Assembly (NCBI RefSeq): GCF_025947185.1
Contig: NZ_CP110001.1
Coordinates: 1,612,001-1,676,000, forward strand
DNA length: 64,000 nucleotides
From: Flavobacterium sp. N2038
GTDB taxonomy: Bacteria; Bacteroidota; Bacteroidia; Flavobacteriales; Flavobacteriaceae
Reading direction: 5' to 3'
Under the pieces are notes generated by a model. The model did no database searches. It saw nothing but the letters and a program-made list of their open reading frames with translations, and had not been told where the DNA came from. Numbering within the stretch: position 1 is the first letter of the stretch; the number at the start of each line of letters is the position of its first letter. Made by a program: the position numbers and the translations under genes. Below are positions 1 through 64,000 of the stretch, piece by piece.

Positions 1-284
1 ATATTAATACGTATTTGGTAGTTCTGTATAAAAAATACAGTGTACCTGTTTCTGCCTTTATTTTGACTATTATTGCCGTTGCGGTTTCATCTATGAAGCG
101 TCGTGGTGGTATGGGAACCAATTTAGCTATCGGAATTGCAATTGCTTTCTCATTTGTATTTTTTGATAAAATATTTGGTACTCTTGCCGAAAAATCTACA
201 TTTTCACCATTATTAGCTGTCTGGTTCCCGAATATTGTTTTTGGAATTTTAGCAGTTTACTTATTACGCAATGCGAAACGATAA
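1..284 (+). CDS. LptF/LptG-family permease, C-terminal part (truncated by window edge)
   Basis: The frame is open from base 3 at the window edge, so this is the 3' end of a gene that starts upstream; the TTG at 15 is not a real start. The visible 90 or so residues hold three hydrophobic segments (about VPVSAFILTIIAVAVSS, the NLAIGIAIAFSFVFF stretch and the final FPNIVFGILAVYLL), with the basic MKRRGGMGTN loop typical of the YjgP/YjgQ C-terminus. Members form the inner-membrane part of the LptBFG exporter that extracts lipopolysaccharide and passes it to the LptC-A-D bridge. The stop overlaps the start of the next gene by 14 bases, so translation may be coupled. Whether it is LptF or LptG cannot be told from this part. 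Confidence 0.8.
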   Translation, partial: INTYLVVLYKKYSVPVSAFILTIIAVAVSSMKRRGGMGTNLAIGIAIAFSFVFFDKIFGTLAEKSTFSPLLAVWFPNIVFGILAVYLLRNAKR

Positions 285-1161
285 TTTAAAAAGTTATTTA
301 AATCTTCACTTAATTGTTTTTATCTGGGGTTTTACAGCCATTTTAGGAGCCTTAATTACAATCGATGCCGAAAATTTGGTTTGGTTTAGAATGCTTCTTG
401 CAATGATTTTTCTTGGAGTATTTATTATCTATAAAAAACAGTCCTTCCAGGTTCCAATAAAAGAGCTCTTTAAATTGATTTTTGTTGGTTTGTTGATTGC
501 TTTACATTGGATTTTCTTTTTTAAAGCAATTCATGTCTCAAACGTTTCAATTACACTTTCCATATTTTCATTGGGAGCCTTTTTTGCGTCTTTATTAGAA
601 CCGCTTTTCTTTGGACGAAAAGTGTTGTGGTATGAAGTTTTCTTCGGATTGATTATTATTGCAGGTTTAGCCTTGATATTGCAGGTTGAGATTAAATATC
701 TTACAGGCGTTTATTATGCATTAGCCGCAATAATTTTGGGTGTTTTATTTACTTTAATGAATGGGAAATTAATATCAGATCATGAACCATCTGTAATTAC
801 ATTTTACGAGTTTGGTGCCGGTGTGTTTTTTATTACTATTTATTTTTTAGTACAAGGAAAATTTAATGCCGATTTCTTTACAATGTCCTTAAATAACTGG
901 GGTTTACTCTTTATTTTGGCTTCAATTTGTACCGCTTATGCATTTACAGCATCAGTAAAAGTAATGCAGAGACTGACTCCTTATACGGTAATGTTAACGA
1001 CTAATTTAGAGCCTGTGTACGGAATTGTACTGGCTTATTTTATTCTTGGAGGAAAAGAAAAAATGAGTGTTGAATTTTACATAGGAGCAGTCATAATTAT
1101 TATCACTGTGATTCTCAATGGTGTTTTCAAACATTACCAAAATAAGAAAGAAAACGTGTAA
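271..1161 (+). CDS. EamA-family (drug/metabolite) transporter
   Basis: A 296-residue integral membrane protein with about ten predicted helices arranged as two homologous EamA halves, the usual DMT superfamily layout. It begins HLIVFIWGFTAILGALI, a common first helix in this family, and ends in a short basic tail (KHYQNKKENV). The ATG lies inside the upstream permease gene, which supports co-transcription. Family members export or import small metabolites such as amino acids; the substrate cannot be deduced here. Confidence 0.85.
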   Translation: MRNDNLKSYLNLHLIVFIWGFTAILGALITIDAENLVWFRMLLAMIFLGVFIIYKKQSFQVPIKELFKLIFVGLLIALHWIFFFKAIHVSNVSITLSIFSLGAFFASLLEPLFFGRKVLWYEVFFGLIIIAGLALILQVEIKYLTGVYYALAAIILGVLFTLMNGKLISDHEPSVITFYEFGAGVFFITIYFLVQGKFNADFFTMSLNNWGLLFILASICTAYAFTASVKVMQRLTPYTVMLTTNLEPVYGIVLAYFILGGKEKMSVEFYIGAVIIIITVILNGVFKHYQNKKENV

Positions 1162-1233
1162 TAGTTTCCTTATTTTTAAAAAGCATTTTTATACTTTAAA
1201 TAACAATTAACTTCGCCAATGATATAATATTTT

Positions 1234-1241
1234 TATATTTG
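1234..1241 (+). promoter_or_regulatory. Putative -7 element of accA promoter
   Basis: TATATTTG matches the Bacteroidota -7 consensus TAnnTTTG and sits 32 bases before the accA ATG. A TTC about 19 bases upstream could be an imperfect -33 element. This is a pattern match only. Confidence 0.45.
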
Positions 1242-1273
1242 CGGTTCGATTTAAAAACAAAATTCAAAAATCC

Positions 1274-2227
1274 ATGGAATATTTAGATTTTGAGCTTCCA
1301 ATAAAAGAACTTGAAGAACAATTAGAAAAGTGCGTTATAATTGGAAAAGAATCTGATGTTGATGTTACGCCAACGTGTAAAGAAATCAACAAGAAATTAG
1401 AACAGACTAAGAAAGAAATATATAAAAATCTTACTGCCTGGCAACGTGTACAATTGTCAAGACATCCAAATAGACCTTATACTTTAGATTATATCAGAGC
1501 AATTTGCGGTGATACATTCTTAGAGCTTCATGGTGATCGTAACTTTAAAGATGATAAAGCTATGGTTGGTGGTCTTGGAAAAATAAACGGACAATCGTTT
1601 ATGATCGTTGGTCAGCAAAAAGGTTTTAATACTAAAACACGTCAGTACCGTAATTTTGGTATGGCAAACCCTGAGGGGTACCGTAAAGCTTTGCGTTTGA
1701 TGAAAATGGCAGAGAAATTCGGAATTCCGGTTCTTACTTTAGTGGATACTCCGGGTGCATATCCTGGGCTTGAAGCCGAAGAAAGAGGACAAGGAGAGGC
1801 TATTGCAAGAAATATTTTTGAAATGGTTCGTTTGCAAGTGCCAATTATTACGATTATTGTTGGTGAAGGTGCTTCTGGTGGAGCATTAGGAATTGGTGTT
1901 GGAGATAAAGTTTATATGTTAGAGAATACCTGGTATTCTGTAATTTCTCCAGAATCATGTTCTTCAATTTTATGGAAAAGCTGGGAGTACAAAGAACGTG
2001 CTGCAGATGCTTTAAAATTGACTTCATCTGACATGAAAAAACAAAAACTAGTTGATGATGTAATTCCTGAGCCACTTGGCGGAGCACACTACGATCGCGA
2101 AACTACCTTTAAAACAGTAGCAGAATACATCACCAAAGGATATAACGAATTGAAAGACTTATCAACAGCCGAGCTAATTGCCCAAAGAATGGACAAATAC
2201 AGCAATATGGGTGAGTATAAAGAGTAA
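1274..2227 (+). CDS. accA: Acetyl-CoA carboxylase carboxyltransferase subunit alpha
   Basis: AccA pairs with AccD to transfer the carboxyl group from carboxybiotin to acetyl-CoA, giving malonyl-CoA for fatty acid synthesis in the cytosol. The 317-residue length matches the family. The N-terminal 70 residues are the helical AccA region ([12 protein letters not shown] and the [21 protein letters not shown] stretch), followed by the crotonase-like carboxyltransferase core with GQQKG, the [17 protein letters not shown] segment and the [14 protein letters not shown] oxyanion-forming loop. It has its own promoter-like sequence and a downstream terminator, so it appears monocistronic. accD is not in this window. 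Confidence 0.97.
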
Positions 2228-2247
2228 ATTCATACAATATGATAAAA

Positions 2248-2273
2248 AATCCGAAGCCCTGCGGTTTCGGATT
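2248..2273 (+). terminator. Rho-independent terminator of accA
   Basis: An 11-bp stem (AATCCGAAGCC pairing with GGTTTCGGATT, one G-U) around a 4-base loop, followed by a run of T. It lies 21 bases after the accA stop. Confidence 0.85.
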
Positions 2274-2367
2274 TTTTTTTGGTTATCAACAAAAGGAAAA
2301 TATTTATAAACATTTAATAGTTATAACTAGATAACAATTTTTTTTTAAATTTTGTTACTTTCGCTAT

Positions 2368-3912
2368 ATGGAAAATTTCAAGAATGTAAATCCTGTAAAG
2401 GTAGATAAAACCACTATTATTAATCTCGAAAAAGGTAAACTTCCTCCGCAAGTATTAGAGATGGAAGAGGCTGTTCTTGGGGCAATGATGATCGATAAAA
2501 AAGGGGTAGATGATGTAATTGATATTTTGCAACCCGATGCATTTTACAAAGATGGACATAAACACATTTTTGAGGCGATTTTGCAGCTTTTTACAGAAAC
2601 GCAGCCAATCGATATTTTAACAGTTTCGGCTCAGTTAAAGAAAAACGGAAAGTTGGATTTGGCGGGTGGAGATTTTTATTTGATTCAGCTTACGCAGAAA
2701 ATTGCTTCTTCGGCGCATATCGAATTTCACTCTCGTATCATTCTTCAAAAATTTATTCAAAGAAGTTTGATTAGAATTTCTTCAGAAATTATTGAAGCAT
2801 CATATGATGAAAGTGCAGATGTTTTTGATTTATTGGATCAAGCTGAATCTAAATTATACGAAGTTACACAAGGAAATATCAAGCGTAGTTCTGAAACCGC
2901 ACAGAGTTTAGTTTTACAAGCTAAAAAGAAAATTGAAGAGATTTCTAAAAAAGAGGGATTAAGTGGTGTTGAAACAGGTTTTCACAATCTGGATAAGCTT
3001 ACATCAGGATGGCAACCGAGTGATTTAATTATTATTGCGGCCAGACCTGCAATGGGAAAGACGGCGTTTGTACTTTCTATGGCTAGAAATATTGCTATCC
3101 AATATGGACATGGAGTAGCTTTGTTCTCTCTGGAGATGGCATCTGTTCAGTTAATTACAAGGCTTATTTCTTCTGAAACAGGATTGTCATCAGAAAAATT
3201 GCGTACCGGAAAATTAGAGCCTCATGAATGGACAATGTTGAGTACGAAGGTAAAAGATTTAGAGAAAGCGCCTTTGTTTATTGATGATACCCCCTCACTT
3301 TCTATTTTCGATTTAAGAGCAAAATGCCGTCGTTTAGCGTCGCAACACGGTATTAAGATTATTATTATTGATTATTTGCAGTTGATGACTGCAGGAGGGA
3401 ATTCTAAAGGAGGAGGAAATCGTGAGCAGGAGATTTCGACAATTTCCCGAAACTTAAAAGCTTTGGCAAAAGAGTTAAACGTTCCGGTTATTGCACTTTC
3501 TCAGTTGTCGCGTGCCGTTGAGACGCGTGGATCTAGTAAAAGACCTTTACTTTCGGATCTTCGTGAATCTGGAGCGATTGAGCAGGATGCCGATATCGTT
3601 TCGTTTTTATACCGACCAGAATATTACAAAATCGAGGAATGGGATGATGAAGAAGCTTCGCCAACTGCTGGTCAAGCTGAAATTATGATTGCAAAACACC
3701 GTAATGGTGGTATTGAAAACATTCGTTTGAAATTTTTAGGACACTTAGGGAAATTTGATAACCTTGATGAGTTTTCGGGTAACTATGATGATTTGCCGTC
3801 AAAAATGAATCATGATGACAGTTCGTTTATTACAAATAATCTGCCTTCTGCAAACGAAGCATTTGGTAGTAATCTGAATGATGACGATGATGACAGCGAT
3901 GTTCCATTTTAA
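2368..3912 (+). CDS. dnaB: Replicative DNA helicase DnaB
   Basis: Hexameric 5'-3' helicase that unwinds DNA at the replication fork. The N-terminal primase-interacting domain covers about residues 25-125 (PPQVLEMEEAVLGAMM), then a linker and the RecA-fold motor with Walker A ARPAMGKT near residue 225, Walker B IIIIDYLQLM near 330 and ALSQLSRAVETR. Its 514 residues are slightly long because of an acidic tail. The final residues DDDDDSDVPF closely resemble the protein-recruiting tip of single-stranded DNA-binding protein, unusual for a helicase. The start ATG lies 5 bases after a TACTTTCG promoter-like box, so the leader would be very short or absent. It has a terminator downstream and appears monocistronic. 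Confidence 0.97.
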   Translation: MENFKNVNPVKVDKTTIINLEKGKLPPQVLEMEEAVLGAMMIDKKGVDDVIDILQPDAFYKDGHKHIFEAILQLFTETQPIDILTVSAQLKKNGKLDLAGGDFYLIQLTQKIASSAHIEFHSRIILQKFIQRSLIRISSEIIEASYDESADVFDLLDQAESKLYEVTQGNIKRSSETAQSLVLQAKKKIEEISKKEGLSGVETGFHNLDKLTSGWQPSDLIIIAARPAMGKTAFVLSMARNIAIQYGHGVALFSLEMASVQLITRLISSETGLSSEKLRTGKLEPHEWTMLSTKVKDLEKAPLFIDDTPSLSIFDLRAKCRRLASQHGIKIIIIDYLQLMTAGGNSKGGGNREQEISTISRNLKALAKELNVPVIALSQLSRAVETRGSSKRPLLSDLRESGAIEQDADIVSFLYRPEYYKIEEWDDEEASPTAGQAEIMIAKHRNGGIENIRLKFLGHLGKFDNLDEFSGNYDDLPSKMNHDDSSFITNNLPSANEAFGSNLNDDDDDSDVPF

Positions 3913-3923
3913 CAATATTTACT

Positions 3924-3946
3924 AAAAGCCTTTCTATAAGGCTTTT
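3924..3946 (+). terminator. Rho-independent terminator of dnaB
   Basis: Nine-base-pair stem AAAAGCCTT/AAGGCTTTT with loop TCTAT and a trailing T run, directly downstream of the dnaB stop. Confidence 0.85.
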
Positions 3947-4047
3947 TTTTATGTTAAAAGGTTAAATTTCTTAATAAAATTCAGTAGTTTAGCATGCCGA
4001 TTCTAGAAGATTGGACTATTAAATAATAACCAAAAACAAATTTAATC

Positions 4048-4398
4048 ATGAGTGAAGAAAAATTTCCGGGGCCTATTCACGTTCCGGTCTCAACTGCAAA
4101 AAAGTGGGAAAAAAGGTATGATGACGATGATTTCGCTACCGAAAAAGCTAAAGACAAAGTAAAAGCTTATTTAATTCCAAGAGAAAGTTTGAAAAAAGTA
4201 CTGGAGCTTAAAACAGAAGCTGTTTTAGCTTATATTGGAATTAATGATGACAATGAAAAGACATTGCTTTTTGTTGGAGCGAAAAAGGACGCAGAAGGTA
4301 AATTTATACCTGTTTATGGACCTCCGACAAAAGAAGATAATCTTGAAGGTGATGAAGAAGTTGCTTATGACGGATCACGCCCTTGCCCTCCATTTTGA
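4048..4398 (+). CDS. Small soluble protein of unknown function
   Basis: I do not recognise a domain in this 116-residue protein. It is highly charged, has no signal peptide or membrane segment, starts MSEEKFPGPIHVPVSTAKKW and ends in a Pro-Cys-Pro-Pro tail (GSRPCPPF). A run of four Asp (YDDDDF) lies near residue 25. Only 9 bases separate its stop from the next gene, a membrane protein followed by a histidine kinase, so it probably belongs to that transcription unit. The gene is supported by its length, its operon position and codon use like its neighbours. Confidence 0.75.
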   Translation: MSEEKFPGPIHVPVSTAKKWEKRYDDDDFATEKAKDKVKAYLIPRESLKKVLELKTEAVLAYIGINDDNEKTLLFVGAKKDAEGKFIPVYGPPTKEDNLEGDEEVAYDGSRPCPPF

Positions 4399-4407
4399 TA
4401 TAAAAAA

Positions 4408-5052
4408 ATGATTGATTTTTTAATTTATTCAGGTTATTTGATTTTATTAATAAATCTTATACTATATTCATATAGCTTTTTCCGAAAGGGAAAAGCTAAT
4501 GTTTTTTTTGTGTCTTATCTGACTTTTATTTTTTTGCTCCAGTTTTACATGGAGATTATATATTTTCTCAGAGGACATAATTTGTATGTAATTAACGTAT
4601 TCTTCATAGGGCAAATGTTATGGTTAGGACTGTTTTACAATTCATTGATGCGTATAAAAAAGCAAAAGTTATTTGTAAAAGCCAGCATAATATCGGCTTT
4701 GGTAGTTTTAGGCGTGCAATTTGTTATAGATTCAGATCAGTTTTTTAAATTTAATTTATTCGTGATTACTTTAACAAATTTATTGATCGTTGTTTTTGCC
4801 TTGATTCATTTCTATAATATGCTTACAGAAAATAAAGAATACTATTATATCAGTATAGGTTTAGTTTTTTATTTGTTAACCAGTACAGTATTATATGTAG
4901 TGGGGAACCTTGCTTTAGAATTTAGTGCAGATTTTAAATATATAATTTGGTTAGTAAATGCATTTTTTATTTTAATATACTATTTGTTTATTTTATACGA
5001 GTGGAAAGTAACATTTTTTGACAAACCAAAGATGGATTTAAGCAATAACTAA
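4408..5052 (+). CDS. Multi-pass membrane protein next to a histidine kinase
   Basis: A 214-residue protein with about seven hydrophobic helices and almost no soluble domain; I cannot assign a family. It follows the small acidic gene by 9 bases and precedes a sensor kinase by only 5 bases. That arrangement suggests it is the sensing or signal-relay partner of the kinase, which itself has a single N-terminal helix and no obvious sensor domain. The partner role is inferred from position, not from sequence similarity. Confidence 0.75.
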   Translation: MIDFLIYSGYLILLINLILYSYSFFRKGKANVFFVSYLTFIFLLQFYMEIIYFLRGHNLYVINVFFIGQMLWLGLFYNSLMRIKKQKLFVKASIISALVVLGVQFVIDSDQFFKFNLFVITLTNLLIVVFALIHFYNMLTENKEYYYISIGLVFYLLTSTVLYVVGNLALEFSADFKYIIWLVNAFFILIYYLFILYEWKVTFFDKPKMDLSNN

Positions 5053-5057
5053 TATAT

Positions 5058-5849
5058 ATGGGTAATCATTCAATTCCTGAAAAAGAACTTGTTGTTATAA
5101 TTCTGTATACATCCCTTTTTTTTATTGTTGTAGCAGTTGCATTAATTATATTTTTCTATTTTTCCAGAAAGAAAATAATTCAAAAGGAACTTGAAAAAAT
5201 AGATCTGATGGTGCAATATCAAAAAGAACAGTTGCATGCCGTTATTTTTACACAAGAAGAAGAACGTAAAAGAATTGCTCAGGATTTGCATGATGATATC
5301 AGTTCTAAACTTAATATTGTTTCTTTAAATACTCATTTGCTTTCAGCTCCTAATTTGTCTGAAGACGAAACCAAAGAGATTACCGAAAATGTTATAAATC
5401 TTACTGCAAAAGCACTTGAGAATTCAAGAAAAATAGCCCATAATTTATTACCGCCAGTTTTTGAGAAGTTTGGACTCAATGCGGGAATTGAAGAGTTATG
5501 CGGAGAATTTGAAAGCAGTAAATCAGTCAAAGTTCATTATACTAACAATATCGATTTTGATGAAAAAGAAATCGATCGGCATTTGCATGTTTTTAGAATT
5601 TTGCAGGAGTTAATGAATAATTCGCTTAGACATGGCAAAGCAAATGAAATTTGGATTTCGTTTGCCAATATTGGTGAAGCTAATACTTGTAATTATAAAG
5701 ATAATGGTATTGGGTTTGATGCCAAAAATTGTGAAAATCAGAAAGGATTAGGAATGAAAAACATCGATAGCCGAATCTCTTTTTTAGATGGCACAATCGA
5801 AATTACATCAGAATTAAATAAAGGGATTGCCGTAATTTTCACATTTTAA
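5058..5849 (+). CDS. Membrane-bound sensor histidine kinase (HisKA_3 type)
   Basis: A 263-residue kinase. One membrane helix at about residues 12-35 is followed by a short coiled coil and the HisKA_3 dimerisation region EEERKRIAQDLHDDISSKLN, whose His near residue 78 is the phosphorylation site. The C-terminal ATPase domain has intact boxes: N box (LQELMNNSLRHGKA), DNGIGFD, and GLGMKNIDSR. There is no periplasmic sensor domain, so signal input probably comes from a partner, perhaps the membrane protein 5 bases upstream. The likely output is the LuxR-type regulator 113 bases downstream. Confidence 0.92.
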   Translation: MGNHSIPEKELVVIILYTSLFFIVVAVALIIFFYFSRKKIIQKELEKIDLMVQYQKEQLHAVIFTQEEERKRIAQDLHDDISSKLNIVSLNTHLLSAPNLSEDETKEITENVINLTAKALENSRKIAHNLLPPVFEKFGLNAGIEELCGEFESSKSVKVHYTNNIDFDEKEIDRHLHVFRILQELMNNSLRHGKANEIWISFANIGEANTCNYKDNGIGFDAKNCENQKGLGMKNIDSRISFLDGTIEITSELNKGIAVIFTF

Positions 5850-5962
5850 AGTCTAAATTTCTATATAAACAGGCTTTTTATATATTATATAGGATTACTT
5901 CGCTATTTTATGCTACTTATTTCGTAATTTCGGCAGACCAAAGACTAAAAACTAAACTAAGA

Positions 5963-6628
5963 ATGAATGCGGCTATTAAAATTGCTTTAGTTGATGATGA
6001 AGTTTTATTTCGAAAAGGGATTGCATTTTTATTACAGCGAGAACATAATATCGAAATAATATTTGAAGCATCAGACGGCGAAGAACTTATTTTGAATCTG
6101 GAAAAATTTGAAGATAAACCAGATATTATTATTATGGATCTGAAAATGCCGGTCCTAAACGGCGTTGAAGCCACAAAAATTATTCGAAAATCCTATCCGG
6201 ATATTAAAATAATTGCGCTTACAAGTTATGATACCAAATCATTTATTGCAAATATGATTCAGGTTGGTGCTGTTGCATATCTTATAAAAAACACAACTCC
6301 TAAAGATCTGATTCATACTATAAACGAGGTTGCCAGAAAAGGATTTTATTATAACGAAAATGTTCTGAGAATTATACAAGAGACCATTGTTTCATCAAAA
6401 AATTCGAAAGGGCAATTAGAAACAAGCTTTCTTTCTCCTCGCGAAATTGAAATTCTTCAGCTTATTTGTCAACAAAAAACAACTACAGAAATTGCAGAAC
6501 ATCTTTTTTTAAGTCCAAGAACGGTAGAGGGACATCGCAATAACTTATTACTTAAAACAGAATCCAGAAATATAGCAGGATTAGTAGTGTATGCTATTCA
6601 GAATGAAATTGCAGTACTGACACTCTAA
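5963..6628 (+). CDS. NarL/LuxR-family response regulator
   Basis: A 221-residue two-domain regulator. The receiver (1-125) has the acidic pair VDDE, phosphoacceptor Asp in IIIMDLKMPVLNG, and the conserved Thr (IALTSYD) and Lys (YLIKNTTP). The LuxR-type HTH (about 155-215) contains LSPREIEILQLI, TTTEIAEHLFLSPRTVEGHR. It is the natural partner of the kinase encoded just upstream. The start at 5963 gives a canonical receiver N-terminus. Target genes are unknown. Confidence 0.93.
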   Translation: MNAAIKIALVDDEVLFRKGIAFLLQREHNIEIIFEASDGEELILNLEKFEDKPDIIIMDLKMPVLNGVEATKIIRKSYPDIKIIALTSYDTKSFIANMIQVGAVAYLIKNTTPKDLIHTINEVARKGFYYNENVLRIIQETIVSSKNSKGQLETSFLSPREIEILQLICQQKTTTEIAEHLFLSPRTVEGHRNNLLLKTESRNIAGLVVYAIQNEIAVLTL

Positions 6629-6757
6629 TTAGTTGCTTGTTAAAAATTGAATTGACAATATATAATAAAAAATGATTGTCACTACAAGAACGCAAATACC
6701 TATTTTCTGTATTATATTAAGCCCATTACGTTGGTTATTTCTCTCATTGAATTTCAT
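6596..6757 (-). CDS. Possible 53-residue single-pass membrane protein
   Basis: An ATG-started minus-strand frame begins MKFNERNNQRNGLN and runs through a hydrophobic segment (IGICVLVVTIIFYYIV) to a TAG, overlapping the 3' end of the response regulator gene by 33 bases. The charged-hydrophobic-charged layout looks like a real micro-membrane protein, but there is no promoter or homology I can cite. It could be a chance frame. Confidence 0.3.
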
Positions 6758-6959
6758 CGTCTTCTTTTTTATTGATTTATTTTTCAATGATTTGGGTTAC
6801 CAAATGTAAGTAGAAAAAACTTTTGCGAAATGCGTGTTTTTACGTGTTTTTGCAAAATAGTTTTCGCTATTTTATTTAACAATTCTAATTGCCATAAAAC
6901 AAAGTGATGTATGGTGTTTTTTGATCCTTCCTTTATATCTTTACTAAAATAATATTCGC
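6629..6959. other. 331-bp intergenic region
   Basis: Apart from the possible small minus-strand frame above, I see only AT-rich DNA. A TATCTTTA box at about 6938 could be the -7 element for the next gene, without a clear -33 partner. Confidence 0.4.
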
Positions 6960-8219
6960 ATGAAGAAGAGTTTGGTTTGTATTTTTTTATTTCTACTATC
7001 CTTATCAGCACGTGCTTCGTTTATTTTACTTCCAATGGACGAAACAACGCAGCAGAATCATCTAAAAGCTTATGGAATTACATATTGGTGCTTAAGTAAG
7101 GATTATAAGGCCAGCTGGCTTCTGAATTATAGAGGAGGTTCTTTTCTATTGCCTGATGCTGAAGAAATTAGAAAAGAATGCAAAATTCGTGGTGTAAGTT
7201 TTGAAGTGCTTTCTGATAGTGAAGAGGCTGCAATTTTGAACGAAATTTCGAGTCCTTCGCAAAATATGGAATCTGTTATTTTAGAAAAAGCGCCCAAAAT
7301 TGCGGTTTATACTCCAAAAGGTAAACAACCATGGGATGATGCAGTAACGTTAGTATTAACTTATGCGGAAATTCCTTTTACTCCAATTTATGATGAAGAA
7401 GTTTTAAGTGATCAATTGCTGCTTTACGATTGGCTACATCTGCATCACGAAGATTTTACAGGACAATATGGTAAATTTTATGCTGCCTATAAAAATACAC
7501 CCTGGTATATTGATCAGAAAAGAGATGCAGAAGCTCTGGCAACAAAACTTGGATATGGCAAAGTTTCACAAGAAAAGGGAGCAGTCGCCAAAAAAATCCG
7601 TGATTTTGTAATAGGTGGTGGTTTTATGTTTGCCATGTGTTCTGCAACAGACAGTTTTGATATTGCACTTTCTGCCGATGGAGTTGATATTTGCGAAGCA
7701 ATGTTTGATGGTGATGCAAGTGAATCAAACTATCAGTCAAAACTGGATTATGGAAATTCTTTTGCCTTTAAAAACTTTACTTTAGAAAGAAGACCTGAGG
7801 TTTATGAGTTTTCAGATATTGATATGACTACTAAACGAAGAGTTCCTATGGACAAAGATTATTTTACTTTGATGGAATTCTCGGCAAAATGGGATCCAAT
7901 TCCAAGTATGTTATGTCAAAATCATACACAGCTCGTAAAGGGTTTCATGGGACAAACTACTTCATTTGACACTTCATTAATAAAATCGAATGTTCTAATA
8001 ATGGGGACATGCGAAATTAATGGTGAATCAAGATATATTCATGGAGAAAAAGGAAAAGGTATGTTTACTTTTTTTGGCGGACATGATCCGGAAGATTTTC
8101 AACATCAGGTTGGAGATCCGCCAACTGTTCTTGATTTGCACCCTAATTCTCCGGGCTATCGATTGATTCTAAACAATGTTTTGTTTCCTGCTGCAAGAAA
8201 GAAAAAGCTGAAAACATAA
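6960..8219 (+). CDS. Exported Bacteroidota protein, often mislabelled asparagine synthetase B
   Basis: The 419-residue product has a clear Sec signal peptide (MKKSLVCIFLFLLSLSARA, cleaved before SFILLPMDE), so it is periplasmic or secreted. The start SFILLPMDETTQQNHLKAYG is a hallmark of a conserved Bacteroidota family that databases often call asparagine synthetase B. I see neither an N-terminal glutaminase Cys nor the SGGxDS ATP-pyrophosphatase loop of AsnB, so that label is not supported. The segment DFVIGGGFMFAMCSATDSFD and the later FTFFGGHDPEDF suggest a class I glutamine-amidotransferase-like or ThuA-like fold, a weak inference. It is convergent with the nuclease gene, 1 base apart. 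Confidence 0.85.
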   Translation: MKKSLVCIFLFLLSLSARASFILLPMDETTQQNHLKAYGITYWCLSKDYKASWLLNYRGGSFLLPDAEEIRKECKIRGVSFEVLSDSEEAAILNEISSPSQNMESVILEKAPKIAVYTPKGKQPWDDAVTLVLTYAEIPFTPIYDEEVLSDQLLLYDWLHLHHEDFTGQYGKFYAAYKNTPWYIDQKRDAEALATKLGYGKVSQEKGAVAKKIRDFVIGGGFMFAMCSATDSFDIALSADGVDICEAMFDGDASESNYQSKLDYGNSFAFKNFTLERRPEVYEFSDIDMTTKRRVPMDKDYFTLMEFSAKWDPIPSMLCQNHTQLVKGFMGQTTSFDTSLIKSNVLIMGTCEINGESRYIHGEKGKGMFTFFGGHDPEDFQHQVGDPPTVLDLHPNSPGYRLILNNVLFPAARKKKLKT

Positions 8220-8220
8220 T

Positions 8221-9024
8221 TTAGTTTATTGAAAACTCAAACCAAATCGGAATATGATCGGAAATTTTTTTTGCTTCTGATAGTGAATCGAATTTTTTGT
8301 AAAAAGGAATTATACCAGAATTAATGTAATGTAAGGTATTTGATCGATAAAACATATTGTCAAATTCTGACGCCAGACATACATTTTCCCTGCATTTATG
8401 TTTCAAAGTTGTTTTCTGATTTTGCAGAATAGGGGTGTAACCCATTTTTTTTAAAGGATTAAAAACAGTATGTGATTGAGGGCAGTTAAAATCGCCCAGA
8501 AAAATTAAGTTTAGATCAGGATATTCAGCCGGTAAAAATTTGAAATATTTAATTTCTGTTTCAGGTTGCTTACTTTTGGTGATGGCGTGAAAATTGGAAA
8601 GTGTTATAAGCTTTTTATTTACTTTAAATGTAGCAAAGTAAGGTTCACGATCAATTTCAAGATGGTATTTTTTTTCCAGCCAGGGTTTCCCTTTTAATTG
8701 TGCTTTGCTGGTTTTCCAGATAAAAGCATAACGTTCCGTTTTATAACTGCTGCTGCTTGTTGGATCACTAATGGTATAGTCCCAATGAGATCCTTTTTCG
8801 TTTAAAACTGCGGCAAGTTTTGCTACCGCCTGTGCACCGCCATATCCTGCCACAACTTCCTGAAGAGCAATGATATCGTAATCCTGAACGGTAGTGGCAA
8901 TAAAATTTATTTCAGATTGGGATTTAGATTTTCCAAAATTTTCAATGTTCCAGGAAACAATTTTGATTTGAGAAAAAAGGAAAACGCTATAAAAAAAGAA
9001 AATGAGGCTTAGAGTATTTTTCAT
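8221..9024 (-). CDS. Secreted endonuclease/exonuclease/phosphatase-family protein
   Basis: A 267-residue DNase I-like protein with a signal peptide (MKNTLSLIFFFYSVFLFSQ). The metal and catalytic motifs of the family are all visible in order: SWNIENFG (Asn), ALQEV (Glu), SNFHA (His), LGDFNCP (Asp/Asn), EFDNMFY (Asp) and the terminal SDHIPIWFEF (Asp-His). It therefore looks catalytically complete and probably acts on extracellular or periplasmic DNA, though phosphodiesters other than DNA are possible. It is transcribed alone on the minus strand. Confidence 0.9.
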   Translation of the reverse strand: MKNTLSLIFFFYSVFLFSQIKIVSWNIENFGKSKSQSEINFIATTVQDYDIIALQEVVAGYGGAQAVAKLAAVLNEKGSHWDYTISDPTSSSSYKTERYAFIWKTSKAQLKGKPWLEKKYHLEIDREPYFATFKVNKKLITLSNFHAITKSKQPETEIKYFKFLPAEYPDLNLIFLGDFNCPQSHTVFNPLKKMGYTPILQNQKTTLKHKCRENVCLASEFDNMFYRSNTLHYINSGIIPFYKKFDSLSEAKKISDHIPIWFEFSIN

Positions 9025-9078
9025 GCAGTATTTAAAATATCAAATATAAGCATTTCAAAATTTCACTTTTACTAAGTT

Positions 9079-9333
9079 TTAATGCTTTTTGTATCTGTTT
9101 TTTAGAGCGGTTCCAATAATTATAATTTGTAAAACCAAAAGTGCTGGTATAAAAACCATTTTCCATTCGATCTTAAGCCATCCGCTCTTTTCTGAGATAA
9201 AGACAAAACTTATCGATAAAAAAATACATAGCAACATTGTTTTCATAAGTATTTTGTTATTAGTTGTATATATTTTTGAAATTAATTTTTGATAAAAACT
9301 TTCATCAAAAAAAATGTTATTCTTGGCTTTCAT
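9079..9333 (-). CDS. Small two-helix membrane protein, unknown function
   Basis: An ATG start at 9333 gives 84 residues (MKAKNNIFFDESFYQKLI...); an upstream in-frame TTG at 9360 is less likely. Two hydrophobic helices (MLLCIFLSISFVFI and MVFIPALLVLQIIIIGTAL) are separated by a short loop and end in a basic NRYKKH tail. It lies 83 bases downstream of the response regulator that closes the triple-kinase operon, so it may be its last gene. I do not recognise the family. Confidence 0.6.
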   Translation of the reverse strand: MKAKNNIFFDESFYQKLISKIYTTNNKILMKTMLLCIFLSISFVFISEKSGWLKIEWKMVFIPALLVLQIIIIGTALKNRYKKH

Positions 9334-9415
9334 CAGGTTAATTAATAGATTATTACACAAAATTAGATTTATATAAAATCATTTCCTTACGGAAAGCCGT
9401 AAATGGTATTATTTT

Positions 9416-10084
9416 TTATACTAAACCAAAATCTTTTGCAATTGCAATAAGATGAACATTATTGTTGGCTTTAAAATATATTTTTAATTTATTGATTCTT
9501 TTTTCTATACTGCTCGTACCATTTGGAGTAATAGAAGAAGATTTAAATTCACTGGAGATGTTTTCTAAAATATAACCTTTAGCTAAAAGTTTTAAAATAG
9601 AAATATCATAAGATTCGATTTCAATTAAGGCTTTATCTGTAAAATTAAAAGATAAGTCTGATGAAAGGATTTTTTCTTCGTTTTGAAAAGTACCTTCAAT
9701 AGCTTTTCTTAGCTCGCTTATACTGTTTCTTCCTTTAGAAACATAACCATTAATACCCAAATCATTAAATAGAGATTTGATACGGTATGATTTATCTTCA
9801 ATCGAAAATACAATTTTCTTTAATTTTGGCTGTACCTCATTAATCGCTTCTATTAGTTCTTCCCCGCTATTAAGAGATGTTTTACGGTGATCAGTCTTAA
9901 AAGATAAATCACTAATTAGTAGGTCATACGGTTCATTGTCAGTTAATGCTTTTTTTATTTTTAAAAGCCCGTCATCACAGTACTTAACATGGTCAATTAC
10001 GGGTATTTTAAGATCTTCAAGCACTTGAATAACGGCTATACTTATACTATCTAAATCTTCGGCAACTAAAACTTTTTTGAACAT
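9416..10084 (-). CDS. LuxR-type response regulator of the triple TPR-kinase operon
   Basis: A 222-residue regulator. The receiver keeps the acidic pair (VAEDLDS), the phosphoacceptor Asp (YDLLISDLSF), a Ser in the Thr position (VFSIED) and the Lys (GYVSKGR), so it should be phosphorylatable. The C-terminal region from about residue 150 is a divergent LuxR-like HTH (ISILKLLAKGYILENISSEF). It is the only regulator with three sensor kinases upstream, 10 bases from the nearest, and is therefore the probable common output. The start MFKKVLVAED is canonical for a receiver. Confidence 0.88.
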   Translation of the reverse strand: MFKKVLVAEDLDSISIAVIQVLEDLKIPVIDHVKYCDDGLLKIKKALTDNEPYDLLISDLSFKTDHRKTSLNSGEELIEAINEVQPKLKKIVFSIEDKSYRIKSLFNDLGINGYVSKGRNSISELRKAIEGTFQNEEKILSSDLSFNFTDKALIEIESYDISILKLLAKGYILENISSEFKSSSITPNGTSSIEKRINKLKIYFKANNNVHLIAIAKDFGLV

Positions 10085-10094
10085 ATTGTTATTT

Positions 10095-11849
10095 TTATAA
10101 AGGAAAGGTGAAACTTATTTTAATACCCTTTTCGAAATTATTGTCAAAAGTAATTGTTCCTTTTATTGTTTTAATACGGTTTTCCACATTTTGAAGATCA
10201 TTTTTTAAAATTTGTCGATTATGATCTGTTTCCATCCCATTATTGATATAGGTAAAAGTGATGTTTTTAGAGGCTAATTTGAAGGTAAGACTCACTAAAC
10301 TAGGATTGTTATGCTTGGCCGAATTTAAAAGTATCTCCTGAATAATTCTGTAAACTGTAATCTTTTTATTTTTTTCAATTTTATTCCAGGGTACAGTATC
10401 GAAGCCATTTAATAGAATATTCAGGTTTGAGGTTTTAAAACCGGCAATCATTTCTTTTAAATCCTGTGGATAATTTATATCAGTTTTGATTAAACTATTC
10501 TCTTTAGAAATATTTCTGGTTTTAGAATAGATTTGATCCAAATGGAGAAGTAAAATTTCTTTATTTTCTTTTTGTTGCAAATCTTTGGCTTTAGCCAAGG
10601 TTAAAGTTTGGTAAACATCATTGGTAAGTTCATTATGCAATTTTTGAGCTATTCTTGATTCGCTTTCGTAGATGGCTTTGAAATTTTCTTTTTTTCGTTT
10701 CGAGGTTAAATAAAAATAAAGAAATAATAGTATCGTGAAGGTCAAAGAAATTATGGTATAGGAAATAAAGCTTCTGTTTTTTTGTCTTTGTAATTGAAGT
10801 TCGTTTTCTGCTTTTTGCGCTTTAAGTAATAAATTTTCTTCTTTATCTTTATTTGAATTGTATTTAATATTAGAAGACTGATTCTTTTGATTTATTCTAA
10901 GATTAGTAATACTGTCAGTAAACTTAACGTAAAGATTGGAATATTTTTTTAAGTCACTGCCTTTACTGCATTGAATAAGGGAATACAGTGAATATTTCTT
11001 TGATTGATAATTGTTAATTTCACGAGCTATTTTATAAGCCTTTTCAGCATACTTTTTAGCAAGTGAGGGATTCTTTTTTAAATAGTAATCGGAAAGGTTT
11101 GAATAACTAAGTGCAACATTGTCGAAATCATCTGTTTCAAGTCTTATTTTTAGTGCTTCATTAAAATAGTGCAAAGACTTAGAGTCGTTTGTTTGAAAGT
11201 AACAAATTCCTAAATTATCTAACGATATGGCAAAATCTTTTAATTCATAATCTTTAAGAGTATTAGTTTTTTTGTTTTCTGCCAAAAAACCTTCAGATGT
11301 TAGTTTACTGTATATCTTAATAGCTCTTTTGTAATCTTTTTGATGCATGTAGGTTAGTCCTATATTTGCTAAGGCATTTGACTTTCTTCGTTCCTTAGTG
11401 TTTAAGTTGTAAGCTTTTTTAAAATATAAGATGGCATTATCAAAATTTTTTGTTCTAAGATAAGAACAGCCTAAGATATTATATGTGTCCCATGCAAATC
11501 TTGGCTTTTTTAAATACTTTAAGTGAGGTAGTATTTTGATTACGGTTGCCTCGCTTTGTACATAATCGCCTTGATCTAGATAGATATATCCTATCGATAT
11601 TAACGCATCAACATAATCGATTCTATCTTTTACGGGATCGGATATGGCAATAATTCTCTCATAAAGTTTGAAAGCGTTTTTATTGTCAAATTTGTCAAAG
11701 TAATTATCAGCAATTATTGTAAGTCTTTTAACTTCTGCCGTGTTGTTACACTTTTTTACAAAAACTGGTTTCTCTTTTTTGCAAGAAGTTGAAACTACGA
11801 GCAAAAAAAATGCAGAAACTAGAATTTTAACTAAATCAGAAATTTTCAT
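10095..11849 (-). CDS. TPR-repeat sensor kinase, third of three paralogues (ATP site eroded)
   Basis: A 584-residue protein with a lipoprotein-like signal (SAFFLLVVSTSC then KKEK), several TPR motifs at about 40-310 (for example AWDTYNILGCSYLRTKNFDNA), one membrane helix near 362-383 (ISYTIISLTFTILLFLYFYL), a His-box (ESRIAQKLHNELTNDVYQ) and a HisKA_3-type ATPase domain. The N box is present (IIQEILLNSAKHN), but the usual DNG is NNG (YINNGMETD) and the second glycine box reads LKNDLQNVENR without glycines. Kinase activity may therefore be weak or lost. It lies 26 bases after the second paralogue and 10 bases before the response regulator. Confidence 0.88.
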   Translation of the reverse strand: MKISDLVKILVSAFFLLVVSTSCKKEKPVFVKKCNNTAEVKRLTIIADNYFDKFDNKNAFKLYERIIAISDPVKDRIDYVDALISIGYIYLDQGDYVQSEATVIKILPHLKYLKKPRFAWDTYNILGCSYLRTKNFDNAILYFKKAYNLNTKERRKSNALANIGLTYMHQKDYKRAIKIYSKLTSEGFLAENKKTNTLKDYELKDFAISLDNLGICYFQTNDSKSLHYFNEALKIRLETDDFDNVALSYSNLSDYYLKKNPSLAKKYAEKAYKIAREINNYQSKKYSLYSLIQCSKGSDLKKYSNLYVKFTDSITNLRINQKNQSSNIKYNSNKDKEENLLLKAQKAENELQLQRQKNRSFISYTIISLTFTILLFLYFYLTSKRKKENFKAIYESESRIAQKLHNELTNDVYQTLTLAKAKDLQQKENKEILLLHLDQIYSKTRNISKENSLIKTDINYPQDLKEMIAGFKTSNLNILLNGFDTVPWNKIEKNKKITVYRIIQEILLNSAKHNNPSLVSLTFKLASKNITFTYINNGMETDHNRQILKNDLQNVENRIKTIKGTITFDNNFEKGIKISFTFPL

Positions 11850-11875
11850 TTGAAGACTTTGTGGCTAAAGCATTA

Positions 11876-13645
11876 TTATATGGGGAATTTAATAAAAGCT
11901 TTAAAACCTACAGTAGAAGTTTCATCGACTTTAATTTTACCTTTTACATCAAGAAGTCTTAATTCGATATTTTGAAAATCGTTTTGGAGATTCATTTTAT
12001 TAAGATCAGTCCTTTGGCCGTTATCAGTATAATTGAGTTCAATATATTTTTCTGTTTTTTTTAGATTTATTCCAACTAACGTTGCATTACTGTGTTTTTT
12101 CATGTTTAAAAGTAATTCCTGCAAAACTCTGTAAAGTGTTATTCTTTTATTTTTATCAACTTCATTCCATAAAATAGCATCAAAACCATTTATTAGAATG
12201 TTTAGGTTAGAAGATTTAAAACCTGAAATCATCTCTTTTAAAACTTTAGAATAATTCTGATCTATTTTGATTAGACTATTTTCTTTCGAAATGTTTCTGA
12301 CTTTTGAATAGAGTTGATCAAGATTGCTAAGTAGTTTTTCCTTGTTTTCTTTTTGATCCAGTTCGTGTATTTCTGCAAAAGCTAAAGTTTGGTATACATC
12401 ATTAGCAAGTTCATCATGTAATTTTTTGGATATTCGGGATTCACTTTTATAAATGGCCTGGCTTTTTTCTTTTTTCCCTTTTGACTTCAGGTAATAAACA
12501 AGAAAAAGTGCTAAAAAAACACTAAATGATAATACTACATACGATATAGTACTTCTGTTTTTTTGTCTTTGTAATTGAAGTTCATTTTCAATTTTTCTGG
12601 CTTTCAATAATAAATTTTCATCTTTATCTTTTTTCGAACTATATTTTATTAATGCAAATTGATTTTTTTTATTCTGTCTGGACGTGTTGACACTATCAGT
12701 AAGTTTGATATATTTTAAAGAATAGTCTTTTAACTCAGAACCTTCGCTACAATCAATTAATACGCTTAAAACACGCATTCTAAGAAATATCGACTTGAGC
12801 TGGAGTGATTTGTGGTACGCAAGTTTTGCATATTTCTTCGCCAGTGATGGGTTTGTTTTTTGATAATATAAAGCAAGATTTTGATGACTGTACATTATCT
12901 TCTCTTCATCTTTTAATTCAGTTTTAATTTTTAAACTTTCTTCATAACATTTTAATGCTTTAGGGTTTTTGAGGATAAAATAACAGTAACCTAAATTATC
13001 TAATGTTCTGGCATATTCAATTTGGTCGATTGCACTATTTTTTTTGTAAACACCTTCACTTTCACATAATAAAACCAGAATTGTTATTGCTTGTTCGTAT
13101 TTTTTCTGATCTCTGTAAACAGAACAGATTTTATTTAATGTGGATGCTTTTTTCCCTTTTGATATAATGTAGTGTAGCGCTTCTATATGATATTTAATCG
13201 CATTGTTGTAATCGAATGTTGCATGATAATTTTGGGCCATAACCGTATATGCAAACCATGGATATCTGGGTCTTGTGGTACTTTTTAAATAAGGCAATGT
13301 TTTAGCAAGGATGCTTTCACTTGTAATGTAATCTCCTTTAAGCTGTACAATTTCAGCCATACAGGATAAAGAATAAACATAATAATTGGTGTTTTTTTTC
13401 GGGTCGCAAAGCGAATAAGCTTTATCGAAGTAAAAATAGGCACTGTCGAGTTTATTATTATCAAATAAGAAATCGGCCTTGTCAAGGATCCTGTGGATTT
13501 CGGTGCGATGATTTTTCTGCTTTGGTTTAGGTTGGTTTTCCTTTTTACAAGATGCCAACAATGTAACTGCTGTTAATAATACAAATAAATATAACAGAGT
13601 TTTTTTTGACCAGTTTATTTTTCTAAAAGTGAATGTACTTTTCAT
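11876..13645 (-). CDS. TPR-repeat sensor kinase, second of three paralogues
   Basis: A 589-residue paralogue with the same order of parts: lipobox (LTAVTLLASC, then KKEN), TPR motifs from about 50 to 320, a single helix (TISYVVLSFSVFLALFLVYYL), His-box (ESRISKKLHDELANDVYQ) and ATPase domain with N box VLQELLLNMKKHS. The first glycine box keeps its Asp but reads DNGQRTD instead of DNGxG, and the second (LQNDFQNIELR) lacks glycines, so ATP binding may be impaired. It starts 2 bases after the stop of the first paralogue, implying translational coupling. The TPR part probably faces the periplasm; the ligand is unknown. Confidence 0.88.
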   Translation of the reverse strand: MKSTFTFRKINWSKKTLLYLFVLLTAVTLLASCKKENQPKPKQKNHRTEIHRILDKADFLFDNNKLDSAYFYFDKAYSLCDPKKNTNYYVYSLSCMAEIVQLKGDYITSESILAKTLPYLKSTTRPRYPWFAYTVMAQNYHATFDYNNAIKYHIEALHYIISKGKKASTLNKICSVYRDQKKYEQAITILVLLCESEGVYKKNSAIDQIEYARTLDNLGYCYFILKNPKALKCYEESLKIKTELKDEEKIMYSHQNLALYYQKTNPSLAKKYAKLAYHKSLQLKSIFLRMRVLSVLIDCSEGSELKDYSLKYIKLTDSVNTSRQNKKNQFALIKYSSKKDKDENLLLKARKIENELQLQRQKNRSTISYVVLSFSVFLALFLVYYLKSKGKKEKSQAIYKSESRISKKLHDELANDVYQTLAFAEIHELDQKENKEKLLSNLDQLYSKVRNISKENSLIKIDQNYSKVLKEMISGFKSSNLNILINGFDAILWNEVDKNKRITLYRVLQELLLNMKKHSNATLVGINLKKTEKYIELNYTDNGQRTDLNKMNLQNDFQNIELRLLDVKGKIKVDETSTVGFKAFIKFPI

Positions 13646-13647
13646 TG

Positions 13648-15369
13648 CTATATAGGAAATTTGATAAAGACTTTAAAACCTTTATCTGGAGCCGAATCAA
13701 TATCGATTTTCCCTTTAATATTAAGGATTCTGGTTTCAACATTATGAAGACCACTTTTAAGAATCATTTTGGTTACATCTACACCTTTACCATTGTCATT
13801 ATAATTGATTTCGATATTTTTTTCTGATTTTTTAAAATTGATACCAACTAAAGTTGCTTTGCTGTGCTTTGTCATATTGACCAATAATTCCTGAAGTACT
13901 CTGTATAAAGTGATCTTTTTATTTCTTTCAATATCATTCCATGAAATGGTATCTAGTCCATTTAGTATAAGGTTGATATCTGGGGTATTAAATCCTGAAA
14001 TCATTTCTTTTAAATAAAAAACATAATTCTCGTTACTTACAATAGGATTGTTTTCTTTTGAAATATCGCGTGTTCTGGAATATATGGCATCCAGATTATT
14101 TAATAATTGTTCTTTGTTTTCTGTAATCGACAAATTTTTGTTCTCAGCAAAAGCCATTGTATGATAGATATCATTAGCAAGCTCATCGTGTAATTTTTTG
14201 GCAATTCTTGTTTCACTTTTGTAAGTTGCCTCTATTTTTTCTTTATTCCCTTTAGAAGTTAAATAAAAATACAATGCTAAAAGAAGACTTAAACTTATTA
14301 TGATTATAATATATGAAATTATATTTTTGTTTTTTTGTTTTTCTAATTGAAGCTCATTCTGCACTTTATGAGTTCTTAGTTTTAGATTTTCATTCTTTTC
14401 TTTTTTAGAATCATATTTAATTTTTGCAAATTCATTCTTTGCTTTCTGTCTTATTTCAAAAATACTATCTACAAGATGTATATAAATAGTTGAATAGTTT
14501 TTTAATTCCTGATTAGAACTGTTTCTAATAATTAACTTTAGTAATGTTAGTCTTTCCTCAGGATTGTTTACTTCACTAAAGTTTTTATAACTTAAAAGCA
14601 TGTACTTTTTGGCTAGAGGAGGATTATTCTTTTCATAGAATTCTGCAAGATGAGCATAGGTTTTTCCTAAACCATTGGTGTCTTTTGTTTTTTGTTTGAC
14701 TTCAAGACCTTTGTTTAAGTATTGAAGTGCCATTTGAGATTCGTCTAGTTTTGTGTAACATAAACCTATATTATCCAATAAAGAGCCATAAAAAGCAGTG
14801 TTTTTTATTACTTCTTTTTTTGTGATTAAGGGTAAGAAAATTTCAAGAGCTTCATTGTATCTTTTGTCTTGGATCAAAACGACAGCTATGTTGTTTTTAG
14901 CAATAAGTTTCTTAAAGTTTGATGTGTTTAATTGTAAAGCCTTTTGATTATAGAGAATTGCGTTTTTGTAATCGTAGGTGTTTAAAAAGTTAGTTCCTAA
15001 AGTGATATACGTATTCCATACATGCAAACTATTTTTTACATATTTCAGATAGGGTAAAGCTTCAGTAATTGTAGATTCGCTCCCGACAAAATCAGCTTGT
15101 GATTGTTGAATAATTGCCATACGATTTAATGTACTGACATAATTTTCGGGATCTTTTAGCGGGTTACAAATAAATTTTGCTTTGTTGTAGTAGTAAAAAG
15201 AACTGTCGAGTTTTTTATTTTCGAAAAATGAATCAGCAATCGTAATTAGTTTTTCAACTTCGGCTTTTGTGTTTTTTGTATTGTTTGGTGTACTATCTTT
15301 TTTCTGGCAGGATAAGAAAAGCAGAAAGGTAATAATATATAGGGATGCTCTTAATTTTGGTGGTATCAT
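13648..15369 (-). CDS. TPR-repeat sensor kinase, first of three paralogues (most intact)
   Basis: A 573-residue sensor kinase opening the operon. Lipobox LLFLSC (Cys at about 21) followed by QKKDS, TPR array 40-305, coiled-coil stretch 310-348, membrane helix 350-371, His-box ETRIAKKLHDELANDIYH with His near 394, and an ATPase domain with N box (LQELLVNMTKHS), DNGKGVD and KSGLHNVETR. Of the three kinases this one has the best preserved ATP site. A TATTTTTG box ends 5 bases before the ATG, so the message could be nearly leaderless. Downstream genes follow at 2, 26 and 10 bases, ending with a response regulator. Confidence 0.9.
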   Translation of the reverse strand: MIPPKLRASLYIITFLLFLSCQKKDSTPNNTKNTKAEVEKLITIADSFFENKKLDSSFYYYNKAKFICNPLKDPENYVSTLNRMAIIQQSQADFVGSESTITEALPYLKYVKNSLHVWNTYITLGTNFLNTYDYKNAILYNQKALQLNTSNFKKLIAKNNIAVVLIQDKRYNEALEIFLPLITKKEVIKNTAFYGSLLDNIGLCYTKLDESQMALQYLNKGLEVKQKTKDTNGLGKTYAHLAEFYEKNNPPLAKKYMLLSYKNFSEVNNPEERLTLLKLIIRNSSNQELKNYSTIYIHLVDSIFEIRQKAKNEFAKIKYDSKKEKNENLKLRTHKVQNELQLEKQKNKNIISYIIIIISLSLLLALYFYLTSKGNKEKIEATYKSETRIAKKLHDELANDIYHTMAFAENKNLSITENKEQLLNNLDAIYSRTRDISKENNPIVSNENYVFYLKEMISGFNTPDINLILNGLDTISWNDIERNKKITLYRVLQELLVNMTKHSKATLVGINFKKSEKNIEINYNDNGKGVDVTKMILKSGLHNVETRILNIKGKIDIDSAPDKGFKVFIKFPI

Positions 15370-15373
15370 GTGC

Positions 15374-15381
15374 CAAAAATA
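15374..15381 (-). promoter_or_regulatory. Putative -7 element before the triple-kinase operon
   Basis: Read on the minus strand this is TATTTTTG, a match to TAnnTTTG, placed 5 bases before the ATG of the first kinase. No TTG is found at the expected distance upstream. If used, transcription would begin at or beside the start codon. Confidence 0.35.
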
Positions 15382-15464
15382 AAGAATTTTATTCCGTTAA
15401 AAAATGTACAAATGAGGTAATTTGTATATTTTTCGGTTTGTAAGTGTTATTTATACTTGTATAA

Positions 15465-15493
15465 AATAAGTCCCTCTAATAGAGGGACTTATT
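15465..15493 (-). terminator. Terminator of the crp-like/AhpD-like operon
   Basis: A perfect 13-bp stem (AATAAGTCCCTCT with its complement) and a 3-base loop, lying 32 bases after the AhpD-like stop. The minus-strand 3' side is T-rich. Confidence 0.75.
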
Positions 15494-15524
15494 TTTGTAA
15501 TTAGACCTGTTTTGTATCGGTATT

Positions 15525-15959
15525 TTATACAGCTCGCATACCTGTGGTGATGGCTAATCTGTTCCATGAATTTATAGTAATAATAGCTAATATTATCTCA
15601 GCAAGATACTTTTCATCAAATAATTTTGCTGCATTTTGATATACTTCTTCAGATACGTGACCGCTTATCAAAGTCACTTCTTCGGTTAATGCTAGTATAG
15701 CTTTTTCTTCTTCAGTATAATAGTCAGCTTCGCGCCATGCACTTATCAAATAAATACGTTGCTCAGATATGCCCTGTTTTCTGGCATCAGCGGTATGCAT
15801 ATTAATACAGTATGCACATCCGTTTATTTGAGAAGCACGAATTTTAATTAGCTCTTTATGTATGGGAGTTAATGAAGTAGAAGAGATGTATTTTTCTAAA
15901 TTCATTAAAGCTTGATATGCTTCAGGGGCAACATTTGGGATAACGATTCTTGGTTTCAT
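15525..15959 (-). CDS. AhpD-like carboxymuconolactone decarboxylase-family protein
   Basis: The start at 15959 gives MKPRIVIPNVAPEAYQ, the usual N-terminus of this family; an in-frame ATG 69 bases upstream would add an unlikely tail that reaches to 10 bases from the regulator. The 144-residue protein has the alkylhydroperoxidase core with the redox motif CAYCINMHTADARKQG (Cys-x-x-Cys with downstream His). Such proteins reduce peroxides or act in thiol redox cycles rather than decarboxylating. It follows a Crp/Fnr-family regulator, its likely controller. Confidence 0.88.
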   Translation of the reverse strand: MKPRIVIPNVAPEAYQALMNLEKYISSTSLTPIHKELIKIRASQINGCAYCINMHTADARKQGISEQRIYLISAWREADYYTEEEKAILALTEEVTLISGHVSEEVYQNAAKLFDEKYLAEIILAIITINSWNRLAITTGMRAV

Positions 15960-16037
15960 TTTTATGTGTTTTAAAAGTTCATTACAAAGGTCAGTAAAGT
16001 ATACTTGTAAAAACTTGAAGTACTTCAAGAAATATGA

Positions 16038-16610
16038 TTAGATTTTGCCAGCTCTTATTTTACTCATAAATTCAGCTGAAAAATCGAGATAAGAAGCAAT
16101 CATATATTGTGGAACGCGCTGTACAAATTCTGGGAAATGGTCATTGAAATGATGATATCGTTCTTCTGCGGACATCGTAAATAAGTATTTAATGCGCATT
16201 TGCATGGCGCCAAATGTTTTTTCAGATACAATTCTAAAGTAACGTTCCAGACTCGGAATTTCAATTAAAAGTGCTTCTAATGCGTTTTTTTCAATCGCAA
16301 TTACTTCTGTGTTTTCTACAGCCTGTAAATAAAAGCTGGACGGAACATGATTGTGATAGCTTAAGTAATCTGTAATCCACCAGTTTTCAATAGCAAATTG
16401 CAATGTTTGTTCTGTACCTCTGGAATTGATGATGTACTGTCTCATGCAACCTTTAACTACAAAGTAGATAGTGTTGCAAATTTGACCTTCTTTCAATACA
16501 TGTTCTTTCTTTTTTATTCTTGAAAGATTAAGTACCGATTCTAATTTATCAATTTCTGTAGGGTTTAATGTGGTGAATTTTTCAATATGATCAAAAAGAG
16601 ATTTGCACAT
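16038..16610 (-). CDS. Crp/Fnr-family transcriptional regulator
   Basis: A 190-residue protein with an N-terminal cyclic-nucleotide-binding-type barrel (about 10-120, KEHVLKEGQICNTIYFVVKGCMRQY) and a short C-terminal helical part (QYMIASYLDFSAEFMSKIRAGK) that serves as a reduced winged-helix DNA-binding region. No Cys cluster of the Fnr type is seen. The pairing with an AhpD-like gene downstream is common in Bacteroidota and suggests a response to redox or chemical stress; effector unknown. Confidence 0.88.
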   Translation of the reverse strand: MCKSLFDHIEKFTTLNPTEIDKLESVLNLSRIKKKEHVLKEGQICNTIYFVVKGCMRQYIINSRGTEQTLQFAIENWWITDYLSYHNHVPSSFYLQAVENTEVIAIEKNALEALLIEIPSLERYFRIVSEKTFGAMQMRIKYLFTMSAEERYHHFNDHFPEFVQRVPQYMIASYLDFSAEFMSKIRAGKI

Positions 16611-16688
16611 AAGTCTGACTTGTATTGTACAAATGTAGTTTTTTAAATATGATTTCTTGATGGGGAATTTGACACTTCTCTATAAATA

Positions 16689-16718
16689 AAAAACCATTCG
16701 CGTTAACGAATGGTTTTT
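16689..16718 (-). terminator. Terminator of the thrS-infC-rpmI-rplT operon
   Basis: A 12-bp perfect stem (AAAAACCATTCG and complement) with loop CGTTAA and a T run on the minus strand, 41 bases after the rplT stop. Confidence 0.85.
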
Positions 16719-16759
16719 CTATGATAAGTAAGTAAATCTAAATTGAGTTTATAAAACGT

Positions 16760-17104
16760 TTATTTTACTTTATTAAGTATTGCTTTGAAAGCTTCAGGGT
16801 GGTTCATAGCTAAATCTGCAAGAACTTTACGGTTCAATTCGATTCCGTTAGCTTTTACTTTCCCCATGAATTGAGAATAAGACATTCCTTCCAATCTAGC
16901 TCCAGCGTTGATACGTTGAATCCATAAAGCACGGAAATTTCTTTTGTTTTGTTTTCTATCGCGGTAAGCGTAGCACATTGCTTTCTCTACTGCATTCTTA
17001 GCAACTGTCCAAACGTTTTTACGTCTTCCAAAGAAACCTTTGGCTTGCTTCATTATTTTTTTTCTTCTTGCTCTTTTAGCAACTGAATTTACCGATCTTG
17101 GCAT
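16760..17104 (-). CDS. rplT: 50S ribosomal protein L20
   Basis: A 114-residue, very basic protein beginning [24 protein letters not shown] with the L20 signature ([23 protein letters not shown]). L20 binds 23S rRNA early in large-subunit assembly. It is the last gene of the thrS-infC-rpmI-rplT order. Unusually, 185 bases separate it from rpmI and hold a hairpin-forming AAGTC-word repeat; in other bacteria L20 regulates its own operon through leader RNA, but no such element is demonstrated here. Confidence 0.97.
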
Positions 17105-17214
17105 AATTTTAATGTGTTTTTGTAGCAGGCGTCCTGAATTGAATCAAAGGAACTTAATGGCCATACTCCAAGGTTATATAAATAATTTTTTAACCTAAAG
17201 AAAATCTTTAGTCT

Positions 17215-17285
17215 AATGTCTTAAAGTCAAATGTCTAAAGTCAGCTACTGACTTTTAAACTTTATGACTTTCTAACTTTTGACTT
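17215..17285. repeat. AAGTC-word inverted repeat between rpmI and rplT
   Basis: Iterated variants of TAAAGTC on one arm and GACTTT on the other (for example AAGTCAGCTACTGACTT) form an imperfect hairpin. Related copies occur at 23208, 26384 and 55773. Confidence 0.7.
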
Positions 17286-17289
17286 ATAA

Positions 17290-17487
17290 TTAGATAATTC
17301 TTAATTGTTGTTTGATGCTTTTCATATCTGTAGAGTGAACTAGCGCTGAGTGAGTCAAAGCTAATTTACGTTTTTTAGATTTTTTAGTCAAGATGTGACT
17401 TTTAAAAGCATGCTTTCTTTTAATCTTTCCAGAACCAGTAACTTTGAAACGTTTCTTGGCGCTAGATTTTGTTTTCATTTTAGGCAT
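17290..17487 (-). CDS. rpmI: 50S ribosomal protein L35
   Basis: A 65-residue basic protein starting [20 protein letters not shown], with [14 protein letters not shown], the standard L35 pattern and length. It is a large-subunit protein encoded between infC and rplT. The intergenic gaps on both sides carry word-repeat hairpins. Confidence 0.97.
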
Positions 17488-17529
17488 TTTTCCTAGTGTT
17501 TTAATTTATTCTTACTTACTTATATTTTT

Positions 17530-17605
17530 AAAAGCTTTAGGCTTTAGGCTTTAAGCTTTAGGCAAAAGTTTAATAAACGATTTGCTTAAAGCTTATTGCT
17601 TACTG
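17530..17605. repeat. GCTTTAGG-word inverted repeat between infC and rpmI
   Basis: GCTTTAGGCTTTAGGCTTTAAGCTT-like words on the left and GCTTAAAGCTTATTGCTTACTGC-like words on the right can fold on each other. A related copy lies at 63751-63833. Confidence 0.7.
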
Positions 17606-17619
17606 CTTATGGCAAATAA

Positions 17620-18177
17620 TTATTTTTTCTTTTTAGGAGCAATGAACATAATCATTCTCTTTCCTTCCAAAACAGGCATAGCTTCAACTTTCCCGTGTTC
17701 TTCTAAATCTGTAGCCAAACGCAATAATAAAATCTGCCCTTGATCTTTATAGATGATAGAACGACCTTTAAAGAATACGAAAGCTTTTAATTTTGCACCT
17801 TCTTTAAGGAACTTTTCAGCATTCTTTCTTTTAAATTCATAATCGTGCTCATCTGTTTGAGGACCAAAACGAATTTCTTTTACTACAACCTGAGTTGATT
17901 TGGCTTTTAGAGCTTTGTCACGTTTCTTTTGTTCGTAAACAAATTTCTTGTAATCCATGATTTTACAAACCGGCGGTTCAGCATTTGGAGAAATTTCAAC
18001 CAAATCCAATTCGAACTGATCTGCTAATCGTAAAGCTTCTGCCAGCTTAAAAACACCAGGTTCGATGTTTTCACCTACTAGTCTTACTTCTTGTACACCA
18101 CGAATATTGTTGTTTATTCTGTGTGCATCTTTTTTTTCTACTCGAGGTTGAAAACCTCTGTTGCTTCTTATTGCTAT
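17620..18177 (-). CDS. infC: Translation initiation factor IF-3, with AUA start
   Basis: IF-3 keeps the 30S subunit free and proofreads start codons. The first in-frame ATG or GTG-like start would be at 18009 and would delete the conserved N-terminal domain. Reading back in frame gives [20 protein letters not shown] from an ATA codon at 18177, 16 bases after the thrS stop; no ATG, GTG, TTG or ATT is in frame in that gap. A rare start codon is the known basis of IF-3 autoregulation in Escherichia coli (AUU). The 185-residue length then fits the family, with [18 protein letters not shown] in the expected place and a basic KKKK end. Confidence 0.9.
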
Positions 18178-18193
18178 GACTTTATAATTTAAG

Positions 18194-20140
18194 TTAAACT
18201 GTAAAAACTTTTAATGTCTTTTTTATTTCTTCGTTTACAATCGAAGCAAATTCTTCAATAGAAACTGTAATGTTACCTTTTCCTTCTTGTCCGTGGCGAC
18301 GAATAGAAATTGTGCCGTTTTTCTCTTCTTCCTCGCCTACAATCAGCATAAATGGGATTTTTTGCATTTCCGCATCTCTAATTTTCTTGCCAATTGTTTC
18401 GTTTCGATTGTCAATTAGGGCGCGAATTTCGTGATTTTCTAGCAAATCTAAAACTTTTTTAGCATAATTTTCGTATTTCTCGCTCAAAGACAAGATTATA
18501 GCCTGTTCAGGCATTAACCAAAGTGGGAAATTTCCTGCTGTGTGTTCTAATAAAATTGCTATAAAACGTTCCATAGATCCAAAAGGAGCTCTGTGAATCA
18601 TAACTGGGCGATGTAATTCATTATCAGCGCCTTTGTATGTTAAATCGAAACGTTCTGGTAAGTTGTAATCTACCTGAATTGTTCCTAATTGCCATTGTCT
18701 TCCAAGAGCATCTTTAACCATGAAATCTAGTTTCGGACCATAAAATGCAGCTTCGCCATATTCAACAACAGTATTTAAACCTTTGTCTGCAGCGGCATTG
18801 ATAATGGCATTCTCAGCTTTTTCCCAGTTTTCATCCGTACCGATGTATTTTTCTCTATTTTCCTGATCTCTTAATGAAATTTGAGCTGTAAAGTTTTCAA
18901 AACCTAACGAACCAAATACATATAAGACAAGATCAATTACTTTTTTGAACTCTTCGTCTAATTGTTCTGGAGTACAGAAAATGTGAGCATCATCCTGAGT
19001 AAATCCTCTAACACGAGTTAAACCATGTAATTCTCCGGATTGCTCGTATCTGTATACTGTACCAAATTCTGCATAACGCTTAGGTAAATCTTTATAGGAC
19101 CAAGGTCTTACATTGTAGATTTCACAGTGGTGAGGACAGTTCATAGGTTTCAATAAAAACTCTTCGCCTTCTGCTGGCGTATGAATTGGCTGAAAACTAT
19201 CTGCTCCATATTTTGCATAGTGTCCAGAAGTCACGTATAGTTCTTTCTGGCCGATATGTGGACTAACAACTTGCTCATATCCTGCTTTCTTTTGAGCTTT
19301 CTTTAAAAATTGCTCTAGACGCTCTCTAAGTGCAGCGCCTTTTGGTAGCCATAAAGGTAAACCTTGACCAACCTTTTGTGAGAAAGCAAACAATTCAAGT
19401 TCTTTTCCTAATTTGCGGTGGTCACGGCGTTTTGCTTCTTCAAGAAGTTCAAGATATTCAGTTAGATCTTTTTGTTTAGGGAAAGAAGTTCCATATACAC
19501 GAGTCAACTGTTTGTTTTTTTCGTCACCTCTCCAGTAAGCACCTGCAACGCTCATTACTTTCATGGCTTTGATGATTCCAGTATTTGGAATATGTCCACC
19601 ACGACATAAATCAGTAAAAGTAGCGTGATCGCAAAATGTAATTGTTCCATCTTCAAGATTCGAAATCAATTCAGTTTTGTAAACATTGTCCTTGTACATT
19701 TCTAATGCATCAGCTTTGCTAACCGGACGCATTTTGAATTCGTGTTTGCCTCTTGAAATCTCAAGAACACGATCTTCGATCTTTTTGAAATCTGCTTCAG
19801 AAATTTTCTGATCTTCAAAATCTACATCATAATAAAAGCCATTGGCAATTGCAGGTCCAAGAGTTAGTTTGATCCCTGGGTACAATTCCTCAAGAGCTTG
19901 CGCCATTACGTGCGAAGTTGAATGCCAGAAAGCTTTTTTTCCTTCCGCATCATTCCAAGTGTATAATATAAGATTACCATCGGTCGTTAATGGAGTTTCG
20001 GTTTCAATAGTTGTACCATTAAAAGATGCTGAAATCACATTTCTAGCAAAACCTTCGCTAATGTTTTTAGCGACCTCCATTGGAGTTACGCCTGAAGCGA
20101 ACTCTCTAATTGACCCGTCGGGTAAAGTAATCTTGATCAT
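18194..20140 (-). CDS. thrS: Threonyl-tRNA synthetase
   Basis: A 648-residue class II synthetase that charges tRNA-Thr. An N-terminal TGS domain ([20 protein letters not shown]) is followed by the editing domain with the zinc/catalytic HxxxH ([11 protein letters not shown]), then the catalytic core (motif 2 [30 protein letters not shown]) and the anticodon-binding domain. It heads the thrS-infC-rpmI-rplT operon and has a strong promoter match at 20161-20191. Confidence 0.98.
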
Positions 20141-20160
20141 TGTTTATAATTTTGTGAATG

Positions 20161-20191
20161 CAAATATAAGTGATTAGAAAAACACATACAA
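20161..20191 (-). promoter_or_regulatory. Promoter of thrS operon
   Basis: On the minus strand: TTG (20191-20189), 20-base spacer, TATATTTG (20168-20161), then 20 bases to the thrS ATG. This fits the Bacteroidota -33/-7 consensus well. Confidence 0.75.
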
Positions 20192-20270
20192 TATATATGT
20201 ATAAGTTTACTCTTTATTATATAGGTAAGGTTTTTTGTTCTGCTATATATTAAGAGTAAATCTCATTCAC

Positions 20271-20301
20271 AACCCGACAGTTTTTAGAAACCTGTCGGGT
20301 T
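20271..20301. repeat. Hairpin repeat, copy 1
   Basis: AACCCGACAG, 11-base loop TTTTTAGAAAC, CTGTCGGGTT and then a T-rich tail. It resembles a terminator, and an almost identical copy follows 125 bases later. Confidence 0.75.
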
Positions 20302-20395
20302 TGTTTTTTATACAGATGTATTAAGTAGGAAGTTCTTTTTGTGTCATAGCATGGTTTTTTGTTGTATATAATGTATGAGATAGAATAACATTTGC

Positions 20396-20426
20396 AACCC
20401 GACAGTTTTTAGAAACCTGTCGGGTT
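20396..20426. repeat. Hairpin repeat, copy 2
   Basis: The same 10-bp stem and the same 11-base loop as copy 1, again preceded by CA and followed by TGTT. Identity of the loop as well as the stem argues for duplication rather than convergence. Confidence 0.75.
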
Positions 20427-20881
20427 TGTTATTGTAGATATATAAGTATAAAGTTCTACTATTATATATGTGGGTAGAAGTCTGTCGGATTGAGCGGAAT
20501 CAAATAGTTTGAAATTTGGAATTTCAAAATTTGGAATTTAATAAGGAGTTTAATGCTGCTATCGGCGACAATCTTTTATTTAGAACCCCAAAATAAAAGG
20601 ATTTCTATGACTATCGGGGCTGTTTGGATTGTTTTGAGAATAGATTAGAGGATTAGCTGGTATAAGAGAGAGATAAAAAGATAGAAAAAAGCGAGGATAA
20701 GGATTAAAAAACATGAAAACTCATCAAAAAGTAAAGACTGAAACAGGCAAAAATTACCAAAACCACAGCTAAAACAAGAAAAACCTTACACATAATAGAA
20801 AAAGTATGATTTGTAAAGTATGTGTTATCAGAGCATTAAGAAAAAGGATAAAAAAAGGACAAAAAAAGTGGTTAAAAAGTA

Positions 20882-20911
20882 TTGTAAATGCGGATAAAGG
20901 TTCTACTTTTG
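20882..20911 (+). promoter_or_regulatory. rRNA promoter P1
   Basis: TTG, 19-base spacer, TACTTTTG, followed by CACCCGC. Confidence 0.75.
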
Positions 20912-21002
20912 CACCCGCAACAACGACAAACGTTCCCTGAAATACTGACAAGCTACTAAAACAAACGGAAAGAAATTTTCGAAAAAAAAGATTAGAAAAA
21001 GC

Positions 21003-21033
21003 TTGTGAGATTTAAAAACGGATGTTACATTTG
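21003..21033 (+). promoter_or_regulatory. rRNA promoter P2
   Basis: TTG, 20-base spacer, TACATTTG, followed by CACCCCGC. It lies 122 bases after P1. Confidence 0.75.
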
Positions 21034-21126
21034 CACCCCGCAAAACACGGAAAGTTCATTGACAGATTGGTAAATTGGGAAGTATGAAATGAAAAGAAAT
21101 TTTCAAAAAAAAACTTCAAAAAACAT

Positions 21127-21157
21127 TTGCCAGTTAGAAATAAGTTTTCTACTTTTG
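21127..21157 (+). promoter_or_regulatory. rRNA promoter P3
   Basis: TTG, 20-base spacer, TACTTTTG, followed by CACCCGC. It lies 124 bases after P2 and about 165 bases before the 16S 5' end. Confidence 0.78.
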
Positions 21158-21322
21158 CACCCGCTTTGAGAGACAAGCGAAACAAAAAGAAATACACGTT
21201 CGTAGACATATTGAATTGACAGCCGTTCCGATGAAAATCGGAACAAAAGAATAAGAGTAATAGAATTGAGAGATTCGAAAAGAACCACTAGATAATACAT
21301 CGCAATATAATATAAAAAATAT

Positions 21323-22837
<1,515 letters not shown>

Positions 22838-22961
22838 TAGAGCCTCGAATGTTAGTGCTTGCACACGTTGAGGAAAAAAGATGTGAATCGAATGGATCTG
22901 AATATTAAAATTCAATTACTCTTGCTGTTAATTTAAAAATAATGAAAATTAAGTAAAACAG

Positions 22962-23035
22962 AGTCTCGTAGCTCAGCTGGTTAGAGTACTACACTGATAA
23001 TGTAGGGGTCGGCAGTTCGAGTCTGCCCGGGACTA
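22962..23035 (+). tRNA. tRNA-Ile (GAT)
   Basis: Seven-bp acceptor stem AGTCTCG/CGGGACT (one G-U), D arm GCTC, anticodon loop CTGATAA giving GAT, and a TTCGAGT T loop. The CCA end is not encoded. Position between 16S and 23S is standard. Confidence 0.95.
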
Positions 23036-23075
23036 CTATTTAACTTAAAACAAAGGAAATTTTAGAGGTTGAGAC

Positions 23076-23120
23076 CTTATGAGCAATAATTCATAACTCA
23101 TAACTAATAACTCATCACTA
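23076..23120. repeat. ACTCATAACTAATAACTCAT word repeat in the spacer
   Basis: Short iterated words (ATTCATAACTCATAACTAAT) between tRNA-Ile and tRNA-Ala, of the same style as the other word repeats but with no strong hairpin. Confidence 0.4.
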
Positions 23121-23127
23121 AGAAAAT

Positions 23128-23201
23128 GGGGGATTAGCTCAGCTGGCTAGAGCGCCTGCCTTGCACGCAGGAGGTCAACGGTTCGACTCCGTTATTCTCC
23201 A
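23128..23201 (+). tRNA. tRNA-Ala (TGC)
   Basis: Acceptor GGGGGAT/ATTCTCC, D arm GCTC, anticodon loop CTTGCAC giving TGC, and T loop TTCGACT. CCA is not encoded. It lies in the 16S-23S spacer. Confidence 0.95.
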
Positions 23202-23207
23202 CGATTT

Positions 23208-23282
23208 TAGTCATAAAGATTAAAGTCATAAAGTCCAAAGTGATTCACTTGACGACTTTTGACTTTTGACCTTCGACTAAAT
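23208..23282. repeat. AAGTC-word inverted repeat in the 16S-23S spacer
   Basis: AGTCATAAAG/TTAAAGTC words pair with GACTTTTGACTTTTGACC words downstream. It is the same family as the copies at 17215, 26384 and 55773. Confidence 0.7.
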
Positions 23283-23402
23283 AAAGTTCATTGACATATT
23301 GAGATAAGAAAATAATAAAAAGTAGAAAGCGTTTTTTGTTATTAGTAGTAATACAAATAATAAAAGACAAAAAAAAACGGTCATAATTAAATTTATGATT
23401 GG

Positions 23403-26285
<2,883 letters not shown>

Positions 26286-26293
26286 ACCCTTTT

Positions 26294-26315
26294 CCCGAGA
26301 GCGAAAGCTCTCGGG
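26294..26315 (+). other. Hairpin directly after 23S
   Basis: CCCGAGAGC, GAAA tetraloop, GCTCTCGGG: a very stable GNRA-type hairpin 8 bases past the 23S end, with no T run. It is probably a structural or processing element rather than a terminator. Confidence 0.6.
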
Positions 26316-26383
26316 AGGAAACTTTCTAAATACTTTTATGTTTCTTTATCTCAGTATGTTAAAATATTAGCTCGACGCGAGCA

Positions 26384-26458
26384 GTCTTTAAGTCGAAAGA
26401 TTAAAGTCATAAAGTCGAAAGACTTTTAAACTTTAAGACTTGTGACTTTAGACTAACA
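26384..26458. repeat. AAGTC-word inverted repeat between 23S and 5S
   Basis: TTTAAGTCGAAAGATTAAAGTC words and the complementary GACTTTTAAACTTTAAGACT words fold together. It is the fourth gene-spacer copy of this family inside translation-related operons. Confidence 0.7.
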
Positions 26459-26463
26459 ACCTT

Positions 26464-26571
26464 AAGGTGGTTATTGCGGCGGGGCTCACCTCTTCCCATC
26501 CCGAACAGAGTAGTTAAGCCCGCCTGCGCAGATGGTACTGCAGTTATGTGGGAGAGTATGTCGTCGCCTTT
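26464..26571 (+). rRNA. rrf: 5S ribosomal RNA
   Basis: About 108 bases. Terminal helix AAGGTG/CGCCTT, core CCCATCCCGAACAGAGTAGT typical of 5S, and 3' part ATGGTACTGCAGTTATGTGG. Ends are estimated from the closing helix. Confidence 0.92.
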
Positions 26572-26576
26572 CTTTT

Positions 26577-26608
26577 AAAAACCCTTTATCAATTGATAGA
26601 GGGTTTTT
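26577..26608 (+). terminator. Terminator after 5S rRNA
   Basis: AAAAACCCTTTATC pairs with GATAGAGGGTTTTT around AATT, with a T run. It is directly downstream of 5S. Confidence 0.85.
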
Positions 26609-26627
26609 TGTTTTACAACATTTTTTA

Positions 26628-26680
26628 ATGGTACTGCAATTATGTGGGAGCCCCGATAGCTATCGGGGGTCGTCGCCTTT
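26628..26680 (+). pseudogene. Fossil of a second 5S rRNA 3' end, split by a palindrome
   Basis: ATGGTACTGCAATTATGTGGGAG repeats the 5S 3' region (26532-26554) with one change. Then, in place of AGTATG, comes the palindrome CCCCGATAGCTATCGGGG, and the copy resumes with GTCGTCGCCTTT. The 5S 5' half is absent. This is a remnant of a duplicated 5S into which a dispersed palindrome has been placed. Confidence 0.85.
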
Positions 26681-26719
26681 GCTTCGCCAGTTCGGCCAAA
26701 AGGCCTCGAGTCTTTTAAG

Positions 26720-26747
26720 AATCCTCATCATTTATTTGATGAGGATT
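26720..26747 (+). terminator. Second terminator after the rRNA operon
   Basis: AATCCTCATCA/TGATGAGGATT, loop TTTATT and T run. It probably is the terminator of the lost second 5S copy. Confidence 0.85.
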
Positions 26748-27019
26748 TTTTTGTTTTTGGTGGTTTTTAAAACTGTTCTGAAAACCGGATCACTGTTGTG
26801 TTAGTGATGTAGGTGAGAGCTCTTGATTAACAAATAAGATAAGACTTTTCATCTGTAGTTTTCACAAGCGCACAGTACACTGTAAAAGGAAATGTCATAT
26901 GCTAAATTGCATGAATGGAATTTTGTTAAATTAAAGTCAATATTTAGGTTTTAAATTGGTCATAACTAGACTTTTTGGATGTGAATCCCTATTTTTGTTT
27001 TAAATATTATAATTTAAGT
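26748..27019. other. Intergenic region before pafA
   Basis: No gene seen. It includes TATTTTTG at 26990-26997, a match to the -7 consensus 22 bases before the pafA ATG, without a well-spaced -33 TTG. Confidence 0.45.
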
Positions 27020-28660
27020 ATGAAAAAAACTATTGTATTGTTGACATTGTTTGTGATAGCAAATTTAAATGCTCAGCAGCGCCCTAAGTTGGTTGTAGGT
27101 ATTGTTGTAGATCAGATGAAGATGGAATATTTATATCGTTTTTCTGATGATTTTACTCAAAATGGATTCAAGAGATTAATGAATGAAGGATTCACTTTTC
27201 AGAATATGCATTATAATTATATGCCTACTTATACAGCTCCTGGTCATGCTTCTATTTATACAGGAACAACACCAGCAACTCATGGTATTGTTGGGAACGA
27301 GTGGTTTAGCAGAACTTTAGGAAAAGAAATGTATTGTACTGATGATGCAGGAGTAAAAACAGTTGGTGACGGAACAGCAGAAGAAGGCGCTATGTCTCCA
27401 AAAAACCTGCAAAGTACGACTATTACTGATGAAGTTAGAATGGCAACCAATTTTGCCGGAAAAGTAATAGGGATGAGTCTTAAAGATCGTGGGGCAATTT
27501 TACCTGCCGGACATTTTGCAAATTGGGCTTTTTGGTACAGTAAAACGGGGTCTTTTATTTCCAGTACTTTTTACGGAGAAAAGTTACCTGATTGGGTGAC
27601 ACAATTTAATAATGAAAAACATTATTTGCCTTATCTGAATAAAGGATGGGATTTATATAAACCAGCATCGACTTATAATGAAAGTTTACCTGATAATAAT
27701 CCGTACGAAGGTAAATTGTATGGAAGCGCTGCACCAGTTTTTCCATATGATTTAAAATCTATGTATGAGAAGAATGATGCAGGAGTGATTAGAGCAACAC
27801 CTTTTGGTAATGATCTTTTGGCAGAATTTGCAAAAAGAGCAATTGAAAAAGAAGATCTTGGTAAAGATGATATTACGGATTTTTTAACAGTAAGTTTTTC
27901 GTCAACAGATTATGTTGGACATTTACTTGGACCTCGTTCGATGGAGCTTCAGGATACTTATTTAAGATTGGATCAAACTATTGCTGATTTTTTAGCTTAT
28001 TTGGATAAAACTGTGGGTAAAGGAAATTATCTTTTGTTTTTAACTGCGGATCATGCCGGAGCGGAAAATGTAATTTATTTGAAAGATCGTAAATATAATG
28101 TTGATAATTATCCATCAAAAGATGTACGCAAAAGTCTTCAGGATTTTTCCATAAAAACTTTTGGAGTGGATTTACTACTGAATTATTCTAATTTTAATAT
28201 TTTCTTCAATAAACAAATCATTAAAGATAAAGGATTAGAATTAACAAAAGTAAAGCAGGCTTTCAAAGAATTTTTAATTTCACAGCCTCAGGTTAAAAAG
28301 GTTTATACGGAAGAAGAGATTTTAGCTAACGGAGGAAATGATTATTACTTAAATTTTGTTGCAAAAGGTTATGATGTGACTCAGGATGGTGATATGGTTG
28401 TAATTGATAAGCCTGGAAATATTGAATATTCAACAACCGGGACATCTCACGGAACTCCTTATAGTTATGATACTCACGTACCGGCTATCTTTTTTGGATG
28501 GCATATTAAAAAAGGGGAATCATACGATAAAAAAGCTATTACGGAAATTGCACCAACAGTAGCGCAAAAAATTAAAGTTACTTTCCCAAATGGAACTGAA
28601 GCAAAAGTAATGCAGGAAGTTTTAGATGAGAAAAAAGAAGGTTCGAATGTGAAAAAATAA
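27020..28660 (+). CDS. pafA: PafA-type alkaline phosphatase (periplasmic/outer)
   Basis: I place the start at 27020 (MKKTIVLLTLFVIANLNAQ, a signal peptide); the longer frame from 26975 would start upstream of the -7 box. The 546-residue protein carries the residues known from the Elizabethkingia PafA family: Asp in VGIVVDQM, nucleophile Thr in YTAPGHAS, Lys and Arg in SLKDRGAI, Asp/His in SSTDYVGHLLG, Asp-His in LTADHAG and the late His in GTSHGTPY. This monoesterase hydrolyses phosphate esters and in its family is not repressed by phosphate. It is followed by two terminators shared with the convergent ald gene. Confidence 0.88.
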   Translation: MKKTIVLLTLFVIANLNAQQRPKLVVGIVVDQMKMEYLYRFSDDFTQNGFKRLMNEGFTFQNMHYNYMPTYTAPGHASIYTGTTPATHGIVGNEWFSRTLGKEMYCTDDAGVKTVGDGTAEEGAMSPKNLQSTTITDEVRMATNFAGKVIGMSLKDRGAILPAGHFANWAFWYSKTGSFISSTFYGEKLPDWVTQFNNEKHYLPYLNKGWDLYKPASTYNESLPDNNPYEGKLYGSAAPVFPYDLKSMYEKNDAGVIRATPFGNDLLAEFAKRAIEKEDLGKDDITDFLTVSFSSTDYVGHLLGPRSMELQDTYLRLDQTIADFLAYLDKTVGKGNYLLFLTADHAGAENVIYLKDRKYNVDNYPSKDVRKSLQDFSIKTFGVDLLLNYSNFNIFFNKQIIKDKGLELTKVKQAFKEFLISQPQVKKVYTEEEILANGGNDYYLNFVAKGYDVTQDGDMVVIDKPGNIEYSTTGTSHGTPYSYDTHVPAIFFGWHIKKGESYDKKAITEIAPTVAQKIKVTFPNGTEAKVMQEVLDEKKEGSNVKK

Positions 28661-28682
28661 ATTCACGGATATTATAAAAAAC

Positions 28683-28706
28683 AAAGCCAGTCAATTGACT
28701 GGCTTT
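28683..28706. terminator. Bidirectional terminator, pafA side
   Basis: A perfect 24-base palindrome (AAAGCCAGTCAA and complement) followed by T on the plus strand, 22 bases after pafA. Confidence 0.8.
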
Positions 28707-28720
28707 ATTTTTTCTACTAA

Positions 28721-28750
28721 AAAAGGCTTTTCAATTAAGAAAAGCCTTTT
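28721..28750. terminator. Bidirectional terminator, ald side
   Basis: Eleven-bp stem AAAAGGCTTTT/AAAAGCCTTTT with an 8-base loop, flanked by A and T runs; it serves the convergent ald gene. Confidence 0.75.
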
Positions 28751-28787
28751 AAGTAGTGTTTAGTAAGCACTTATTTTAATGTCAGCA

Positions 28788-29906
28788 CTATGCGTTTGCT
28801 AACACTAATTCTTCGTTATAAGGAAGATTCCAAGCTTCAGCAACTCCTTTGTAAAGGATTTTTCCATTAGCTACGTTTAATCCTTTTTTCAATTCTTCGT
28901 TTTCGTTACAAGCTTTTTCCCATCCTTTATTTGCTAATTGTAATGCGTATGGCAAAGTAGCGTTAGTTAAAGCTAAAGTTGATGTATAAGGTACCGCTCC
29001 AGGCATGTTAGCTACACAGTAGTGAACAATATCATCAATAATGAATGTTGGGTTTTCGTGAGTTGTCGGAGTACAAGTTTCAATACATCCACCTTGATCT
29101 ACAGCTACGTCAACAACAACAGCTCCCGGACGCATTAATTTAAGCATATCACGTGTGATTAAGTGTGGAGCTTTTGCACCAGGAATCAATACAGCACCAA
29201 CTACTAAATCTGCATCTTTAATTGCTCTTGTGATGTTATAGTGATTAGACATTTCTGTGTTTACATTTGCAGGCATGATATCATCTAATTGACGTAAGCG
29301 AGGTAAACTTAAATCCATGATAGTAACCTGAGCTCCTAAACCAGCAGCCATTTTTGCAGCTTGAGTTCCTACAATTCCACCACCTAAAACCAATACTTTT
29401 GCAGGAGGAACACCTGGAACACCACCTAAAAGAATTCCTCTTCCTTTTAATGGTTTTTCAAGATATTTTGCTCCTTGTTGAATAGCCATACGACCAGCAA
29501 CTTCAGACATTGGAACTAAAAGAGGTAAACTACGATCTGTTTTTTCAACTGTTTCATACGCTAAACACACTGCACCTTTTTCAAGCATAGCATGTGTTAA
29601 TTCTTCTGATGAAGCAAAGTGGAAATAAGTAAAAAGTAATTGATCTTTTTTGATCAAAGGATATTCAGAAGCAATTGGTTCTTTTACTTTGATGATCATT
29701 TCTGCGATTGCATAAACTTCTTCAATTGTTGCAAGAACTACTGCGCCAGCAGTTGTGTATTCATCATCACTAAATCCACTTCCTAAACCAGCAGTAGATT
29801 GTACATAAACAACATGTCCGTGTTTTTTCATTTCAGAAACTCCGGCTGGAGTTAATGCTACACGATTCTCATTGTTTTTAATTTCTTTTGGAACACCTAT
29901 TATCAT
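28788..29906 (-). CDS. ald: Alanine dehydrogenase
   Basis: A 372-residue NAD-dependent enzyme that interconverts alanine and pyruvate plus ammonia. It starts MIIGVPKEIKNNENRVALTP, the family signature, and carries the nucleotide-binding GGGIVGTQAAKMAAGLGAQV with Asp in VTIMD. Length is typical (about 370). The Lrp/AsnC-family regulator is transcribed divergently 203 bases away, as is common for ald, which suggests alanine-responsive control. Confidence 0.96.
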   Translation of the reverse strand: MIIGVPKEIKNNENRVALTPAGVSEMKKHGHVVYVQSTAGLGSGFSDDEYTTAGAVVLATIEEVYAIAEMIIKVKEPIASEYPLIKKDQLLFTYFHFASSEELTHAMLEKGAVCLAYETVEKTDRSLPLLVPMSEVAGRMAIQQGAKYLEKPLKGRGILLGGVPGVPPAKVLVLGGGIVGTQAAKMAAGLGAQVTIMDLSLPRLRQLDDIMPANVNTEMSNHYNITRAIKDADLVVGAVLIPGAKAPHLITRDMLKLMRPGAVVVDVAVDQGGCIETCTPTTHENPTFIIDDIVHYCVANMPGAVPYTSTLALTNATLPYALQLANKGWEKACNENEELKKGLNVANGKILYKGVAEAWNLPYNEELVLANA

Positions 29907-29946
29907 TTTGTTATATTTTTTGTTTTTTTTTTTGAATTTGCTTTTA

Positions 29947-29954
29947 CAAAGCTA
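29947..29954 (-). promoter_or_regulatory. Putative -7 element of ald
   Basis: On the minus strand TAGCTTTG, matching TAnnTTTG, 41 bases before the ald ATG. The -33 position lacks a TTG. Confidence 0.4.
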
Positions 29955-30109
29955 CAGATAGAGAATATATTATTGATATTTGCTATATAAATAAGAAAAT
30001 ATTATTTTATTTTATATTTTTACAGAAATTTATTCTCTTTAAGGAGTTTTTTGCTTCTTAAAAAAGAAAAAACAACTGATTTTTATTTGCAAATGAAAAC
30101 GTTTTCGTT

Positions 30110-30568
30110 ATGGCTTTAGATGAAATAGACAAAAAAATCTTACGACTTTTACAGGAGAATGCACATTATACGTTAAAAGACATTGCAAATAAAATTAATT
30201 TGTCTCTTACACCTGTTCATGATCGTGTTAAACGTCTTGAAAAAGAGGGTATTATAGAGAAATATGTTTCGATTTTAAACAAGAAAAAACTCGGTAATAA
30301 TCTCACGGTTTATTGTCAGGTTACGTTGACAAAACAAACATATGATACCTCCGAAGGGTTTAATCAATCCATTTTAAATTTACCCGAAGTTGTAGAATGC
30401 AATTATGTTTCGGGTAATTTTGATTATATGCTTAAAGTTATTATTCCCGATATGGAAAGTTATCATCATTTTCATCAGAAGAAGCTATCTATTTTGCCTG
30501 AGGTATCTTTGATTAATACTGTTTTTGTGATTTCAGAAGTAAAGAGCACAACTGTTCTTCCTATTTAA
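30110..30568 (+). CDS. Lrp/AsnC-family transcriptional regulator
   Basis: A 152-residue protein with the standard N-terminal HTH (DEIDKKILRLLQENAHYTLKDIANKINLSLTPVHDRVKRLE) and a C-terminal RAM ligand-binding domain (roughly 65-150). It is divergent to ald and probably controls it in response to alanine or another amino acid. The GCAAATGAAAACGTTTTCGTT stretch just upstream contains AAAACGTTTT, a symmetric site that could be an operator. Confidence 0.92.
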   Translation: MALDEIDKKILRLLQENAHYTLKDIANKINLSLTPVHDRVKRLEKEGIIEKYVSILNKKKLGNNLTVYCQVTLTKQTYDTSEGFNQSILNLPEVVECNYVSGNFDYMLKVIIPDMESYHHFHQKKLSILPEVSLINTVFVISEVKSTTVLPI

Positions 30569-30572
30569 TAAA

Positions 30573-30600
30573 AAAACCATCAAGAGAACTTGATGGTTTT
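30573..30600. terminator. Bidirectional terminator between the Lrp gene and GAPDH
   Basis: Twelve-bp perfect stem AAAACCATCAAG/CTTGATGGTTTT with loop AGAA, between two convergent genes. Confidence 0.85.
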
Positions 30601-30626
30601 TAGAAATAGTTGGTTTTGGTTTTATA

Positions 30627-32075
30627 TTAATAGTAAGTAAAGCGTCTTACTTTTGCAATATATTTCGCTAAACGAATTACCTGATGGCTATATCCATATT
30701 CATTGTCATACCAAATGTAGAGTACAATGTTTTTTCCGTCTTTTGAAACAATTGTTGCATTGCTATCGTAGATAGAAGGCGCCGATGTCCCTACAATATC
30801 AGATGATACCAACTCATTATTTAATGAATATTTAATTTGTTCTACAAGCTCTCCTTCCAGAGCGTATTTTTTCATGATTTTATTAATGGCTAAAACTGAG
30901 GTAGCTTTTTTTACTTCTAGATTTAAAACCACAAGTGAACCATTTGGAACCGGAACGCGAATGGCATTTGAAGTAAGTTTTCCTTCCAATGAAGGCAAAG
31001 CTTTTGCAACAGCGCTTCCTGCACCAGTTTCAGTAATTACCATATTTAAGGCTGCAGCTCTGCCACGACGATATTTTTTATGCATATTATCAACCAGATT
31101 TTGGTCGTTTGTATAAGCATGAATAGTTTCTAAATGTCCTTTTACAACACCTATTGTATCTTCAATTGCTTTTAAAATTGGCGTTATGGCATTTGTTGTG
31201 CATGACGCAGCTGAGAAAATATTAATTTCATCTGGGTTGAAATCATTATGATTCACACCGTGTACTATATTCGGGATTCCTTTTCCAGGTGCTGTCAATA
31301 AAACTTTGCTGGCTCCTTTTGAAGTTAAATGTCTTTTAAGAGCTTCCTCAGTTGTAAAAGCACCTGTGTTATCAATTATTAAAGAATCGTTGATGCCATA
31401 TTGTGTGTAATCAATTTCTTCCGGAGCATTTGCTGTTATTATATGTACTGTTGTTCCGTTTATAATTAGGGCATTATTTTTTGGGTCAGCAGTTACAGAT
31501 CCGTGAAAATCTCCATGAATAGAATCATATCGTAATAATGAAGCTCTTTTTTCTAAACTAGATGCATCATTTTTGTCTCGGGTTACAATAGCTCTCAAAC
31601 GCAATTGATTTCCTTTTCCGGTTTTAGACATTAGCTCTCTTGCCAATAAACGTCCAATTCTTCCAAAACCATATAAAACAACATCTTTAGGCTGAATTTC
31701 TTCTGAAGATTTTGCTTTTTTTAATTTATCCATAACAAAGTATCTCGCGTCTGGATATTTTTCATCTTCTAAACGATACTCGTAAGTCAGTTTTCCTAAA
31801 TCTATTTTTGCAGGAGGTAAATCTAATGATAAAACAACTTTTGCGATTTCAACCGAATCAAAAATGGTAATTGGTTTGCCAACAAATTCACCTGCATATT
31901 GATGCAGATTGATTATCTCGCTGACATTTTGATCCAGTAATTGATTTTTAAATAAAACCATTTCGATAGACTTGTCATACCATAAATCGCTTATGATTTT
32001 TATTAATTCGACACCAGCTCTTCTTCGGTCGACTTGTAATGATACCTCTTTTTGGTACAAAGATTTTTTGCTCAT
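30627..32075 (-). CDS. Glyceraldehyde-3-phosphate dehydrogenase, long form
   Basis: A 482-residue GAPDH, about 150 residues longer than the usual 330-340. The extra N-terminal 120 or so residues (LYQKEVSLQVDRRRAGVELI onward) precede the NAD-binding start VVLYGFGRIGRLLARELM. The catalytic Cys is in SAASCTTNAITPILK, and the C-terminal VVLYIWYDNEYGYS (written IVLYIWYDNEYGYS here) is canonical. Bacteroidota often have a second GAPDH of this long type. The extra domain and cofactor preference are not clear from the sequence. It acts in glycolysis or gluconeogenesis. Confidence 0.93.
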   Translation of the reverse strand: MSKKSLYQKEVSLQVDRRRAGVELIKIISDLWYDKSIEMVLFKNQLLDQNVSEIINLHQYAGEFVGKPITIFDSVEIAKVVLSLDLPPAKIDLGKLTYEYRLEDEKYPDARYFVMDKLKKAKSSEEIQPKDVVLYGFGRIGRLLARELMSKTGKGNQLRLRAIVTRDKNDASSLEKRASLLRYDSIHGDFHGSVTADPKNNALIINGTTVHIITANAPEEIDYTQYGINDSLIIDNTGAFTTEEALKRHLTSKGASKVLLTAPGKGIPNIVHGVNHNDFNPDEINIFSAASCTTNAITPILKAIEDTIGVVKGHLETIHAYTNDQNLVDNMHKKYRRGRAAALNMVITETGAGSAVAKALPSLEGKLTSNAIRVPVPNGSLVVLNLEVKKATSVLAINKIMKKYALEGELVEQIKYSLNNELVSSDIVGTSAPSIYDSNATIVSKDGKNIVLYIWYDNEYGYSHQVIRLAKYIAKVRRFTYY

Positions 32076-32184
32076 AATTGATTAAATTGAAAAAATAAAA
32101 TGCTCACTATTTTAAAATTTGGCGCAAAAGTATCCATTTCAATCGATTTCGTAAACTATTTTATGATTTATTTTTGAAAATAAA

Positions 32185-32212
32185 AAAGCCATCTTAATTT
32201 TAAGATGGCTTT
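32185..32212 (-). terminator. Terminator of the HtrA-like gene
   Basis: Twelve-bp stem AAAGCCATCTTA/TAAGATGGCTTT, loop ATTT, T-rich on the minus strand; 24 bases after the protease stop. Confidence 0.8.
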
Positions 32213-32235
32213 GAAAATGATAAATTTTAATTTTT

Positions 32236-33633
32236 TTAAATGATAATTCTAAAGATTTCTCCGTTTCTGTTGATCATCTCAATGCGGACACTTTGTCCTT
32301 CATCTTTTTTGCTTAAAAGTTTAGAAACAGTTTCAACATTTGTTGCTTTTACATTGTCAATACTTAATATGATGTTGCCTTGCAGTTCATTTTGATATTG
32401 CATTAAATTTTCATTGGTGATATTTTTGATTTTAACACCATAATCAATTCTAAATTTCTTTTTATCAGCAGCATCGATATTTTCTAATTCGATTCCTTTA
32501 AATTCGGCACTGTAAAATTCATTTTTACTCAGCGTTACAGGAACAGATTTTGTTTTTCCATCTTTGATGTAGGTAACTTTTACAACATCATTTGGTCTTT
32601 TAGTATTAATATAACCTGAAAGATCTGCATAAGTTGCAATGTTTTGTTCATCTAGTTTTACGATAATATCTCCTTTTGTAAGTCCGGCTTTTTCTGCTCC
32701 TGAATTTTTGGTTACTCTATTAATATAGAATCCCTGTGTTTCTGTAATTCCTAATTCTTTAGAAGCTGTACTGTTAAGTTCGCCACCTTCTACACCAAGA
32801 ATTCCTCTTTGAACATTTCCGTATTCCATAATATCCTCAATAATTTTTCGGGCAATATTAGATGGAACAGCAAAAGAATATCCAACATAAGATCCAGTCA
32901 TTGAAGAAATCATGGTATTAATTCCGATTAATTCACCTCTTGCATTTACTAATGCCCCACCGCTATTTCCCGGATTTACTGCAGCATCTGTCTGAATGAA
33001 AGACTGAATTCCGCTTTGATCTAAATTTCTGGCTTTTGCAGAAACAATTCCGGCTGTAACAGTCGAGGTTAAATTATAAGGATTTCCAACAGCCAAAACC
33101 CATTCACCAACTTTTACAGAATCAGAATTAGCAAAAGCAGTATAGGGTAATTTTTCATCGGCATTAATTTTTAAAAGGGCAATGTCCATTTTAGAATCCG
33201 TACCAATTAATTTTGCTTTGTATGATTTTTTATTGTTTAAGGTAATTTCAATTTCTGTCGCGTCTTTGATTACGTGATTATTGGTTACAATATATCCATC
33301 CTCAGAAATAATTACTCCAGAACCAGTTCCTACCTGTTCTTGCTGCTGCTGTCCGCCATAGCCATAGAAAAATTCCAGCATCGGATTGCTTACGGTTCTT
33401 CTCGAAACGTTTTTTACGTGAACAACAGTATGAATAGTTTTGTCTGCAGCTTCAGTAAAATCAACTGCTTCAGCTGCTAAACCAACATTTCTTCCAAATG
33501 AGTTTGGGGCGAGAGTTACAACAGAATTTCTTTTTCCAAAAAATGAATTGTTGCTTTCAAATAATAACTTGTAAGCACCAAGAGTAATAGCACCACTAAG
33601 TAATGATACTAAAAATAAGGCTGAAAATCTTTT
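32236..33633 (-). CDS. HtrA/Deg-family periplasmic serine protease
   Basis: The preferred start is 33633 (MKRFSALFLVSLLSGAITLGAY, a signal/anchor); an in-frame ATG at 33675 would add 14 residues. The trypsin-like domain has its triad in NNHVIKD (His), DSKMDIALLKI (Asp) and NPGNSGGALV (Ser). Two PDZ-like regions follow, near residues 270-360 and 380-465. Degrades or chaperones misfolded envelope proteins. The gene stands alone with its own terminator, and its promoter region is shared with the divergent dapF. Confidence 0.93.
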   Translation of the reverse strand, partial: KRFSALFLVSLLSGAITLGAYKLLFESNNSFFGKRNSVVTLAPNSFGRNVGLAAEAVDFTEAADKTIHTVVHVKNVSRRTVSNPMLEFFYGYGGQQQQEQVGTGSGVIISEDGYIVTNNHVIKDATEIEITLNNKKSYKAKLIGTDSKMDIALLKINADEKLPYTAFANSDSVKVGEWVLAVGNPYNLTSTVTAGIVSAKARNLDQSGIQSFIQTDAAVNPGNSGGALVNARGELIGINTMISSMTGSYVGYSFAVPSNIARKIIEDIMEYGNVQRGILGVEGGELNSTASKELGITETQGFYINRVTKNSGAEKAGLTKGDIIVKLDEQNIATYADLSGYINTKRPNDVVKVTYIKDGKTKSVPVTLSKNEFYSAEFKGIELENIDAADKKKFRIDYGVKIKNITNENLMQYQNELQGNIILSIDNVKATNVETVSKLLSKKDEGQSVRIEMINRNGEIFRIII

Positions 33634-33769
33634 CATATTAGAGTTTGTAATTAAGTTATTAGAATTTTGTTTCATGTTTAATTTAACGTAAAATTACTTC
33701 AAAAAATTATTTGTAAAAACGGTTTAACGCTCTTTAACAATGATTAACATTTCCTTAATTAATTGTTTG

Positions 33770-33777
33770 TACTTTTG
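33770..33777 (+). promoter_or_regulatory. Putative -7 element of dapF
   Basis: TACTTTTG, a match to TAnnTTTG, 19 bases before the dapF ATG. The -33 position is T-rich but lacks a perfect TTG. Confidence 0.5.
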
Positions 33778-33796
33778 TACTTCTAACAACTAAAAA

Positions 33797-34579
33797 ATGC
33801 AAGTAGAATTTTATAAATATCAAGGTACAGGGAACGATTTTGTAATGATTGACAATCGTTCTAATTTTTTTCCGAAAGAAGATATTCAATTAATTGAGCG
33901 TTTATGTGACAGACGATTTGGTATTGGTGCAGACGGACTTATCTTACTTGAAAATGATTCAGATACAGATTTCAGAATGGTTTACTATAATTCTGATGGA
34001 AATCAAAGTTCAATGTGTGGCAATGGCGGAAGATGTCTTGTTGCTTTCGCTAACCAATTAGGGGTAATTGATGATAAAACTACTTTTATCGCTACCGATG
34101 GATTGCATCATGCTTCTGTTGGAAAAGACGCTATTGTTTCTTTGCAGATGATTGATGTTGACCAAATACAAAAACAAGATTCATATACCTTCTTAAATAC
34201 GGGTTCGCCACATCATGTTCAGATTGTTGAAGATTTGAAAAATTACAATGCAAAAGAAAATGGAGCTGCTATTCGTTACGGAGAATTATATGGTGAAAAA
34301 GGAAGTAATGTTAATTTTGTAAAGAAGATTGATGAAGATACTTTTTCGCTTCGTACTTACGAGAGAGGTGTGGAGGATGAAACTTTGGCCTGCGGAACCG
34401 GAGCTACAGCTGTAGCAATTGCAATGAATGCTATTGGGGAAACAGATAAAACTTCGATTAATTTGAATGTAGAAGGAGGGAAACTTGTTGTCTCTTTTGA
34501 TAAAATTGGAGATCATTTTACGAATGTTTTTCTAACCGGACCAGCAAAATTTGTTTTTAAAGGAACTATTGAAATTTAA
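33797..34579 (+). CDS. dapF: Diaminopimelate epimerase
   Basis: Interconverts LL- and meso-diaminopimelate for lysine and peptidoglycan synthesis. The 260-residue protein has both catalytic Cys: SMCGNGGRC in the first half and ETLACGTGATAVA in the second, and the YQGTGNDFVMIDNR N-terminal signature. It leads a plus-strand group with a GNAT acetyltransferase and mltG, gaps of 31 and 11 bases, which suggests an envelope-related operon. Confidence 0.97.
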   Translation: MQVEFYKYQGTGNDFVMIDNRSNFFPKEDIQLIERLCDRRFGIGADGLILLENDSDTDFRMVYYNSDGNQSSMCGNGGRCLVAFANQLGVIDDKTTFIATDGLHHASVGKDAIVSLQMIDVDQIQKQDSYTFLNTGSPHHVQIVEDLKNYNAKENGAAIRYGELYGEKGSNVNFVKKIDEDTFSLRTYERGVEDETLACGTGATAVAIAMNAIGETDKTSINLNVEGGKLVVSFDKIGDHFTNVFLTGPAKFVFKGTIEI

Positions 34580-34610
34580 GTCTCAGTTTAATCTAAATTT
34601 CATATTTTAA

Positions 34611-35144
34611 ATGATAACACTCAAAGGAGAATCGATTTATTTACGAGCATTAGAACCTAATGATTTAGAGTTTGTATATGCTATGGAAAATGATCAGAGC
34701 ATTTGGGAAGTCAGTAATACCAATACACCATATAGTCGCTTTTTGATTCGGCAATATCTTGAAAATGCACAGCAGGATATTTATGAAGCAAAACAATTGC
34801 GTTTAGCAATTTGTCAGGATGAAGATTTTCCGGCAATTGGATTAATAGATTTATTTGAATTTGATCCCAGAAACAATAAAGCCGGAGTTGGAATTGTAAT
34901 TCAGAATAAAGATAACAGAAACCAAAACATTGGTTCTGAGGCGCTGGGATTATTAATTAAATATTCATTTCACCATTTAAATTTGCATCAATTATATGCA
35001 AATATTAATGTAGGAAATGAAGCTAGTATAGCTCTTTTTACTAAATTTGGTTTTGAGAAAATAGGAATTAAAAAAGATTGGATTTTGCTAAATAACCACT
35101 ATCAAGACGAAGCAATTTTTCAGTTAATTAACAAACATATTTAA
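34611..35144 (+). CDS. RimJ/RimL-like GNAT acetyltransferase
   Basis: A 177-residue N-acetyltransferase with the acceptor-side start (GESIYLRALEPNDLEFVYAM) and the acetyl-CoA loop region NKDNRNQNIGSEALGLLIKY. The end (ANINVGNEASIALFTKFGFE) is typical for the RimJ/RimL group. The substrate is unknown. It lies between dapF and mltG, probably in the same message. Confidence 0.88.
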   Translation: MITLKGESIYLRALEPNDLEFVYAMENDQSIWEVSNTNTPYSRFLIRQYLENAQQDIYEAKQLRLAICQDEDFPAIGLIDLFEFDPRNNKAGVGIVIQNKDNRNQNIGSEALGLLIKYSFHHLNLHQLYANINVGNEASIALFTKFGFEKIGIKKDWILLNNHYQDEAIFQLINKHI

Positions 35145-35155
35145 TATTTTAAACT

Positions 35156-36196
35156 TTGAAATTAAAAAAAATCATCACAATACTAGCTGTAGCCGTAATT
35201 TCTGTTTTAATGATTTACGGATTTATTTTAATTAGCAGAATATTTAGTGCTAATACTAAATTTGAAGAAAAAGAACTTTATGTATACGTTCCTACAGGAG
35301 CTAACTATACAGATGTAAAAAAAATATTAGAACCATACATTAAGAATTTCGACAATTTTGAATTAGTAGCCAACAAAAGAAGCTATCCTGAAAATGTAAA
35401 ATCAGGTCGCTTTTTGCTTAAAAAAGACATGAACAATATTGATTTGGTACGTGCTATGCGCTCTAATGTTCCGGTAAAATTGGCTTTTAATAATCAGGAG
35501 CGTTTAGAGAATTTTGCTGGCAGAGTGGGTTCTGAAATTGAAGCTGACAGTTTATCTTTATTAAAAGCAATAAAAGATTCTACTTTTATGGCAGCAAACG
35601 GATTTAATGAAGAAAATGTTTTTGCCATGTTTATTCCAAACACTTATGAAATTTACTGGAATACTTCTGCAGAAAAGTTCCGTGATAAAATGATTAAGGA
35701 GTATCATAATTTTTGGACAGCTGAAAGGATTGAAAAAGCAAAAAAACAAGGTTTAACTCCGGTTCAGGCTACTATTTTAGCTTCAATTGTTCACAAAGAG
35801 TCGGTTAAAAAAGATGAACGTCCACGTATTGCTGGTGTTTATTTAAACCGTTTGCGTTTGGCAATGCCTTTGCAAGCTGATCCAACTGTAATTTATGCTT
35901 TAAAATTAAGAGATAACAATTTTGATCAGGTTATTAAGAGAGTTTTTTATAATGATTTGGTTATGAAATCGCCTTATAATACTTATGTAAATATTGGGCT
36001 TCCTCCGGGGCCAATTGCAATGCCTGATATTACGGCACTTGATGCAGTTTTAAATCCTGAGAAAAACGATTATATTTATTTTTGTGCGAGTGTAGAACGT
36101 TTCGGTTATCACGAATTTGCTTCAACTTTGGCAGAACATAATGTTAATGCGAAAAAGTATTCTGACTGGATTGCAAGTCAGGGTGTAACAAGATAA
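35156..36196 (+). CDS. mltG: Endolytic murein transglycosylase MltG
   Basis: Cuts nascent peptidoglycan strands to set their length. One N-terminal helix (about 5-27) anchors the periplasmic YceG domain, with the catalytic Glu in IVHKESVKKDERPRIAGVYLNRL, QADPTVIYAL and YNTYVNIGLPPGPIAMP. The 346-residue length is typical. I use the TTG at 35156, 11 bases after the upstream stop, because the first in-frame ATG would remove most of the anchor. A terminator follows. Confidence 0.95.
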   Translation: MKLKKIITILAVAVISVLMIYGFILISRIFSANTKFEEKELYVYVPTGANYTDVKKILEPYIKNFDNFELVANKRSYPENVKSGRFLLKKDMNNIDLVRAMRSNVPVKLAFNNQERLENFAGRVGSEIEADSLSLLKAIKDSTFMAANGFNEENVFAMFIPNTYEIYWNTSAEKFRDKMIKEYHNFWTAERIEKAKKQGLTPVQATILASIVHKESVKKDERPRIAGVYLNRLRLAMPLQADPTVIYALKLRDNNFDQVIKRVFYNDLVMKSPYNTYVNIGLPPGPIAMPDITALDAVLNPEKNDYIYFCASVERFGYHEFASTLAEHNVNAKKYSDWIASQGVTR

Positions 36197-36750
36197 TTAG
36201 TTATTAAAAATAACATTATAAAAAACCGAAGCTTTTAAGCTTCGGTTTTTTTATGATTTAAGTTTATGGCTTCAGTTAAATTTTATGCAATCAGAGCTAG
36301 AAAAAATGTTTTGTTTGCAAGGTAATTTTCGTACAATATGATTCGATTCTCAGAATAATTTTTGAAAGATTAAAGGTGTTTTTTGTTCATTAAGATTAGA
36401 AAACGATGTTTTTTATGGTTTTTATCTTACAAATTTTTTGCAAATTTTTAGAACAAGGATTAAATTTGCGTTAGTAAATTGGAAGTTATTGTGAGTTTTG
36501 TCTTATTATTTTAACTAATTTGGTAAAAATTTGATAAAAATGATGTTTTTTGGTTTTATTTTTTGAGGCTATTTCCGAAGTTTTTGATCTCTGCCAAATC
36601 TCCCGAAAAGTGCATTACCAGAGGGTTTTAGGAGGATTTTAAATTTCTTAAAAACATGTAAAGTGTTGATTTATAAGGTAGTTTTGTATTTGTTATCTTT
36701 GCATCGTAGAAATTTCAAAAGGGTGACAGCGTTTTGAAGAAAAACAATTT
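36197..36750. other. 554-bp intergenic region
   Basis: Beyond the terminator I see no gene. It is AT-rich with many TTTTTTGTT/TTTTTATGG runs. TATCTTTG at 36694-36701 is a plausible -7 box, 50 bases before the next ATG, with no TTG at the ideal distance. The long upstream region may hold regulation I cannot identify. Confidence 0.5.
36221..36250 (+). terminator. Terminator of the dapF-mltG group
   Basis: AAAAACCGAAGCTT and complement with a 2-base loop, followed by T; 24 bases after mltG. Confidence 0.85.
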
Positions 36751-37389
36751 ATGATAAAGAAATGGTATTTTTACGCGAGTTTGATCGTTATTATTACATT
36801 TTTAAGTTTGGGTTTTAAACCCTTCAATCTGGAGACCAAGCCTTGGTTCTTAACAGAAAAAACAGATGGAACAGAATACATGTTTCCATCACAAGAAAAG
36901 GATGATTATCCTAATTTAAACTTCCCATACACCGGAAACCATTTAATAGGCTTTAAAGAAGCAGTTGCTTTTAAAGAATCTCAAGGAAAGTACCGTTTGG
37001 TCAATTCACTTGGTTATATGGGGAAATATCAATTTGGGGCTGAAGCTCTAAGAGCTATTGGTATTAAAAACAACAAAAACTTTTTAAAAGATCCGGCATT
37101 ACAAGAAAAAGCTTTTATTGCATTACTATCCAAAAACAAATGGATTTTGCGTAATGAAATTCAAAAGTACGAAGGACAGATTATTAGTGGTATTGAAATT
37201 ACCGAATCTGGTATTTTGGCTGCTGCGCATCTTGGCGGAGCTGGCTCAGTAAAAAACTTCTTTAAGAATAAAGGGAACAGGCATTTTAGAGATGCTTACG
37301 GAACTTCTTTAAGAAGTTATTTAAAAGCTTTTGGAGGATATGATCTTTCGTATATTGAGGCAGATAGTAACGCCACAGTAAACGATTAA
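36751..37389 (+). CDS. Membrane-anchored lysozyme-like protein
   Basis: A 212-residue protein with an N-terminal signal/anchor (WYFYASLIVIITFLSLGF). The central part IGFKEAVAFKESQGKYRLVNS then LGYMGKYQFGAEALRAIG looks like a lysozyme-fold lytic enzyme: FKES supplies the likely catalytic Glu and the Gly-Tyr-Met-Gly-Lys-Tyr-Gln-Phe segment is common in such domains. The C-terminal GILAAAHLGGAGSVKNFF also fits. It follows mltG, suggesting peptidoglycan work. The fold assignment is moderate; catalysis is inferred. Confidence 0.75.
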   Translation: MIKKWYFYASLIVIITFLSLGFKPFNLETKPWFLTEKTDGTEYMFPSQEKDDYPNLNFPYTGNHLIGFKEAVAFKESQGKYRLVNSLGYMGKYQFGAEALRAIGIKNNKNFLKDPALQEKAFIALLSKNKWILRNEIQKYEGQIISGIEITESGILAAAHLGGAGSVKNFFKNKGNRHFRDAYGTSLRSYLKAFGGYDLSYIEADSNATVND

Positions 37390-37406
37390 GAATGAAAAGA
37401 AGAATA

Positions 37407-37435
37407 AAAAAATCCCGAAAACTTCGGGATTTTTT
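37407..37435. terminator. Bidirectional terminator between the lysozyme-like gene and mutase
   Basis: Thirteen-bp stem AAAAAATCCCGAA with complement and 3-base loop, between convergent genes. Confidence 0.85.
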
Positions 37436-37446
37436 TATTGCTATTA

Positions 37447-39582
37447 TTAGTCAATTAAGATTTCTAAAATTTGAATGGCTGCTTCACTGATTTTAGTTCC
37501 GGGACCAAAAACGGCTACAGCACCGGCATCAAATAAATATTGATAGTCCTGCGCCGGAATAACACCACCCACAATCACCATAATATCGTCGCGACCATGT
37601 TTTTTTAGTTCTTCGATTACTTGTGGGACCAGAGTTTTATGTCCGGCAGCTAAAGAAGAAACACCTAAAATGTGAACGTCATTTTCGACAGCTTGTTTAG
37701 CGGCTTCAGCAGGAGTTTGAAAAAGTGGACCTATATCGACATCAAAACCTACATCTGCATAACCAGTTGCTACAACTTTTGCGCCTCGGTCATGCCCATC
37801 TTGCCCCATTTTGGCAATCATGATTCTTGGACGTCTTCCTTCTTGTTTTGCAAAAGCATCTGCTAACTGCTTAGCTTTTTCAAAATTTTCGTCATTTTTT
37901 ATTGCTGCACTATACACACCGCTAAAGGATTTAATTTGTGCTTTAAATCTGCCAAAAACACTTTCCAGAGCATCGCTAATTTCTCCTAATGTTGCTCTTT
38001 CGCGAGCAGCTTCAGTAGCAATTTCCAGTAAGTTTCCTTGTCCGGTTTTGGCACAATGAATTAATTTTTCCAGTGATTGATTTACTTTTTCAGTATTTCT
38101 TTTTGCTTTTATGTCAGTAAGACGTTCAATTTGCTGCTTACGAACCATTTGGTTGTCAACATCTAAAATATGTAACGGATCTTCTTTTTCTAATCTAAAT
38201 TGGTTTACACCAACAATAATATCCTGACCGCTATCAATCTTTGCTTGTTTTCTTGCGGCAGCTTCTTCGATTCTAAGTTTAGGGATTCCGGCTTCGATAG
38301 CTTTTGTCATACCGCCTAATTCTTCAACTTCCTCGATTAGCTTCCAGGTATTTTTTAGGATTTCATTAGTCAATGATTCAACATAATAACTTCCTCCCCA
38401 AGGATCAACTGTTTTGGTAATTTTAGTTTCTTCCTGTAAAAATATTTGAGTATTACGGGCAATTCTGGCAGAGAAGTCAGTTGGAAGTGCAATTGCTTCA
38501 TCAAGTGCATTGGTATGCAATGATTGCGTTCCTCCAAATGCTGCTGCTGTAGCCTCGATACAAGTTCTCGCTACATTGTTAAAAGGATCCTGTTCTGTTA
38601 AACTCCAGCCACTAGTTTGGCAATGTGTTCTAAGAGCTAAGGATTTATCACTTTTTGGATTAAATTGCTGAATTAATTTTGCCCAGATCATTCGGCCGGC
38701 TCTCATTTTTGCGATTTCCATGAAATGATTCATACCAATAGCCCAAAAGAAAGAAAGGCGAGGGGCAAATTCATCAATTGACATTCCGGTTGATAATCCT
38801 GTTCTAATGTATTCTAAACCATCTGCTAACGTATAGGCTAACTCAATATCTGCTGTCGCGCCTGCTTCCTGCATATGATAACCTGAAATAGAGATAGAAT
38901 TGAATTTCGGCATTTTTTTGCTCGTAAATTCAAAAATATCAGCGATGATTTTCATAGAAGGTGTTGGTGGATAGATATAAGTATTACGCACCATAAATTC
39001 CTTCAAGATGTCATTTTGAATTGTCCCTGACAATTTACTTAATGCAACTCCTTGTTCTTCGGCCGCAACAATGTAAAAGGCCATAATTGGCAGGACAGCT
39101 CCGTTCATAGTCATTGAAACTGACATTTCATCTAATGGAATCTGATCGAATAATACTTTCATATCTTCAACAGAATCAATCGCAACTCCGGCTTTTCCAA
39201 CGTCACCAACTACTCTTTCATGATCTGAATCGTAACCTCGGTGTGTGGGTAAATCAAAAGCAATAGATAGCCCTTTTTGTCCTGCAGCAAGATTTCTTCT
39301 GTAAAAAGCATTACTTTCTTCTGCTGTTGAAAATCCTGCATATTGACGAATTGTCCATGGGCGTCTTACATACATTGTAGCATAAGGTCCGCGTAAATTG
39401 GGTGCAAAGCCAGCCCCGAAATCAAGAAATTCTAAATCTTCAAGATCTTTTTGTGAATAGTTTTTTTTGATTTCAATTCCTTCAGCAGTCATGAAGTTTT
39501 CGGTCATTTGTTGATTCTGATCAACATCTGACTTCTCACTTTTAACTTCTAATTTTATATGTTTAAGGTCTTTTCTTATCAT
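37447..39582 (-). CDS. Methylmalonyl-CoA mutase, large (B12-binding) subunit
   Basis: Converts methylmalonyl-CoA to succinyl-CoA using adenosylcobalamin. The 711-residue protein has the substrate-binding TIM barrel ([20 protein letters not shown] near residue 65; [20 protein letters not shown]) and a C-terminal B12 domain with the lower-ligand motif [10 protein letters not shown] and [13 protein letters not shown] 42-base gap follows the small-subunit gene on the same strand, so the two form an operon. Used in propionate metabolism. Confidence 0.97.
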
Positions 39583-39624
39583 GGAGACACTTCTTTGTAA
39601 GAGATTATTAATTACTTTAAAAGA

Positions 39625-40989
39625 CTATTCAAGTTCTAAACGTTCTTGTTCCAGTTTCTCTGCTAATCTTTTTTCTATTATTGGTGTAATTAATGTTTTT
39701 CTTGGTTTAATTTTTACAAAAGGAAACAGTTCTAAATCATGTTTCATTTTGTCTTCTTTGTTGGGATATTTATTCGTTCCTAATAAAACTTCTTTTTTTG
39801 AATCGAATAAATCTTGTTCTTTATTGGCGCTTTCCTGAATTTTCTTTTTGATCGTTCCGTCGTTTAATAATTTTAAGAAACCACCATTGGATTCAATATC
39901 TTTAAATAAGGTAAGACTTTTTTCTGCCAGTTGTGTGGTTAAGCTTTCTATATAATAACTGCCGTCAGCCGGATTATTTACTTTGTCAAAATAGCTTTCG
40001 TGTTTCAGGACTAACAATTGATTTCGAGCAATACGATCTCCAAATTCATTGTCTTTATGGTATAAGGCGTCATAAGGTAAATTGGCTACAGAATCTGCTC
40101 CTCCTAATATTGCCGACATGCATTCGGTTGTGGTACGAAGCATATTAACATTGTAATCGTAAATGGTTTTATTACGCCTCGTTGGTGTTGCCAGAATATG
40201 ACATTCGATATCAGGATTATATTCTGCAGCAATTAATTTAAAAAGCATTCTTAAAGTGCGAAGTTTTGCAATTTCAAAGAAATAATTCGTTCCAATTGAT
40301 ACCTGGAAAACAATTGGAGTTACAATATTTGGTAAACGATTTAAATATTCGTTTGCGTGCGCTAAGCTGTAAGCGATTTGCTGTGTAATATTGGCTCCTG
40401 CATTTTGGTACAAACCTAAATCAATACTTAGGAGTGAAAGATTGGTGACTGTTTTTGAAATATTTTCCAGTGTTTCAAAATTATTTTTGTCAGATGTTGT
40501 GAACCAGTTTCCTTCTCTTGCAAAATGGCCAATTGGATCTATATTACAGAAAAAAGTTGCTTTTTTCTGAATTGAAATTGAATCCAGTTTTTTTACGAAA
40601 TCGATTGAGATAAAACTCAAATTAAAGTAAACGATTTTGTTTTCTAAAGGAAGAGTTTCAAGTAGTTTTTGAATATCGATATTCTCATTTTCTATTGAAA
40701 AACGTAAACTTTCAGCACCTCTTTCGATAGTGTTGATGGCTCTTTGAATCGATTTCTCGACATCATGAACAAAAATATTTTGACAGATTGTAAAGTTTGA
40801 AACCTGAGTTTCTGCAGACGCAGCACCAGCAAACTCATCGCGGTGATAAAAAGGTTTTACCTGAATATCTTCTGGAGAGTTCCAGATAACTGTTTCGTTG
40901 TAATCAGCTCCATCCAGTTCAAACTGAATTTTTTGTTTCCATTGCTTGGATGAAATCGGATTGAAATCGTTGAACAGGGTAGTGGCCAT
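39625..40989 (-). CDS. Methylmalonyl-CoA mutase, small subunit
   Basis: A 454-residue protein homologous to the barrel part of the large subunit (SSKQWKQKIQFELDGADYNE; ADSVANLPYDAL; DGSYYIESLTTQLAEKSLTLF) but lacking the C-terminal B12 motif DxHxxG, as expected for the non-catalytic partner. It is upstream of the large subunit and 16 bases after the FtsB-like gene, so the unit may include that gene. Confidence 0.95.
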   Translation of the reverse strand: MATTLFNDFNPISSKQWKQKIQFELDGADYNETVIWNSPEDIQVKPFYHRDEFAGAASAETQVSNFTICQNIFVHDVEKSIQRAINTIERGAESLRFSIENENIDIQKLLETLPLENKIVYFNLSFISIDFVKKLDSISIQKKATFFCNIDPIGHFAREGNWFTTSDKNNFETLENISKTVTNLSLLSIDLGLYQNAGANITQQIAYSLAHANEYLNRLPNIVTPIVFQVSIGTNYFFEIAKLRTLRMLFKLIAAEYNPDIECHILATPTRRNKTIYDYNVNMLRTTTECMSAILGGADSVANLPYDALYHKDNEFGDRIARNQLLVLKHESYFDKVNNPADGSYYIESLTTQLAEKSLTLFKDIESNGGFLKLLNDGTIKKKIQESANKEQDLFDSKKEVLLGTNKYPNKEDKMKHDLELFPFVKIKPRKTLITPIIEKRLAEKLEQERLELE

Positions 40990-41005
40990 TGGGTGTTTTT
41001 TCTAA

Positions 41006-41338
41006 TTATTCTTTATCTTGAATGGTATCTCCTTCAAATTGGATGATGTAAATATCTTCGCTGTCCTTTTTCATAAAGTATTTTTCGCGAGCATATTTTT
41101 CTATTTGTTCAGGATTCTTAAGTTGTTTAATCTGTTCCTGATCTTTTTTTATTTCTTGCTGATAATATTTTTTATTGTCTTGCAATTCATTTATCTGGCC
41201 ATCAAGAAAGCGATGATCAAAATAGGAGTAGTTGTCTAAAAATAACATCCAGACAATAAAAAACAGAAGGACCCAAACATATTTATTGCCAAGGTATTTG
41301 AACCATTTTTTGCCTTTGTATGGATTTTTTAATTTCAT
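41006..41338 (-). CDS. FtsB/DivIC-like septum formation initiator
   Basis: A 110-residue bitopic protein: short basic N-terminus, one helix (YVWVLLFFIVWMLFLDNYSY), then a coiled coil (INELQDNKKYYQQEIKKDQ) and the REKYFMKKDSEDIYIIQFE end typical of the family. It would act in the divisome with FtsL and FtsQ at the inner membrane. It is 16 bases upstream of the mutase small subunit, an unrelated neighbour. Confidence 0.9.
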   Translation of the reverse strand: MKLKNPYKGKKWFKYLGNKYVWVLLFFIVWMLFLDNYSYFDHRFLDGQINELQDNKKYYQQEIKKDQEQIKQLKNPEQIEKYAREKYFMKKDSEDIYIIQFEGDTIQDKE

Positions 41339-41444
41339 TTTTAAACGAATATTTTTTTTGAATTGGATTGTTTTTTGACCCCGATTACTTCACCAAGTTA
41401 CTGCCTTTTATTTGTGTTCAGTGAACTTTGTTTGAGCCGGTTTT

Positions 41445-41476
41445 CTTTTTATGTCTGCCGCAGCAGACATAAAAAG
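41445..41476. repeat. Perfect inverted repeat between udk and the FtsB-like gene
   Basis: CTTTTTATGTCTGC, loop CGCA, and the exact complement; outside lie GGTTTTC and GAAAAC, extending the stem. It could be the udk terminator on the minus strand or a dispersed repeat. Confidence 0.65.
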
Positions 41477-41534
41477 ATAAAGGCGAAAACAGGAATCAGC
41501 TCCTAATTATTATGGTTTAAATTTACGATAAAAA

Positions 41535-42143
41535 TTATAAAATTCGCTGATTAATTACAGCACGCACAACATCAATTGCTACAGTGTTGTATTTGTCATT
41601 CGGGATAATAATATCAGCAAATGCTTTTGACGGCTCTATAAATTGCTCGTGCATAGGCTTCAATGTGTTTTGATAACGGTTTAAAACCTCGTCGATATCA
41701 CGTCCTCGCTCTGAAATATCTCTTTTTAAACGACGGATTAATCTTTCATCTGAATCTGCGTGAACGAAAATTTTGATATCAAAAAGTTCCCGTAATTCCG
41801 GATTTGTCAAAATTAATATACCCTCGACAATCATTACTTTTCTAGGGTGAGTTGAAACCGTATCGTCAGTTCTGTTATGCTGAATAAAAGAATAAACAGG
41901 CTGATCAATAGTTTCTCCGGCTTTTAGCGCTTTTAAATGTTTTACTAATAATTCAAAATCAATAGCTCGAGGATGATCAAAATTGATTAATGCTCTTTCG
42001 TCAAAAGATAAATTATCGGTTTGTTTATAATACGAATCCTGAGAAATTACGCCCACTTCAGTGTCTGGTAATTCGTTCATGATTTGGTGTACTACCGTTG
42101 TTTTTCCACTTCCTGTTCCTCCTGCAAGTCCAATAATGAGCAT
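41535..42143 (-). CDS. udk: Uridine kinase
   Basis: A 202-residue P-loop kinase phosphorylating uridine and cytidine in nucleotide salvage. Walker A is GLAGGTGSGKTTVV at residues 5-18; SQDSYYK and NFDHPRAIDFELL are characteristic, as is RRLKRDISERGRD in the lid region. It appears to be transcribed with the downstream division gene on the minus strand, but a 196-base gap with an inverted repeat lies between. Confidence 0.96.
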   Translation of the reverse strand: MLIIGLAGGTGSGKTTVVHQIMNELPDTEVGVISQDSYYKQTDNLSFDERALINFDHPRAIDFELLVKHLKALKAGETIDQPVYSFIQHNRTDDTVSTHPRKVMIVEGILILTNPELRELFDIKIFVHADSDERLIRRLKRDISERGRDIDEVLNRYQNTLKPMHEQFIEPSKAFADIIIPNDKYNTVAIDVVRAVINQRIL

Positions 42144-42316
42144 AAAATTTTTGTTTGATATTTGTTTGGCAAAAATAATAATTTAACTGAATTGCTAAAC
42201 ATATTATGTAATTTAACCATATAAGTAGGGTAAGTAAATTTAAGCAAGTAGAATATTTAAACAATTTGTTACTTCATTGAACTTATATCACTTATATGGT
42301 GAAAAAGATAAAAAAA

Positions 42317-42342
42317 ATCCCGATGAGCAATGCTATCGGGAT
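42317..42342 (-). terminator. Terminator of the SDR gene
   Basis: ATCCCGAT/ATCGGGAT with an inner AGC/GCT pair and AT-rich flanks; T run on the minus strand. It lies 57 bases after the SDR stop and uses the same CCCGAT core as the dispersed palindrome. Confidence 0.75.
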
Positions 42343-42398
42343 CTTGTGCAATCAGTATAGTTTTAATAAAATATTCTGAGTTTAGTAAGCACTTGTAA

Positions 42399-43280
42399 TT
42401 ATTTATTCTTTTTTGCTTTTATCATCATTTCAAGCTGATCCCAAAGTTCTTCTGGAATTGCTTCTAATAAATTGAATTGTCCGGCACCTTTTAACCATTC
42501 GCCTCCGTCAATTGTAATTACATCTCCGTTTACATAAGCAGAGAAATCGGAAACTAAATAAGCAGCTAAATTGGCTAATTCCTGATGATCTCCTACACGT
42601 TTTAATGGCACTTTTTTAGACATATCAAATTTTTCGGCAAGATCTCCCGGTAATAATCTGTCCCATGCACCTTTTGTAGGGAATGGCCCCGGAGCAATCG
42701 CGTTAGAACGAATTCCGTATTTTGCCCATTCTACAGCAAGACTTCTTGTCATAGCTAAAACTCCTGCTTTTGCAGTAGCACTTGGTACTACGTAAGCTGA
42801 ACCTGTCCAGGCATAAGTAGTAACAATATTTAAAATTGTAGCCGATGTTTGTTTAGTGTCAATCCAGTGTTTTCCAAAAGCAAGTGTACAGTTTTTAGAA
42901 CCTTTCAGTACAATATCGATAACAGTATCGAAAGCATTGGCAGATAATCTTTCAGTTGGAGAAATAAAGTTTCCGGCTGCATTGTTCAAAAGAACATCTA
43001 CTTTTCCGAATACTTTTAATGTTTCCTGAAGCATGTTTTCTACTTCTTCATAATGACGAACGTCACATTGAAGAGGCAAACATTTTCCGCCAGTTTCACT
43101 TTCAAGTTCTGCAGCAGTAGCTTTAAGCTTTTCTAAATCTCTTGAAGTAATCGCTACCTGAGCGCCTAATTCTAAGAAATATTTTGTCATTGCTTTTCCT
43201 AAACCACTTCCGCCGCCAGTAACTACAATGACTTTACCTTTTAAGGCGTCATCTCGTAACATTTTATCTGTATAGCTCAT
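42399..43280 (-). CDS. Short-chain dehydrogenase resembling 2,4-dienoyl-CoA reductase
   Basis: A 293-residue Rossmann enzyme: VVTGGGSGLGKAMTKYF nucleotide loop, NNAAGNFISPTERLS, and in place of the standard YxxxK the stretch VVPSATAKAG. That lacks the usual Tyr and matches the pattern of mammalian mitochondrial dienoyl-CoA reductase, as do DVLLNNAAGNF and IDGGEWL. This suggests NADPH-dependent reduction in unsaturated fatty-acid breakdown. It lies 74 bases after the aminotransferase start gene in the same direction. Confidence 0.87.
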   Translation of the reverse strand: MSYTDKMLRDDALKGKVIVVTGGGSGLGKAMTKYFLELGAQVAITSRDLEKLKATAAELESETGGKCLPLQCDVRHYEEVENMLQETLKVFGKVDVLLNNAAGNFISPTERLSANAFDTVIDIVLKGSKNCTLAFGKHWIDTKQTSATILNIVTTYAWTGSAYVVPSATAKAGVLAMTRSLAVEWAKYGIRSNAIAPGPFPTKGAWDRLLPGDLAEKFDMSKKVPLKRVGDHQELANLAAYLVSDFSAYVNGDVITIDGGEWLKGAGQFNLLEAIPEELWDQLEMMIKAKKNK

Positions 43281-43354
43281 ACTTTTCTTTTTTTACAATA
43301 TTAATTAAAAAAATAGGATGCACGCATACTATTGTTATAAAATTTTGATAAAGT

Positions 43355-44482
43355 TTATATTTTGGACAATTTTTTTGCTGCTGACTCTAATGTAAAATTG
43401 TCTTTGGCAAAGCAAAAACGGATTAATTTCTGGTCTTTATGATCTGAATAAAAAGAGGAAATAGGAATAGCGGCAACACCATGATCTGTAATTAGTTTTT
43501 TACAAAAAGTAATATCGTCATCGTTTGAAATATTGGCATACGAGGCAACCTGAAAATATGTCCCTTCGCATGGTTTAAGTTCAAATTGGCTATTTTTAAG
43601 CAGTTTCTGGAAATAATCTCTCTTTTCCTGATAGAATTTCCCAAGCAAATTAACATCAACAACATCTAAATATTCGCTGATGGCAAACTGAGAAATACTG
43701 TTTACGCTGAAAACCAGAAATTGATGTACTTTTTTGATTTCTTTCATTAAGTGTTCAGGAGCAACAGTGTAGCCAATTTTCCATCCCGTGATATGAAATG
43801 ATTTTCCAAATGAAGAAACCATAATACAGCGATCTAAAAGAAAACTTTTGGTATGTGCCGAAATGTGTTTTTCTTCAAAAGTGATGTATTCGTAAACTTC
43901 ATCAGATAAAACCAGTAGATCGGGATATTTTGATAGTAATTTTTCTAATTGAAGGAAATCTGCTTCGGTTAATATTTTTCCAGTCGGATTATGCGGATTG
44001 TTGATGATAATCATTCGGCTTTTCTCCGAACAAGCTTTTTCGATTATTTCCCAATTTGGGGTATAATCATCATTTAAGGCTACCCGAACAGGTTTTGCTT
44101 TACAAAGTAAAACAGGTGACTCGTATGAATCATAACTCGGATCGAGAATAATGACTTCGTCATTTTCTTTTACCAAAGCCAAAATTGAAGTAAAAATTCC
44201 CTGTGTGGCCCCAGCTGTAACTAAAAGTTCTAAATCAGGATTGATTGTTCTGTTATAAGAACTCTGAGTTAACGCTGCAATTTTACTCATCAATGGCGGA
44301 TAACCTGCCATTGGCGTATATTGATGGACGTTTTCCTTTGATAATCGGGCAACAATATCCGTCAATCTTTCATCAACAGGAAAATTTGGAAATCCTTGAG
44401 AAAGATTTATCGCATTATATTCGACTGCCATTTTTGACATTACCGTAAAAATGCTTGTGGTTACGTTTGGGAGTTTACTCAT
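43355..44482 (-). CDS. Class I/II aminotransferase (methionine aminotransferase-like)
   Basis: A 375-residue PLP enzyme of the YbdL/kynurenine-aminotransferase group: NLSQGFPNFPVDERL, PHNPTGKILTEADF, SDEVYEYITFE, and the PLP Lys in SSFGKSFHITGWKIGY. Probably transaminates methionine or aromatic amino acids. The start MSKLPNVTTSIFTVMSKMA recurs as a 5' fossil at 46438-46539, evidence for a duplication. It follows the TonB-C protein gene by 47 bases. Confidence 0.93.
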   Translation of the reverse strand: MSKLPNVTTSIFTVMSKMAVEYNAINLSQGFPNFPVDERLTDIVARLSKENVHQYTPMAGYPPLMSKIAALTQSSYNRTINPDLELLVTAGATQGIFTSILALVKENDEVIILDPSYDSYESPVLLCKAKPVRVALNDDYTPNWEIIEKACSEKSRMIIINNPHNPTGKILTEADFLQLEKLLSKYPDLLVLSDEVYEYITFEEKHISAHTKSFLLDRCIMVSSFGKSFHITGWKIGYTVAPEHLMKEIKKVHQFLVFSVNSISQFAISEYLDVVDVNLLGKFYQEKRDYFQKLLKNSQFELKPCEGTYFQVASYANISNDDDITFCKKLITDHGVAAIPISSFYSDHKDQKLIRFCFAKDNFTLESAAKKLSKI

Positions 44483-44529
44483 GGTAAAAGTTTGATTTGG
44501 AGAAACTTGTTTGAGAAAATATTAGGATG

Positions 44530-45321
44530 TTAATTTATAACTATAGGCATAGAATATAAAACTCGAACTACTTTGTTATTTTGTTTTCCGGGAGTCCATT
44601 TTGGAGAATTTTTTAATACTCTAATTGCTTCTGCACCCGTACCGAATCCAATGTCTCTTAAGATTTTTATATCACTTAAAGAGCCATCTTTTTCGATAAT
44701 AAAAGTAGCATAAACTTTTCCTTTTAAATCATTTTGTGGTTTTTTGTAATTGTCTTTTAAAAAATGTTCTAAGGCTTCTTGGCCACCTGGAAATTCAGGT
44801 CTTACTTCTATACCTGCGGTATTATAAACTTGATTTTCTTCTTCAATAACAGGTATAACTGAACTGCTTTGAGTAGAGTTATACAATTTGACTGCGTTTG
44901 GTGGTTCGTTTCCAGTTACATTTATAGGAAATGAATATTGCCATCTTACAGGTTTACCATTTTTCTTTGCAGGAATCCATTTTGGAGATATTTTTAGAAC
45001 TCTAATAGCTTCTTCTCCAGTTCCATGACCAATATCTCTTAAGACTTTTATATTGCTTAATGTTCCATTTTGTTCAACCATAAAAGCAACATAGACTTTA
45101 CCTTTTAAGTTACTTACGTTAGGCATCTTGTAATTTTTCTTAAGAAAATCGTTGTGTAAAGCCTCTGGCCCTCCAGGAAATTCCGGTTTGGTATCTATGG
45201 TTGGAATTTCTTCTGTTTTATTAAGTACTGCATCTGGATCTGATTTGATTGTTGGTTCTTTATATTGTGAAAATGTATTTTGTAGAAAGCAAATCAAAAC
45301 AAGTAGAAGTAACTTTTTCAT
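44530..45321 (-). CDS. Periplasmic protein with two TonB C-terminal domains
   Basis: A 263-residue protein with a signal peptide (MKKLLLLVLICFLQNTFSQ) and two tandem TonB-C domains, each with PEFPGG, LKGKVY and AIRVLK...PKW motifs (about 48-150 and 170-262). There is no inner-membrane anchor or Pro-rich linker, so it is not a classical energy-transducing TonB. The second domain is closely similar to the pseudogene at 46585. Just upstream (45336-45410) is a decayed 3' end of the methyltransferase gene, so this gene once followed it directly. Confidence 0.88.
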   Translation of the reverse strand: MKKLLLLVLICFLQNTFSQYKEPTIKSDPDAVLNKTEEIPTIDTKPEFPGGPEALHNDFLKKNYKMPNVSNLKGKVYVAFMVEQNGTLSNIKVLRDIGHGTGEEAIRVLKISPKWIPAKKNGKPVRWQYSFPINVTGNEPPNAVKLYNSTQSSSVIPVIEEENQVYNTAGIEVRPEFPGGQEALEHFLKDNYKKPQNDLKGKVYATFIIEKDGSLSDIKILRDIGFGTGAEAIRVLKNSPKWTPGKQNNKVVRVLYSMPIVIN

Positions 45322-45335
45322 TACGGTGTTTTTAG

Positions 45336-45410
45336 GGTTAGTTTACATTTACATGAATTACAAAAATTGTCAGTCTGTTATGAAGATTTACTTTCAATTT
45401 TTTTGGATAG
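45336..45410 (-). pseudogene. Decayed 3' fossil of the methyltransferase gene (copy 1)
   Basis: Read on the minus strand in the old frame it gives KVNLHNRLTIFVIHVNV against KVDLHNRPTIFIIHKM of the intact gene at 47021. The nucleotide alignment continues through CAGTCTGTTATG and TTTTAATTTTTT-like flanks. The stop codon and most of the gene are lost. Confidence 0.75.
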
Positions 45411-45477
45411 AAATTTTAATTATAAATGTACTTGTTTTTTGAAGTAAATCAATATTTTTTTCTTTTTTAGATATAAA

Positions 45478-45529
45478 AAAAACATTAAATAATGACTTCG
45501 TGCCAGTAAATCAGTTATTTAATGTTTTT
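45478..45529 (-). terminator. Terminator of the 175-residue exported protein gene
   Basis: Fifteen-bp perfect stem AAAAACATTAAATAA/TTATTTAATGTTTTT with a 22-base loop, and T run on the minus strand. Confidence 0.7.
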
Positions 45530-45541
45530 CTTATAATTGTT

Positions 45542-46069
45542 TTATTGTATAATTTCTCCGGTTGGTTTGATTACTAGTTTGATAATTTCATTGTCTTTTT
45601 TGATTTTCAGATTGTATTCTTTTTGTTTGATATCGCCTTGTTCTTGAGTATACGTAAATTTGTCTTTTACTATTGTATATCCTGGGTATTTCGAATATAT
45701 CGCGTAAATTACTTTGCCGGGAAGTTTTACGTTTTCATAATTTTCAACGACACTGGTTAGTTTTCCATTCTCATTATAGGTTGCAGATAAGGAGCCTTGT
45801 GCGGATTCAAAGACTACTAAGTACGAGTCATAGCCTTCATAATCTTTTCCTAAATTATAAGAAATAAAATGTTTTTGAAGCGCTTTAACTCCTTGATCCG
45901 GATTTCTGTCAGGTAAGTAAATCGAAAAATCCTTTCCTACGCTTTTAATTACAACAGCAGGTAAATCTGCCATTTTTATTTCAGCATCTTTTGGGCTGAT
46001 AATTTCGCCTTGAGAGTAAGAATTTGTCGTCAGACTAAAAAATAATATAAAAAAAAGAAATGCTTTCAT
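45542..46069 (-). CDS. Exported protein of unknown function
   Basis: A 175-residue protein with a signal peptide (MKAFLFFILFFSLTTNSYSQ). The repeated AVVIKSVGKDFSIYLP, ATYNENGKLTSVVE, YSKYPGYTIVKDKFT pattern resembles PepSY-like/BLIP-like secreted proteins common in Bacteroidota, but I am not sure of the fold. It has its own terminator and sits between two duplicated blocks, absent from the other copy. Confidence 0.75.
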   Translation of the reverse strand: MKAFLFFILFFSLTTNSYSQGEIISPKDAEIKMADLPAVVIKSVGKDFSIYLPDRNPDQGVKALQKHFISYNLGKDYEGYDSYLVVFESAQGSLSATYNENGKLTSVVENYENVKLPGKVIYAIYSKYPGYTIVKDKFTYTQEQGDIKQKEYNLKIKKDNEIIKLVIKPTGEIIQ

Positions 46070-46404
46070 GATATTTAATTTTAAAATATTAATTAATTAA
46101 GTTAATCTTAATGATTTAAAATTATATGAAGGCTTCCTTATTTTCTTCCCCTTTTTGATGATGTTTTTAATGTTAAATCATTAAACTGTAGGGTTTTGAG
46201 TGTTTTTTTTTGGAACCAGATAAAAGTAACTCTTTTACCTATGTATAAGAGTTAAAAATATCTTTATAGATTGTTAATTTAAAGCAGTTTAAGAGTGTTT
46301 TTTTAAGAAAAGATTATAACGGATCAACTCACATTGTTTAATAACAACAAGTGGTGTAGAAATTTGAACTAATAATTACTGATATCTACCGGAATTATAG
46401 TGAT
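46070..46404. other. Intergenic region
   Basis: AT-rich, with TTAATTAATTAAGTTAAT and AACTCTTTTACC...AAGAGTT inverted segments; no gene seen. Confidence 0.4.
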
Positions 46405-46447
46405 TACATTTTGTGAATAATAAAAATCGTAGGTCTGCTATGTAAAA
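46405..46447 (-). pseudogene. 3' fossil of the methyltransferase gene (copy 2)
   Basis: About 43 bases match the 3' end of the intact gene (47020-47062) with two differences, keeping RPTIFIIHKM and its stop. It is joined directly to the aminotransferase fossil, marking a duplication breakpoint. Confidence 0.9.
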
Positions 46448-46539
46448 ATTCTCTGAGAAAGATTTATCGTATTATATTCGGATGCCATTTTGGCTATTAC
46501 CGTAAAGATGCTTGTCATTATTTTTGGAAGTTTGCTCAT
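46438..46539 (-). pseudogene. 5' fossil of the aminotransferase gene
   Basis: An ATG at 46539 opens MSKLPKIMTSIFTVIAKMAS and continues EYNTINLSQ, matching the first 29 residues of the aminotransferase at 44482. After NLSQ the frame runs into RIFT and a stop, where the sequence switches to the methyltransferase 3' fossil. Confidence 0.9.
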
Positions 46540-46584
46540 GACAAAGTTTGGTTTTGAGGAAATTTGTGAGTGAATAAAATAAAC

Positions 46585-47000
46585 TTAATTTATTACCATT
46601 GCAATGGAGTAGAGAACTCTAATGGTTTTATTGTTTTGTTTTCCAGGGCTCCATTTTGGAAATAGTTTCAAAACTCTTATGGCTTCCGTGCCTGTTTCGT
46701 GTCCAAGATCTCTTAAAATTTTAGTATCGCTTAATGATCCGTCTTTTTCAATAATAAAAGTGGCGTATATTTTTCCTTTTAAACCTTCTTTTGGATTTTT
46801 GAAATTTTGTTTTATAAATCCGTTCATTGCGTCTACTCCTCCCGGAATTCTGGTCTTACATCTATTCCTGCTGTATTGTAAACTTGGTTTCCTTCAATAA
46901 TAGCTCTTTCTGAATCACTTATATATCTTTTAGGTTCTTCAATTTGAGAAAATGCATTTTGAGCAAAACAAATTGCAATCAGGATTAAAAACTTTTTCAT
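46585..47000 (-). pseudogene. Single TonB-C domain protein, frameshifted
   Basis: The start at 47000 gives a signal peptide (MKKFLILIAICFAQNAFSQ) and NQVYNTAGIDVRPEF, then a stop (REE*). One missing base near 46848-46852 would restore PGGVDAMNGFIKQNFK and the domain LKGKIYATFIIEKDGSLSD to its end at 46585, 138 residues in all. It is closest to the second domain of the 44530 gene. The frameshift is either real decay or a sequence error; several other frameshifts lie nearby. Confidence 0.85.
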
Positions 47001-47020
47001 AAGGAGGTTTTAAGGTTAGC

Positions 47021-47734
47021 TTACATTTTATGAATAATAAAAATCGTAGGTCTGTTATGTAAATCCACTTTTAATTTTTTCCAATCCGAAACTTTCATTG
47101 TTTTGATGAACTCTGTTGGTAAAGTAATATCTGTAGCAATACAAAGATGTGTTGACGGGTTTAAAATCTGTAAAAGATCTTCAACCAATTTGTTGTTTCT
47201 ATAAGGTGTTTCAATAAAAATTTGAGACTGATTTTTATCCTGAGATAATTTCTCAAAATGCCTTAAAGCTGATTTTTTCTCGTCTTTGTCAATTGGCAAA
47301 TATCCATTGAAAGTAAAACTTTGTCCATTCATTCCGGAAGCCATCATAGCTAATAAAATAGAAGAAGGGCCAACTAAAGGTACCACTTGAATCCCTTTTT
47401 CATGCGCTAATTTTACGATAACTGCACCTGGATCTGCTACACCCGGACAACCTGCTTCACTCATTAAACCCATATTTTTTCCTTCTAATAAAGGTTTGAT
47501 AAAGTCTAGATGTTCACTTGGTTCTGTACGTTTGTTAAGGGTAAAAAGAACCAGTTCAGATTGTTTCTTTTCAGGATAAACTGCTTTTATAGATTTTCGA
47601 GCTGTCTTGTCATTTTCTACAATGTAGTGGTCTATCAACTCTATACTTCTTCTTACTGTTTGTGGTAAAACATCCATTGGATCGCTTTCACCCATTGTAG
47701 TTGGAATTAAATATAGTTTTCCGAGAAGTTTCAT
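47021..47734 (-). CDS. RsmI-like SAM-dependent methyltransferase
   Basis: A 237-residue protein of the tetrapyrrole-methylase fold (GKLYLIPTTMGE; LMSEAGCPGVADPGA; VPLVGPSSILLAMMASGMNG), as in 16S rRNA 2'-O-methyltransferase RsmI but shorter than the approximately 285 residues of that enzyme. It lies 73 bases after the phosphatase and 20 bases before the TonB-C pseudogene. Its 3' end occurs twice more as fossils. Confidence 0.88.
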   Translation of the reverse strand: MKLLGKLYLIPTTMGESDPMDVLPQTVRRSIELIDHYIVENDKTARKSIKAVYPEKKQSELVLFTLNKRTEPSEHLDFIKPLLEGKNMGLMSEAGCPGVADPGAVIVKLAHEKGIQVVPLVGPSSILLAMMASGMNGQSFTFNGYLPIDKDEKKSALRHFEKLSQDKNQSQIFIETPYRNNKLVEDLLQILNPSTHLCIATDITLPTEFIKTMKVSDWKKLKVDLHNRPTIFIIHKM

Positions 47735-47807
47735 TTGATGCTATTTTAGAGTTTAAAAAGAAAATGTATTTCAATTATTAACTTAATAATTAAAATACAT
47801 GGAGAAT

Positions 47808-48275
47808 TTATGAATGTTTTTTGATGAGTTTTTGTGCAATAATGTCGGCCACTTCATCAAGCATTTGATATACATTGTCGAAACCATTAACGGCTCCGAA
47901 ATAAGGATCGGGGATATCTACATTTTCATCTGGAAATAGTTCATTTAAAATTAAACGAACTTTATTTTTGTGTTCTGGTGTTTTGGCAAGTTGAGTGACA
48001 TCGCGGTAATTTGAATTATCCATGACATAGATATAATCAAATTCATCAAAATCTGAAGTTTTAAATTGTCTTCCTCTTTGATTGTCTATACTTAAACCGT
48101 TTTTTTGAGCAACGGCGATAGAGCGTTTGTCAGGTGCATGTCCTACATGCCAGGATCCAGTTCCGGCAGAATCAACTAAAAATTTGTCTTTTGGTAATTT
48201 TGATGCTAATATACCTTCTGCTAAAGGTGATCGGCATATATTCCCCAAACAAACCATTAAAATTTTTATTGGCAT
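47808..48275 (-). CDS. Low-molecular-weight protein-tyrosine phosphatase
   Basis: A 155-residue cysteine phosphatase. The P-loop is VCLGNICRSPLAEG (CX5R) at residues 7-20 and the general acid is in PDPYFG near 127. It starts 9 bases after the dnaA stop, so it is probably co-transcribed with dnaA. Targets are unknown. Confidence 0.94.
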   Translation of the reverse strand: MPIKILMVCLGNICRSPLAEGILASKLPKDKFLVDSAGTGSWHVGHAPDKRSIAVAQKNGLSIDNQRGRQFKTSDFDEFDYIYVMDNSNYRDVTQLAKTPEHKNKVRLILNELFPDENVDIPDPYFGAVNGFDNVYQMLDEVADIIAQKLIKKHS

Positions 48276-48284
48276 GATTCGCGT

Positions 48285-49711
48285 TTATAGCGTTAGTTTT
48301 TTGTTGATATCTTCGACAAACTTTTTGAATTGTTTGTCTGTAGAAACTAAATTGTCAACAGTTTTGCAAGCATGTAAAACGGTAGCGTGATCGCGATCTC
48401 CAATTTGTGAACCAATGTTTGCCAAAGAAGCTTTGGTAAATTTCTTTGCAAAAAACATAGCCAATTGTCTCGCTTGTACAACGTGCCTCTTTCTTGTTTT
48501 AGATTGAAGCGTTTCTATATCCAACTGGAAATAATCAGATACGATTTTTTGAATATAATCGATAGAGATTTCTCTCTTTACGTTTTTAACAAATTTTTCA
48601 ACTACACTTTTTGCTAATTCAATTGTAACTTCTTTTTTGTTGAAAGAAGATGAGCAATTAGCGAAATAATTGCGCCTTCAAGTTCTCTAACGTTAGATTT
48701 GATATTACGGGCAACATATTCTAAAATGTCTTCCGGCATATCAACACCATCACGATAAAGAATGTTCTTCAGGATCGAAATACGAGTTTCGTAATCAGGC
48801 TGATGTAATTCTGCAGATAATCCCCATTTAAAACGAGATAATAAACGTTGTTCAATATCTTGCATGTCAACCGGAGCTTTATCAGATGTTAAGATTACCT
48901 GTTTTCCGTTTTGGTGCAAATAGTTGAAAATGTGGAAGAATACGTCCTGAGTTCCTGATTTTCCAGATAAAAACTGAACGTCGTCAATAATTAAAACATC
49001 AATCAGCTGATAAAAATGAATAAAATCATTACGATTATTCTTTTTTACAGAATCAATATATTGTTGTGTGAAAATTTCGGCAGAAATATATAAAACCGTT
49101 TTTTCTGGATATTTGTCTTTTACTTCAACACCAATAGCATGTGCTAAGTGTGTTTTCCTAAACCAACTCCTCCAAAAATCAATAAAGGATTAAAAGAAGT
49201 TCCTCCAGGTTTATTGGCAACAGCCATACCCGCAGATCGAGCCAAACGGTTTGAATCTCCTTCAAGGAAATTGTCAAAACTGTAATTTGGGTTTAGCTGT
49301 GATTCAATTTTTAAATTTCGGATTCCCGGAATTACAAAAGGATTTTTAAGCTCAGGATTTAAGTTTTTAAACGGAGCATCCACCTCTTGTGGTTTTCATT
49401 GGCACTCTGTTGGAACTTGGCAGCTGTTCGGTAAACGGCTGTTTGTTTCCATAAGTGTTTTCCATTTTAATTTTATACAGTAACTTTGCGTTTTTTCCCA
49501 GTTCTTTGGTAAGCGCAACTTTCAATAATTTAACGTAATGTTCTTCTAGCCATTCGTAGAAAAATTTACTAGGTACCTGAATGTATAATGCGTTGTCGGT
49601 TAGCTCAACTGATTTGATTGGTTCAAACCAAGTTTTATATGCTTGATCTTGAATATTGTCTTTTATAAAGGACAAACAGTTTTCCCATACCGATTGAGCA
49701 GTTTTAGTCAT
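48285..49711 (-). pseudogene. dnaA: Chromosomal replication initiator DnaA, with three single-base indels
   Basis: All domains are present but in different frames. Domain I is intact from 49711 (MTKTAQSVWENCLSF). Breaks: an extra C near 49393 (AAAACCACAAG where AAAACACAAG restores MKTQEVDAPF); a missing A near 49155 (GGAAAACAC, needed five As, restoring GLGKTHLAHA); a missing base near 48654 (CTCATCTT, restoring LIAQSSFNKK). Between them AAA+ elements (LIIDDVQFLSG; ILTSDKAPVDM) and the HTH (DRDHATVLHACKTV) are normal. Corrected, the protein is 475 residues, the normal length. The gene is essential, so sequence errors are more likely than real decay. Confidence 0.93.
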
Positions 49712-49897
49712 AGATTCAGATAAGTTTTTTATTATTGATAAAGATTCTCCTAATAAAAAAGGAGCAAATTTTTTCCGTATTTCGGGATAACAAATATGTG
49801 AACAAATTTCTGTAAAAAAAAATATTTTGGAGTCTAATTTTATAAAAAAATGTTGTAAGTGAACTTTGGGAATTTAATTTTTTTTAATCTATAAATA

Positions 49898-50302
49898 ATG
49901 AAAAATCATCAAACGCAAGTGCGTGTTCGTTACTCAGAAACGGATCAAATGGGAGTCGTTTATCATGGGAATTATGTGCCATATTTTGAGATTGGACGCG
50001 TGGAATGGCTTAGAAACAAAGGGATTTCGTATGCAAGCATGGAAGAGAGCGGTATTGGATTGCCGATTGTTTCAATGCAAATTAATTATAAAAAATCGGC
50101 ACGTTATGATGAGCTCTTAACAATTCATACAGCTTTCAAAAGTCAGTCATCTGTTAAGATTGAATTTGACTGTGCTATTTATAATGAAGCGAATGAGTTA
50201 TTAACAACGGCAGTGTTTATTTTAGTATTTATTTCGTTAAAAACAGGTCGTCCAACGGCCCCTCCAAATTACATTTTGGAATTATTTAAAACACTAGTAT
50301 AA
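49898..50302 (+). CDS. Hotdog-fold acyl-CoA thioesterase (YbgC-like)
   Basis: A 134-residue 4HBT-family protein: RVRYSETDQMGVVYHGNYVPYFEIGR contains the active-site Asp and the His-Gly-Asn-Tyr motif; length is typical. It hydrolyses acyl-CoA thioesters, with substrate unknown. Divergent from dnaA, 186 bases apart; no DnaA-box cluster is seen in between. Confidence 0.92.
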   Translation: MKNHQTQVRVRYSETDQMGVVYHGNYVPYFEIGRVEWLRNKGISYASMEESGIGLPIVSMQINYKKSARYDELLTIHTAFKSQSSVKIEFDCAIYNEANELLTTAVFILVFISLKTGRPTAPPNYILELFKTLV

Positions 50303-50333
50303 TTGTTAAAATGAAGTACGTTTTAATGTTAAT

Positions 50334-50966
50334 TTAGATAATTTTAATATCGATTTCAAACATTAAATCAAAAATGTCGAATACTGATTCGGCATTTTTT
50401 TTTCGGCTTTTTGTGGTTATTTTGCCAATTGGAAGCCCGGAAATTTCATCAAATTCCATTTCCTGAGAGATGATTTCCAGTTTTTTTTCCTTAATTACAC
50501 GCATTACTTTATTCATGTTTTTATAATCAAAAGAGATTAAAAAATGAACGTCAATTGTCTTTTCAACAATTTCACAGATATCGAGTGTTAACTGTGCTGT
50601 TGTTTTATAGGCTGTGATTAATCCGCCGACACCCAGTTTAATACCACCAAAAATACGAACTACGACTACCAGTATATTGGTAAGCCCAAATGATTGTATT
50701 TGGCCGTATATGGGTGCGCCAGCTGTATTACTTGGTTCTCCGTCGTCATTAGCCCGATATGATATTTTAGGTGCGGTTCCTAGTTGATAAGCGTAGCAAT
50801 AATGTACAGCATGAGGATGAAGTTTTTTTAAGTCTTCTATAATTGGTTTTACTTCTTCTTCGCTTTCTATAGGAAAAGCATAACCAAAGAATTTACTGCC
50901 TTTTTCTTTAAAAAGCACTTCTTCAGATTCAAAAGCAATGGTTTGATAAGTATCGGAGTATTCCAA
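50334..50966 (-). CDS. YigZ/IMPACT-family protein
   Basis: A 210-residue protein with the UPF0029 N-terminal domain, KGSKFFGYAFPIESEEEV, HAVHYCYAYQLG, NDDGEPSNTAGAPIYGQIQ and GGIKLGVGGLITAYKTTA, followed by a smaller C-terminal domain. The family is associated with translational regulation in eukaryotes; its bacterial role is unclear. Confidence 0.93.
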   Translation of the reverse strand: MEYSDTYQTIAFESEEVLFKEKGSKFFGYAFPIESEEEVKPIIEDLKKLHPHAVHYCYAYQLGTAPKISYRANDDGEPSNTAGAPIYGQIQSFGLTNILVVVVRIFGGIKLGVGGLITAYKTTAQLTLDICEIVEKTIDVHFLISFDYKNMNKVMRVIKEKKLEIISQEMEFDEISGLPIGKITTKSRKKNAESVFDIFDLMFEIDIKII

Positions 50967-51006
50967 AATTGAATTTCTAAATTATGTTTAAAGGTTTTTT
51001 AGCCAC

Positions 51007-51024
51007 TCCCGATAGCTATCGGGA
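51007..51024. repeat. Dispersed palindrome TCCCGATAGCTATCGGGA
   Basis: A perfect 18-base palindrome. A core copy is inside the 5S fossil (26651-26668) and a decayed one is at 57373-57390. Confidence 0.8.
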
Positions 51025-51026
51025 TT

Positions 51027-51188
51027 CACAGATTAAAAAGATTTTTTTGAACTGAGTTTTGCCGTGAATTTCACGAATCTACACGAATTATTTTATTAAT
51101 AATTACGATGAAGCTTTGTGAACTTTGTGTAAATCTTTGCGTTCTTTGCGGTTAAATTATGCAAGGAATTAAATCATTTTAATCTGTG
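51027..51188. repeat. 162-bp element with 17-bp terminal inverted repeats
   Basis: Left end CACAGATTAAAAAGATT and right end AATCATTTTAATCTGTG pair at 16 of 17 positions. Inside lie TTTGTGAACTTTGTG and CTTTGCGTTCTTTGCGG words and a CACGAAT doublet. It has no coding potential and sits immediately after the CCCGATAGCTATCGGG palindrome. It is MITE-like in shape, but no transposase or target duplication was identified. Confidence 0.7.
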
Positions 51189-51206
51189 GCAAAAATAATA
51201 AAGTGT

Positions 51207-51809
51207 CTATAATATTTTTTTCTCAAATAAATCGACAACATCTTCCTGGCCGACTTGTAAATTCCAAACATTAAATCCTAAAGCAGCAGCTGAGTCTGTG
51301 TTTTCTTTTTTGTCATCAACAAACAAAGTTCGTTTTGGCGACAGTTCATGCTTATTGATTAAATATTGAAAAACATCAGCATTTGGTTTTCTCATTCCGA
51401 TTTCAAATGAAAAATAGACTTTCTCAAAACATTGATAGAAGTCGCTGTAAAATGAAACTCCGCTTGTGTTTTCAAAAGTTTCAATATGAATAGAGTCCGT
51501 ATTACTTAATAAAAAAAGACGATATTTTTTAGTGAGCATTTGTAGAAACTCTAAACGATATAATGGAAAGTCTGCCAAAATTGCATTCCATGCCTGTAGA
51601 ATTTCTTCGATCGAGGCATTAGGAAGTTCTTTTTGGAAACCTGCTAAAAAATCATCATGCGAAATATCTCCGGTTTCAAATAAAAGATTCAAACGGTCTA
51701 ATTCAGAATTCCATTCAGTCATACCTAATTTCTGCAATCCCGAAATAGTTGCCTGTTTATCTAAATTGATAAAAATATCTCCGAAGTCAAAAATTATAGT
51801 ATCAATCAT
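51207..51809 (-). CDS. HAD-superfamily hydrolase (subfamily IA)
   Basis: A 200-residue phosphohydrolase-like protein: motif I IIFDFGDIF, motif II FLLSNTDSIH, motif III near RKPNADVFQY and motif IV LFVDDKKEN. The start overlaps the end of ribD by 8 bases, suggesting coupled translation. It may supply the missing riboflavin-pathway phosphatase step, an inference from position only. Confidence 0.88.
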   Translation of the reverse strand: MIDTIIFDFGDIFINLDKQATISGLQKLGMTEWNSELDRLNLLFETGDISHDDFLAGFQKELPNASIEEILQAWNAILADFPLYRLEFLQMLTKKYRLFLLSNTDSIHIETFENTSGVSFYSDFYQCFEKVYFSFEIGMRKPNADVFQYLINKHELSPKRTLFVDDKKENTDSAAALGFNVWNLQVGQEDVVDLFEKKIL

Positions 51810-52851
51810 GATTTCTAAGGTATATTAATTCGTCGTTTTGAATATAACTTTTGGTTTTAGTTCCTTTTTGAATAACTGGTGCTTTTGTTCCTTTATTAAA
51901 AGTAGTTTTGCCAATAAAGATACGGGCTTCATCCCAGATATCTTCGTTGATAAAAGTTTGCAAAGTTTGTAAACCGCCTTCAATAATAATAGATTGAATC
52001 TGATTTTGATACAAAACCTCTAGTATTTGAGGAATTATATTTTTATTGAAATCGATTGCTACAAAGGTAGTGTTTTCTGTAGAAAGGTTGTTTGATGATT
52101 TTGTAAATACAAGAGTTTTTACACTATCATCAAAAATAAAACTATCTTTTGAAATACGATTGTTTTGATCCAAAACAACTCGCACAGGATTGTTTCCTGC
52201 CCAATCTCTGGTATTTAATTTGGGGTTATCATCAATTACAGTTTGTGTGCCCACTAAAATAGCCTGTTCTTCGCTACGCCATTTATGAACCAATTGTCTG
52301 GAATAGGGATTAGTGATCCAAACAGGTTTACGTTCCTGATCAATTTGTTTTTCGGGTGCAAGAAAACTATCTTCACTTTCGGCCCATTTTAAAATGATAT
52401 AAGGTCTCTTTTTTTGGTGAAAGGTAAAAAAGCGTTTATTAAGTTCGTGGCATTCGTTTTCTAATACACCTACAGTTACATTTGCACCAGCTGCAATTAA
52501 TTTTTTAATGCCGTTTCCTGCTACTTTTTCATTTGGATCTACTGTTCCAACAACAACATTAGGGATTTCATGGGCAATAATTAAATCACAACATGGCGGT
52601 GTTTTTCCAAAATGGCTACAAGGTTCCAAGCTTACATATATAGTAGCTTTTTTTAATAACGATTTGTCTTTTACAGAACGAACAGCATTTACCTCGGCAT
52701 GTGGCTCTCCGGCCTTTTTATGCCAGCCTTCGCCAATTATTTTATTGTCATAAACAATTACGCTTCCAACCATCGGATTCGGATAAGTAGTTCCAAAACC
52801 GTTTTGAGCAAGTTTGATGCAGCGTTTTATGTATTTCTCATGTATATTCAC
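51802..52851 (-). CDS. ribD: Bifunctional riboflavin biosynthesis deaminase/reductase RibD
   Basis: A 349-residue fusion. The N-terminal deaminase (1-145) has the zinc motif HAEVNAV and PCSHFGKTPPCCD; the C-terminal part is the reductase (about 150-349, WITNPYSRQLVHKWRSEEQAILVGTQTV and IIEGGLQTLQTF). It makes the pyrimidine intermediate for riboflavin from GTP-derived precursors. The HAD gene overlaps its end. Confidence 0.96.
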   Translation of the reverse strand: MNIHEKYIKRCIKLAQNGFGTTYPNPMVGSVIVYDNKIIGEGWHKKAGEPHAEVNAVRSVKDKSLLKKATIYVSLEPCSHFGKTPPCCDLIIAHEIPNVVVGTVDPNEKVAGNGIKKLIAAGANVTVGVLENECHELNKRFFTFHQKKRPYIILKWAESEDSFLAPEKQIDQERKPVWITNPYSRQLVHKWRSEEQAILVGTQTVIDDNPKLNTRDWAGNNPVRVVLDQNNRISKDSFIFDDSVKTLVFTKSSNNLSTENTTFVAIDFNKNIIPQILEVLYQNQIQSIIIEGGLQTLQTFINEDIWDEARIFIGKTTFNKGTKAPVIQKGTKTKSYIQNDELIYLRNHD

Positions 52852-52960
52852 AATGCAAAAATAGTTATTTTGAGTTTAATCTTCATAGTTATAAGGATTG
52901 ATAAGGGTCTATCGAAAAAGTATTTTTACTTTTGTAGATATATTATATTAATAAAGAGAT

Positions 52961-53434
52961 ATGAAAAATTGGAAGATCAGGCCAATTAAGAAAGAAGATA
53001 ATCAGGCAGTTGCTAAATTAATAAGATCAGTTTTTGACGAAATGGAAATTCCAAAAGTGGGTACAGCATATGCAGATCCTTATTTGGATTTAATGTTCGA
53101 AGAATACAATAAACCGGAATCAGCATATTTTGTGGTAGAAATGGAAGGGCAGGTTGTGGGTTGTTGCGGAATTGCTCCTTTAGAGAATGGCACGGCAGAA
53201 ATTTGTGAATTGCAAAAAATGTATTTTTTACCGGAAACGCGCGGATTAGGAATTGGTAGTCAGATGATGGAAAAATGTCTGGAACAGGCAAGAAGTTTTG
53301 GGTTTAAAAAATGTTATATCGAGACGATGCCTTTTATGCTTGCGGCTCAAAAATTATATAAAAAATCAGGTTTTGAATATTTGGATGCTCCATTAGGAAA
53401 TACAGGGCACTGTTCTTGCCCGTTTGGATGTTGA
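52961..53434 (+). CDS. GNAT-family acetyltransferase
   Basis: A 157-residue protein with WKIRPIKKEDNQAVAKLIR at the start, ELQKMYFLPETRGLGIGSQMM (acetyl-CoA loop R-x-x-G-x-G) and AQKLYKKSGFEYLD. The last residues are GHCSCPFGC, a Cys-rich end of unknown meaning. It is divergent to ribD and precedes prmC. Confidence 0.9.
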   Translation: MKNWKIRPIKKEDNQAVAKLIRSVFDEMEIPKVGTAYADPYLDLMFEEYNKPESAYFVVEMEGQVVGCCGIAPLENGTAEICELQKMYFLPETRGLGIGSQMMEKCLEQARSFGFKKCYIETMPFMLAAQKLYKKSGFEYLDAPLGNTGHCSCPFGC

Positions 53435-53527
53435 AAGTTTTGTAAGATCTGTTGTAACAATATTGATTTTACCTGACTTATTGAGAAGAAAATCGGCTTT
53501 GCTGAAAATTAATACTCTAGTACCGAA

Positions 53528-54382
53528 ATGAAAATAAAACAATACCGGACACAATTTATAAAAGAATTATCGCCTTTTTACGATGCGTATGAAGCGGAGA
53601 GTTTTTTCTATTTAATATTAGAAGACAAACATAAGTTACGTCAGATTGATCTGGCTCTTAATCACGAATTAAATTTTGCTGAAAATGATTTTGTAGTTTG
53701 GAATTCGTTATTGGCTCAGCTAAAAAAGGAAGTTCCAATTCAATATCTATTAGGGAAAACAAGTTTTTATGGTTTAGACTTTGAAGTAAATGAAAATGTT
53801 TTAATCCCAAGGCCAGAAACAGAAGAATTGGTTGACTGGATTATCAACGAAAACAAAGGAATTGATAAGTCTAAAGAAATTAAGATTTTAGATATAGGAA
53901 CAGGAAGCGGTTGTATAGCAATTTCGTTGGCTAAAAATCTTCCGAATGCAAAAGTTTATGCCATTGATGTTTCTAAAAAAGCTTTAGAAACAGCTAAATT
54001 GAATGCTGTAAATAATAAAGTAGAAGTTACTTTTATGCTTAAGGATGTATTACAATTAGAAGTATTAAAGTCTGATTATGATATTATTGTTTCGAATCCG
54101 CCTTATGTTCGCAATTTAGAAAAAGTAGAAATCAAAAAGAATGTACTGGACTATGAACCGCATTTGGCTCTCTTTGTTGAAGATAATAATGCATTGATTT
54201 TTTATAAAAAAATTGCCGAATTAGCTCAGAAAAATCTTTTAGAAAATGGACAGCTTTATTTTGAAATTAACCAGTATTTAGGGCAGGAAACTAAGAATAT
54301 GCTGGAGGAAATGAATTTTAAAAACACAGAACTCCGAAAAGATATTTATGATAATGATCGTATGATCAAAGGGAATATTTAG
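53528..54382 (+). CDS. prmC: Peptide chain release factor N5-glutamine methyltransferase
   Basis: A 284-residue SAM-dependent methyltransferase for the GGQ glutamine of release factors. N-terminal helical part, then ILIPRPETEELVDWI-like (VLIPRPETEELVDW), SAM loop DIGTGSGCIAISLA and catalytic SNPPYV. Length and order are standard. Confidence 0.96.
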   Translation: MKIKQYRTQFIKELSPFYDAYEAESFFYLILEDKHKLRQIDLALNHELNFAENDFVVWNSLLAQLKKEVPIQYLLGKTSFYGLDFEVNENVLIPRPETEELVDWIINENKGIDKSKEIKILDIGTGSGCIAISLAKNLPNAKVYAIDVSKKALETAKLNAVNNKVEVTFMLKDVLQLEVLKSDYDIIVSNPPYVRNLEKVEIKKNVLDYEPHLALFVEDNNALIFYKKIAELAQKNLLENGQLYFEINQYLGQETKNMLEEMNFKNTELRKDIYDNDRMIKGNI

Positions 54383-54393
54383 ATTTCAATTTT

Positions 54394-54427
54394 TCAGTCG
54401 AAGTTTTCAGGGAAAAACTACGACTGA
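54394..54427. terminator. Putative hairpin between prmC and the ABC permease
   Basis: TCAGTCG-A-AGTTTT pairs with AAAACT-A-CGACTGA around CAGGGA, between two convergent genes. A weak T tract is present on the minus strand. Confidence 0.5.
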
Positions 54428-54430
54428 GAA

Positions 54431-55674
54431 TTATTCATAACGTAATGCTTCAATAGGATCTAATTTTGAAGCTTTAATGGCCGGATATAAACCGGAAACT
54501 ATAGCAACCATAAAGCTGGTAGCAAATGCAGCGAAAATTGCCATCCACGGAATTACGAATGCAAAATTCATTATACCTGCAAAAGCAAAACCAATTAAAA
54601 TTCCCAATACAATTCCGACCAATCCACCAATTTGTCCAATTAATAAAGTTTCGATAAAAAACTGAACCGAAATGGTCACTTTTGTGGCGCCGAGAGCTTT
54701 ACGAACACCAATTTCTCTCGTTCGCTCTGTAACAGATACAATCATAATGTTCATTAAGGCAATAGATGATCCTAGAATGGTGATAATGCTAATGATCCAG
54801 GAAGCCCAGCCCAGATATTTTGTGATTCCTAAAATCCTGTTAATTAAATCATCACTTCGGCCAATACCAAAATTATTATCACGAACCGGACTTAGTTTAC
54901 GAACTCTGCGCATAGTACTTGTTGCATTGTCTGCTGCTTCGTCCAGAAGTTCTTTTTTAGCAACCATAACACTTATAGTGTAATTGATGTTTGGAGCTGT
55001 AAATAAAGAACGTGCTACCTGAATAGGGATTAAAACACGTAAATCCTGACTGTGTCCAAACGTAGATCCTTTCTCTTTTAAAACTCCAATCACTTTAAAA
55101 CGCGCACCTCGAATAGAGATTATTTTATCTATTGGATTAACATCTTTTAATAAACCTTTCTCAAAATCTGATCCAACAACGCAGGAATAAGTGTTGTTGT
55201 CTATATCAAATTGATTGAAAGATCGCCCTAAAGTGGTTTCTAAACCTGAATTGGTAATAAAATGTTCATCAACACCTACAATTGTAATTTCGGGATCTGT
55301 TTTTGTATCTAAATATTTTACTTCTGCTTTTGATGTTGCTGTAAAAGAAAGCGAGGTTTCGGTAAATGGATATTTGTATTTGTTTTTGAAAGCAACAGCT
55401 TCCGGTAAGAAATTATGGGATTGATAACTTCACGTTCGTTTCCGCCACGATTTCGAACCGTGTTTTCATATTGGTTGATGTTAAAAGTATTCGCACCCAT
55501 TGAGGCAAAATTAGTCGAAACGGTGTTTTCAAGTGCGGTTACAACGGTTAGAATTCCTACCAGCGCCGTAATCCCGATGGCAATAATTAAAACAGTAAGA
55601 ATGGTTCGCAGCAATTGAGTTTTGATAGAACCAAAAGCAATTCGGATATTTTCTTTAAATAATTTTAGCATCAT
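54431..55674 (-). pseudogene. MacB-like ABC transporter permease, one-base frameshift
   Basis: The start at 55674 gives an N-terminal helix (LLRTILTVLIIAIGITALVGI) and the periplasmic core start (SMGANTFNIN). After REVINPIISYR the frame breaks near 55404; inserting one base (CCGG to CCGGG) restores EAVAFKNKYKYPFTE and continues to the three C-terminal helices and the end IKASKLDPIEALRYE at 54431 (414 residues). Family members export peptides, lipoproteins or antibiotics with an ATPase; none is adjacent. It may be a sequencing error, since dnaA nearby is affected too. Confidence 0.88.
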
Positions 55675-55772
55675 GACCAATTTGTCACGAAAATACGTTT
55701 TTTGTTACAAGTTTGTTTTCGAAGTGTTATTATTTATTTTAAAAAGTAAGATATTTGCAGACGATTTAACTT

Positions 55773-55830
55773 AAGTCGAAAGTTGGAAAGTCATAAAGTC
55801 GAAAGTCTAAAAAGCCAACTGTCTAAAAGA
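55773..55830. repeat. AAGTC-word inverted repeat
   Basis: Contains AAGTCGAAAGTTGGAAAGTC and CATAAAGTCGAAAGTC words and AGCCAACTGTC, the same family as 17215, 23208 and 26384. Confidence 0.65.
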
Positions 55831-55845
55831 ATCAGAAATAAATTA

Positions 55846-55910
55846 ATTTTAAAGGTTTTAGATTTTAGATCTCAAAGAAATCTAGAATCTAAAATTAGAA
55901 ATCTAAAATA
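55846..55910. repeat. TTTTAGAT-word inverted repeat upstream of hisS
   Basis: TTTTAGATTTTAGAT pairs with ATCTAGAATCTAAAA and a third AATCTAAAAT copy follows. It ends directly before the hisS ATG, so it is in the hisS leader. Confidence 0.65.
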
Positions 55911-55917
55911 AAAAGAG

Positions 55918-57342
55918 ATGGCTTCAAAACCAAGTATTCCAAAAGGAACGAGAGATTTTTCACCTGCCGAGGTGTCAAAACGTCAATATATTATTCAGAC
56001 CATAAAAGCTAATTTCGAAAAATTTGGTTTTCAGCCAATCGAAACACCTTCGTTTGAAAATTCAGATACTTTGATGGGAAAATATGGTGAAGAAGGAGAT
56101 CGTCTGATTTTTAAAATACTGAACTCAGGTAATTTTTTCTATAATAAAAGTAAAATTGAATTGCCGGAATCTATTGAAGAATTGCAAATTAATTCTGCTG
56201 AAAAAATAAGTTTAGAGCAAAGAATTGAATTGAATAAATTTACAGGAAAAATTTCTGAAAAAGCTTTGCGTTACGATTTAACGGTTCCGTTTGCAAGATA
56301 TGTGGTGCAGCACCAAAGCGAAATTGAATTTCCTTTTAAAAGATATCAGATTCAGCCGGTTTGGAGAGCAGATAATCCGCAAAAAGGGCGTTTTAGAGAG
56401 TTTTTTCAGTGTGATGCTGATGTAGTTGGATCAAAATCATTATGGCAGGAAGTGGAATTAGTTCAGCTTTATGATACTGTTTTTACTTCTTTAGGTTTAG
56501 AAGGGGTGACTATTAAAATAAATAATAGAAAGATTTTATCCGGAATTGCTGAGGTAATTGGTGCCTCAGATAAATTAATCGATTTTACAGTTGCTCTTGA
56601 TAAATTAGATAAGATCGGAGAAGATGGCGTTAAAAAAGAAATGATTGAAAAAGGTATTTCTGAAACTGCTTTGGTAAAAGTGCAACCGCTTTTTAGTTTT
56701 ACAGGAACATTTTCAGATAAAATTAATCAGCTTTCAGATTTATTGTCGACTTCAGAAGAAGGAATGAAAGGAGTTGAAGAACTTAAATTTATTTGTGACA
56801 ATGTGGCGTCTTTAGGATTATCTACGGCAACTTTAGATCTTGATGTAACTTTGGCACGTGGTTTAAATTACTATACAGGAGCTATTTTTGAAGTTGCAGC
56901 ACCAAAAACTGTTGCAATGGGTTCTATTGGAGGTGGCGGAAGATACGACGATTTGACGGGTATTTTTGGCTTGAAAAATATGAGCGGTGTTGGAATCTCT
57001 TTTGGATTGGATCGAATTTATTTGGTTTTAGAAGAGTTACAACTGTTTCCTGAAACTGTCGCAGCGACTTCAAAAGCAATATTTATTAATTACGGAGATA
57101 AAGAAGCTTTGTATGCTTCAAAAGCTATTCAGAAATTAAGACAAGAAAACATAAAAGTAGAATTATATCCTGATAATGTTAAAGTTGGAAAACAATTTCA
57201 ATATGCAGATAAACGATTAATCCCGTTTGCTGTAATTGTCGGTGATCAGGAAATTGCTTCAAATTCGTATGCACTTAAAAATTTAGTGACAGGAGAGCAG
57301 GTTACAGTAGATTTTGATGGATTGAAAAATGCATTAATCTAA
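55918..57342 (+). CDS. hisS: Histidyl-tRNA synthetase
   Basis: A 474-residue class II synthetase, starting [13 protein letters not shown]. Motif 2 is in [29 protein letters not shown], His-specific ARGLNYYTG and motif 3 [10 protein letters not shown] are clear, and the C-terminal anticodon-binding domain follows (from about 385). Length is in the upper range of bacterial HisRS. Confidence 0.97.
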
Positions 57343-57634
57343 TTGTCAGCTTTAAAAGATTTTGTTTCACGCTCCCGATAGTTATCATGATTGCAGATTT
57401 GAGCAGATTATATTTGGTTTTCTGCTAAAAAAATCTGTGCACATCTGCTTTAATTTTTTTAAAATCTGCTTGAAATAATTTGTCAGAGAAGGAGAAAAAA
57501 CTTTTCAGGGTTAACTGTCTGTAGTAAAGGTTTTTGCTTTGGATTGTACAGATTTAAAGGATTTTCTTTTGAAATCTCTGCATGAAATAGTTGCTGGAGA
57601 AGAAAAAATACTTTTAATTTGCCGACCTTAAGTT
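57343..57634. other. Intergenic repeats between hisS and tRNA-Trp
   Basis: No gene. It begins with a decayed CTCCCGATAGTTATCATGA palindrome (57372-57390), then AATCTGT/AGCAGATT words. It resembles the 51-kb repeat region in composition. Confidence 0.5.
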
Positions 57635-57705
57635 ACGGGCGTAGTTCAAGGGTAGAATAGCGGTCTCCAAAACCGTTGATGGGGGTTCGAATCCCTCCGC
57701 CCGTG
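57635..57705 (+). tRNA. tRNA-Trp (CCA)
   Basis: Seven-bp acceptor ACGGGCG/CGCCCGT, D arm GTTC/GAAT, anticodon loop CTCCAAA giving CCA, and T loop TTCGAAT. The CCA tail is not encoded. It stands alone between two repeat regions. Confidence 0.95.
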
Positions 57706-57733
57706 CAAAAATAAACAGATTAAAATGTTTTTG

Positions 57734-57877
57734 TACCGCAAAGACCGCAAAGATTTTTATCTAAGAATACTTTAAAAAGCACAAAGTTCGCAAAGCTGTA
57801 TCAATACAAAGCTTTGCGAACTTTATCTTTTTTATAAAGCTTAAGAGTAAAAAAAAACTTTGCGTTCTTTGCGTTAA
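57734..57877. repeat. TTTGCG-word compound hairpin element
   Basis: Left end TACCGCAAAGACCGCAAAG and right end CTTTGCGTTCTTTGCGTTA are inverted, and inside AAAGTTCGCAAAGCT with its exact complement forms a 15-bp hairpin. The words match those in the 51-kb element. Confidence 0.7.
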
Positions 57878-57933
57878 TTTTTTTTTTGCTGTTCAGGTTT
57901 TGTCATTAATACATAAAAGATGAAGAAATGCAT

Positions 57934-57972
57934 AAAAAAAGCTTCGTCTCTCTATAAGGCGAAGCTTTTTTT
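57934..57972. terminator. Rho-independent-like terminator
   Basis: AAAAAAAGCTTCG and complement (13 bp) with a 13-base loop and T run. It could end the tRNA-Trp transcript. Confidence 0.75.
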
Positions 57973-58159
57973 AATATAAGGTAAACTTGAATTAATAATT
58001 ATTTATGAGGCCTAAGCCAACCCTTAAATTCAATTTTGATAGGTAATAATTTTGCATCTCAAATGTACAACAACTAAAACGTAATAGTCTTAAAATTTTA
58101 ATAAAATTTTATTGCCTAAGTTTGCTTTTTAAAGGTCTAGTAATTAATAAAGTGACAAT

Positions 58160-58191
58160 TTGACATTTTATGAGATTTGGCAGTACTTTTG
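58160..58191 (+). promoter_or_regulatory. Promoter of grpE-dnaJ
   Basis: TTG (58160-58162), 21-base spacer, TACTTTTG (58184-58191), then 21 bases to the chosen grpE ATG. No CIRCE element was seen. Confidence 0.7.
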
Positions 58192-58212
58192 CAATCACAA
58201 AAAAGAATAAAA

Positions 58213-58791
58213 ATGAAGTTTAAGAATATTTTTAAAAATAAAAGTAATATGACTACGGAAAATACAGAATTCGATCAGGAATTAGACGATGTAACGTTAG
58301 AGAACAATGCCAACGGTGAGCAGTTAATTGTTGAAGAATTAAGTGTTGAAGAGCAATTAGCTCATGACTTGGCAAAAGAAAAAGATAAGTTTTTGAGATT
58401 ATTTGCCGAATTTGAAAATTACAAAAAAAGAACTTCAAAAGAGCGTATCGATCTTTTTAAAACTGCAAACCAAGAAGTTTTGTTAGCAATGCTTCCTGTT
58501 TTGGATGATTTTGACAGAGCGATTGTAGAGATCAACAAATCTGAAGATGAAACTTTGACAAAAGGAGTTGAGTTAATTCACGAAAAACTAAAAAGTACTT
58601 TAGTATCTAAAGGATTAGAACAAGTTGACATTAAAGCAGGCGATGCTTTTAATGCTGATGTTGCTGAAGCTATTACTCAAATCCCGGCTCCATCTGATAA
58701 ATTAAAAGGAAAAATTGTTGATGTAATTGAAAAAGGATACAAATTAGGAGACAAAATCATTCGTTTCCCTAAAGTTGTAGTTGGAAATTAA
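58213..58791 (+). CDS. grpE: Nucleotide exchange factor GrpE
   Basis: The start at 58213 (MKFKNIFKNKSNM) is chosen because a TTG at 58177 lies upstream of the promoter -7 box. The 192-residue protein has an acidic N-terminus, a long coiled coil (LAKEKDKFLRLFAEFENYKKRTSKE) and the beta domain (IVDVIEKGYKLGDKIIRFPKVVV). It releases ADP from DnaK. The dnaJ ATG is 79 bases downstream. Confidence 0.95.
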   Translation: MKFKNIFKNKSNMTTENTEFDQELDDVTLENNANGEQLIVEELSVEEQLAHDLAKEKDKFLRLFAEFENYKKRTSKERIDLFKTANQEVLLAMLPVLDDFDRAIVEINKSEDETLTKGVELIHEKLKSTLVSKGLEQVDIKAGDAFNADVAEAITQIPAPSDKLKGKIVDVIEKGYKLGDKIIRFPKVVVGN

Positions 58792-58829
58792 AAAATGCAA
58801 ATAAAATTCTAAGAGCCAATTTGTTAATT

Positions 58830-58862
58830 GTTGGAATTTGGAATTTGTAGTTTGGAATTTAA
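58830..58862. repeat. TTTGGAATT-word repeat between grpE and dnaJ
   Basis: TTGGAATTTGGAATTTGTAG then TTTGGAATTT: three copies of the word, directly before the dnaJ start. Confidence 0.6.
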
Positions 58863-58870
58863 ACCTAATT

Positions 58871-59980
58871 ATGAAAAAAGATTTTTACGAAATACTAGGC
58901 ATTTCAAAAAGTGCTGATGCTGCCGAAATTAAAAAAGCATACCGAAAAAGTGCTTTGAAATATCACCCGGACAAAAATCCAGGAGACAAAGAGGCAGAAG
59001 AAAACTTCAAATTAGCAGCAGAAGCTTATGAGGTTTTAAGTGATCCAAATAAAAAAGCAAAGTATGATCAATACGGTCATCAGGCTTTTGATGGCTCTGG
59101 CGGATTTGGCGGAGGTCATGGTGGTATGAATATGGATGACATTTTCAGCCAGTTTGGTGACATTTTTGGAGGCGGATTTGGCGGTTTCGGAGGCGGAGGC
59201 GGAGGTCCTCGTCGCGCTAAAGGAAGCAATCTTCGAATTAAAGTTAAATTAACTTTAGAAGAGATTGCAAATGGAGTAGAGAAAAAAGTTAAAGTAAAAC
59301 GTAAAGTTCAGGCCAAAGGGGTAACCTATAAAACTTGTACGACTTGTAACGGTCAGGGACAGGTTATGCGTGTAACCAACACTATTTTAGGAAGAATGCA
59401 ATCTGCATCTACTTGTCCTACTTGTGGTGGTTCTGGTCAAATTTTAGATAAAAAACCTTCTGAGGCAGATGCGCAAGGAATGGTTCAGGAAGATGAAACA
59501 GTATCAATCAAAATTCCTGCGGGAGTTGTTGACGGAATGCAGTTGAAAGTTTCTAACAAAGGTAACGATGCGCCTGGAAATAGTATTCCTGGTGATTTAA
59601 TTGTTGCAATTGAAGAAGTTGAACACGAATTCCTTAAACGTGAAGGAGAAAATGTTCACTACGATTTATACATTAGTTTCCCTGAAGCAGTTTTGGGAGC
59701 TTCAAAAGATATTGAGGCAATCAACGGAAAAGTTCGTATCAAATTAGAAGAAGGAATCCAGTCCGGTAAAATCTTAAGATTAAAAGGAAAAGGAATTCCA
59801 AGTTTAAACGGATACGGAAGCGGTGATTTACTGGTTCATGTAAATGTTTGGACTCCAAAAACATTAAATAAAGAGCAAAAACAATTCTTTGAAAATGCTT
59901 TAACAGACGAACACTTTGTTCCAAGTCCGGAGAAATCAGAGAAATCATTTTTTGAGAAAGTAAAAGATATGTTTTCATAA
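58871..59980 (+). CDS. dnaJ: Chaperone DnaJ with a half-size zinc domain
   Basis: The start at 58871 (MKKDFYEILGISKSADAAEI) is canonical; the frame could be extended upstream only into a repeat. The 369-residue protein has a J domain with HPD (YHPDKNPG), a Gly-rich region (GGHGGMNMDD and GGGFGGFGGGGGG), the substrate domain and the C-terminal domain. The cysteine-rich region holds just two CxxCxGxG motifs (CTTCNGQG and CPTCGGSG) instead of four, corresponding to one of the two zinc sites. It acts with DnaK and GrpE. Confidence 0.96.
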   Translation: MKKDFYEILGISKSADAAEIKKAYRKSALKYHPDKNPGDKEAEENFKLAAEAYEVLSDPNKKAKYDQYGHQAFDGSGGFGGGHGGMNMDDIFSQFGDIFGGGFGGFGGGGGGPRRAKGSNLRIKVKLTLEEIANGVEKKVKVKRKVQAKGVTYKTCTTCNGQGQVMRVTNTILGRMQSASTCPTCGGSGQILDKKPSEADAQGMVQEDETVSIKIPAGVVDGMQLKVSNKGNDAPGNSIPGDLIVAIEEVEHEFLKREGENVHYDLYISFPEAVLGASKDIEAINGKVRIKLEEGIQSGKILRLKGKGIPSLNGYGSGDLLVHVNVWTPKTLNKEQKQFFENALTDEHFVPSPEKSEKSFFEKVKDMFS

Positions 59981-60013
59981 ACGAAACTTTTTCTAAAAGG
60001 CTCAAATAAATAC

Positions 60014-60049
60014 AAAAACCCATTCTAGTACAAATTAGAATGGGTTTTT
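60014..60049 (+). terminator. Terminator of grpE-dnaJ
   Basis: AAAAACCCATTCTA/TAGAATGGGTTTTT, 8-base loop and T run; 33 bases after dnaJ. Confidence 0.85.
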
Positions 60050-60142
60050 TGCGTAATATAACGCAATTTCGCTTCGAATTATTTACTTTTACACTCGCTG
60101 AACCACAATGGGTAAAGTGATGCAGAAAATCTAAAAAACAAA

Positions 60143-61072
60143 ATGAGCAACTTACTTGAAGTACATAAAGTCGTAAAACAATATGGCGATTATGTAGCGC
60201 TTAACGAAGTTTCATTGAATGTGCCGAAAGGTAGTATATATGGACTTTTAGGTCCAAATGGAGCAGGAAAAACTTCCCTTATCAGAATTATAAATCAAAT
60301 TACGATGCCGGATAGTGGCGAAGTAATTTTGGACGGAGAAAAATTGCACCCAAAACATGTGCAGACCATTGGATATCTTCCGGAAGAAAGGGGGTTGTAT
60401 AGCTCTATGAAAGTGGGTGAGCAATGTTTGTATTTGGCTCAAATGAAAGGACTTTCTAAAGCCGAAGCCAAAAGACAACTGGATTATTGGTTCGATCGTT
60501 TAGAAATTCAGGGCTGGTGGAATAAAAAAATTCAGGAACTTTCTAAAGGAATGGCGCAAAAAATCCAATTTGTAGTTTGTGTTTTGCATAAGCCAAAATT
60601 GCTAATTTTTGATGAGCCATTTTCTGGTTTTGATCCTGTTAATGCAAACATTATCAAGGATGAGATTCTGGCATTAAAAGAACAAGGCTCAACTATTATT
60701 TTTTCTACACACCGAATGGAAAGTGTCGAAGAGCTTTGTGATCATATTGCATTGATTCATAAATCAAATAAACTGATTGAAGGAAAAGTAAGCGATGTAA
60801 AACGCCAATTTAAAACCAATAGTTTTGAAGTTGGAATTTTGACAAGTAATGTTGAAGGATTAATGTATGATATTACACAAAAGTTTACGGTTTCTCCTGC
60901 TAGTTTTAAATCCTTAAATGATGATTTGAAATTGAATATTCAAATTGGAGATGCAGCACCAAATGAATTACTAAATGTACTGACGCAACGAGGACAAGTG
61001 ACGCATTTCGTTGAAAAAATACCAAGTGTAAACGATATTTTTATTCAAACCGTTACTGAAAACAAAATTTAA
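60143..61072 (+). CDS. ABC transporter ATP-binding protein (NatA-like)
   Basis: A 309-residue ATPase: Walker A GLLGPNGAGKTSLIR, signature LSKGMAQKIQFV, Walker B LLIFDEPFSGFDPVN and H-loop FSTHRMESVEEL. A C-terminal extension after residue 220 fits the DUF4162-type tail of these exporters. It pairs with the permease gene starting 77 bases downstream; the gap is a hairpin repeat. Confidence 0.94.
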   Translation: MSNLLEVHKVVKQYGDYVALNEVSLNVPKGSIYGLLGPNGAGKTSLIRIINQITMPDSGEVILDGEKLHPKHVQTIGYLPEERGLYSSMKVGEQCLYLAQMKGLSKAEAKRQLDYWFDRLEIQGWWNKKIQELSKGMAQKIQFVVCVLHKPKLLIFDEPFSGFDPVNANIIKDEILALKEQGSTIIFSTHRMESVEELCDHIALIHKSNKLIEGKVSDVKRQFKTNSFEVGILTSNVEGLMYDITQKFTVSPASFKSLNDDLKLNIQIGDAAPNELLNVLTQRGQVTHFVEKIPSVNDIFIQTVTENKI

Positions 61073-61074
61073 AA

Positions 61075-61135
61075 ATTCCAATATAGAAATTCCAAATTCC
61101 AAACTTATAAATTGGAATTTGGAATTTAAAATTTG
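61075..61135. repeat. TTGGAATTT-word perfect hairpin between ABC genes
   Basis: AAATTCCAAATTCCAA (61087-61102), a 9-base loop, then its exact complement (61112-61127), with further half copies on both sides. Confidence 0.8.
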
Positions 61136-61149
61136 AAAATTAATTATTT

Positions 61150-62466
61150 ATGAGTATCATCTCGTTGATTATAAAAAGAGAATTTATTGCCAAAGTCCGT
61201 AATAAATCTTTTGTTGTCATGACTTTTTTAAGTCCGCTTTTGTTTGTGGCTATCGCCGTTTTTATTGGCTACTTAAGCTCAATGAAAGCAGAAACAAAGC
61301 GTATTGCCATTCATGATGAAACAGGGCTTTTTGTAACCGATTTTTTAAAAGAAAATAAAAAAGGGGCGGAATTTAAGTACTATGACTTATCTAAAATTGA
61401 AGTTAAAGATTTAAAAGACAGTATTACAAAAGAAAATTTCAGCGGACTAATTGTTATTCCAAAAGCAAATTCGGCTAAAGATTTAGAAAGTAAAATCGAC
61501 TTTATTTCAAATAACAGCCCGAGTATTTCTTTTGTAGAAAATACACAGGATATTATTGGAGCAAAAATTACAAAGCTAAATCTTGAGGAGGCAAAGTTGG
61601 ATACTTTGGCTATTCAGAAAGCACAGTCAGCGGTTAATATTCATTTGGTGAAAGCTTCAGGCGAAGAAAGTCTGAAAGGCTTAAATGAAATCAAAATTGC
61701 AATTGGTGGTGCATTTGGTTATTTAATTATGATGTTTATTATCATTTATGGTAACATGGTAATGCGAAGCGTAATTGAGGAAAAAACGAATAGAATTATC
61801 GAAATCATTATTTCATCTGTAAAACCATTTCAGTTAATGATTGGTAAAATTGTAGGAACTTCGTTAGCAGGAATTTTACAATTTATGATTTGGGCTATTA
61901 TTGGTTTGGGATTAATGTTTGCAGCTTCGGCTTTTTTTGGAGTAAATGTAGGTCCTACGGCCAGGATTTCGCCAGAACTAATGCAATCTGCACAACACGA
62001 ACTTTCGGGATCGGCTCAAATGTATATTGCAGAATTATGGAATCTGCCAATTGCCAGTATTATTATTGGTTTTGTAGTGTATTTTATTGGAGGCTATTTT
62101 CTCTATAGTTCATTTTATGCAGCAATTGGTGCAGCAGTAGATAATCAAACCGATTCACAACAGTTTTTGTTGCCTATTATTATGCCGCTTATTCTAAGTG
62201 TCTATATCGGTTTTTTTACAGTTGTAAATGACCCGCACGGAACAGTTGCTGTTGCATTTTCAATGATTCCGTTAACTTCCCCAATTGTAATGCTAATGCG
62301 TATTCCGTTTGGTGTACCTTGGTGGCAAATCGCAATTTCGGTATCATTATTGTTTGCTACATTTTTCCTTGTCGTTTGGTTCGCTGCAAAAATTTACCGC
62401 GTAGGTATTTTAATGTACGGAAAAAAACCAACCTGGAAGGAGTTATATAAGTGGCTTAAATATTAA
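61150..62466 (+). CDS. ABC-2-type transporter permease (NatB-like)
   Basis: A 438-residue permease with one N-terminal helix, a large extracytoplasmic domain (about 45-190), and five or six C-terminal helices (from GGAFGYLIMMFIIIYGNMV). RSVIEEKTNRIIEIIISSVKP is the conserved cytoplasmic loop of NatB-like proteins. The partner ATPase is directly upstream. Possible substrates include sodium or hydrophobic compounds; unknown. Confidence 0.92.
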   Translation: MSIISLIIKREFIAKVRNKSFVVMTFLSPLLFVAIAVFIGYLSSMKAETKRIAIHDETGLFVTDFLKENKKGAEFKYYDLSKIEVKDLKDSITKENFSGLIVIPKANSAKDLESKIDFISNNSPSISFVENTQDIIGAKITKLNLEEAKLDTLAIQKAQSAVNIHLVKASGEESLKGLNEIKIAIGGAFGYLIMMFIIIYGNMVMRSVIEEKTNRIIEIIISSVKPFQLMIGKIVGTSLAGILQFMIWAIIGLGLMFAASAFFGVNVGPTARISPELMQSAQHELSGSAQMYIAELWNLPIASIIIGFVVYFIGGYFLYSSFYAAIGAAVDNQTDSQQFLLPIIMPLILSVYIGFFTVVNDPHGTVAVAFSMIPLTSPIVMLMRIPFGVPWWQIAISVSLLFATFFLVVWFAAKIYRVGILMYGKKPTWKELYKWLKY

Positions 62467-62477
62467 TTTTTTTTAAG

Positions 62478-62572
62478 TTGCTAAGATTCTAAGGTACTGA
62501 GATGCTAAGTTTTTTTTAGCTTCTTGTAGAAAAACCTCAGAACCTTAGTAACTTAGAACCTCAGAACCTTAA
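62478..62572. repeat. CTAAGGTTC-word inverted repeat
   Basis: GCTAAGATTCTAAGGTACTG and CTGAGATGCTAAG pair with CTTAGTAACTTAGAACC and CTCAGAACCTTA downstream, ending 6 bases before the regulator gene. Confidence 0.65.
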
Positions 62573-62577
62573 AAAAA

Positions 62578-63741
62578 ATGAGTAAAATACTAATTATTGA
62601 AGACGAAGCAGCGATTAGAAGAGTTTTGGTGAAAATATTATCAGAAGAAAATGATTCGTATCAGGTTGATGAAGCTGAAGATGGAGTTGCCGGACTTGAA
62701 AAAATAAAAAACAACGACTATGATTTGGTTTTGTGCGATATCAAAATGCCAAAAATGGACGGTGTTGAGGTTTTAGAAGAAGCAAAAAAGATAAAGCCCG
62801 AAATTCCTATGGTGATGATTTCCGGTCATGGCGACATGGAAACGGCAATTCACACCATGCGTTTAGGTGCTTTTGATTATATTTCAAAACCGCCAGATTT
62901 GAATCGTTTGTTAAATACGGTTCGAAATGCTTTGGATAAGAAACAATTAGTAGTTGAGAACAAAATTTTAAAGAAAAAAGTCAGTAAGAACTACGAAATG
63001 ATAGGCGACAGCGATTCTATTAATCACATTAAAGTGATGATTGATAAAGTGGCTCCAACCGAAGCGAGAGTTTTGATTACAGGACCAAACGGGACGGGAA
63101 AAGAATTGGTAGCACATCAATTGCATGAAAAAAGTGAACGTTCCGGTTTTCCTTTAATAGAAGTAAACTGTGCGGCGATTCCGAGTGAATTGATCGAAAG
63201 TGAATTATTCGGACACGTAAAAGGTGCATTTACATCGGCAGTTAAAGATCGTGCCGGAAAGTTTGAAGCGGCCGACAAAGGAACTATTTTTCTGGATGAA
63301 ATTGGTGATATGAGTCTTTCGGCACAAGCCAAGGTTTTGCGTGCTTTGCAAGAAAGTATGATTACCAGAGTGGGGGCAGATAAAGATATTAAAGTGGATG
63401 TTCGTGTTGTGGCGGCAACCAATAAAGATTTAAAAACAGAAATTGCAGAAGGCCGTTTTCGTGAGGATTTATATCATCGTCTGGCTGTAATTTTAATTAA
63501 AGTTCCGCCATTAAATGAAAGACGTGATGATATTCCGGCTTTGATTTTGCATTTTGCACAAAAAATAGCTTTAGAACAAGGAAATGCAGTTAAAGTATTT
63601 TCGACACAAGCTATAAAATTATTGCAGGAATACGATTGGACAGGAAATATTCGTGAGCTTAGAAATGTGATTGAAAGACTGATCATTTTAGGAGGAAGTG
63701 AAATTTCTGAGGGAGACGTAAAGATGTTCGCAAGCAAGTAG
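62578..63741 (+). CDS. Sigma-54-type response regulator without a C-terminal HTH
   Basis: A 387-residue NtrC-like protein. Receiver with acidic pair (IIEDEAA), phosphoacceptor Asp (LVLCDIKMPKMDG), Thr/Ser and Lys (YISKPPD). AAA+ domain with Walker A GPNGTGKEL, sigma-54 contact loop GAFTSA (usually GAFTGA), Walker B GTIFLDEIGD and sensor region. The protein ends GDVKMFASK, without the Fis-like helix-turn-helix of typical family members. No neighbouring histidine kinase or HTH partner is seen. It may act without specific DNA binding. Confidence 0.9.
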   Translation: MSKILIIEDEAAIRRVLVKILSEENDSYQVDEAEDGVAGLEKIKNNDYDLVLCDIKMPKMDGVEVLEEAKKIKPEIPMVMISGHGDMETAIHTMRLGAFDYISKPPDLNRLLNTVRNALDKKQLVVENKILKKKVSKNYEMIGDSDSINHIKVMIDKVAPTEARVLITGPNGTGKELVAHQLHEKSERSGFPLIEVNCAAIPSELIESELFGHVKGAFTSAVKDRAGKFEAADKGTIFLDEIGDMSLSAQAKVLRALQESMITRVGADKDIKVDVRVVAATNKDLKTEIAEGRFREDLYHRLAVILIKVPPLNERRDDIPALILHFAQKIALEQGNAVKVFSTQAIKLLQEYDWTGNIRELRNVIERLIILGGSEISEGDVKMFASK

Positions 63742-63750
63742 ATGCTTCGC

Positions 63751-63833
63751 GCAATAGGCTATAAGCTTTAGGCTTTATGCTATTAAAATTATAAATAATT
63801 TTTGCTTGTAGTCTACGGCTAACAGCTTAAAGC
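63751..63833. repeat. GCTTTAGG-word inverted repeat
   Basis: GGCTATAAGCTTTAGGCTTT pairs imperfectly with GTAGTCTACGGCTAACAGC downstream. It is the same family as 17530-17605. Confidence 0.6.
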
Positions 63834-63841
63834 ACAAAAAA

Positions 63842-64000
63842 ATGAAACTAAAAAAAATAAACGAAAAATTACAGGACGCTTTAATTGAAAATGGTTTAAC
63901 GGAAGCAAATGTTTTGCAGATGGAAACTTTTTCTACCATAAAAAGTGGTGCCGATTGTATGATTATTTCGCCAAAAGGGAGTGGAAAAACAACTACGATT
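63842..64000 (+). CDS. DEAD-box RNA helicase, N-terminal part (cut by window edge)
   Basis: Fifty-three residues are visible: MKLKKINEKLQDALIENGL, then TEANVLQMETFSTIKSGADC, with Q-motif-like spacing and the Walker A motif SPKGSGKTTT (motif I). No stop within the window. It is probably an RNA helicase of the DEAD/DEAH group; the DEAD motif lies beyond the window. Confidence 0.75.
   Translation, partial: MKLKKINEKLQDALIENGLTEANVLQMETFSTIKSGADCMIISPKGSGKTTTI

Follow-up and report, generated by a model that had tools for sequence, protein, structure and literature searches.

In Flavobacterium sp. N2038, three small genes lie side by side between two housekeeping genes, and the broken-off ends of these neighbors persist at the seams. 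As read from the sequence, this array of modules (TonB-C, P175, TonB-C) probably arose through additive recombination, in at least two events, with DNA from related species rather than through the decay of a tandem duplication. The closest relatives of the modules are found in different species, which makes repeated uptake of relatives' DNA likelier than one tandem duplication. A preliminary description of the window, a stretch of 64,000 nucleotides, had proposed that an ancestral order of methyltransferase, TonB-C and aminotransferase was duplicated in tandem and then decayed. Part of this proposal holds, in that the fragments do come from the two flanking genes and the simple order rsmI, TonB-C, aminotransferase (AT) is found in most relatives. 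A single duplication in place does not hold, and tandem duplication as the sole cause was rejected on the copy relationships, since the copies are not each other's nearest, and on the gene content, with P175 between two joints.

All features of the locus are on the reverse strand. The left anchor is an intact rsmI-like methyltransferase gene (47021..47734), whose product scores above the cutoff of PF00590 and below that of TIGR00096, and which was also followed by trees and windowed comparisons. The right anchor is an intact AT gene (43355..44482), which matches the methionine aminotransferase model NF006569 above its cutoff. Module 1, a single-domain TonB_C gene (TonBC2, PF03544; 46585..47000), starts 20 nt beyond the rsmI stop and is the second TonB-C gene that had been placed next to the intact methyltransferase. 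That this gene is "decayed" is unproven because its lesion is one frameshift, near 46830, and two of the 14 genes matched from L056 in the window assembly, dnaA and one more, are also frameshifted. Module 2 (45542..46069) encodes P175, a protein of 175 amino acids, and module 3 is a two-domain TonB_C gene (TonBC1; 44530..45321) with two stretches matching PF03544. The off-diagonal self-repeats expected of the locus were recovered by a repeat search.

The first joint, at about 46446/46447, sets a 5' fossil of AT against a 3' fossil of rsmI. The rsmI fossil (46404..46446) is a copy of the last 43 nt of the gene and matches 47021-47063 at 41 of 43 positions; the 43-base copy with two differences had thus been seen correctly, with coordinates one base too high. 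The fragment directly adjoining it (46447..46539) corresponds to about nt 1-92 of AT, is 84-85% identical to the intact AT start when read from 46539 down to about 46447, and is found by nhmmer with an E-value of 1.5e-20. The peptides that had been quoted for it follow from the sequence, and the joint reported here, at about 46447, is real. Fossils were sought in 398 Flavobacterium genomes, with 80 named loci in the nhmmer search. When the interval sequences were reversed, models of the rsmI end and the AT start gave no nhmmer matches at an E-value of 0.01, indicating that the fossil matches are not due to chance. The rsmI fossil is 95% identical to both the window's own rsmI end and that of L046, the best match in any other species, and 88% identical to that of the sister locus L056. 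Its closeness to the resident rsmI is what tandem duplication predicts, although the fossil spans just 43 nt. No clear donor emerges for the AT fossil, the best match being L073 (0.87), with the window's own AT (0.85) ranking 8th of 81.

The preliminary description recognized one breakpoint, but two joints are present, and a further rsmI remnant had been missed. This third rsmI-like end (~45344..45396), which begins about 56 nt before the stop, matches the window's own rsmI at 80% over 61 nt (blastn E-value 3e-10) and that of L035 at 80% over 80 nt (E-value 5e-14); its nhmmer E-value is 5.8e-5. At about 45396 it meets the spacer between P175 and AT, forming the second joint, which falls at the same rsmI position as the joints between AT (nt ~88) and rsmI (-56) described below. 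Three copies of the rsmI end at one locus might recall site-specific integration, in which a recombinase would use the rsmI 3' end as its attachment site and the repeated ends would be att duplicates. This is highly improbable, as no recombinase was found among the scanned proteins of 43355-47734, where the remaining open reading frames of at least 40 amino acids are no longer than 96, and as the AT pieces at the joints range from 60 to 199 nt and vary in length between loci.

The segment between the joints appears to be of a native type. An intact P175 gene of 175 codons lies between the two supposed copies. P175 has no match in Pfam or NCBIfam, and none in Pfam even at an E-value of 5; by eye, its N-terminus resembles a signal peptide. 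The same gene occupies the rsmI-AT interval of ten more distant loci (L117-L119, L121-L126 and L130), which were fetched for having P175 and whose rsmI is 82-87% identical. Sequence beginning 96 nt beyond the fossil rsmI stop and reaching P175 is 83% identical to L061 at positions 96-333 past a real rsmI stop, and the spacer 3' of P175 (45397..45541) aligns with relatives as far as their AT start codon. This spacer also contains an inverted repeat with arms at 45472-45492 and 45515-45535. P175 and its spacers are thus in register on both sides with the rsmI-P175-AT loci of other species, which makes it likely that the native rsmI once ended at the 43-base fossil.

The relationships among the copies bear on a modified form of the duplication model, in which rsmI 3'-TonB-C-AT 5' was duplicated in place, the copies were later replaced by homologous recombination, and P175 entered afterward. 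Recombination at the locus is frequent enough to have replaced the copies of an older duplication, and the 95% match of the rsmI fossil to the resident gene agrees with such a history. Against it, a mutually nearest TonB-C pair was found in none of the five loci that carry two TonB-C genes, where the partner gene ranks from 14th to 73rd, and, on either side of P175, the spacers keep the register of native loci. In the window, TonBC2 is nearest to L035 and L064 (90%), while its own paralogue is at 75%. TonBC1 is nearest to L078 over the whole gene (83%) and to L032 and L031 for its last domain (86%). The two genes therefore find matches of 86-90% in other species against 75% between themselves, and they rank each other 14th and 16th. 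For the first domain of TonBC1, the last domain of the same gene comes 6th and TonBC2 28th. The rank of the resident AT for each AT fossil is similarly scattered: 8/81 in the window, 18/81 in L042, 70/81 in L068, 17/81 in L094, 45/82 in L141 and 1/81 in L031, where the AT fossil nearest to the resident AT favors duplication in place. Overall, this modified model is unlikely.

The sequences around the array are mosaic: the nearest relatives of the window differ between its flanks, the rsmI 3' half and AT. In trees, L056 groups with the window at the upstream genes, at the far downstream gene and in the rsmI 5' half (support 0.94-1.0), but not in the rsmI 3' half or AT. At 41.0-42.2 kb, L056 is the partner of the window in the tree (0.989, with 46 of 81 rows retained), whereas another comparison places L037 and L031 first. 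By similarity, rsmI is L056-like in its 5' part and not in its 3' part, and AT is L056-like only near its 3' end; over rsmI nt 409-510, L056 is in last place (79/79), and toward the AT 3' end it climbs back to 6th and 4th place. The switches, near 47330 in rsmI and near 43600 in AT, are not sharp, and L056 itself recombined at this locus, so that the lineage that changed cannot be fully separated. Among 17 gene segments compared across 78 taxa, those adjacent to the junction agree least with the nearest neighbors of the flanks (0.39 for the rsmI 3' half and 0.48 for the AT 5' third, versus 0.57-0.75 in 11 core segments).

Parallel loci in other Flavobacterium provide further evidence. L068, from Flavobacterium sp. 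JAS, records a fresh event with the form proposed for those in the window. Here, the old AT start ends at an abrupt illegitimate joint (AT nt 199 against TonB-C), followed by about 1 kb that is 98-100% identical to L036, and a crossover inside AT at ~10950-11250 returns the sequence to the native type. The locus has one foreign copy, which argues against duplication in place. L042, with the order rsmI-TonB-C-AT5'|rsmI3'-TonB-C-AT, has exactly the arrangement that duplication predicts, while in the window and L141 a TonB-C module on one side of the joint faces a different one, P175, on the other. Both L042 and L141 thus carry a joint of the same kind, at almost the position that it has in the window. 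The alignment of AT nt ~88 against rsmI -56 shows no length change between L042 and L141 and a 9-nt gap in the window, whose joint 1 aligns with their AT breakpoints; across all loci, AT is broken at points ranging between nt 60 and nt 199. Recurrence of the joint also makes it extremely improbable that the locus is an artefact of assembling a single-contig, indel-prone genome, as the frameshifts in dnaA and one further gene might suggest; in addition, the copies differ by 5-28%, and assembly errors do not produce such divergence. More eroded cases may exist, since an AT-like remnant in L059 reaches a score of 50, whereas 100 shuffles gave at most 44. A similar remnant in L051 is not claimed (44 against a maximum of 48 in 100 shuffles).

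The three AT|rsmI joints of the window, L042 and L141 may have a single origin. Their breakpoints match, the P175 of L141 is nearest to that of the window (86%, versus 73-76% to six others), and the rsmI fossil of L141 is of the CATAAC type, whereas the intact rsmI of L141 has GATAAA. Both P175 and the rsmI fossil of L141 are closer to those of the window than to those of L080, its nearest flank relative. On the other hand, the L042 fossil resembles the rsmI type of L042, and the fossils do not find their nearest matches in one another, although independent decay would give the same result. Microhomology was set aside as the driver of the shared joint. At joint 1, 8 of 16 positions are identical, a score reached by 7% of position pairs, and the microhomology at joint 2, from AATTA to AAAAATTA (5-8 nt), does not exceed chance expectation. 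Because microhomology is not above background, it does not explain the recurrence of the joint.

Under the favored history of repeated uptake, the native order would have been rsmI-P175-AT, and foreign rsmI-TonB-C-AT DNA would have entered twice. In one entry, homology in rsmI would have held the DNA while its AT start joined illegitimately to the old rsmI end, creating joint 1. In the other, homology in AT would have held the DNA while its rsmI end joined illegitimately to the spacer before AT, creating joint 2. Each event would add a gene while keeping the resident one, and the scar would be the broken end of a gene. The order of the two events, the donors and the mode of joining, presumably homology-facilitated illegitimate recombination, are part of this proposed history. 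A broader and tentative idea is that the rsmI-AT junction might act as an integrase-free cassette array, with modules framed by the rsmI 3' end and the AT 5' end and with old scars serving as new homology blocks that spread modules and whole scar-bearing alleles between Flavobacterium species.

The closest experimental counterpart is homology-facilitated illegitimate recombination, which adds foreign DNA beside resident DNA and is described for natural transformation and for E. coli conjugation (PMC3240628); that process is known from experiments, whereas its operation here would be read from natural scars. A product of this mechanism would be expected to depend on RecA and on the uptake of linear DNA. 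F. johnsoniae is described as not competent under one tested condition (PMC7965970). Among the papers searched, none joined Flavobacterium, 'recombination hotspot' and TonB, and no title among the matches listed concerned the rsmI-AT locus; a precedent from Vibrio was among them. The orphan immunity-gene arrays of the Vibrio cholerae T6SS likewise gained foreign modules one after another at one locus; the old module was displaced but retained, ends of genes persist as remnants, the copies within one genome do not group together, and the authors of that study propose a similar mechanism (PMC5361080). Unlike the Vibrio arrays, the present locus has no recognized toxin or immunity gene, and its anchors are two housekeeping genes that have both left scars, in several species. 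In Streptococcus pneumoniae, transformation-induced merodiploids also involve partial duplication during DNA uptake, but these are tandem duplications of ~100-900 kb formed via repeats (PMC3784515), while the modules of the window measure 0.4-0.8 kb and differ in origin.

What appears to be a decayed tandem duplication can thus record the additive uptake of genes, and the nearest relatives of the copies distinguish the two. One clade holds fresh (L068), intermediate (L042, L141 and the window) and possibly almost erased (L059) cases, and it therefore offers a natural series for the addition of genes between core genes without mobile elements. This series bears on whether old scars steer later events. 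Integron gene-cassette arrays are rows of small genes gathered at one site, and the array in N2038 resembles them in this respect. Unlike integrons, it has no integrase among the scanned proteins, and the ends shared by its modules are pieces of the flanking genes.

All genes from the methyltransferase gene (rsmI) to the aminotransferase gene (AT) of the window lie on the minus strand and are read from high to low coordinates. The rsmI-like methyltransferase gene (47734-47021), whose match to TIGR00096 falls below the cutoff, is followed by a single-domain TonB_C gene (47000-46585), a 5' fragment of AT (46539-46447), a 3' fragment of rsmI (46446-46404), a 175-codon gene without a match in Pfam, termed P175 (46069-45542), a second 3' fragment of rsmI (about 45396-45344), a two-domain TonB_C gene (45321-44530) and AT itself (44482-43355), predicted to be a methionine aminotransferase by a match above cutoff to NCBIfam NF006569. 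The repeats and the AT/rsmI joint noted in the preliminary description are present. They were recovered with models of the last 180 nt of rsmI and the first 240 nt of AT, based on intact copies from up to 122 loci, with some species represented twice. The AT fragment matched with an E value of 1.5e-20 and the two rsmI fragments with 9.3e-7 and 5.8e-5, while reversed interval sequences gave no match to either model at E 0.01. These gene-end remnants, here called fossils, span just 43-199 nt. A sequencing error could account for the frameshift in the first TonB_C gene, because dnaA and another gene (48285-49711; 54434-55674) are each split over two frames relative to the relatives' loci L056 and L061, a hint of indels introduced into the assembly by sequencing.

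The surroundings of P175 resemble those of native loci. Between P175 and a point 96 nt beyond the fossil rsmI stop, the window is 83% identical to the stretch 96-333 nt past the real rsmI stop of L061, and 79-82% identical to L068, L113 and L059. The spacer 3' of P175 can be aligned to L141, L113, L080, L068 and L061 as far as the AT start codon, past which it switches to rsmI sequence about 56 nt before the rsmI stop. The 43-base fossil is therefore most plausibly the former rsmI end, and the other rsmI fossil marks a second joint. Read as native, the 43-base fossil is 95% identical to the end of the window's own intact rsmI, with no species nearer, and 88% identical to the sister F. branchiicola (L056), which also fits a tandem duplication. 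This proximity slightly weakens the case for additive recombination, which we still consider the probable origin of the array of TonB_C, P175 and TonB_C genes, and makes a tandem duplication a somewhat less unlikely alternative.

The preliminary description took the TonB_C genes for duplicate copies, which is not borne out: in last-domain DNA they are 75% identical to each other, versus 90% for the first gene to L035 and L064 and 86% for the second to L032 and L031. Two TonB_C genes share a locus in five cases (the window, L031, L042, L072 and L094), and in each of them the partner gene ranked only 14th to 73rd; the added modules are not copies of each other. When ATs were ranked by similarity to each AT fossil, the AT of the same locus came 8th of 81 for the window, 18th for L042, 70th for L068, 17th for L094 and 45th of 82 for L141; no donor stands out for the fossil of the window. 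Only in L031 did the own AT rank 1st, so that this locus is possibly a true tandem duplication. Read by eye from ORF coordinates and sequence, the AT fossil leads in frame into the second TonB_C gene at L031 positions 9235-9699, so that this gene would carry the aminotransferase N-terminus (MSKLPN...), and the same fusion occurs in a different species, L094 (inter-gene 538-1008). L059 carries a strongly decayed AT-like remnant (inter-gene ~502-550; score 50 versus a maximum of 44 among 100 shuffles) with TonB_C on one side and P175 on the other, which may represent an earlier scar of this type.

The rsmI-AT interval was surveyed in 82 loci, comprising 80 named Flavobacterium loci (the best 80 of 430), the window and L141. 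It was empty in 11, and held one single-domain TonB_C gene in 56 (including L141, with a broken P175), one two-domain TonB_C gene in five, two TonB_C genes in four, P175 in three (including L068), TonB_C with P175 in two and the window's gene set in one. Two-domain TonB_C genes are found at the junction in L032, L043, L065, L066, L078 and the window (44530-45321). Further afield, ten loci also have the order rsmI-P175-AT (L117-L119, L121-L126, L130; rsmI 82-87% identical), and P175 is likewise placed in L113 (rsmI 93%); these loci were fetched for possessing P175, so their number gives no frequency. A P175 relative was found somewhere in 79 of 398 genomes of the genus, and we infer that P175 is an old resident of the interval. 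In L133, L139 and L140, P175 relatives stand in rows of two or three, with rsmI and AT not found nearby; in L120, rsmI-P175 is followed by an SDR gene with no aminotransferase match in between.

An AT-start match was found in 222 of 398 sampled genomes of the genus and two matches in six: G000, G107 (L042), G201 (L141), G217 (L068), G303 (L094) and G332, the last without an AT fossil in the rsmI-AT interval. L141 has the order rsmI-TonB_C-AT5'|rsmI3'-P175(broken)-AT. The joints of L141, L042 and the window all break AT near nt 88-92 and, after alignment, rsmI near -56; L042 and L141 align across the joint without gaps, and a gap of 9 nt is needed to fit the window. The upstream flank of the window is 84.7% identical to L042 and 84.0% to L141, so neither is a close relative. 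Microhomology at the joint is unremarkable, and P175 of L141 is 86% identical to the window's, versus 73-76% for six others compared. Given these observations, a scar-bearing allele was likely common to the lineages of the window and L141, and possibly also to that of L042.

The flanks are mosaic. In a scan with 800-nt windows, L056 was the best match in 20 of 20 steps at 47.3-54.9 kb and four of six at 38.5-40.5 kb, versus just one of 16 at 40.9-46.9 kb. In trees of the upstream genes, the rsmI 5' half and the far downstream gene, the window groups with L056 (support 0.94-1.0). The SDR tree adds three others to this pair, one of them L100 (0.95), and in trees of the rsmI 3' half and AT the window and L056 stand apart. 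A tree of 41.0-42.2 kb pairs the two (0.989; 46 of 81 rows kept), although the scan disagrees. The rank of L056 is 4th-20th of 79 in rsmI as far as nt 408, drops to 79th at nt 409-510, and recovers to 6 and 4 in AT past nt 876. Since the rsmI 3' half and AT of L056 itself look foreign, both sisters appear to have recombined here. For 78 taxa, we asked how often the nearest neighbour of a locus in a given segment is also one of its three nearest in the flank; the fraction was 0.39 (0.30-0.48) for the rsmI 3' half and 0.48 (0.39-0.57) for the AT 5' third, versus 0.57-0.75 for 11 core segments.

Flavobacterium sp. JAS (L068) provides a fresh case. Its sequence is unbroken through P175 at 89% identity to L061, and the initial 199 nt of AT match those of its flank neighbours L081 and L096 at 89-90%. 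This stretch is followed by the 3' end of a TonB_C gene and a complete AT. About 1 kb from position 10050 matches L036 at 98-100%, and from 11250, beyond the AT end, to 12150 the sequence is again 94-98% identical to L081. The pattern is that of one illegitimate joint and one homologous crossover. The TonB_C remnant is only 85% identical to L036 (200-nt window from 9900), so a relative of L036 was the donor.

In the proposed mechanism, which fits the anatomy of the locus, foreign DNA would be held by homology to one housekeeping gene and joined illegitimately at its opposite end, and this would have happened at least twice in the window; the order of the two events and their donors are inferred. 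F. johnsoniae was reported as not competent under one tested condition (PMC7965970). The form is that of homology-facilitated illegitimate recombination (PMC3240628), and a similar mechanism has been proposed for Vibrio immunity arrays, where, as here, the non-clustering of copies within a genome was used to argue against duplication (PMC5361080). The present setting differs from those precedents in that scars preserve the ends of the two flanking core genes, resident genes persist next to incoming ones, and a single clade offers cases in graded stages.
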